Source: Candidatus Roizmanbacteria bacterium GW2011_GWA2_37_7
Lineage (GTDB): Bacteria; Patescibacteriota; Microgenomatia; UBA1406; GWC2-37-13
DNA: 32,864 bases
NCBI GenBank assembly: GCA_000990445.1
Contig: LBTJ01000003.1
Span: forward strand, 1-32,864
Reading direction: 5' to 3'
Shown here: piece after piece, positions 1 to 32,864 of the stretch
How the letters are laid out: each line of letters begins with the position of its first letter
How positions within the stretch are numbered: position 1 is the stretch's first letter
Notes under the pieces: generated by a model
What the model saw: only the letters and a program-made list of their open reading frames with translations
What the model was told of the DNA's origin: nothing
Database searches by the model: none
Translations under genes and position numbers: made by a program

Positions 1-39
1 TTGCAAGATATCCCACTGTTTATCTGATAATTTTCTCAT
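1..39 (-). CDS. Partial N-terminus, possibly an IS5-like transposase
   Basis: An ATG at 39 on the minus strand opens a frame that leaves the window after 13 codons (MRKLSDKQWDILQ). The pattern LSDxQWxIL resembles the N-terminus of IS5/DUF4096-type transposases, which usually begin with something like LTDxQWxxIEPLLP. That resemblance covers only a dozen residues, so the family call is a guess. A mobile element here would sit just downstream of the restriction operon. No terminal inverted repeat could be confirmed. Confidence 0.35.
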   Translation of the reverse strand, partial: MRKLSDKQWDILQ

Positions 40-206
40 ATACCTATCAGACTACTATTAGAAAGCGCTACTTGTCAAGGTTATGAAATGACTTCTAATT
101 CACTTTTTGTTTTTGACATATTATTTTTTTAATTCTAGCTCATTTGCACAAAGGAGCATTTGACAATAGCAAATAATAAATGATAATATACTATCAACAA
201 GTAAAT

Positions 207-254
207 CCTTACATGTGGGTTACCGGAATGGCGACTCGTAAATAGCATGTAAGG
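207..254. repeat. Inverted repeat downstream of the restriction operon
   Basis: CCTTACATG at 207-215 is matched exactly by CATGTAAGG at 246-254, with a 30-base loop; AAAT/TTTT flanks extend the pairing with one mismatch. It lies just beyond the stop of the last gene of the hsd operon. There is no clear T-run on the minus side, so a rho-independent terminator for that operon is not well supported; the plus side has TTTTGTTATT. It could also be an element end or an attachment-like site. The rest of 40-262 is AT-rich and shows no gene. Confidence 0.4.
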
Positions 255-262
255 TTTTGTTA

Positions 263-1801
263 TTAAAATAGACTATTTTCTTCAAAAATCTTCTCTTTGA
301 TTAAGTTGTAATAGTATTCGTCGTTTGATTCATATTTTCGAAATATTGACCAACTGATAAAGTCAGTTGCTTGCAGGCATTTTTCTTGATAGGATGTGCG
401 GATCTTTATTTCGATATTTAGTTTGTGATTTGCAAGACTTTGCTTTTTAAGATAGTTCGAAAAATTGAGATTTAAAAACTTATTTGTGTCCTTTCTTTCA
501 ACAATGAGCTGGATTTTTTCATCAATCGGAATTATCTTTTTTGTGCAGATACGATCAAGTAAAATATTTGTCACATAATTGTATAGCACGTTCTTTTCAC
601 TCCTTAAGTTCGTATATACTTTTGACTTGTTAAGATATATTGTCATTATCTTGATATCAAGCTTACTTATTTTTTCTAATAGTCTTTTTTTAGTTATTTG
701 ATTTTCGTGATAGGCGTGCAGTACGGCGCTGTATCGAAGAAATTTCTTTTTTAACCCCCGATGAACTGCTTTGACTGCTTTTTGGACGGCTTTTTTATCT
801 TCTACCATCTCCTTTTGTATGCAATGTTGTAAAAAGACCATTCCTAAATTCAGCATAAGTCTTGAGTTTAGTTCATCAGGTTTTTCTATCATCGGATGAG
901 CCATGCCTTTTGATTGCCTCTCTCTTGCAAACACAGATTCTATATTTTTGAAAATTTGTATTGAAAAAGAATCATTTGGAATTAAATTCTTTGTCTGAGC
1001 CTGCTTAATAAGCTCTGATATGTTTCCTTTGCCTGCATTTCCATTTACAAGAATTTGCAAAAAAGCTTGGATAGCAGAGACAGTATGGGTAATTGAGGCA
1101 CTATAGTCTTTGTGTGTATGTTTATTAAACGCTTCTGAGAAATGTTCGTTTACCTTTTCCCATTTCTTATCAGCAAGGAATTCTAATACAGGTTCGAAGA
1201 TGTTTTGGGTAATATGTTTTTCTTGTCTGGGAATAAATCCTTGCCTTGTTAAAACAAAATTTATTCCAAAGTCTCCAAAGACCTCATTAAGTCTTTCAGT
1301 AAATTTATCAAACTCTTCAAATCTCCATTCTTTAGTTCTAGTCGTGAAATCCTTGGCAGTCTCTTTTTCGTTCTTATAAGGCTCTTTATCAGCTCTTTCT
1401 AAGAGAATTGCTTTGCAATAAATTGAAAACATCTCCATCACAATATTTTCTTCTTGTTTCATAAAAATGGATAGAAAATCCTGACAAGCGGAGTTTAATG
1501 AAGTATTTTCAAGAAATGTAGGCGCATAGTTTTTTGCTTTATACATTTCGTTTATTGTCATAATTGTCCGATAAATTCTTTCCTCTTTTAGTTGTTCTTC
1601 GCCATAGCCTCCAAAAAACCTGTACGATTCACCGGATTTGTATTGTTCTCTTCTTTTATCCTTATCAAAGAAATACCAATCTAAATGTTGCCACATAGTT
1701 AATTTTTCATCATCATCGAGCTCATTCCAGCCACGTAAACCTAAATCTGGCTTGAGTTCTTTTTTTACTTCTGGTTTAGTATCACTCCAAAGTTTAAACA
1801 T
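263..1801 (-). CDS. HEPN/AbiJ-like protein with DUF3800-like C-terminus, third gene of hsd operon
   Basis: The 512-residue product is chosen from ATG at 1801, not the longer track ORF, because AGGAGGA lies 10 bases upstream and this start leaves one base after the hsdS stop. The N-terminal 180 residues are not recognised. Residues about 215-330 resemble the C-terminal region of STM4504/CBY_0614 and AbiJ-type abortive infection proteins, and contain R-x6-H (RQSKGMAH, about 295-302), matching the R-x4-6-H motif of HEPN ribonucleases. From about residue 352 the protein matches the later half of DUF3800 (RNase H-like fold), with LQATDFISW and a YESNDEYYY-like tail. The usual opening DESG strand of DUF3800 is absent and IVER replaces the usual IIDR, so that half may be non-catalytic. 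Its place directly after hsdS suggests an accessory antiphage effector. The domain assignments are by eye. Confidence 0.6.
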   Translation of the reverse strand: MFKLWSDTKPEVKKELKPDLGLRGWNELDDDEKLTMWQHLDWYFFDKDKRREQYKSGESYRFFGGYGEEQLKEERIYRTIMTINEMYKAKNYAPTFLENTSLNSACQDFLSIFMKQEENIVMEMFSIYCKAILLERADKEPYKNEKETAKDFTTRTKEWRFEEFDKFTERLNEVFGDFGINFVLTRQGFIPRQEKHITQNIFEPVLEFLADKKWEKVNEHFSEAFNKHTHKDYSASITHTVSAIQAFLQILVNGNAGKGNISELIKQAQTKNLIPNDSFSIQIFKNIESVFARERQSKGMAHPMIEKPDELNSRLMLNLGMVFLQHCIQKEMVEDKKAVQKAVKAVHRGLKKKFLRYSAVLHAYHENQITKKRLLEKISKLDIKIMTIYLNKSKVYTNLRSEKNVLYNYVTNILLDRICTKKIIPIDEKIQLIVERKDTNKFLNLNFSNYLKKQSLANHKLNIEIKIRTSYQEKCLQATDFISWSIFRKYESNDEYYYNLIKEKIFEENSLF

Positions 1802-1802
1802 A

Positions 1803-3065
1803 TTAATTAAGTCCTCCTGAAAACGCCTTAGATAATACCGATTGTCGAATAATCTCAGATTTTCTAACACCAATTTCCAAAGCTTTTGTTAACTGCTCCA
1901 TAGTGGTTAATTGGCTTTTAATATACTCAACAATTTTTACCTGATTCTCTAGTGAAGTATATGGGACTGGAATCAATCTTAAATTTCCCAAAGGAATAAA
2001 TTGTTGGGTTGTACCTCTAACCATATTGTTTGCCTTTAGTATTTGGTATAGACTGTTTGATTTTAGCCAATATAATAAATACTCAGAGTTTAAATATTTA
2101 GGATTGACCTTGAACAACCCAACATTTTTAATACTGAACTGACTCTCTTCCTCAATGAGGACAGCATTACCGATAGTTCCTATCATTCCATATAAAATAT
2201 CGCCTTTAGCTACCGATGATCTTTTTGATATTTCTTTGTGATCTTCTTTAGAGATATACTGAATCTTTGACATATCAAGCCCGTTTAAAGTCAAGTTTTT
2301 AGAAGTAACTAGTGGAATTCCCGAATCAACATACCTTGGTGTGTCATGTGTTCCATCTCTTACTGATTGACATATCTCATAAGCACTTACCCAGAGCATA
2401 TTATTAGGCAAGCCTGGGAGCTTTATACTTATGTTTGGCATTCTACGTGCAATATCTTGACCAGTTTTATGTATATGAAATTCTTTGATTTCAGCACTAA
2501 GCCTATCAATATTAACTTTGTTTTCGGCTCCTTTTTTTAAATAAGCATTACCAATAAATGAAAATTGAAATAGCCGAGATTTGCTTTCAGTTTCTTTTAG
2601 TACTGTTTTTGTAGTATCTAAGATGGAAAACAACTCTTCTAACTTGTCCACAATTTGCTTTTGCTCATCCAGTTCCGGAACTCCAACAATTTTTGCATAA
2701 GCATCGTTCCTGTTCAGGCCTGGGATAGCAGTGGATCGATCTAGTTGTCCTAACCGTAAATGTCCAAGTAAATGGTATGCAAATTTGAGATTAATATTCT
2801 CTGGAGGAATTACATAATAGGTAGTATCTATCGGCCAACAAGGCTCTGTAGATAAATGAACAGCACCAACAGTACCTTTACGGCCTACTATTAGGCATGG
2901 AACTTTAACTAGGCTTTCTGAATGTTTCCCGACAATTCCATTTGAACCATAAACATTTACGTCTCCTGAACTAGTTCTTTTGTGTTTGGGCATTCCTTTT
3001 CCGTACTCTAGCGTTAAAACTTCTCCTAGTTTTTTAGTTTGCCAATGTTTTGGAATAGTTGTCAT
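1803..3065 (-). CDS. hsdS: Type I restriction enzyme specificity subunit HsdS
   Basis: The 420-residue protein has the usual two target-recognition domains, each followed by a helical spacer. TRD1 starts at IPKHWQTKKLGEVL and ends near LDEQKQIVDKLEELF. TRD2 starts near GLPNNMLWVSAYEIC and ends near LENQVKIVEYIKSQL. Length and architecture are normal for the family. The track start at 3080 uses TTG; ATG at 3065 (MTTIPKHWQ) is preferred and lies 4 bases after the hsdR stop, so hsdR and hsdS form one transcript. HsdS normally docks two HsdM methylases onto DNA, but no hsdM is in this window. Confidence 0.92.
   Translation of the reverse strand: MTTIPKHWQTKKLGEVLTLEYGKGMPKHKRTSSGDVNVYGSNGIVGKHSESLVKVPCLIVGRKGTVGAVHLSTEPCWPIDTTYYVIPPENINLKFAYHLLGHLRLGQLDRSTAIPGLNRNDAYAKIVGVPELDEQKQIVDKLEELFSILDTTKTVLKETESKSRLFQFSFIGNAYLKKGAENKVNIDRLSAEIKEFHIHKTGQDIARRMPNISIKLPGLPNNMLWVSAYEICQSVRDGTHDTPRYVDSGIPLVTSKNLTLNGLDMSKIQYISKEDHKEISKRSSVAKGDILYGMIGTIGNAVLIEEESQFSIKNVGLFKVNPKYLNSEYLLYWLKSNSLYQILKANNMVRGTTQQFIPLGNLRLIPVPYTSLENQVKIVEYIKSQLTTMEQLTKALEIGVRKSEIIRQSVLSKAFSGGLN
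1812..1818 (-). promoter_or_regulatory. Strong Shine-Dalgarno deciding the start of the HEPN/DUF3800 gene
   Basis: AGGAGGA lies inside the last codons of hsdS (coding Ser-Gly-Gly) and 10 bases before ATG 1801. It is one of very few clear Shine-Dalgarno sequences in the window, and it argues against the upstream start in the ORF track. Confidence 0.7.
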
Positions 3066-3069
3066 GTTT

Positions 3070-5799
3070 TTATTCAGCAAACAAATATTGATTTAATTCT
3101 TGTACTATTGGCTGTAATTGAGTTCCAAATACTTGTTGAGCTTTTATATATCCCCCTCTATCACGCATTTTAGGGTCGAGTTGAAAAACTTCGACCAGAT
3201 CATCTTCCCTGCCCGCTGAAGCTTCAGCGGAGGTGGGAAATCCACCCTTCTCAGCCACGAAATCCTTAATCATTGTTAACCACTCCATCTGCTCTTCTGA
3301 AAAATCCATGCCTCCTTTATGTTGATCTTTAAGCCAAATTTGATATCGTTCCTCAACAGTTGTTGGGAATGGCTCAAGATCGTGCGATTTATCTACTGCA
3401 AATCTGACCAAAGAAACGATGTTTGTAAGCACCCTGTCAGGCTTGGCGTTTCTCACCTTGGCTTTATATAAATTTCGGTACGCATTCCAAAGCGTTTCAT
3501 TTTGAAAACTTACGTTCGCGTGTGTAAGTTGCTCTGCTAGATCCTGTATTTGCTGATAGGTAACTACCCGCTTTTTGTATGGCTTGCTGAAAAGAATTTG
3601 CAAAGCAGTTATTTCATCTTGATGTTTTTTGATGTAATCTTCAAAACTTTCAACCACCTGTGATGGCTGGACTGGCTCGGGCTTTCCTCCGGATAATGGT
3701 TGGTCGGGGGATAAATCGATAACAATTTCATTTTTCCTCTTAATATCTAAAAGCAACTGCCTAAAGTCTGGATTATCAAAATACTTGAGGACTTCTTTTT
3801 GTTGTACTTCTTTGGCTGGTATATCTGGATCAACCACATCGAGAATTTCGTTTGCTACTTGTTTGAGAGTAACTCCACCTGTCTTTTTTTCAATCTGCTG
3901 TTTGTCCTCTGGGGTTAAAGACCTCTCAAACTTAGACAATCTCCCTGCCAAAGAAACCAAACCGTCTTCATCAATTGTTCCCAGAGCCGCTTTTTCTAGT
4001 AAATCTTTAAATGATACAAATGGTTTTCTCTCTAGTGTGCGTGAGTCTGTTTTTACATTTTCGGTAACCCCAACCGCATCAAAAATAACAAAGCGGTTTT
4101 TATACTCTGCATCAGGTGTTACTGATTTTAAATCTGTTGTTGATATCGTCCTTGTTCCTCTCCCTTTCATTTGCTCAAAATAAACTCTGGATTTCACATC
4201 TCTCATAAATATTAAACACTCAAGGGGTTTTATATCTGTACCTGTTGAAATCATATCTACTGTCACTGCAATTCTGGGGAAGTACGAGTTTCGAAAACTT
4301 TGGATCAGATCATCAGTTTTCTCTCCTGATCGATAAGTAATCTTTTTACAAAACTCATTACCCTTACCAAATACTTCTCTGATAATATGCACTATCTCTT
4401 CGGCATGGTTGTCATCCTTAGCAAAGACTAATGTTTTTGGAATTGTTTCTCGATCAGGGAAAATATCAACCAACCAGTTTTTATATACTTTAATGACTGT
4501 GCGTATCTGGTCTGGAGTAACCACACTTCGGTCTAGCTCGTCTGGTTTGTAAGTTAAATCCTCCTCCAGCTCTTCCCAGCGCAACTGTCTAGTTTGTCTA
4601 TCCCTTACATCTATGGTTGTACCAGCCTTGATGGTATTACCTTCTTCTCCGATCTGCGTTTTAATGCGATAAACATCGTAACCCACATTGATTCCATCAG
4701 CTACCGCCCTTTCGTGGGGATATTCCATTACCAAATTTGAGTTGAAAAAACCAATTGTCTGTTTTGCTGGGGTAGCAGTAAGACCAATTAAGTGTGCATC
4801 AAAATATTCAAGTACCTGTCGCCATAGATTGTAAATCGACCTGTGACATTCGTCAGTGATGATGAAATCAAAATCCTCAATGGGCACATTTCCATTGTAT
4901 TCGACTACAACCTCACTATCGTAAGCAAAATCTGGCGGTTTTTGGAACAATGATTCCTCCTCCAACTCATCATCAATATCTTTTTTCCCAGAGAGAATTG
5001 AGTACATTCTTTGAATAGTGCCTACACAAACCTTGCTGACGGGGTCAATATTTGGACTTTGTAAGTGCTGTACGTTATAAAGCTCGGTAAATTTTCGGCC
5101 ATCATGAGGAACTACATATTGTTGAAACTCTTTGACAGCTTGTCTAGCTAGATTTCCTCGATCAACCAAAAACAACACTCTCTTTGCTTTGGCATATTTA
5201 AGAAGTCTATATACAAATGTGACTGCCGTGTAAGTCTTTCCGCTTCCAGTTGCCATCTGGATTAGAGCTCTTGGTTTATCCTTAGCAAAGGATTTCTCTA
5301 AATTTATAATAGCTTCAACCTGACATTCCCTTAATCCTTTTGTTTCTAATTCAGGAAGATTTTTTAGTCTAGCTCTGAGGGTCTTTTTATCTGAAACCCA
5401 TTCCTGTAATGTTTCAGGCCTATGAAATGCAAATAATCTGCGAGATCTTACATCCGGATCCCTCTCATCTCTGAAAAATGTTTCAGTGCCAGTGCTTTCG
5501 TAAGCAAAGGGCAAGTTATCATCAATTGTTGGAATATTTTCAGAAGCTCCAGTCATATATTTTCCTGACTGATCTGCTACACCGCTTAAAGTTGTTCCTC
5601 CTGGTTTAGCTTCAATAACTCCCACTGCTTTGCGAGCGACAAAAAGCATATAATCTGCCTCGCCATTATTTGTTGGAAACTCGCGAACAGCAACTCCCAG
5701 TGAAGCACCAAGGTTTAGTTGGCGCCTGTTTTGGACTACCCAACCCGCCTTAGTAAGTAATTCATCAATTTTTTTTCTAGCTTCATCTTCTGGTGTCAT
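3070..5799 (-). CDS. hsdR: Type I restriction enzyme endonuclease/translocase HsdR (EcoEI-like)
   Basis: The 909-residue product cuts and translocates DNA as part of a type I complex. The N-terminal nuclease core is seen as GEADYMLF then VGVIEAKPGG (residues about 46-66, D..ExK). The SF2 helicase follows: Walker A ATGSGKT near 181, DECH near 313, LTATPAKQ, and KGRGTRT near 543. The C-terminal EcoEI_R_C type domain begins near VESFEDYIKKHQDE (about 711). ATG at 5799 (MTPEDEARKK) is preferred over the track TTG three codons upstream. A 10-codon palindromic insert (PTSAEASAGR) lies near residue 855. It is first in the hsdR-hsdS-effector transcript. Confidence 0.93.
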   Translation of the reverse strand: MTPEDEARKKIDELLTKAGWVVQNRRQLNLGASLGVAVREFPTNNGEADYMLFVARKAVGVIEAKPGGTTLSGVADQSGKYMTGASENIPTIDDNLPFAYESTGTETFFRDERDPDVRSRRLFAFHRPETLQEWVSDKKTLRARLKNLPELETKGLRECQVEAIINLEKSFAKDKPRALIQMATGSGKTYTAVTFVYRLLKYAKAKRVLFLVDRGNLARQAVKEFQQYVVPHDGRKFTELYNVQHLQSPNIDPVSKVCVGTIQRMYSILSGKKDIDDELEEESLFQKPPDFAYDSEVVVEYNGNVPIEDFDFIITDECHRSIYNLWRQVLEYFDAHLIGLTATPAKQTIGFFNSNLVMEYPHERAVADGINVGYDVYRIKTQIGEEGNTIKAGTTIDVRDRQTRQLRWEELEEDLTYKPDELDRSVVTPDQIRTVIKVYKNWLVDIFPDRETIPKTLVFAKDDNHAEEIVHIIREVFGKGNEFCKKITYRSGEKTDDLIQSFRNSYFPRIAVTVDMISTGTDIKPLECLIFMRDVKSRVYFEQMKGRGTRTISTTDLKSVTPDAEYKNRFVIFDAVGVTENVKTDSRTLERKPFVSFKDLLEKAALGTIDEDGLVSLAGRLSKFERSLTPEDKQQIEKKTGGVTLKQVANEILDVVDPDIPAKEVQQKEVLKYFDNPDFRQLLLDIKRKNEIVIDLSPDQPLSGGKPEPVQPSQVVESFEDYIKKHQDEITALQILFSKPYKKRVVTYQQIQDLAEQLTHANVSFQNETLWNAYRNLYKAKVRNAKPDRVLTNIVSLVRFAVDKSHDLEPFPTTVEERYQIWLKDQHKGGMDFSEEQMEWLTMIKDFVAEKGGFPTSAEASAGREDDLVEVFQLDPKMRDRGGYIKAQQVFGTQLQPIVQELNQYLFAE
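3208..3237. repeat. In-frame palindromic insert within hsdR
   Basis: A 30-bp segment contains the perfect 18-bp palindrome CCGCTGAAGCTTCAGCGG, flanked by CCTGCC and AGGTGGG. It is exactly 10 codons and reads PTSAEASAGR on the hsdR strand. It falls in a weakly conserved part of the EcoEI_R_C-like domain and is more GC-rich than its surroundings. This resembles the in-frame Rickettsia palindromic elements in principle; no sequence relationship is claimed. Confidence 0.6.
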
Positions 5800-5906
5800 A
5801 TAAATCAATCTTTTCTAGAACAATTTTTGGTATATCTGCGAAATAGTATTCGTATTTCTAACTTTGAAAAAAACAAGGTAAAGTATTTTTACTCATCAAT
5901 GCCACT

Positions 5907-5935
5907 AGAATACAAAATAATTAGTTGACTATCAA
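5907..5935 (-). promoter_or_regulatory. Predicted promoter of the hsdR operon with overlapping inverted repeat
   Basis: On the minus strand TTGATA and TATTCT are separated by 17 bases, giving a start near 5900 and a leader of about 100 bases before ATG 5799. The -35 box is inside AGTTGATAGTCAACT, a 6-bp inverted repeat that could be an operator for a controller protein. Prediction from consensus only. Confidence 0.45.
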
Positions 5936-5985
5936 CTGTTATGAGAAGAGATAAATGATGATATCATCTCTGAAGAAATAGAGCG

Positions 5986-6000
5986 CCTGCCGCAGGCAGG
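5986..6000. repeat. GC-rich palindromic unit downstream of pnp
   Basis: CCTGCCGCAGGCAGG forms a 6-bp stem with a 3-base loop in the spacer between pnp and hsdR. Related CCTGCC/GGCAGG pieces are part of the hsdR insert and flank the tRNA near 24210 and 24304. No T-run follows on the pnp strand, so it looks like a REP-type repeat more than a terminator. The rest of the 5800-6027 spacer holds the hsdR promoter and AT-rich sequence. Confidence 0.45.
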
Positions 6001-6027
6001 TCGGAGAATGAAACCTTGATTAGAATT

Positions 6028-8139
6028 TTACCACCTCCGCCGTGAGTCATTCCTCGGACCACGACTGTCTCGACGATCAAAGCTTCTTCTTGGACGATCA
6101 TCTTGTCGAGGAGGGCGATCTTCGATCTGTATTGGAGTCCCATCAGGCATTTCAGTCATCTGAAGATTGATTCTTCCCATATTGTCAATCTCACGAACTT
6201 TGACTTTTACCTTATCTCCTACTTTTACAATTTCCTCCGGATCTTTCACAAATCCTGAACTCATTTTAGAAACATGTACCAGACCTTCTTTCCCCGGAAG
6301 AATCTCGACAAATGCTCCAAATGCCATGAGTCTCTTCACCTCACCGGTAAACTCTTCTCCCACCTCAATTTCTCGAGTCAAATTTTTGATCATATCAATA
6401 GCCAGTGCGACGTTGTTTCGGTCAATTCCAGCGATCGTCACTTTGCCATCATCATTAACATCAATATCAGTTTTTGTTTTTGCAATAATACTTCTGATCA
6501 TTTTACCGCCGGGTCCAATCACTGTCCCGATATCTTCTTGATCAAGTTGGATCTCTTCGATAGTTGGGGCAAACCGAGATACTTCCTTGCGTGGAGTCGA
6601 GATTGTCTTATTCATCGCCTCAAGAATTTTAAGGCGTGCATTTTGTGCACGTGTAAAAATTTCAGTAATCATTTCATCAGTCAACCCGGTATTTTTTACA
6701 TCAAGCTGAACTGCGGTCACTCCTTCTGAGGTTCCTGTTACTTTGAAATCCATCTCACCTGAGAAATCTTCGATTCCCATTATATCGGTCAAAATAACAT
6801 ACTCTTTGTCTGATCGCGACATCATACCCATCGCAATCCCCGCGACCGGTCGTTTTATCGGAACACCCGCATCCATAAGCGCAAGAGATGAGCCGCAAGT
6901 TGATGCCATTGATGTTGAGCCGTTTGATGTCAAAACTTCAGAAACAACTCTGATCGTGTAGGGAAATTCTTTTTCTGATGGCAGAACCGGAAGGATTGCT
7001 TTTTCGGCCAAAGCTCCATGCCCGATCTCACGGCGCGAGGTAAATCCGACTCGACCGGTTTCGCCAACTGAGTATGGCGGAAAATTATAGTGATGAATAT
7101 ATCGTTTTGCCTCTTGGCCCTCAGGACCTTCAATAAGCTGCTCAAGACTTGGCGCACCAAGCGTTGCAACAGAAAGTACTTGCGTATCACCTCGTGAAAA
7201 CATTCCGGTTCCGTGGGTTCGTGGCAGTATCGCAACCTGTGCAATTACTGCTCGAATTTCATCTAAACCCCGTCCATCAATGCGCTTTTTTGTATCAATG
7301 GTGTTGCTTCTGATCATCTCTTTGGTAAGATAATCTATAGCGTCGACTATCTGTTTTTTCTCAAATTCGATCTCTGATTGTTCTACAACTTTATCAACAA
7401 TTTCCCCGACAAACGATCCGTCATCAAATTCTTGTTCGACTTTATAATCGATAATTTTCTGAAGATCTGCTTTGAACTGACCTTTTAAAAGCTTTTTCAA
7501 TTTTTCATCGACCATTTCCTCAGAAACCGCTTCTTTTGGCTGGCCGATCTTTTCACGGATTGACTCAATAAAATCAATAATTTTTATATTCTGCTCTTTT
7601 GCAAGCCGTATCCCTTCTTGGATAGTTTGATTTGATAACTCTTCTGCCGCAGTTTCGAGCATTATGACTTTTTCTGTATTTGAAGTTACAAAAAGATCAA
7701 GAACAGAGTACTCATCTTCTTGCTGCGTTGGATTTATCACAAATGACTGTTCTCCATTCCCGTCGGCTTTAATACACCCGATGCGTGTTGCGGCAACTGG
7801 TCCATTCCATGGTGCAGGAGATACATGAAGGGCTGCAGAAACCGCATTAAGAGCAAGAATTTCCGGCGCATTCTCTTCATCAAGTGAAAGAAGCGTCACC
7901 ACAACCTGTACTTCACGGCGATAGGTTTTTGGAAAAAGGGGTCGGATTGATCGATCAATAATACGGCCTTTGAGGACCGCATCATCTGTTGGTCTTCCTT
8001 CACGTTTTACCCACCGTGAACCTTTGATAATTCCGCCTGCATACAGGCGCTCGATATACTCCACTTGAAGCGGGAAATAATCAATTTCTTTGTTCTCTTT
8101 TCCAAGAGTGACAGTAACCAGGACGCAGGTATCGCCCAT
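6028..8139 (-). CDS. pnp: Polynucleotide phosphorylase, N-terminally shortened
   Basis: PNPase degrades RNA 3' to 5' by phosphorolysis. Visible are both RNase PH cores, the catalytic block IEDFSGEMDFK (the Asp, Asp and Lys equivalent to E. coli D486, D492 and K494), a KH domain with IGPGGK, an S1 domain (GEEFTGEVKRLMAFGAFVEI) and a basic, disordered tail rich in RRDSR. The frame begins at MGDTCVLVTV, which aligns with E. coli residue about 35; the usual first ~35 residues (ETGxxARQA region) are missing. A TGA lies four codons upstream in frame, and no other frame upstream encodes the missing piece. The protein may lack the first strands of core 1, or the region has been altered by insertion. 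It follows rpsO, the classical order. Confidence 0.9.
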   Translation of the reverse strand: MGDTCVLVTVTLGKENKEIDYFPLQVEYIERLYAGGIIKGSRWVKREGRPTDDAVLKGRIIDRSIRPLFPKTYRREVQVVVTLLSLDEENAPEILALNAVSAALHVSPAPWNGPVAATRIGCIKADGNGEQSFVINPTQQEDEYSVLDLFVTSNTEKVIMLETAAEELSNQTIQEGIRLAKEQNIKIIDFIESIREKIGQPKEAVSEEMVDEKLKKLLKGQFKADLQKIIDYKVEQEFDDGSFVGEIVDKVVEQSEIEFEKKQIVDAIDYLTKEMIRSNTIDTKKRIDGRGLDEIRAVIAQVAILPRTHGTGMFSRGDTQVLSVATLGAPSLEQLIEGPEGQEAKRYIHHYNFPPYSVGETGRVGFTSRREIGHGALAEKAILPVLPSEKEFPYTIRVVSEVLTSNGSTSMASTCGSSLALMDAGVPIKRPVAGIAMGMMSRSDKEYVILTDIMGIEDFSGEMDFKVTGTSEGVTAVQLDVKNTGLTDEMITEIFTRAQNARLKILEAMNKTISTPRKEVSRFAPTIEEIQLDQEDIGTVIGPGGKMIRSIIAKTKTDIDVNDDGKVTIAGIDRNNVALAIDMIKNLTREIEVGEEFTGEVKRLMAFGAFVEILPGKEGLVHVSKMSSGFVKDPEEIVKVGDKVKVKVREIDNMGRINLQMTEMPDGTPIQIEDRPPRQDDRPRRSFDRRDSRGPRNDSRRRW

Positions 8140-8424
8140 TGAGGTACTGTTTCATAATAATAAATAGGTGAGAAAGATTTCGCCAGAAGATGTGTACTGC
8201 AAACGTTACTATTAATATAGTAGTAATAGTAGTTCGATTGTGTAACGCGTATCGTCAAGCGAATAACGTACAAGTTATCCGTTTCACGTTATACCCTTCG
8301 CACTTGAGAATGCTACGAGTATATACACTCGTAAGCTCATTTCGTGATGAAATATTTGCAAAATGAGCAACGATTAGTATATACGTTACACATCTGCTTC
8401 GTCTATTCTTTCAATAAATAATAA
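8140..8424. other. rpsO-pnp spacer rich in inverted repeats
   Basis: No gene is seen in these 285 bases. They contain several potential hairpins: ACGAGT/ACTCGT at 8315-8332, GCTCATTT/AAATGAGC at 8335-8368, TTACTATT/AATAGTA near 8205-8232, and outer GTGTAACG (about 8240) with CGTTACAC (8384-8391). In E. coli the equivalent spacer carries a processing hairpin through which PNPase controls its own mRNA; a similar role is possible. The clustering also fits an inserted non-autonomous element that removed the pnp 5' end. Confidence 0.4.
8377..8391 (-). repeat. GTGTAACGTATA-type repeat, copy 1
   Basis: The minus strand reads GTGTAACGTATATAC. A near copy, GTGTAACGTATAACG, is at 20891-20905 on the plus strand (first 12 bases identical), and degenerate versions (GTATAACGTG, GTGTAACGCGTAT) occur within the same spacer. 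Its function is unknown. Confidence 0.3.
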
Positions 8425-8700
8425 TTATTTCTTAAGTCCAATTTTATGAATGAGTTCTTTATATCTTTTTTCGTCAAGTTTTTGAAGATAATTGAGGATT
8501 CGTCTTCGTTTTGCAATCACCTTCAAAAGTCCGCGACGGGAATGATTATCTTTTTTATTTTCTTCAAGATGATTGGTCAGGCGCTGAATTTTAAATGTCA
8601 AGAGCGCAACTTGTACTTCTGGAGATCCTGTATCGCCTTTTTTTTGAGCAAATGTATCAATAATCTCTTGCTTTTTTTCCGGTAGCTGTATTTGAGCCAT
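8425..8700 (-). CDS. rpsO: 30S ribosomal protein S15
   Basis: The 91-residue protein matches S15 along its whole length: KKGDTGSPEVQVALLT, then LTNHLEENKKDNHSRRGLL and the tail KRRRILNYLQKLDEKRY. S15 binds 16S rRNA early in assembly of the 30S platform. It is upstream of pnp on the same strand, the widely conserved rpsO-pnp pair. The start ATG at 8700 (MAQIQLPEK) is unambiguous. No clear S15 autoregulatory pseudoknot was recognised in the short leader. Confidence 0.97.
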   Translation of the reverse strand: MAQIQLPEKKQEIIDTFAQKKGDTGSPEVQVALLTFKIQRLTNHLEENKKDNHSRRGLLKVIAKRRRILNYLQKLDEKRYKELIHKIGLKK

Positions 8701-8771
8701 TATGGTAAATATGAATGAAAATGTATTTTTTCTATGAGCTTTCTGTAAATAACAAAAGCAATGTGTAGAAT

Positions 8772-8777
8772 TATAAT
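8772..8777 (+). promoter_or_regulatory. Predicted -10 box between rpsO and the metG operon
   Basis: TATAAT lies 30 bases before ATG 8808. The surrounding TATTATAATT gives a TATAAT on the opposite strand too, so the site could serve both directions. No convincing -35 hexamer was found. Confidence 0.3.
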
Positions 8778-8807
8778 AGATACAGAACTAAGTTGCAAGC
8801 TTGAATC

Positions 8808-9140
8808 ATGAACTCAAACAGACTTTTTAGACAACGTATACATTCACTCAAACCACATATTCTTTTTTTGCTTATTGTTGTGATTGGGTTTATTGTCTGG
8901 TTTATTCCTCCGAAACATGTGGGAATTGTTCTTATGGTTATTACCGGCATAAGCGTAGTTACCTACATAGCATCTTCATATTTTTTTTCAAAAAAGCGAC
9001 AGGTGATGATTACTTCATTTATTGCACTTACGCTCTGTATGAGTTATTTACTTGGATTTCATGTTCTAAATACATTGCTCCTTCTATCATTTATAATTGT
9101 TGTGGCAAAGCTATTTCCAAATAAGAAAAAGATTGAATAG
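8808..9140 (+). CDS. Small hydrophobic membrane protein
   Basis: A 110-residue protein with a basic N-terminus (MNSNRLFRQRIHSLKPH) and about four predicted membrane segments, spanning residues about 18-32, 38-58, 68-84 and 86-103, ending in a lysine-rich tail. No family is recognised. It stops 10 bases before metG and is probably cotranscribed with it. Composition and the absence of conserved polar residues within the helices give no hint of function. Confidence 0.65.
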   Translation: MNSNRLFRQRIHSLKPHILFLLIVVIGFIVWFIPPKHVGIVLMVITGISVVTYIASSYFFSKKRQVMITSFIALTLCMSYLLGFHVLNTLLLLSFIIVVAKLFPNKKKIE

Positions 9141-9150
9141 TTTATCGAAT

Positions 9151-10569
9151 ATGTCAAACAAATATATCACCACCACACTTCCGTATGTCAACTCCGATCC
9201 GCATATCGGGTTTGCTCTTGAGATCGTGCAGGCAGACGTATGGGCGCGTGCACAAAAGCTTATTGGAAATACTGTTATCTTCAACACAGGCACCGATGAA
9301 CATGGGGCCAAAATCTATGAAAAAGCTAAAGAGCAGGGCAAAGAACCTCAAAAATTTGTTGATGAGTACGCTTCAAAATTTGATAATCTCAAATCAGCAT
9401 TACATCTGTGTTATACAAATTTTATTCGCACAACTGCTCCTCATCATAAACAAGCTGCGCAAGAGTTTTGGAAACGTTGTGACAGAAATGGAGATATCTA
9501 TAAAAAAAACTATAAAATTAAATACTGTGTTGGGTGTGAGCTTGAGAAAACAGATTCAGAACTCAAAGATGGCTGCTGCCCGCTTCATCCAAACCGTGAA
9601 ATCGACTATATCGAGGAAAAAAACTATTTTTTTAGATTTTCCAAATACCAGAAACAGCTGCTCAAGCTCTATGACGAACAACCAGATTTTGTACAACCTG
9701 CGCATCGTCTTGCAGAGATCCGGAACTTTGTGAAATCTGGACTTGAAGACTTCAGCATTTCACGACTCAAAAACAAAATGCCCTGGGGTGTGCCGGTACC
9801 GAGTGATGATGAGCAAGTGATGTATGTATGGTTTGACGCGCTTATAAATTATATCTCGACTCTTGGCTGGCCATATGATGAAAAAAAATTCAGTGACTTT
9901 TGGCCAGGGATCCAGGTTGCTGGAAAAGACAATCTCAGACAGCAATCTGCTATGTGGCAAGCCATGCTCATTTCAGCAAGATTACCACCATCAAAGCACA
10001 TTTTTATCCATGGTTTTATTTCCATGAATGGACAAAAAATAAGTAAATCAACAGGAAATGTTGTGGATCCGTTTGAGCTTGTCAAAAAATATGGAACTGA
10101 CGCGGTGCGTTATTATCTGCTTCGTGAGATTCCAACTCTTGATGATGGTGATTTTTCCTATGATCGGATGGAACAACTCTATGATGCTGATTTAGCCAAC
10201 GAGTTGGGAAATCTTGTTTCGAGAGTAACCACTTTGGCTGCAAAAGACGGCATTGTTCAACATGAACCAGTTACTGTTTTTCTACAAAATAAAATATATA
10301 TCAAGCTCATAGAACAGTTTAATTTTTCTTACGTTCTTGAGGATATCTGGAATACGATAAAAACCACAAACAAACTCATAAATGATACCGCTCCCTGGAA
10401 GCTGGAAAAGGCAGTAAGAGAGAAACTTCTGAAAACGTGGCTTACGCAGTTACAAAATCTTGCAATCAATCTTTCTCCATTCCTGCCTGAAACTTCGGAA
10501 AAAATAATTTCCGCAACAAGCGGTACAATTAAGAAAATACAACCACTATTTCCGCGCCTATCAAAATAA
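9151..10569 (+). CDS. metG: Methionyl-tRNA synthetase, short form
   Basis: Charges tRNA-Met with methionine. The start is placed at ATG 9151 (MSNKYITTTLPYVNSDPHIGF) because the track ORF start lies inside the preceding gene and adds 18 residues unlike the family. Visible are the class I HIGH motif (PHIG, about residue 14), a zinc-binding stretch with CVGCELE and CCPLHP, the KMSKS equivalent KISKS near 296, and a C-terminal helical anticodon-binding domain. At 473 residues it lacks the C-terminal tRNA-binding appendix found in many bacteria, common in reduced genomes. Confidence 0.95.
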   Translation: MSNKYITTTLPYVNSDPHIGFALEIVQADVWARAQKLIGNTVIFNTGTDEHGAKIYEKAKEQGKEPQKFVDEYASKFDNLKSALHLCYTNFIRTTAPHHKQAAQEFWKRCDRNGDIYKKNYKIKYCVGCELEKTDSELKDGCCPLHPNREIDYIEEKNYFFRFSKYQKQLLKLYDEQPDFVQPAHRLAEIRNFVKSGLEDFSISRLKNKMPWGVPVPSDDEQVMYVWFDALINYISTLGWPYDEKKFSDFWPGIQVAGKDNLRQQSAMWQAMLISARLPPSKHIFIHGFISMNGQKISKSTGNVVDPFELVKKYGTDAVRYYLLREIPTLDDGDFSYDRMEQLYDADLANELGNLVSRVTTLAAKDGIVQHEPVTVFLQNKIYIKLIEQFNFSYVLEDIWNTIKTTNKLINDTAPWKLEKAVREKLLKTWLTQLQNLAINLSPFLPETSEKIISATSGTIKKIQPLFPRLSK

Positions 10570-10592
10570 TAGTATTAAAAAATCATTACGGG

Positions 10593-10598
10593 TATAAT
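10593..10598 (+). promoter_or_regulatory. Predicted -10 box for the penicillin-binding protein gene
   Basis: TATAAT lies 11 bases before ATG 10610, so the predicted transcript would have a leader of only about 5 bases. The preceding -35 region (AGTATT at 17 bases) is weak. Confidence 0.4.
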
Positions 10599-10609
10599 GA
10601 ATCTTTAAA

Positions 10610-12736
10610 ATGAAAATAATAAGCAAGCTATTTCATTCAAAGACTTTGAAAAAAAGACTGTGGATTTTCTCATTTATCAGTTTTGGCGGACTTTTTGTTT
10701 CGCTCATAACAGCAGTCTTTGTGTATTCATATATATTTGTCGGCTTACCTTCGCCATACTCACTCAAAGATTACAAGGCAGTGCCGATTTCAAGTCAGAT
10801 TTATGATCGAAATGGTCAACTTTTATATGAAGTCTATCGCGATGAAAATAGAACGCCAGTCAAACTCACAACACTTCCAAAACAACTTATTGAAGCAACG
10901 ATTGCTGTTGAAGATAAAGATTTCTACAAACACGGAGGGATTTCTCTTATTTCAGGAATGCTTCGTGCGATAAAAGAAAATCTTCAAAGCAGCAGACTGC
11001 AGGGTGGCTCAACTATCACACAGCAGTTGGTCAAAAGCGCACTCTTGACGCCTGAACGAACCATACAAAGAAAAATAAAAGAAATAATTCTAGCAATCTG
11101 GGTTGAACAAATTTTTTCAAAAGATGAGATACTGGAAATGTATCTCAATCAAGTGCCGTATGGAGGCTCTTCTTATGGTATCGGTCAGGCAGCAAAAACA
11201 TATTATGAAAAAACACCGGATGAACTTGAGCTTCATGAAGCAGCGCTCCTGGCCGGACTTCCTCAAGCTCCAACTACGTACTCGCCTCATACCAATCCTG
11301 ATCGTGCAAAAGCCAGACGAGACAATGTGTTGAGAAGAATGTATGAAGAAGAATATATCACCGAACAGCAGATGGATGCTGCTATGAAAAAACCCATTGA
11401 AGTCCTGCCTCCAAGAACTAAAATTAAAGCGCCTCATTTTGTGTTTGAAGTAAAAAAACTTCTTGAGCAAGAGTATGGACTCAAGCAACTTGAAGAAGGC
11501 GGTCTAAAAGTGACAACAACGCTTGATCTTGAAATCCAAGAGGAAACAGAAAAAATTGTTCAGGAGGAGATTGAGGATATAGCTCGGCTTAAGGTTACAA
11601 ACGGCGCAGTTCTGGTGACCCGTCCGCCAACAGGCGAGATTCTTGCGATGGTCGGATCAGTGAATTATTTTGATGGCGGATCAGGAGCATTCAATGTTAC
11701 TACTGCGGGTACTCGGCAGCCAGGATCATCGATTAAACCCATAAATTATGCTGTTGGCATTGAGAGAGGGATTGTAACCGCATCAACCATGTTTCTCGAT
11801 GTACCCACATGTTTTTCAAATCCAGGGCAGCCGAAAGCGTATTGTCCAAAAAATTATGACGGATCATTTCATGGGCCGGTTCAACTTCGATATGCTTTAG
11901 CAAATTCATACAATATTCCAGCAGTCAAAATGCTCGCATTTAATGGAGTCAAAAATTTTATCGCATCTTCTTCTGCATTTTTGATAACGTCATTTAAGAA
12001 TCCGTCACAATACGGGCTTAAAACCGGAAAAACAATCTATGAATTGAAAGATTATAATTTTGTTCAAGATGTAAAAGAACCGATCGACCGACCAAATTAT
12101 CTCTCCATGAAAGCCGAAAAAGCAATTTCAGAAGGGACCGCATTTATTATTTCTCATATTCTTTCCGACAACAATGCACGTTCTTCTGCTTTTGGTACAA
12201 ACTCGGAGCTGGTGATCAAAGACAAAACCGTGTCTGTTAAAACAGGTACTACAAACGATCTGCGGGACAACTGGACGATTGGATATACGCCGAATTTTGC
12301 TGTGACTGTATGGGTTGGAAATAATGATTTTACACCGATGGCGCAAGGAATTGCTTCCGGACTGACTGGTGCGTCGCCTATCTGGAACCGTACCATGACG
12401 TATATCCTGGAAAATCAACCCGATCTACCTCCAGTCAAACCTTCATCGGTTATCGGCATGCAGGTTTGCAGTGATACCGGTGTGATAGCTGGAAAACAAG
12501 AAGGGGGCTACAACTGTCCGACACGATTTGAATATCTGATCCAAGGGACAAACTCAACCGCAAATGTATACCGCAAACAAGTCCCGGTCAACCGAGATAC
12601 TGATCAGTATCTCCCAGATCCAAATAACCCCGCAATTGAGATGCGTGAAAAAACAGTGATAAAAGATATGTTTGGTGAATACTGCGTGGACTGCAATCAC
12701 GAAGGTGAAACACGCCAGACTGTAACGGTACAATAA
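10610..12736 (+). CDS. Class A penicillin-binding protein (PBP1A-like)
   Basis: A 708-residue bifunctional peptidoglycan synthase. A single N-terminal membrane anchor (about residues 18-45) is followed by a GT51 glycosyltransferase domain with EDKDFYKHGG (about 100), GGSTITQQLVK and LNQVPYGG. The transpeptidase domain has SSIK (about 373), SYN (about 433) and KTGT (about 543), the three active-site motifs. The C-terminus is short, polar and has cysteines (YCVDCN). It indicates a peptidoglycan wall. It has its own predicted promoter and is followed by a dtd remnant. Confidence 0.95.
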   Translation: MKIISKLFHSKTLKKRLWIFSFISFGGLFVSLITAVFVYSYIFVGLPSPYSLKDYKAVPISSQIYDRNGQLLYEVYRDENRTPVKLTTLPKQLIEATIAVEDKDFYKHGGISLISGMLRAIKENLQSSRLQGGSTITQQLVKSALLTPERTIQRKIKEIILAIWVEQIFSKDEILEMYLNQVPYGGSSYGIGQAAKTYYEKTPDELELHEAALLAGLPQAPTTYSPHTNPDRAKARRDNVLRRMYEEEYITEQQMDAAMKKPIEVLPPRTKIKAPHFVFEVKKLLEQEYGLKQLEEGGLKVTTTLDLEIQEETEKIVQEEIEDIARLKVTNGAVLVTRPPTGEILAMVGSVNYFDGGSGAFNVTTAGTRQPGSSIKPINYAVGIERGIVTASTMFLDVPTCFSNPGQPKAYCPKNYDGSFHGPVQLRYALANSYNIPAVKMLAFNGVKNFIASSSAFLITSFKNPSQYGLKTGKTIYELKDYNFVQDVKEPIDRPNYLSMKAEKAISEGTAFIISHILSDNNARSSAFGTNSELVIKDKTVSVKTGTTNDLRDNWTIGYTPNFAVTVWVGNNDFTPMAQGIASGLTGASPIWNRTMTYILENQPDLPPVKPSSVIGMQVCSDTGVIAGKQEGGYNCPTRFEYLIQGTNSTANVYRKQVPVNRDTDQYLPDPNNPAIEMREKTVIKDMFGEYCVDCNHEGETRQTVTVQ

Positions 12737-12753
12737 ATTGACGAACCGATTGA

Positions 12754-12871
12754 CTAATCTATAAGCAATCGCAAGTAGAAGTCAAAACCGGGAAATTTGG
12801 AGCACTGAATGAAAGTTGAGATCATAAATGATGGGCCGGTGACAATTCTTCTTGATAGTAAAAATCTATAA
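12754..12871 (+). pseudogene. dtd: 3' remnant of D-aminoacyl-tRNA deacylase gene
   Basis: Two overlapping frames together read VEVKTGKFGAL then MKVEIINDGPVTILLDSKNL, ending at TAA 12869-12871. This matches the C-terminus of D-aminoacyl-tRNA deacylase (E. coli-type TGxFGAxMxVxLxNDGPVT). The join needs removal of one base (the A at 12808), so there is a +1 frameshift. Upstream of about 12754 an in-frame TGA occurs and no further DTD sequence is visible before the PBP stop, so roughly the first two thirds of the gene are gone. The enzyme removes D-amino acids from tRNA; this copy cannot be functional. Confidence 0.72.
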
Positions 12872-12880
12872 AATAATTTT

Positions 12881-13663
12881 CTACACTGGAATTTGCTTCT
12901 GAAAACCAAAACGATACATATAGAGAATAACTGCAATACCCCCATGGATCCGAAAGCCAATCCGTATAGCGTCCATATTCATAAAACTCGTGTGTTTGAA
13001 AAGCGGTTCTTTGGTCAAAACAATGCTCGAATATATAAAAAAGACAATAAGAAACACGGTAATAAAATCAAGGAATCGTGACGAAGAAATGTTTTGATGA
13101 TTCTTTAGAGTTTCCCGAATCAACTTTTTAGCATTCAATCCTACAGCTGCCGCAAGTGCTATCATGATCAATCTTCCAAGAGGTGCTATCGGGAAAAAAG
13201 GGAGAAAAATACTAAAACTCAATGTCACCATACAAAATAAAATAAACATGCGTTTGAATTTTGACTCACTCAAAAATATTTCATTCTGGTCTCGGGAAAC
13301 AAGACGTTTTGCAATATACAACGCCAGAATTGTCTGTACTGGAACCCACCAGACAAAGTTAACAAATACGAGATTAATCCAGTTGACGCTGAGAAACTGC
13401 GGTGCGATATATACGACACTCGGTCCCAAAACCTGCCACAAAAGACCAAAAAAAAGCGCCACCCATCCAATGGTTATATCGTGCAATTTATACCGAGTGA
13501 TAAGGTATTCAAGACAGGCAAAATAAAAAAAATAGTTGAGGAATATTGCGATTAGTAAAGTCTGGTTTACAACCAGATTGTTTACTCCTCGAAGAGAGTA
13601 TTCAGCAAGAACATTGAAGAAGGAAGCGATAATAACAATTTTCCAGCTTGTGTTGAGTTTCAT
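12881..13663 (-). CDS. Polytopic membrane protein of unknown function, cotranscribed with the TrpR-like repressor
   Basis: A 260-residue protein with about seven hydrophobic segments and positively charged loops (KFKR, KKLIRETLKNHQ). No family is recognised. It starts 5 bases after the repressor gene stop and so probably shares its transcript. It sits opposite the histidine operon, and membrane proteins next to amino-acid repressors are often transporters, but nothing in the sequence shows transport and it is shorter than common permeases. ATG 13663 (MKLNTSWKIVI) is the only good start. Confidence 0.7.
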   Translation of the reverse strand: MKLNTSWKIVIIASFFNVLAEYSLRGVNNLVVNQTLLIAIFLNYFFYFACLEYLITRYKLHDITIGWVALFFGLLWQVLGPSVVYIAPQFLSVNWINLVFVNFVWWVPVQTILALYIAKRLVSRDQNEIFLSESKFKRMFILFCMVTLSFSIFLPFFPIAPLGRLIMIALAAAVGLNAKKLIRETLKNHQNISSSRFLDFITVFLIVFFIYSSIVLTKEPLFKHTSFMNMDAIRIGFRIHGGIAVILYMYRFGFQKQIPV

Positions 13664-13668
13664 ATGTA

Positions 13669-13968
13669 TTATTTTAATAGTTGCAATACACTATTATATC
13701 CCCCGCATCCATTCTTGAGCCATAATGCTACACGAGTAACAGTGGTGGTTGAGGTTTTCATTTTCTTTGCGATTTCTATATATGACAGATTCGTGGTGTA
13801 AAGTAATTGCGCTATTGCGATTCTGCGACCAAACTCTTCAAGTTCTTTGGGTGTCAGCAAATCACGAAGTAAATTCAGTGCTTCTTGTATTGTTTGAACT
13901 TTAGTAATGGCTTCTGCAAGAAGTTTCTCGTTTACTGAATGGGAAATATAGTTTTTCTGGTTTGTCAT
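13669..13968 (-). CDS. TrpR/YerC-family transcriptional repressor, candidate histidine regulator
   Basis: The 99-residue protein fits the TrpR/YerC family: AITKVQTIQEALNLLRDLLTPKELEEFGRRIAIAQLL, then a helix-turn-helix LSYIEIAKKMKTSTTTVTRVALWL. Length is typical. It is transcribed divergently from the his operon across a 51-base gap containing both predicted promoters and a TrpR-like palindrome. From memory, TrpR-like proteins (named HisR/YerC) have been linked by comparative genomics to histidine genes in Gram-positive bacteria; the context here agrees. The predicted promoter puts +1 on the start codon, so the mRNA would be leaderless. The ligand is inferred to be histidine. Confidence 0.88.
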   Translation of the reverse strand: MTNQKNYISHSVNEKLLAEAITKVQTIQEALNLLRDLLTPKELEEFGRRIAIAQLLYTTNLSYIEIAKKMKTSTTTVTRVALWLKNGCGGYNSVLQLLK

Positions 13969-13974
13969 GAAACA

Positions 13975-13980
13975 ATTATA
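13975..13980 (-). promoter_or_regulatory. Extended -10 promoter of the TrpR-like repressor gene
   Basis: On the minus strand TGTTATAAT (TGN plus TATAAT) ends 6 bases before ATG 13968, so the predicted +1 is the A of the start codon. No good -35 box is seen, as expected for an extended -10 promoter. Confidence 0.55.
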
Positions 13981-13984
13981 ACAC

Positions 13985-14013
13985 TTGACAAATCAATATC
14001 ATCATGTTAACAT
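13985..14013 (+). promoter_or_regulatory. Predicted promoter of the histidine operon
   Basis: A perfect -35 TTGACA (13985-13990), a 17-base spacer and TAACAT (14008-14013, 4 of 6 matches) place +1 at about 14020, the A of the leader-peptide ATG. The -10 box is covered by the CATGTTAACATG palindrome. The -35 box lies only 5 bases from the -10 of the opposing repressor promoter. Confidence 0.6.
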
Positions 14014-14014
14014 G
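14003..14014. promoter_or_regulatory. Candidate TrpR-family operator
   Basis: CATGTTAACATG is a perfect 12-bp palindrome over the his -10 box. The E. coli TrpR operator core is CTAGTTAACTAG, sharing the centre GTTAAC and the half-site spacing. It sits at -35 to -46 from the predicted repressor-gene start, so one site could repress his and control the repressor gene. No second copy was noticed in the window. Confidence 0.6.
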
Positions 14015-14019
14015 CTAAT

Positions 14020-14082
14020 ATGAGTCAACAATCATTGAATACAACTGTTTCTATTCATCATCTCCTCGCATCTGCGGGGTAA
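14020..14082 (+). CDS. hisL: his operon leader peptide with tandem histidines
   Basis: A 20-codon frame reads MSQQSLNTTVSIHHLLASAG and stops with TAA at 14080. Two adjacent His codons (CAT CAT, 14056-14061) lie just upstream of the pause hairpin of the attenuator. The predicted transcript starts on this ATG, so it would be translated as a leaderless mRNA; no Shine-Dalgarno could exist. Two His codons are few compared with the seven of E. coli hisL, but the geometry is right: a ribosome stalled there leaves the 14074-14080 strand free, and one at the stop covers it. Too short for the ORF track. Confidence 0.65.
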   Translation: MSQQSLNTTVSIHHLLASAG

Positions 14083-14109
14083 ATTTGTATTGAAAACTTT
14101 TCAATTATC
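14064..14109 (+). promoter_or_regulatory. his attenuator: pause hairpin and antiterminator
   Basis: Segment 1:2 is CCTCGC-ATCT-GCGGGG (14064-14079, one G-U pair). Segment 2:3 is GCGGGGT (14074-14080) with ACCCCGC (14110-14116), 7 perfect pairs that would enclose a second perfect stem, ATTGAAAA-C-TTTTCAAT (14089-14105). Segment 3 is also the 5' arm of the terminator, so the 2:3 and 3:4 structures exclude each other, as in classical amino-acid attenuators. Confidence 0.7.
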
Positions 14110-14132
14110 ACCCCGCGAAGGCGGGGTTTTTT
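14110..14132 (+). terminator. Rho-independent attenuator terminator of the his operon
   Basis: ACCCCGC-GAAG-GCGGGGT is a perfect 7-bp stem with a 4-base loop, merging into a run of six T (14127-14132). It ends 32 bases before hisG, so it can only act on his leader transcripts. It is the strongest intrinsic terminator seen in the window. Confidence 0.85.
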
Positions 14133-14164
14133 AATGGCTCATTTTAATTATTTATTATATTTTT

Positions 14165-15040
14165 ATGAAAACTGATTTTAACAATAACAATCTTAAACTA
14201 GCAATCCAAAAAAAAGGCAGACTCACAGACGATACGATTCTTTTTCTTGAAAATGCTGGTCTCATACTTGATACCGATGGTCAAAGGCTATTTGCCAAAT
14301 GCAGAAATTATCCTTTAGATATCGTATTTGTCCGTGATGACGATATTCCCGATTTTGTTGAAAACAGTACGGTCGATATCGGTATTGTGGGTGAAAATAT
14401 TCTGTACGAAAAAAATTCACGAGTACAAAAAATGTTATTGCTAAACTTTGGATATTGCCGACTGGTAATCGCAGTACAAAAAGATTTACCAATTTCAAAT
14501 ATCGGTGATCTCAACAAGTCTAAAATAACTACCTCGTATCCTCGAAGTGTTCAACGATTTTTTAATAGTCAAAACATCCCCGTTGATATTCTCGAAGTAA
14601 AAGGATCGGTCGAGCTCTCTCCTGCTCTGGGGATTTCTTCGGTTGTTGCCGATCTCACATCAACCGGCAGTACGCTTGCCATTTGCGATCTGAGGATCAT
14701 TGAAACAATTTTTGAATCACAGGCAGTACTTATTTCGCGAACAAATATCAACAATAGAAGGCAAGGGCTAATTGACAGCCTTATTTTCCGGTTTAAAGCG
14801 TTTCTAGAAGCACAAAAATACAAGTACGTCATGATAAATGCACCAGAAGAAAAACTCGAACAAATAACAAAAATCGTACATGGTCTCAAAAGTCCCACCG
14901 TTACTCCTCTTGCAATAAAGGGTTGGATATCTATCCAGACAGCAATACAAGAAAATGTATTTTGGGAAAAGATAGAAAAAATAAAAGAAATAGGCGCTTC
15001 GGGAATAATTGCATTACCAATTGAAAAATTAATTATATGA
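14165..15040 (+). CDS. hisG: ATP phosphoribosyltransferase, long form
   Basis: Catalyses the first step of histidine synthesis, joining PRPP and ATP. At 291 residues with a C-terminal domain (KSPTVTPLAIKGWISIQTAI, then GASGIIALPIEKLI) it is the long HisG type, which carries its own histidine-binding regulatory domain and needs no HisZ. The N-terminus LAIQKKGRLTDDTILFLENAG and the block VELSPALGISSVVADLTSTG are typical. There is no Shine-Dalgarno; a 13-codon frame starting right after the terminator (ATG 14134) overlaps the hisG start in another frame and might assist initiation. It overlaps hisD by ATGA. Confidence 0.96.
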   Translation: MKTDFNNNNLKLAIQKKGRLTDDTILFLENAGLILDTDGQRLFAKCRNYPLDIVFVRDDDIPDFVENSTVDIGIVGENILYEKNSRVQKMLLLNFGYCRLVIAVQKDLPISNIGDLNKSKITTSYPRSVQRFFNSQNIPVDILEVKGSVELSPALGISSVVADLTSTGSTLAICDLRIIETIFESQAVLISRTNINNRRQGLIDSLIFRFKAFLEAQKYKYVMINAPEEKLEQITKIVHGLKSPTVTPLAIKGWISIQTAIQENVFWEKIEKIKEIGASGIIALPIEKLII

Positions 15041-16344
15041 AAGTAATTAAACTTAAGGATTTATCTAAACAGGATTATTTAAGAATCATCAATCGATCAG
15101 CTGGTAGCAATGAATCAATTATGCCTTCAGTCCGAAAGATTATGGATGATGTGAAAAATAATGGCGATAAAACAATATTGGAGAAATATCAATCACGTTA
15201 CGGTGCTGATAACTATAAAACGATTCAGGTAACAAAAGAAGAAATTAAGGCAGCTTACAAATATGTGAATATACAAACAATCAAGGCATTAAAGCAAATG
15301 ATTAAAAATATTACTCTTGTACAAATATCCCAACTTCCTTCCAAAAAAGACGCTGTGGTTAGATCAGAAAAAGGGATTAGAGTTTGGAGAGAATGGCGAC
15401 CGATTCAAAAAGTCGGGCTATATATTCCAGGTGGAAAAGCTATATACCCTTCCTCTGTTCTGATGAGCGCGATTCCAGCTCAAATTGCCGGCTGTAAAGA
15501 AATCATCATGTGCTCCCCTCCAGGATCAGATGGACAAATACCAGCAGTAACGCTTGTAGCAGCTGACATGATTAGGTTGAAGAAAATATATAAAGTCGGT
15601 GGCGCTGAGGCAATTGCCGCCATGACTTACGGGACAAAAATAATCTCTAATGTTTATAAGATTTTCGGTGCCGGCAATTCTTATGTAACCGCTGCAAAAA
15701 TGTTAGCTCTTGAAAAAATAAGCATTGATATGCCAGCCGGTCCTTCTGAAGTATTTATAATCGCTGATGAAACAGCAAATCCTTCTTTTATTGCCGCTGA
15801 TTTATTGGCTGATGGTGAACACGGAGAAGATTCCGCCTGTGTATTGTTAACAACATCAGAAAAGATTGCTCGACTAACCATAATTGAAATCGAAAAGCAA
15901 TTAAAATCGCTAGAAACTCAAAATCGAACAAGAGAATCTTTAAGAAAATACGGACTGTTTGCCGTAGCGGATAATATGGATGAAATTACTAGATTCACAA
16001 ACGAATATGCACCAGAGCACTTAGAAATAATGATAAAAGATTCTGAACGGCTGGTTAAAGAAATCACTGATGCCGGTTCAGTATTTTTAGGCAATTGGAC
16101 ATCAAAATCAAGTGGTGATTATGCAACCGGTGCTAATCACGTCTTACCGACAGGTGGTATGGCAAAAATGTATTCACCACTTGGAGTTGATTCTTATGGC
16201 AAATGGATGCAGGTCCAAGAATGCACGGAGCAAGGATTAAAAAATATAAAGGATACCATCGAAACAATTGCCATAGTGGAAAAATTACCGGCTCACAAAC
16301 AATCAGTTTCCATACGATTTATTAATAATGAAAAAAACTTATGA
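15037..16344 (+). CDS. hisD: Histidinol dehydrogenase
   Basis: Oxidises histidinol to histidine in two NAD-dependent steps. The 435 residues show VGLYIPGGKAIYPSSVLM, MPAGPSEVFIIAD, the catalytic pair in YAPEHLEI, GDYATGANHVLPTGG and the C-terminal AHKQSVSIRF histidine. One zinc ligand position looks changed: where E. coli has LLSQAEHG (Gln259), this protein has LLADGEHG, an Asp in place of Gln, while the other ligands (His262, Asp360 and His419 equivalents) are kept. It overlaps both neighbours by 4 bases. Confidence 0.95.
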   Translation: MKVIKLKDLSKQDYLRIINRSAGSNESIMPSVRKIMDDVKNNGDKTILEKYQSRYGADNYKTIQVTKEEIKAAYKYVNIQTIKALKQMIKNITLVQISQLPSKKDAVVRSEKGIRVWREWRPIQKVGLYIPGGKAIYPSSVLMSAIPAQIAGCKEIIMCSPPGSDGQIPAVTLVAADMIRLKKIYKVGGAEAIAAMTYGTKIISNVYKIFGAGNSYVTAAKMLALEKISIDMPAGPSEVFIIADETANPSFIAADLLADGEHGEDSACVLLTTSEKIARLTIIEIEKQLKSLETQNRTRESLRKYGLFAVADNMDEITRFTNEYAPEHLEIMIKDSERLVKEITDAGSVFLGNWTSKSSGDYATGANHVLPTGGMAKMYSPLGVDSYGKWMQVQECTEQGLKNIKDTIETIAIVEKLPAHKQSVSIRFINNEKNL

Positions 16345-17429
16345 AAAATATTAATTTAACCAGATTTATAAGAAGTGATTTAGTTCAATATGAAGAATAT
16401 AAAGCAGTTCCGTCTGCTTATGATATTAGTGAGCAAAATCAAGTGGCGATTGAAAAGATTGACAAACTTGATGCCAACGAAAGTGTGTTTGGTCCAACAA
16501 AAAATCTTTATAAAGCGTTAGCAACATATAAAGGATATCGGTTTTATCCCGACCCTGAATATAAACGACTAAGACGAGCTATTGGTAAATATGTTGAAAT
16601 GCCTGACAACTTTATAGCAGTTGGCTCCGGTGGAGATGAACTAATTGATCTTTTATTAAGACTTATTCTTGAACCAAAAGATCAGGTAATAAACTCTCCA
16701 CCAACTTTTGGTAGTTATTCCACTTCTACATTTTTAAATCGTGGCGTTCTTATAAATATTCCCAGAATAAAGGATTTTTCGATAGAAATTGAAAAGATAC
16801 TTAATGCTATAAATGATAAAGTCAAATTGATTATCGTCTGTAATCCAAATAACCCTACTGGTAACTTGACCAATATCAATTATATTATTAAAATTCTTGA
16901 TACCCAAAAACTTGTATTAATTGATGAGGCGTATTTCGAATTCTCTGGTAAAACAGTTCTTCCACTTATTAAAAAGTATCCTAATCTTATTATTCTTCGC
17001 TCTTTTAGTAAATGGGCTGGGATTGCTGGATTAAGATTGGGATATCTTGTCGCTTCGCCTTATTTAATAAGACAAATAATGAAAATTAAATCCCCGTATA
17101 ATATAAATGTTGCGGCTGAACTGGCTGGATTAGTCGCTTTAGAAGACTACAAATACCAAGAAAGAATTATTAACGAAATAATAATAGAACGCAATACCCT
17201 TTATAAGGGTATAAAGAAAAATAGTAAACTGATAATTTATCCTTCTTGTGGCAACTTCTTATTTGTTCAATCTAATGAAACTTTATTCTTAAAACTTAAG
17301 AAGGGCTTTCAACAAAATAAAATTGCTGTTCGATATTACGATTCTGCTCTTACAGGAAAAGCACTTCGGATAACGGTAGGAACATCTACTCAAAATAATC
17401 GGGTTTTAGAAATTATTAACAACATATGA
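16341..17429 (+). CDS. hisC: Histidinol-phosphate aminotransferase
   Basis: A PLP-dependent fold-type I aminotransferase that makes histidinol phosphate. It shows DANESVFGP near the N-terminus, FYPDPEYKRLRRAI, VIVCNPNNPTG-type sequence (IIVCNPNNPTGN), LIDEAYFEFSG, and the PLP lysine in LRSFSKWAGIAGLRLGY. The 362-residue length is normal. The N-terminus carries about 35 extra residues before the conserved DANES. It overlaps hisD and the HAD gene by ATGA. Confidence 0.95.
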   Translation: MKNINLTRFIRSDLVQYEEYKAVPSAYDISEQNQVAIEKIDKLDANESVFGPTKNLYKALATYKGYRFYPDPEYKRLRRAIGKYVEMPDNFIAVGSGGDELIDLLLRLILEPKDQVINSPPTFGSYSTSTFLNRGVLINIPRIKDFSIEIEKILNAINDKVKLIIVCNPNNPTGNLTNINYIIKILDTQKLVLIDEAYFEFSGKTVLPLIKKYPNLIILRSFSKWAGIAGLRLGYLVASPYLIRQIMKIKSPYNINVAAELAGLVALEDYKYQERIINEIIIERNTLYKGIKKNSKLIIYPSCGNFLFVQSNETLFLKLKKGFQQNKIAVRYYDSALTGKALRITVGTSTQNNRVLEIINNI

Positions 17430-18067
17430 AAAACAATTTTGACGGAATAATTTTTGATATGGATGGAATACTTGTCGATGTTTCAAAATCCTATCGTGAA
17501 GCAATTAGGCTAACGGCTGGTTATTTTTTAAATCGCGAAGTTAAAAAAGACGAAGTAGATAGGATTAAAAATATCGTTGGGATGAATAATGATTGGGATG
17601 CAACATATAAGCTTATAAATAACCCTAGAATTTCCTACGAAAAAGTTAAATCATATTTTCAAAACCTTTATCTTGGAAATTCGAAAAGAAAAGGATTAAT
17701 TGATAACGAACCGACATTAATATCTAAAGCAATATTAAAGCAGCTGAAAGAGAAATATAAGAAACTGGCGATTGCTACCGGCAGACCAAGGAAAGAAGCT
17801 CAATACGTAATTGAAAAGAATAAATTGCAAGGATTATTTGATTGTATCGTTGTTATGGAAGATATTATCAATGGCAAACCGGCGCCCGATATGCTTTTTG
17901 CTGTAATTAAAAAAATGAAGTTTAGAAATACTGTTTATGTTGGCGATAGTCCAAATGACGTTATTTCTGCTAATAAAGCCGGAATACCGTGTATCTATGT
18001 AGGAACACAAAAAATAGGGTCAGAGAGATTCTCGTCTATATTACAAGTTATTAAATATTTACTATGA
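17426..18067 (+). CDS. HAD-family phosphatase, probable histidinol-phosphatase
   Basis: A 213-residue HAD subfamily IA hydrolase with motif I FDMDGILVD (nucleophile Asp and acid Asp), motif II in IATGRPRKEA, motif III lysine in NGKPAPD and motif IV VYVGDSPNDV. The DMDGILVDVSKSYREAI start resembles the TIGR01548 group of HAD proteins. No PHP-type or inositol-type histidinol-phosphatase is present, and the gene lies between hisC and hisB with 4-base overlaps, exactly where the phosphatase step is needed. The substrate is inferred from context. Confidence 0.85.
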   Translation: MKNNFDGIIFDMDGILVDVSKSYREAIRLTAGYFLNREVKKDEVDRIKNIVGMNNDWDATYKLINNPRISYEKVKSYFQNLYLGNSKRKGLIDNEPTLISKAILKQLKEKYKKLAIATGRPRKEAQYVIEKNKLQGLFDCIVVMEDIINGKPAPDMLFAVIKKMKFRNTVYVGDSPNDVISANKAGIPCIYVGTQKIGSERFSSILQVIKYLL

Positions 18068-18654
18068 AAAGAATTTCAAAAGTAGTTAGAAAAACTAATG
18101 AAACGGAAATTTCAATCAATCTCAATATTGATGGCAGTGGAAAAAGGAAAATCGAGACTCCTATCGGTTTCCTTAATCATATGTTATATCTATTTTCCAA
18201 ACATGGCTTATTTGATCTGGATATAAAAGCTAAAGGAGACACTTTTATTGATGATCACCACACTGTTGAAGATATTGGTATTGTTTTAGGTCAAGCATTT
18301 GCTGAAGCATTAAAAGATAAAAAGGGGATTAATCGGTATGGTTTTTTTATCCTTCCTATGGATGAAGCCTTGGCAAGCGTAGCAATTGATTTTGCAGGAC
18401 GATTTTCCTTCACTCAGCAGTGCGAATTTACGAGAGAAAAAGTTGGCGATCTAAGCACAGAGTTGGTATATGATTTTTGGGATGCATTTGCCCAGAATGC
18501 AAAAGCCAATGTATATATAAAGGTTGAAAATGGAAGAAACGATCACCACAAAATTGAAGCTATTTTCAAAGCAATGGCAAGAGCCTGTCGCATGGCCTGT
18601 GAACGGGATAAACGTAATCAATCAACAGTTCCATCAACAAAAGGAGTTCTATGA
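18064..18654 (+). CDS. hisB: Imidazoleglycerol-phosphate dehydratase
   Basis: The stand-alone dehydratase (196 residues) without the phosphatase domain of enteric HisB. Both manganese-binding DHH repeats are present (DDHHTVEDIG near 62 and NDHHKIEAIFKA near 159), with HML and HGLFDL in between. GFLNHML replaces the usual GFFDHML. The C-terminus PSTKGVL is the family hallmark. It is coupled to the upstream HAD gene and to hisH by ATGA overlaps. Confidence 0.97.
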   Translation: MKRISKVVRKTNETEISINLNIDGSGKRKIETPIGFLNHMLYLFSKHGLFDLDIKAKGDTFIDDHHTVEDIGIVLGQAFAEALKDKKGINRYGFFILPMDEALASVAIDFAGRFSFTQQCEFTREKVGDLSTELVYDFWDAFAQNAKANVYIKVENGRNDHHKIEAIFKAMARACRMACERDKRNQSTVPSTKGVL

Positions 18655-19265
18655 TAGCAATTATTGACTACGGCATAAACAATTTGGAAAGTGTAAGAAA
18701 TGCTTTAAACAAGCTTGTTGTCCAAACTGTGGTTACAAATAAACGTGAAATGATTCAAAAAGCAGATGCATTGATACTTCCGGGAGTCGGTGCTGCGGCG
18801 ATGGGAATGAAGAACTTGAAAGAACGCAAACTTGATAAAATTATCATAAACGACGTGAGAAAAGGAAAACCTATCCTAGGAATATGTCTTGGTATGCAAC
18901 TTCTTATGAGTAAAAGTGATGAAGGAGATATTAATTGTTTGGGTTTGATAAAAGGAAACGTAAAAAAATTGAGTAGCGAAATGAAAATTCCACAAATTGG
19001 ATGGAATCAGGTATGTTTAACCGACTCAGAGTCGGCACTATTTACAAATATTCCTGATAATAGTGATTTCTATTTTGTCCACAGTTATTATTGCAAACCT
19101 TATGATCAGAATATTGTCGCAGGAATAACAAAATATGGACAGGAATATTGTAGTATTCTAATAAAAAATAACATCGTCGGTGTTCAATTTCATTTGGAAA
19201 AAAGCGGAATGTCGGGATCTCTATTGCTGAAAAACATTATTAATTATTTTACGCAACTATGTTGA
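18651..19265 (+). CDS. hisH: Imidazole glycerol phosphate synthase glutaminase subunit
   Basis: A class I glutamine amidotransferase that supplies ammonia to HisF. The nucleophile elbow is GICLGMQLL (Cys about 77), and the His-Glu pair lies in [10 protein letters not shown]; Leu replaces the usual Pro but the triad is complete. The N-terminus [18 protein letters not shown] is typical. It overlaps hisF by 7 bases (ATGTTGA), consistent with stoichiometric production of the two subunits. Confidence 0.95.
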
Positions 19266-20014
19266 CAAAGCGAATCATCCCATGTCTTGATATGACAGAA
19301 GGGAAAGTGGTAAAGGGTATACAGTTTGTCGATTTTCGTGACGCCGGTGATCCTATTGTTCTGGCTAAAAAATATGATGAGCAAGGAGCAGACGAGCTCG
19401 TATTTTTGGATATTACAGCAACAGTTGATAACCGAGATATTCTCCTTGATGTAGTACAAAAAACTGCAAAAGAGGTTACTATCCCATTTACCGTGGGTGG
19501 TGGTATACGAAAAAAAGAAGATATGCAAAAAGTACTTCGAGCCGGCGCAGACAAAGTGGGCGTAAATACCGGAGGATTTAATAGACCAACTTTGATATCG
19601 GAATGCGCTCAATCATTTGGAAGCCAATGTGTGGTTCTCTCTCTTGATGCAAAACGCGTGAAAAATCAATGGAATGTGATTATAAATGGAGGAAGAACTG
19701 ACACGGGATTATCAGCTATAAAATGGGCACAACAAGCAGTAGCGCTTGGTGCCGGTGAAATACTCCTTACCAGCATAGATACCGATGGTATGAAGCAAGG
19801 ATTTAATATTGAGCTTACAAAAGAAGTTACGAATGTGGTTAACGTACCGGTGATTGCATCTGGAGGTGCGGGGAAACTACAAGATTTTAAAGATATATTT
19901 GTTGAAGGCAATGCCGATGCAGCACTTGCCGCTTCACTTTTCCACTTTGGAGAATGCACAATACAACAGGTCAAAGAGTATTTAAATGATAACAATATTT
20001 CTGTACGATTATGA
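19259..20014 (+). CDS. hisF: Imidazole glycerol phosphate synthase cyclase subunit
   Basis: A beta-alpha barrel that forms imidazole glycerol phosphate and AICAR. The catalytic aspartates are in IIPCLDM (Asp about 11) and [10 protein letters not shown] (Asp about 130); phosphate-binding loops are VGGGIR and IASGGAG. It is HisF and not HisA, by these motifs and the length (251). NTGGFNRP is an unusual form of the loop that is usually NTAAVxxP. No separate hisA lies in the operon or window. Confidence 0.96.
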
Positions 20015-20310
20015 AACTCACACCAGCAATAATCCAAGATATTAAAACTCAAGAAGTGTATATGCTCGGCTACATGAACGATGAAGCTCTTTCTCTTACT
20101 CAGAAAACAGGCTATGTATATTTTTGGAGCAGAAAAAGAAAAAAATTGTGGAAAAAGGGTGAAACATCGGGCAATACATTGTTGGTCAAACAAATATCTA
20201 CTGATTGTGATGATGACACGCTACTTGTTCACGTGGAGCTCAATGGAAATACAGTTTGTCACACAGGAAAAAAATCGTGTTTTTATAAAAATATAACCAG
20301 AAAATTATGA
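20011..20310 (+). CDS. hisI: Phosphoribosyl-AMP cyclohydrolase
   Basis: The 99-residue enzyme opens the adenine ring of PR-AMP. It has the metal-binding STDCDDDTLLVHV stretch, WKKGETSGN and CHTGKKSCF, all standard. It is a separate polypeptide, not fused to HisE as in E. coli, but the two genes overlap by ATGA. The conserved FVSRSR-type sequence appears as YFWSRKRKKLW. Confidence 0.96.
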   Translation: MKLTPAIIQDIKTQEVYMLGYMNDEALSLTQKTGYVYFWSRKRKKLWKKGETSGNTLLVKQISTDCDDDTLLVHVELNGNTVCHTGKKSCFYKNITRKL

Positions 20311-20582
20311 CACTAGAAGAACTCTATACCATTATTGAAACAAGAATAGAATCGAGGAAAAAAAATTCGTATATTTCTCGATTGTTTGAAAGCGGAACTG
20401 ATCAGATTCTTAAAAAAGTTGGAGAAGAGGCAATAGAAGTCGTCATAGCAGGGAAAAATAAAAATAGACAAGAAATTATTTCTGAATCTGCCGACCTGTT
20501 ATTTCACGTACTTATTTTACTATGTGAGAAAAAAATACAGCTTAAAGATATCTATGATGAGCTTGAGGCAAGAAGAAAATAA
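20307..20582 (+). CDS. hisE: Phosphoribosyl-ATP pyrophosphatase
   Basis: A 91-residue all-helical MazG-like enzyme that hydrolyses PR-ATP. It has SYISRLFESGTDQILKKVGEEAIEVVIAGK followed by ESADLLFHVLILL, the metal-binding helices of the family. It is the last gene of the operon; no clear terminator follows, and it converges on a small membrane-protein gene that ends one base downstream. Confidence 0.95.
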   Translation: MTLEELYTIIETRIESRKKNSYISRLFESGTDQILKKVGEEAIEVVIAGKNKNRQEIISESADLLFHVLILLCEKKIQLKDIYDELEARRK

Positions 20583-20885
20583 TCAGACTCGTTTCCATTT
20601 CATATAAAAGAGAGTGGTGATAAGAAGATAAATCGCCAGCCCATATGGAGACAAAAACAATGAAAGCAAAAACCCAAACAACGCAATAAGCACATATCCT
20701 TCATACGTCACACTACTTTTTAATGATCGTGTGATGACAAGAAACAAAAATAACACAACAAGCGATTCGAAGCGAAATGGAAGAACGGGAATATGGAAAA
20801 AATATGCAGCCACAAGAAATACACCAAATAATGCAGTAAACACATCCTTTTCATCGAAAAAAAACCGGTCAAGACGGAATATCAT
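20583..20885 (-). CDS. Small membrane protein of unknown function
   Basis: A 100-residue protein with about four hydrophobic segments after a charged start (MIFRLDRFFFDEKD). No family is recognised. Its stop abuts the hisE stop from the opposite strand. A possible promoter is TTGTCA (20926-20921) with TATACG 18 bases on. The GTGTAACGTATAACG repeat lies across that promoter. Confidence 0.55.
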   Translation of the reverse strand: MIFRLDRFFFDEKDVFTALFGVFLVAAYFFHIPVLPFRFESLVVLFLFLVITRSLKSSVTYEGYVLIALFGFLLSLFLSPYGLAIYLLITTLFYMKWKRV

Positions 20886-20890
20886 TGTTT

Positions 20891-20905
20891 GTGTAACGTA
20901 TAACG
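20891..20905 (+). repeat. GTGTAACGTATA-type repeat, copy 2
   Basis: GTGTAACGTATAACG shares its first 12 bases with the repeat at 8377-8391 on the other strand. It is between hisE's convergent neighbour and the 48-codon gene, overlapping a possible -10 region. Confidence 0.3.
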
Positions 20906-20949
20906 TTTCAAAATCTTAAATGACAATTTCTTAATTCTTAATTGGTTAA

Positions 20950-21096
20950 TTATTTCACCCACTCCAAAAGAAACCCCCATCCCTTTCCTAAAATATAGTA
21001 CTGATCAATAAAATAAGCTAAACTAAATGACGGAATACTGAAAAAAATTAAACGAACAAGTTTCTCTTTTAAATGTACGGGTGTTTGAAACCTCAT
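20950..21096 (-). CDS. 48-residue small protein with own promoter
   Basis: ATG at 21096 (MRFQTPVHLKEKLVRLIFF) is preferred over the track start, because a strong promoter places +1 at or one base before it. The protein has a basic N-terminus and one hydrophobic stretch (LIFFSIPSFSLAYFI), so it is probably a single-span membrane peptide. No family is recognised. The promoter is the main reason to regard it as real. Confidence 0.45.
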   Translation of the reverse strand: MRFQTPVHLKEKLVRLIFFSIPSFSLAYFIDQYYILGKGWGFLLEWVK

Positions 21097-21103
21097 ATGA
21101 CTA

Positions 21104-21132
21104 ATTATACATAATATACTTTGTTCGATCAA
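21104..21132 (-). promoter_or_regulatory. Strong predicted promoter of the 48-residue gene
   Basis: On the minus strand TTGATC (21132-21127), a 17-base spacer and a perfect TATAAT (21109-21104) lie 7 bases before ATG 21096. The predicted mRNA is leaderless or has a one-base leader. Confidence 0.55.
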
Positions 21133-21190
21133 AAATTACAATTTTCATAATCTACCAGTGTTCCATGTTTCATGATAAAATGCTCATGCT

Positions 21191-22429
21191 ATGGATACTC
21201 CCCTTGCAGACAGACTCCGTCCCAAAAAACTCAAAGAATACGTAGGTCAAGAGCACCTGTTGGGAAAAGGAAAACCCATCCGAAGTATGATCGAGAACAA
21301 GAAAATATCTTCAATGATCTTGTGGGGGCCTCCTGGGTGTGGAAAAACAACTCTTGCATATCTTGTCGCACAATCAATTGACGCCGCGTTTGTACCCTTT
21401 TCAGCAGTAACGAGTGGGGTAAAAGAAGTCCGACAAGTCATCGCCGACTCAAAGCAAAGAAAGGAATTTTACAAACAAGACACAATAGTATTTATCGACG
21501 AAATTCATCGATTTAATAAAGCACAACAGGATGCATTTCTTCCCGCTGTTGAAAAAGGCGTGATAACACTAATAGGCGCAACGACTGAAAATCCGGGATT
21601 CGAAGTCAATGCTCCCTTGATTTCACGCTCACATGTCTATGTTCTCAAACAATTGACTGATGCGGAAATGAGAGTAATCGTTAACCGTGCAGTAAAAAAA
21701 TATCCACAAAATTCGTTTGCAAAAGAGGCAATGAATCATGTCATAACCTATGCAAATGGAGATGCTCGATCTGCAATTAATGCGGTTGAGCTTTCTGTCA
21801 CAATAAGTAGTGACAGGTCTAGACCTGTCACTACAAAAAAAATAAACAAGATTACCTTACAGATTGCCGAAGAAGCGCTCCAGCAAAAATCACTGTACTA
21901 TGATAAAAAAGGAGATTACCACTATGACACGATTTCCGCATTTATAAAAAGTATGCGGGGAAATCAACCAAATGCTGCGCTTCATTATCTGGCTCGAATG
22001 ATAAAAGCAGGTGAAGATCCGGTATTTATTGCACGGCGTATGGTGATTTTTGCTGCAGAAGATATCAGCAACGCACAACCTACTGCACTGGTGCTTGCTA
22101 CATCAACAATGCAAGCAGTTCATATGGTCGGCATGCCAGAAGCGCAAATAATCCTTGCTCAATGCGCTACATATCTTGCAACTGCCAAAAAATCAATCGC
22201 ATCATACTCTGGACTTATGGAAGCCATGCATGATATTGAATCAATGAAACTTGACCCGATCCCGCTTCACCTCCGTAATCCATCTAATAAAGTAATGAAA
22301 CAGGAAGGATATGGAAAAGGGCATGTTCGGTATCCGTGGCAGGAAGAAAGAAAAGGAAAAAAAGTTGTGCAGGAATACTTGCCTGAAAATTTGAAGGGAA
22401 AAAAGTATTATCGGACGGAGTGGAAATAA
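21191..22429 (+). CDS. rarA: Replication-associated recombination protein RarA (MgsA), AAA ATPase
   Basis: A 412-residue clamp-loader-like ATPase that acts at stalled forks. It begins [22 protein letters not shown], has Walker [10 protein letters not shown] (about 46), Walker [18 protein letters not shown] (about 101), sensor [12 protein letters not shown], and the C-terminal tetramerisation region ([22 protein letters not shown], then [20 protein letters not shown]). ATG 21191 follows an extended -10 (TGATAAAAT) by 9 bases. A perfect 28-bp palindrome inside the frame adds [10 protein letters not shown] in the linker before the helical domain, a variable position. Confidence 0.95.
21807..21834. 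repeat. Perfect 28-bp palindrome inside rarA
   Basis: GTAGTGACAGGTCT is followed directly by its exact reverse complement, with no loop, inside the rarA coding frame at residues about 206-215. The protein stays in frame and the insert lies between conserved domains. It looks like a short mobile palindrome tolerated in a linker, and it differs in sequence from the hsdR insert. Confidence 0.65.
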
Positions 22430-22463
22430 TTTATGAGGCGTAGTAATCAAAATTTGTGAGTTA

Positions 22464-22856
22464 TTACTTTTCTTTTTGAATGGAAGTATCTTGAAAACTT
22501 TTTCCAATACCGATCCCTCCTAAAAATGCAAATACTATTCTTAGTGCTTCGGGTAAATATTCTGGCATTATAAAGACAACAAGAAGTAAAATAAAAACAA
22601 CAAATCCAATTATTCCACCCCATTTAATTAAATTATTTCTATGATCAATTTTGAATCTTTCATGAAATTGCATATTCTCCTCATGTATGTATTCGTGCAC
22701 TTTTCTCCTTTGACTTAATACTTCAGAAATATGATCTTCATTCATTTTATCACTATCTCCTCTTTCAATTTCACGAAAAACTAAAGCAAGTTTTTTTTCA
22801 TTCTCTGTGAATAATGGTTCTTTCTTTTTTTGAAGTTCTTTACTTGTACTTTTCAT
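22464..22856 (-). CDS. Hypothetical membrane protein with charged N-terminal half
   Basis: A 130-residue protein. Residues 1-75 are charged and helical (LTENEKKLALVFREIERGD-like, then SEVLSQRRKVHEYIHEE), followed by two membrane segments (about 80-98 and 104-120) and a short polar tail. No family is recognised. It overlaps the upstream 80-residue gene by ATGA, so the two are cotranscribed and probably translationally coupled. Confidence 0.6.
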   Translation of the reverse strand: MKSTSKELQKKKEPLFTENEKKLALVFREIERGDSDKMNEDHISEVLSQRRKVHEYIHEENMQFHERFKIDHRNNLIKWGGIIGFVVFILLLVVFIMPEYLPEALRIVFAFLGGIGIGKSFQDTSIQKEK

Positions 22857-23095
22857 ATTGTAAAATAATTCTTTGTATTAGACTGGTATGTGAATAAAAT
22901 TTGTTTTTCTTTTGTTTTATTGAATTTACAAATTGTATTTATATTACTAAGTAATTCTTTCTTTATATAAAAAGATATTAGACGAACTGCTAGCGCTTTT
23001 GAAATTTTTTTTTCTTCTACAAGCTGTTCGATTTTTTCAATTTTGTTACTTAATATATCGTTATATTGTTCTTTTATTTCATTTATGTTATTCAT
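22853..23095 (-). CDS. Hypothetical small helical protein
   Basis: An 80-residue, lysine- and asparagine-rich protein with a predicted helical N-terminal half (EQYNDILSNKIEKIEQLVEE). No family is recognised. The base composition is very AT-rich. Its predicted promoter (TTTACT, 17 bases, extended -10 TGGTATGAT) ends 6 bases before ATG 23095, giving another leaderless transcript. It is first in a two-gene unit with the membrane protein. Confidence 0.55.
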   Translation of the reverse strand: MNNINEIKEQYNDILSNKIEKIEQLVEEKKISKALAVRLISFYIKKELLSNINTICKFNKTKEKQILFTYQSNTKNYFTI

Positions 23096-23168
23096 AGTAA
23101 AATCATACCATTAAATCAACAATTAGTAAAATTTGTAACATCTAATACAAATGCTTATGTTTAATGTA

Positions 23169-23762
23169 TCATTGTTGCTGATATTTTTCTTTTAACCTTA
23201 CGCAATTTCTATCTCTTTCTGATAGAATCATCTCATCTTTTTTTATCGGCCACTTAATATTCAACTCCGGATCAAATAAAGAAATTGCTGCATCGCCGCC
23301 TGTATCCCGATCAGCATACAGACGATCAACGAAATATACATAATCCATGGGCCCATCAAGGACTGCATACGAATTGCCCACACCCATCGGAACATACAAA
23401 GAACCACTCAACGCAGATTTTCCAAATCCAAGGATAAATGTTTGTACAGTTTTATAAGTGGGAGAATTTGATCGAAGATCAGCCAAAGCACAAAAACATC
23501 GACCTTGTGACACAAAAATAAATTTATTCCATCCTTCAGCATGGATCCCGCGTACTACATTTTTGAAAGATCGTGCATGATTTACTTGTTTGACAATAAA
23601 AATTTGACCAGTAACTTTCTCTATCTCGGGTATTCTTCCAATTTCAGAAAAAAACCCACGCACATCTTCGTGATGTGATTTTTGAACGAAAAATAACCCA
23701 TCAATAGCTGTTTTAAAAATGCCATTTTTAATTTTTTGAGCGTTTTGAATATCAAATTGCAT
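23169..23762 (-). CDS. RmlC-like sugar 3,5-epimerase (cupin)
   Basis: The 197-residue protein resembles dTDP-4-dehydrorhamnose 3,5-epimerase: EDVRGFFSEIGR, VRGIH (the catalytic His position), DLRSNSPTYKTV and LYVPMGVGNSYAVL, then DRDTGGDAAISLFDPELNIKWPI. The KLV-type active-site strand is altered (EGWNKFIF), so the substrate may not be dTDP-rhamnose precursor. ATG 23762 (MQFDIQNAQ) is chosen over the upstream TTG. Its likely role is deoxysugar supply to the nearby glycosyltransferase cluster, an inference from position. Confidence 0.82.
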   Translation of the reverse strand: MQFDIQNAQKIKNGIFKTAIDGLFFVQKSHHEDVRGFFSEIGRIPEIEKVTGQIFIVKQVNHARSFKNVVRGIHAEGWNKFIFVSQGRCFCALADLRSNSPTYKTVQTFILGFGKSALSGSLYVPMGVGNSYAVLDGPMDYVYFVDRLYADRDTGGDAAISLFDPELNIKWPIKKDEMILSERDRNCVRLKEKYQQQ

Positions 23763-23779
23763 ATAAAAAATAAATTCTT

Positions 23780-23798
23780 GCAACTTTTTTGCAGTTGC
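23780..23798 (-). terminator. Weak hairpin after riboflavin kinase gene
   Basis: GCAACT and AGTTGC (6 bp, 7-base loop) lie just after the kinase stop on the minus strand. The following sequence (AAGAATTTATTTTTTAT) has only a delayed T-rich tract, so this is at best a weak terminator or a processing site between the two minus-strand genes. Confidence 0.35.
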
Positions 23799-23799
23799 T

Positions 23800-24186
23800 T
23801 TATTTGTTTATTGTACTAAAAAATTCCCTTGCCTGGATCTCATCTTTTTGCATCTGCTTGATAAGTAGTTCGTGTGAATCAAATTTTTGATTATCACGAA
23901 GTTTTTCCAATACTGTCACATCAATATGTGTCCCATAAATATCTCGTTCAAAATCAAGAATATACACTTCCGCTTTTTTATCATATTCATCAAATGTGAG
24001 CGGTTTACCAATAAAAATAATTGCTTGATAACGTGTCGAATCAAGAGTAACATATCCAACAAAAATTCCATCAGGAGCATTCATATAAACTTTCATATTT
24101 GCTGTTGGATACCCAAGCTTCGTGCCACGCCGGAGATGTTTTTGTACAATTCCTGAAAGAGTAAATAAAACTTTTACATTCTTCAT
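23800..24186 (-). CDS. Stand-alone riboflavin kinase
   Basis: A 128-residue enzyme converting riboflavin to FMN. It has the family motifs RRGTKLGYPTANM, APDGIFVGYV, ILDFERDIYGTHIDV and EKLRDNQKFDS. The usual bacterial RibF is about 310 residues with an N-terminal FMN adenylyltransferase; that half is absent. The track ORF begins at 24408 only because it reads through the tRNA; ATG 24186 (MKNVKVLFTL) is the first sensible start. FAD synthesis would need another enzyme. Confidence 0.88.
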   Translation of the reverse strand: MKNVKVLFTLSGIVQKHLRRGTKLGYPTANMKVYMNAPDGIFVGYVTLDSTRYQAIIFIGKPLTFDEYDKKAEVYILDFERDIYGTHIDVTVLEKLRDNQKFDSHELLIKQMQKDEIQAREFFSTINK

Positions 24187-24224
24187 TCCATATTCGCAAT
24201 TACTAATTCGCCTGCCAAAGCCAG

Positions 24225-24296
24225 TGCCACCAAGAGGATTCGAACCTCTGACAACTCGCTTATGAAACGAGTGCTCTACCTCTGAGCTATGGTGGC
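24225..24296 (-). tRNA. tRNA with CAT anticodon (elongator Met, possibly Ile2)
   Basis: A 72-base cloverleaf: acceptor GCCACCA/TGGTGGC with discriminator A, D arm GCTC-AGAGGTA-GAGC, anticodon arm CTCGT-TTCATAA-GCGAG, variable TTGTC, T arm AGAGG-TTCGAAT-CCTCT. CCA is not encoded. The G1-C72 pair excludes an initiator. CAT can be elongator Met or lysidine-modified Ile; the sequence does not settle it. CCTGCC (about 24211) and GGCAGG (about 24305) flank the gene as arms of the GC-rich repeat type seen elsewhere. Confidence 0.93.
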
Positions 24297-24315
24297 ATGC
24301 GGCGGGCAGGTGAAT

Positions 24316-24321
24316 TATAAT
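24316..24321 (+). promoter_or_regulatory. -10 box of the polysaccharide cluster
   Basis: TATAAT ends 7 bases before ATG 24329, so the predicted transcript has no leader or one base. A weak -35 (TGGCAT, 24293-24298) overlaps the 5' end of the tRNA gene on the other strand. Confidence 0.45.
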
Positions 24322-24328
24322 ATATATT

Positions 24329-25246
24329 ATGCCTTCAAACAACAGCTCAGAACAAAAAATAGAGCTTTCTATCATACTGCTTTCATACAATACAGCAGCA
24401 CTTACCAAACAAACAATTGAATCAATTCTTACCTCTCTTCATTCTGCTCAATTCAAATATGAAATTATAGTTTTTGATAATGCATCTCAAGATAAGTCAG
24501 TTGATTTAATAAAAAATATCGCAGAAAAGAACTCTCAGGTGAGGTGTATTCCACACACGAAAAATCTTGGATTTTCAAAAGGTAACAATGCTGCAGTCAA
24601 ACTGGCGCGTGGTATATATATTTTATTTTTGAATTCAGATATTATTGTTAAGGATGATGCAATAAGCAAACTTTTGGGGTATTACAAACAAAACCAACAA
24701 ACAGTCCATTTTGCTGGAGGCAAGTTATTTAATAAAGATGGTTCTGCTCAACCTTCAGTTGGCCCATTTTATTCTCTACCAGTAATTTTTGGTGCATTGT
24801 TTTTGAAAGGTGATTACTGGGGTTTAACACGTCAGTCTCCTGACAGAATAAAACGTATCGATTGGGTATCCGGCGCTTGCATACTCACAACAAAAAAATG
24901 TTTTCACACTGTTGGGGGATTTGATGAAAATATTTTTATGTATATGGATGAAATTGATCTTTTGTTCCGAGCAAAAAAAATTAATCTTAACACCTTTTTT
25001 TATCCATATGCACCATTTGTCCACCTTGGATCTGCATCAAGCGAAGGAAAAACATATCCTATCCTTCAGGTGTATAAAGGTTTCCTGTATTTTTATAAAA
25101 AACATTATTCTCCTCTCGCTGTATCTCTTCTTAAAGGTATGTTACAATTGAAAGCACTTATAGCTATTTGGATCGGTAAATTAACACAAAATCAATATCT
25201 AACTGAAACATATGCAAAGGCTTATACATTGGCTCAAGTGGATTGA
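24329..25246 (+). CDS. Family 2 glycosyltransferase (rhamnosyltransferase-like)
   Basis: A 305-residue GT-A enzyme. ELSIILLSYNTAALTKQTIESIL opens the nucleotide-binding fold, followed by VFDNASQDKSVD, NLGFSKGNNAAVKLA, the metal-binding LNSDI, and WVSGACILTTKKCFHTVGGFDENIFMYMDEIDLLFRAK, typical of the WbbL/rhamnosyltransferase group. It is first in a plus-strand polysaccharide cluster and overlaps the ligase/polymerase gene by 35 bases. Confidence 0.92.
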   Translation: MPSNNSSEQKIELSIILLSYNTAALTKQTIESILTSLHSAQFKYEIIVFDNASQDKSVDLIKNIAEKNSQVRCIPHTKNLGFSKGNNAAVKLARGIYILFLNSDIIVKDDAISKLLGYYKQNQQTVHFAGGKLFNKDGSAQPSVGPFYSLPVIFGALFLKGDYWGLTRQSPDRIKRIDWVSGACILTTKKCFHTVGGFDENIFMYMDEIDLLFRAKKINLNTFFYPYAPFVHLGSASSEGKTYPILQVYKGFLYFYKKHYSPLAVSLLKGMLQLKALIAIWIGKLTQNQYLTETYAKAYTLAQVD

Positions 25247-26753
25247 TACTCATCTGCTAAAAATCTTTATCATCGGATTTATTTTTTTAATCCCCTTGTA
25301 TCCAAAACTTCCCTTTCGGATGATCAATTATACCTATATCGCCGTACGACTTGAAGATTTTTATTTGGTACTGGTAGCAGTACTATTTGTAGTTCAGTTT
25401 CTTCGCAAGAAGGTAAAAATACCATGGAAGATGATGTTTTTATTCATTGCATTCTGGGTAGCAGTTTTTGCTTCCTTTCTCTGGGGATACTATGTTCAGA
25501 AAACAGTGATTATTGATCACCTTGGATTTTTGCATAGTGTACGTAGGATTGAGTATATGCTTATTTTTTTTGTTGCCTACTCTTCAATACAGTCAAAAAA
25601 GGACTTTTTCTTGTACCTCAAGTTTATTTTTGGTGTTTTGTTTATTGTGTCCGTATACGGTTTTGGGCAAAAATTTTTGGGTTGGCCTGCAGTACAGACC
25701 ATGAATCCAGAGTATGCAAAAGGATATTTTCTCATTCTTGAATCATGGTCGCGTATATCTTCCACATTCGCAGGCCACTATGATCTTGGCGCATATTTGA
25801 TTCTTCTTATGCCAATAGTCATTGGATATTATTTGTATAAAGGTTCAAAAAAATATTTCGTATTATTTATTATCTCACTTGGAACTTTGGTACTTGCAGG
25901 ATCAAGAGCTTCATATATCGCATATATCTTTTCAATTTCAATATTTCTTTTTTATGTACGCAAATTTAAACTCCTTGTAGTCATTCTTATTGCCACTGCT
26001 ATTCTTACACCTTTATCAGATAATCTTGCAAATCGACTTTCCCGAACATTTCAGCAAACAAAAGTATTTGTTGATTCTGAGACAGGAGAAACATTTGTTG
26101 CACGTACTTTACGACCAGACGATCTTCCTCCCGGTGATTTTGGATCAAATAGTAATTTGTCAAATATTCAGACTGGAGCTCCTGTTGTTGTTGATGCGAA
26201 GACAGAAGAAGCAGCGCGAAAAAATATCCGTGAAGCATTGGTAAAACAGGCAGAAGAAACTGGTAAAAAATACTCACCTGAAGAGATAAATGCTACAGTA
26301 AATCAAATTTTTCTCCGCCAGATACCAATTAACAAATTCTTACCCGATATTTCAATCTCAACTCGCCTCCAAGTTTCATGGCCACGGGCATATCAGGCAT
26401 TTACGAAAAATATCTACCTGGGAAGCGGTCCGTCTTCGCTTGGAGAAGCAACTGACGGGGATTATCTAAGGTGGCTGGGAGAAACAGGACTTGTGGGAAC
26501 AGTATTATTGCTTGCTATTCTCGGAAGTATCATGATATCTATTATGAAAAAAATAAGAAATATGCAATTAAAATATAAATATATATTCTATGGATTTATT
26601 TTTGGATTTATTGGTTTATTTATCAATGCAGGATACATTGATTTATTTGAAGCATCGAAACTTGCCTATACGTTCTGGCTTCTTGCAGGGATCTTTTATG
26701 CATCAGCTGTCTTTTTTGTTCAAAAAAAGAATACAGCATCTTTGAAATTTTAA
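25212..26753 (+). CDS. O-antigen ligase/polymerase-like membrane protein
   Basis: A 513-residue protein with about ten membrane segments and a large external loop (about 275-385) before the final helices, the layout of the Wzy/WaaL (O-antigen ligase) family. The core SRASYIAYIFS follows a run of helices, and GSGPSSLGEATDGDYLRWLGETGLVGT is the conserved segment after the loop. It either polymerises repeat units or attaches glycan to a carrier. The 35-base overlap with the GT2 gene is long but no better start is present. Confidence 0.85.
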   Translation: MQRLIHWLKWIDTHLLKIFIIGFIFLIPLYPKLPFRMINYTYIAVRLEDFYLVLVAVLFVVQFLRKKVKIPWKMMFLFIAFWVAVFASFLWGYYVQKTVIIDHLGFLHSVRRIEYMLIFFVAYSSIQSKKDFFLYLKFIFGVLFIVSVYGFGQKFLGWPAVQTMNPEYAKGYFLILESWSRISSTFAGHYDLGAYLILLMPIVIGYYLYKGSKKYFVLFIISLGTLVLAGSRASYIAYIFSISIFLFYVRKFKLLVVILIATAILTPLSDNLANRLSRTFQQTKVFVDSETGETFVARTLRPDDLPPGDFGSNSNLSNIQTGAPVVVDAKTEEAARKNIREALVKQAEETGKKYSPEEINATVNQIFLRQIPINKFLPDISISTRLQVSWPRAYQAFTKNIYLGSGPSSLGEATDGDYLRWLGETGLVGTVLLLAILGSIMISIMKKIRNMQLKYKYIFYGFIFGFIGLFINAGYIDLFEASKLAYTFWLLAGIFYASAVFFVQKKNTASLKF

Positions 26754-26769
26754 CATACGACACCAAATC

Positions 26770-28203
26770 ATGAAAAAAAAAGATGTACTCATACTAGTTG
26801 TTATTTTGCTTATCGGACTTGGCCTTCGACTATATAAAATTGACACTCCGCTTGCAGATCTTCATTCATGGAGGCAGGCAGACACCGCAGCTGTAGCGCG
26901 AAACTTTTCTCGTGACGGGATCAACCTTCTCAAACCAACATATGATGATTTATCAAGCATTCAGACTGGAATTGAAAATCCAAAAGGATTACGAATGGTT
27001 GAGCTGCCAATTTATAGCGCAGTAATTGCCCTTTTTTACAAATATTTACCTATAACTACTCTTGAAATATATGGAAGATTTATTTCAGCGGTTTTTTCAA
27101 TGATAACAATTGGAGTGTTATATTACTTTGCTTTAAAGGAAAAAAACAGGTTAGCGGCAATAGCAACCGCTGGCATATATGCGATCTATCCGTTTTTTGT
27201 GTTCTTTTCCCGGGTTATTCTTCCAGAAACAACAGCAGTTGCATGTATGATGCTTGCTTTACTATTTCTCTCTCTCAGCCTGAACAATAAAAAAAAATCT
27301 ATTATGCTCTTTTTATTCGGAGGCTTATTTTTTGCAGTCTCGCTTTTGACAAAACCAACAACGATTTTTTACTCGTTTGCAGCGGGATATCTTTTTTTAC
27401 AAGCATATAAATTCGAGATAATAAAGCAATGGCGTCCGTATATGTTTTTTATCATAGGACTTGCACCATTTATCTTGTGGCGATGGTACATCTTGCAATT
27501 TCCAGAAGGAATTCCAGCCAGTGGGTGGTTGCTCACTCAGGTAAACACGTTTGAAGGACCGAAGGAAATTTTTTTTCGACCTGCTTTTTTTCGGTGGATA
27601 TTTATGGAACGGATAGGAATTGCAGTTTTTGGGATTTATAGCACGGTGTTCTTTGTTCTTGGAGCAGTCGGCAAATATAGAAATTTCTTTCTTCATAGCA
27701 TTCTTCTTTCGGGATTTGTGTACTTATTTACATTCCAAGGAGGAAATGTCCAGCATGAATATTATCAAACCATTGCACTGCCGATGCTTGCGATAATTGC
27801 TGGCGTTGGAATAGCAAATATGTTTGAACTGCCATTCAAAAATATTCATAAGGCAACTCTTTACCCTGCAATTATTGTTACCATTCTTTTTAGTGTTGTT
27901 TTTTCTTACTATAAGGTAAAAGACTATTATGTATTCCCGAACGATCTTCCGCATATTGCCGAACTTATTAAGACGTTTACACTACCTGATGATAAGATTG
28001 TGACTGATCGAAGTGGAGACACGACACTTCTGTATTTAGCTGATAGAAAAGGAGCACCTGCAATATATAAATCGCTTGAAGAGCTGCATGAACTTGGATA
28101 CACGTACTTGGTGACTTCAAACAATGGCATGAAACAAGAACTAAAATCACGAAACTTTGAGATTGTGATTGAAACTGATCTTTATTTGATTGTAAAGCTC
28201 TAG
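26770..28203 (+). CDS. GT-C family membrane glycosyltransferase (PMT/ArnT-like)
   Basis: A 477-residue protein with about ten to twelve membrane segments. The first periplasmic loop HSWRQADTAAVARNFSRDG has the acidic residue typical of dolichyl-phosphate-mannose transferase-like enzymes, followed by NPKGLRMVELPIYSAVIALFYK. Such enzymes move a sugar from a polyprenyl-phosphate donor. The soluble C-terminus (about 390-477) is small. The acceptor is unknown. Confidence 0.85.
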   Translation: MKKKDVLILVVILLIGLGLRLYKIDTPLADLHSWRQADTAAVARNFSRDGINLLKPTYDDLSSIQTGIENPKGLRMVELPIYSAVIALFYKYLPITTLEIYGRFISAVFSMITIGVLYYFALKEKNRLAAIATAGIYAIYPFFVFFSRVILPETTAVACMMLALLFLSLSLNNKKKSIMLFLFGGLFFAVSLLTKPTTIFYSFAAGYLFLQAYKFEIIKQWRPYMFFIIGLAPFILWRWYILQFPEGIPASGWLLTQVNTFEGPKEIFFRPAFFRWIFMERIGIAVFGIYSTVFFVLGAVGKYRNFFLHSILLSGFVYLFTFQGGNVQHEYYQTIALPMLAIIAGVGIANMFELPFKNIHKATLYPAIIVTILFSVVFSYYKVKDYYVFPNDLPHIAELIKTFTLPDDKIVTDRSGDTTLLYLADRKGAPAIYKSLEELHELGYTYLVTSNNGMKQELKSRNFEIVIETDLYLIVKL

Positions 28204-28235
28204 TATTTTATTGAGCACATTCGTCTAAATGAAGT

Positions 28236-29453
28236 ATGAATATTCTGATGCTTACGCCGTATCTTCCCTACCCTCCTGCATCAGGTGGTCAGATACGCAC
28301 GCACTATCTTCTCAAATACCTGGCTCGCAATCATTCAATAACGCTTGTTTCGCTTTACAAGGATGAAATCGAAAAACAATACGCAAAACATCTTCGATCA
28401 TACTGTTCTGAGATTCACCTGTGTAAACGAGCAAGCAAACCATGGAGACCTGGAACTATTATGAGGGCAATTTTCACAAATCAGCCATTTTTGATTGTGC
28501 GAAACTTTTCGCAGGAAGCATCAGATAAAATACAGTCGCTTCTTAAAAATAAATCGTTTGATGTTATCCACGCTGAAACGTTCTACATTATGCCTCATAT
28601 TCCGGAAACTACAATTCCTGTGCTCTTGGTTGAACAAACCATTGAATACAAAGTGTATCAACACTACACTTCTTCGCTTCCATTTTTTTTACGACTCCCG
28701 CTTTATCTTGACATTTTGAAGCTCAAATACTGGGAAAAGTTTTACTGGACAAAAGCAGATCTTGTAGCAACGGTTTCTGAGTATGATAAAAATGAGATAA
28801 AACGGCTTGCGTCAAATATTGAACCTGAAGTTATTCCAAATGGCGCAGGAGATGAGATGTTTGTAAAACAAATCCCATTAAAAAAACTTACAAAACCTAA
28901 ATTATTGTTTCTTGGTAATTTTTATTGGTTGCAAAATGTTGAAGCTGCAAAGTATTTGATTCAATCTATATACCCGCTTCTGAATAAAAATTTACTTCAG
29001 CTTGAACTTATAATTGCAGGACAAAATGCAGGTGGGAAAATCCTTACAACACATAAAAATAATATCTCAATTGTTGATCTTAATCCAGGTGATGAGCAAA
29101 CTGTCAAAAAACTGTATCATTCGGCAACATTGTTTATAGCTCCGATTTTTGGTCCTGGAGGAACACGGCTCAAAATACTTGCAAGCATGGCGTCTGGTCT
29201 TCCGGTCGTGTCAACAAGCGTCGGAGTCCAAGGACTTGGTATTGTCAACAACCAGCATGCACTTATTGCGCAGTCTCCTGAAGAGTTTGTTGAACAAATT
29301 CAAAGAATTCTGTCTGATGAAAAACTGTACCAAAAAATTCAAAACAACGCCTTTAAGCTAGTTTCTGAAAAATTTAGTTGGAAATCTATAGCAAAAAAAC
29401 TTGAGAATGTATATCGAAATATTATTAATCGCACATCAAAAGATATTGTATGA
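28236..29453 (+). CDS. Family 4 glycosyltransferase
   Basis: A 405-residue GT-B enzyme. The N-terminus MNILMLTPYLPYPPASGGQIRTHYLLKYLA is the usual acceptor-domain start. The donor-binding region has KLLFLGNFYWLQNVEAAKYLI and the motif GPGGTRLKILASMASGLPVVSTSVG. In place of the common E-x7-E it has an Ala at the first Glu site, seen in a subset of the family. It overlaps the next GT4 gene by ATGA. Confidence 0.9.
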   Translation: MNILMLTPYLPYPPASGGQIRTHYLLKYLARNHSITLVSLYKDEIEKQYAKHLRSYCSEIHLCKRASKPWRPGTIMRAIFTNQPFLIVRNFSQEASDKIQSLLKNKSFDVIHAETFYIMPHIPETTIPVLLVEQTIEYKVYQHYTSSLPFFLRLPLYLDILKLKYWEKFYWTKADLVATVSEYDKNEIKRLASNIEPEVIPNGAGDEMFVKQIPLKKLTKPKLLFLGNFYWLQNVEAAKYLIQSIYPLLNKNLLQLELIIAGQNAGGKILTTHKNNISIVDLNPGDEQTVKKLYHSATLFIAPIFGPGGTRLKILASMASGLPVVSTSVGVQGLGIVNNQHALIAQSPEEFVEQIQRILSDEKLYQKIQNNAFKLVSEKFSWKSIAKKLENVYRNIINRTSKDIV

Positions 29454-30571
29454 AAATCGGTATTGACATTTCACAAATAGCTCACAAAGGCACAGGAGTC
29501 GCTCGATTTACCAATGGATTTATAGAATCGATTTTAAAACACAATTCTGAAAATGAGTGGACTTTTTTTTATTCCTCTTTTCGTGCAAAGATTGATCAAT
29601 CGCTTAAGCAAAAAATTGAAAATAGCCAGCACAAGCTACACACGTTTCCTTTCCCGCCTTCACTCTTATCATTCGTATTCAATGATCTACATAAGTACTC
29701 TAAACTCGTAACTTGTAACTTAAAACTCTTTACTGATCTTGATTGGTTTATCACATCTGATTGGATTGAGTTTCCATTGCCTATTAAAAAAGCAACAATT
29801 ATTCATGACCTTGTAGTTGAGAAACATCCAGAAACAGTCCATCCCCGAATCATACGTACCCATAAAAAACGGCTGAAATATGCATCTCGAGAGTCAAAGA
29901 TACTTTTTGCTGATTCTCAGGCAACTTCAAACGACCTTCAAGAAAAATATGGAATTGAGAAGAAGCGAATTATTATTAATTATCCCGGTGTAGAGATATC
30001 TCCGGCGCAATCGAAAGCCAATCAAAAAGCCTATCTCATAAAGCACGGCATCACAGAACCATACATCTTGACTGTAGGTAAACGCGAACCACGCAAAAAT
30101 CTACAACGGCTTATAAAAGCATTTCAGAACCTGAAACCTCATGGCAAATCTCCTCAACTCATAATCGTTGGGCCGGAAGGCTGGGGTAAAATAGATGAAG
30201 TCCAAAATAACAACATCAGGTTCCTTGGCTATGTATCTGATGAAGTTCTCTCAACGCTCTACACCAATGCTTGCTGTTTTGTATATCCATCAATATATGA
30301 AGGTTTTGGTTTCCCGATTATTGAAGCTATGAAATATGGTTGTCCCGTGGCAACAAGCAATGTCTCATCACTCCCTGAAATCGCAGGAAAAGCAGCTCTT
30401 TTTTTTGATCCTTTTGATGTTTCATCTATTCAAAATGCTATTGAACAACTTCTTCAAATACCAAAACTTCGTTTCGACCTTGTGACAAAGGGTTTTGATC
30501 AATCGAAAAAATATACGTGGGACAGATATTATAATACTCTTATCAATGCTTTTGAAAAGTACTCCTCTTAA
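29450..30571 (+). CDS. Family 4 glycosyltransferase
   Basis: A 373-residue GT-B enzyme with N-terminus MKIGIDISQIAHKGTGVARFTNGF, donor domain TVGKREPRKNLQRLIKAF and YEGFGFPIIEAMKYGCPVATSNVSSLPEIAG, which holds the E-x7-E motif. It closely resembles the next gene in architecture (same length, same LPEI block), suggesting an old tandem duplication. Confidence 0.92.
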   Translation: MKIGIDISQIAHKGTGVARFTNGFIESILKHNSENEWTFFYSSFRAKIDQSLKQKIENSQHKLHTFPFPPSLLSFVFNDLHKYSKLVTCNLKLFTDLDWFITSDWIEFPLPIKKATIIHDLVVEKHPETVHPRIIRTHKKRLKYASRESKILFADSQATSNDLQEKYGIEKKRIIINYPGVEISPAQSKANQKAYLIKHGITEPYILTVGKREPRKNLQRLIKAFQNLKPHGKSPQLIIVGPEGWGKIDEVQNNNIRFLGYVSDEVLSTLYTNACCFVYPSIYEGFGFPIIEAMKYGCPVATSNVSSLPEIAGKAALFFDPFDVSSIQNAIEQLLQIPKLRFDLVTKGFDQSKKYTWDRYYNTLINAFEKYSS

Positions 30572-30588
30572 TAATTTTGAGCACACAC

Positions 30589-31698
30589 ATGAATATTGGT
30601 ATTGATGGAAACGAAGCAAATGTCGACAACCATGTCGGAGTTTCTGTATATACGCTTGAACTTCTCAAGCATTATGCAAAAATGAAACGGTCTGATATAA
30701 CGTTTACTATATTTCTTCGTGATGAACCAAAGAAATGCATGCCAAAAGAACATGATCAGTTTACATATGAAGTAGTTCCTGCAAAAATCTTGTGGACTCA
30801 GATCTTTCTCCCCTATCACCTTTTGTTTCGCAATGACATTGACGTATTTTTTGCACCAGCGCATTATAGTCCTCGGTTTATGAGGCAGCCATTGATCGTC
30901 ACTATCCATGACCTTTCATACAAATACTTCCCAAAAGAATTTTTAAAAAAAGATTTATATAAACTTGAAAATTGGAGCAACTATTCCATAATGAAGGCAA
31001 AAAAAATCATTGCAGTTTCAAAAACTACAAAAAAAGATATCCTTACTCAGTTTTGTCTGAATGATAAAGATATCCATGTTGTTTACAACGGCTTCAGCAA
31101 AACAAAAACTCATAATGAGAAAACAGATGACGTTCTGAAAAAATATGATCTAAGAACAAAAAAATATGTATTATTTGTTGGTACTTTACAACCACGCAAA
31201 AATATTCCCATATTAATCGAATCATTTCATGAGTTTCGAAAATTGCACCCGGAATTCAAACTTGTTCTTGTTGGTAAAAAAGGATGGATGTTTGATTCGA
31301 TTTTTACAAAAGTTCAAGAATTGAACCTTGAGGATCGCGTCGTTTTTCCAGGGTTTGTATCTGACGATGCGTTATCAAATCTGTATCAGAATGCGTTCTG
31401 CTTTGTTCTTCCTTCGCTCTACGAAGGATTTGGAATTCCTTTACTTGAGTCTATGAGCAATGGATGTCCTGTTATTACTTCATATGCGTCAAGTCTTCCT
31501 GAAATCGGCGGTGAGGCTTGTCTGTACTTTGATCCACATGACATTCACGATCTTTTAGAAAAGCTTGAAAAGCTTTTTACGGACAAGAAACTTTATACAA
31601 CATTGATTGCAAGCGGAAAAAAACGCGTTCATGAATTTTCCTGGGACAAATGCGCAGAAGAAACACTTGATGTGATTCAAAGCATTTGTCAAGTCTAA
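30589..31698 (+). CDS. Family 4 glycosyltransferase (mannosyltransferase-like)
   Basis: A 369-residue product from ATG 30589 (MNIGIDGNEANVDNHVGVSVYTLELL); the track start at 30577 is a TTG four codons earlier. It has TIHDLSYKYFPKEF, FVGTLQPRKNIPILIESFHEF and YEGFGIPLLESMSNGCPVITSYASSLPEIGGEA. It is last in the cluster, with an insertion-sequence-like element starting a dozen bases after its stop, so further cluster genes may have been displaced. Confidence 0.92.
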   Translation: MNIGIDGNEANVDNHVGVSVYTLELLKHYAKMKRSDITFTIFLRDEPKKCMPKEHDQFTYEVVPAKILWTQIFLPYHLLFRNDIDVFFAPAHYSPRFMRQPLIVTIHDLSYKYFPKEFLKKDLYKLENWSNYSIMKAKKIIAVSKTTKKDILTQFCLNDKDIHVVYNGFSKTKTHNEKTDDVLKKYDLRTKKYVLFVGTLQPRKNIPILIESFHEFRKLHPEFKLVLVGKKGWMFDSIFTKVQELNLEDRVVFPGFVSDDALSNLYQNAFCFVLPSLYEGFGIPLLESMSNGCPVITSYASSLPEIGGEACLYFDPHDIHDLLEKLEKLFTDKKLYTTLIASGKKRVHEFSWDKCAEETLDVIQSICQV

Positions 31699-31710
31699 AT
31701 TGTATTACGA

Positions 31711-32787
31711 GTTGCATGCAATTAAGTGTTACCCAAGAGATAGTCAGGGAGGGGCGTTGCATGATATGCAACTGTTACCGAACTGGTGAGTTGTTTTTGT
31801 TTCATAATGCGATAGATTTTGTCTAACTTTTTTTTGAGATCACGGTGTAATTGAGCTGGGTTGAGAGTCTTGTACTGAGCTGTTACCGTGTCTTTTATCG
31901 TTTGTGATAGTTTATCAGATGTAATGACTCGTTGATAGGGTGTTTGTGCCCGTTCGTGTTTTTTGGTAACTTTCCCTGTTATGAGTTGTTTTTCTTTCTT
32001 TTTGAGTTTCATGGTGGTGTAGAAAAAGTTGGTGAGAAGTCTGTGTTCGTTCTGGTACACATTGTCAATGAGGTTGACCACGTGCTCATCATCGATCCGA
32101 TCATAACCAACTACTTTCCTCACGGAGTGATAGTTTTTTCCTTCAATATGGGCTTGGTCATTTTTGTGATAACTACGGCTTCTGGTGTAATCAAGATTTT
32201 GTTTTTCACAGTAGTGTTTGAGGAGCCAATTTACAAACTCAAATCCATTATCAAAGTCAATGGAGAGGAGGGGGAAAGGAAATTGTTTCTTGAGAATATG
32301 AAAGGATCCCACAATCTTTTTATTGGTTTTCTTGAGGAAGATCTTCTTCTCATTCCAGTGGGTTGCAATGTCAAGAATGTTAAGAGTTTCAGCGTAGATA
32401 CCCAACAAACTCATCCCACAGTGAAGTACACAATCCATCTCTCCATGTCCTGGCTCTGTGTATTCAACATCAGTAAAATGGGTTCTGACGGGGATGAGAC
32501 TTTTCAGAAGTGGTGATTTTCTTGTTCCTGATATACCGTATTCTTTTTTTGAAATATCTCGTTCCCCCTCAAGTAATCGATCTATGGTTGAGGTCTTCAT
32601 TGTACGGAGTAATTCTTCTTGTCGTCCGTATAATCGTATCTCGTCAAACTGTTTCAATTTATCAAGAAGTTCTCCGATTTGTGGCTCTAGTCTCTTTGAA
32701 CATGGTGAGCCTCCTGCTTTCCAAATCGCAGTCAAGGGCATGATCAGATCATCTTTGTACATTCTTTCCTGTCTTCCTCAATGCAAC
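31711..32787. mobile_element. Insertion-sequence-like element with rve transposase
   Basis: The boundaries are tentative. GTTGCAT at 31711-31717 and ATGCAAC at 32781-32787 are inverted copies at the two sides of the transposase gene, extended to G(A/T)GTTGCAT. ATTAC flanks both sides (31706-31710 and 32796-32800), but the right copy is 8 bases from the repeat, so it is weak as a target duplication. An additional GTTGCAT-GAT-ATGCAAC hairpin lies at 31756-31772 in the 3' end of the gene. Confidence 0.4.
31722..32762 (-). CDS. rve/DDE-type transposase, N-terminus missing
   Basis: The 346-residue frame has an integrase core with Asp in GEMDCVLHCG, Asp in LSIDFDNGFEF and Glu in QAHIEGKNYHSVRKVVGYDR. 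It belongs to a group of IS transposases whose members usually begin with 80-100 residues of helix-turn-helix before RGRKPKY-like sequence; here MYKDDLIMPLTAIW is that point, so the DNA-binding part is absent. Upstream an in-frame TGA occurs, and the neighbouring frame carries a TAA. Likely a decayed copy, though an unseen frameshift product cannot be excluded. Confidence 0.8.
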   Translation of the reverse strand: MYKDDLIMPLTAIWKAGGSPCSKRLEPQIGELLDKLKQFDEIRLYGRQEELLRTMKTSTIDRLLEGERDISKKEYGISGTRKSPLLKSLIPVRTHFTDVEYTEPGHGEMDCVLHCGMSLLGIYAETLNILDIATHWNEKKIFLKKTNKKIVGSFHILKKQFPFPLLSIDFDNGFEFVNWLLKHYCEKQNLDYTRSRSYHKNDQAHIEGKNYHSVRKVVGYDRIDDEHVVNLIDNVYQNEHRLLTNFFYTTMKLKKKEKQLITGKVTKKHERAQTPYQRVITSDKLSQTIKDTVTAQYKTLNPAQLHRDLKKKLDKIYRIMKQKQLTSSVTVAYHATPLPDYLLGNT

Positions 32788-32796
32788 ACCCAAAAA

Positions 32797-32864
32797 TTAC
32801 TTACAAATCGTATCATAAAGTAATTGCTGTTCATCATCCATTTTAAGAAGCGTTTTTTCTATTC
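32797..32864 (-). CDS. Partial C-terminus of a minus-strand gene
   Basis: A frame enters from the right edge and reads IEKTLLKMDDEQQLLYDTICK before TAA at 32799-32797. It may be the end of a separate gene beside the element, or the displaced N-terminal piece of the same transposase gene (the helical, charged text would fit its lost N-terminus). The window ends too soon to decide. Confidence 0.35.
   Translation of the reverse strand, partial: IEKTLLKMDDEQQLLYDTICK

Follow-up and report, generated by a model that had tools for sequence, protein, structure and literature searches.

A conserved putative operator next to a HisR-like repressor gene and a predicted His-codon attenuator point to double control of histidine genes in Candidatus Roizmanbacteria

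Does a short palindrome lying between a TrpR-family repressor gene and a histidine operon serve as an operator for both, and to which signal would it answer? The question is raised by a 32,864-nt stretch of DNA from Candidatus Roizmanbacteria bacterium GW2011_GWA2_37_7 (contig LBTJ01000003.1, assembly GCA_000990445.1, positions 1-32,864; hereafter the window). A gene for a 99-aa HisR-like protein of the TrpR family (hisR, 13669-13968, minus strand) and the his operon hisG-D-C-HAD-B-H-F-I-E (14165-20582, plus strand, from profile matches) are divergent, and the core palindrome CATGTTAACATG lies between them at 14003-14014. Elsewhere in the window, on the basis of sequence only, genes at 1803-5808 resemble those for the specificity and helicase subunits of a type I restriction-modification system.

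The two promoters were located by a consensus scan. On the plus strand, the his -35 (TTGACA, 13985-13990) is separated by a 17-bp spacer from the -10 (TAACAT with extended TG, 14008-14013), and on the minus strand hisR has a -10 at 13975-13980 (TATAAT) and a -35 at 13997-14002 (ATGATA). As the initial annotation had stated, the palindrome is over the his -10; it begins 35 nt and ends 46 nt ahead of the first codon of hisR (position 13968). Its proposal of one operator between divergent promoters was also supported. The site contains the his -10 and lies against the hisR -35, whose hexamer is overlapped by the 20-bp operator described below. The start codons of hisR (13968) and of the his leader peptide (14020) approximately coincide with the predicted transcription starts, which suggests that both mRNAs are leaderless.

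Palindromy alone is no evidence for an operator and was rejected as such, because the window contains 19 perfect 12-bp palindromes. There is a single exact copy of CATGTTAACATG in the 962,621-base genome, and allowing one mismatch revealed no further operator site. With up to three allowed, eight places matched versus 15 for a control pattern, which corresponds to background. The significance of the operator comes instead from its conservation, which is decisive. A scan of named genomes returned 80 loci, mostly from Roizmanbacteria and other Patescibacteria, with some from Coatesbacteria, Actinomycetota, and SAR86. The loci of Patescibacteria and Coatesbacteria served to train a motif with leave-one-out scoring; its consensus is TTAnYATGTTAACAYRnTAA, part of which coincides with the promoter -10 sequence. 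In 39 of 40 loci the motif site outscored every other position of the locus. Nearly all accepted hisR sites scored about 15-28 (null mean near -3). In the window, the 20-bp operator TCATCATGTTAACATGCTAA (13999-14018), with CATGTTAACATG as its core, ranked first with a score of 24.5, the runner-up elsewhere reaching 5.5. The conserved unit therefore exceeds the palindrome first annotated: besides the 20 bp, its extensions reach 13995-14022, the flanking columns TRTR and YAYA being conserved in 39 loci, so that the motif with its flanks spans about 28 bp with a half-site every 8 bp. A weaker second copy is found at 14011-14022, offset by exactly 8 bp.

Some forty related genomes share the operator, and related sites accompany the homologues in Actinomycetota and SAR86. 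In a co-occurrence test on 281 genomes, motif sites with at most one mismatch were present in 26 of the 48 genomes where the window repressor has a strong homologue versus 7 of the 233 others (p = 1.8e-17), a reversed control pattern being nearly absent. In three loci (L051, L055, L006), hisR is beside another neighbour, yet the operator and the attenuator stay at the target promoter. Together with the conservation and the co-occurrence, these loci answer the refuting condition named in the initial annotation, a palindrome that is not conserved where gene order is, and the site was not refuted by it.

The annotation of a TrpR/YerC-family gene beside the site was supported, the window protein matching PF01371 with 68.2 bits (cut-off 27). 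It scored 41.7 bits with the YerC model TIGR02531, 0.5 bit short of the cut-off of 42.2, and 37.3 bits with the TrpR model TIGR01321 (cut-off 67.25). The YerC model was matched by all 19 aligned members of its clade (best 5.4e-20), and a profile of the clade matched the solved HisR-like structures 3g1c, 3frw, and 3kor best. In a tree of 84 proteins, which are short, give few columns and leave the deep forks poorly resolved, the window protein fell within a clade centred on Roizmanbacteria (support 84), while TrpR formed a branch of its own (support 100). The three Firmicutes structures and other YerC-like proteins of Patescibacteria also fell outside this clade, with the same weakness of the deep forks. 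From these scores and this tree, the predicted protein appears to be a member of the TrpR family nearer to YerC/HisR than to TrpR.

Related genomes of Patescibacteria (L209-L228) encode a second, TrpR-like paralogue with the recognition helix VATVTRG, whose own promoters carried TACTAGTATACTAGTA or a variant in the 20 cases examined. We note that this paralogue represents a second TrpR-family repressor, probably self-regulating. Its sites are of the CTAGTATACTAG type, where scores of the HisR-like motif do not exceed 10.0. The TrpR operator sequence TGTAcTnGTnnACnAgTACA was not found at the window site, whose arms are CATG and TTA/TAA, and the shared GTTAAC centre does not identify a TrpR site, since the published TrpR consensus has the centre GTnnAC (PMC9413887). 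The palindrome-plus-half-site layout recognised in the initial annotation was recovered, the 8-bp period being that reported for TrpR half-sites (PMC9413887), whereas its assignment to the TrpR type by sequence was not. These comparisons indicate that the window operator has the layout of the TrpR family without the sequence of a TrpR site.

Downstream of the operator, a leader peptide is predicted at 14020-14082 on the plus strand (MSQQSLNTTVSIHHLLASAG, then stop), with two His codons at 14056-14061; related leaders have HH or HHH. On the same strand, segments 1 (CCTCGC) and 2 (GCGGGG) of a putative attenuator lie inside the leader codons (14062-14079), and segments 3 and 4 form an intrinsic terminator, ACCCCGCGAAGGCGGGGT followed by a T run (14110-14132); the RNA has a z of -3.6 in the window. 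In 30 loci, the window among them, the operator is followed by a complete attenuator, with adjacent His codons preceding segment 1, a frequency that is partly built in as this set was chosen by requiring such codons. The 1:2, 2:3, and 3:4 hairpins can form in all 30 (medians -11.6, -17.1, and -13.1 kcal/mol), and the antiterminator and terminator folds are mutually exclusive. In L084, where the stem reads CCTCCC/GGGAGG rather than CCCCGC/GCGGGG, all three pairings persist. At several loci (L075, L079, L080, L087, L094), the operator has no attenuator behind it. No match to the His_leader family RF00514 or to other Rfam families was obtained at gathering or relaxed threshold. The stacking of an operator on an attenuator, as first annotated, was recovered; with 30 loci, it is no oddity of the window genome.

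The genes downstream of the operator include hisG-hisD operons, an amino-acid ABC transporter, a nucleoside hydrolase, and an M20 peptidase, to which are added histidine ammonia-lyase (hutH, above its model cut-off) and, in Coatesbacteria, hisC; in Actinomycetota a related site adjoins hisA. Nucleoside hydrolase and phosphorylase genes are both among the targets. In two genomes of the window's genus (G003 and G006), the repressor, the operator, and the His-codon attenuator are kept before other genes, and no hisF or hisA match above cut-off was found.

Several observations concern individual target genes. Genes of the hutH family are located behind a histidine-starvation-type attenuator in L040, L042-L045, and L055, which is odd for an enzyme of catabolism; the genes after hutH in L043 encode a PALP enzyme, a protein weakly resembling HisRS, and an M20 peptidase. 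In L082 (6308-7744) and L068, the gene under the His-codon attenuator encodes a GNAT domain joined to a histidine-racemase-like domain (NF052224, 74 bits, which is below the cut-off). The his operon of the window is without hisA, and the only other PF00977 match of its genome (C79, 4259-4829) is broken into two parts that do not share a reading frame. Two 98%-complete relatives (G004, G005) have hisF and lack a second full PF00977 gene, and both PF00977 genes are present in G011 and G039.

In another family of Patescibacteria (f9; L175-L194, genomes G143, G242, G198, G258, and G152), we observed sites of the same motif, with 11 and 19 copies in the two richest genomes (G143 and G242, respectively) and no control matches. 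They lie upstream of the genes for AlaRS, LysRS, ThrRS, HisS, MiaA/MiaB, TruB, GatC, UppS, and others, and near the repressor-family gene itself, often in arrays with an 8-bp shift.

The site is most probably the operator of the adjacent HisR-like repressor, which would repress both hisR and the his operon in a histidine-dependent manner, in addition to ribosome-mediated attenuation. When histidine is ample, repressor dimers, with histidine as the presumed co-repressor, would bind the half-sites at their 8-bp period and cover the his -10 and the hisR -35 region, turning both genes off. Transcripts escaping repression would then meet the attenuator. A ribosome that stalls on the two His codons of the leader would mask segment 1, letting 2:3 pair and allowing read-through, and one reaching the stop codon beside segment 2 would leave 3:4 free to terminate. 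The recurrence of histidine-related targets (hisG, hutH, the transporter, the racemase-like gene, hisC) counts for histidine as the signal, and the many histidine-unrelated genes carrying the motif in f9 count against it. Also weighing against the reading as a whole are the near miss of the YerC cut-off, the overlap of part of the motif with the promoter -10, the loci with an operator but no attenuator, and the odd placement of hutH. These f9 sites, like the nucleoside hydrolase and phosphorylase targets, would fit better if the same repressor and operator responded to another ligand (for example histidinol, a purine/PRPP-type signal, or charged tRNA status), only the attenuator sensing histidine. 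We consider this rather unlikely, given that the characterised HisR of R. gnavus requires L-histidine for DNA binding (PMC9413887) and that hisG, hisA, hisC, hutH, and transporter targets recur.

The two other possibilities are both far less probable. The palindrome could reflect two overlapping AT-rich promoters and no regulator, as -10 elements (TAACAT/TATCAT) are inside it and perfect palindromes are common in the window. This is very hard to reconcile with the conservation of the TTA/TAA arms beyond the hexamers and of the 8-bp extensions, with the first rank of the motif in 39 of 40 loci, and with its co-occurrence with the repressor. A true TrpR operator answering tryptophan would account for the GTTAAC centre and the PF01371 domain, and was rejected as equally improbable because of the low TrpR model score, the separate TrpR branch of the tree, and the CTAG-type sites of the distinct TrpR-like paralogues; the leaders, moreover, carry His codons.

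Compared with known systems, a HisR-like repressor probably acting with an attenuator resembles both the HisR (YerC) of Firmicutes and others (Ashniev 2022, PMC9413887) and the trp system of E. coli. With the former it shares the PF01371 fold family, a palindromic operator of about 20 bp, found here too at the his genes and hisR, presumed control of its own gene alongside the his genes, and in some cases a hutH neighbour. The Firmicutes operator is cacTTTAnnnnnnTAAAgtg, which is absent from the window site and was found upstream of another Patescibacteria paralogue (L026), and the Firmicutes proteins are on a separate branch, subject to the poorly resolved deep forks. That survey did not include Patescibacteria and sought attenuators only where HisR was absent, whereas the window system stacks the two; our literature search on histidine control in Patescibacteria found nothing. 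E. coli TrpR/trpL likewise combines a TrpR-family repressor over the promoter with leader-peptide attenuation, and its operator has the same GTTAAC centre and 8-bp half-site spacing, but the arms are CTAG instead of CATG and TTA/TAA, the leader codons are Trp instead of His, and the repressor gene is not divergent from its target as in the window. The enterobacterial his leader (RF00514) also has a His-codon leader peptide, an antiterminator, and a terminator upstream of hisG; the window type differs in having only two or three His codons and three simple hairpins, with both first segments within the leader coding part and no Rfam match.

These bacteria with tiny genomes thus probably place their histidine genes under two controls, the E. 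coli trp design of repressor plus attenuator being used here for histidine in place of tryptophan. More tentatively, the TrpR/HisR-like group and its TTAnCATGTTAACATGnTAA operator may be an old system of Patescibacteria that in f9 came to regulate genes of translation and the envelope globally; if so, its regulon would include aminoacyl-tRNA synthetases, tRNA modification, GatC, and undecaprenyl diphosphate synthase, with further sites around its own gene. The paralogous TrpR-like and HisR-like repressors, with their different operators, offer a natural pair for studying DNA choice in the TrpR family. In the ultrasmall Patescibacteria, few of which are cultivable and whose gene regulation is little known, the finding supplies a testable repressor, operator, and attenuator with defined targets in dozens of genomes.
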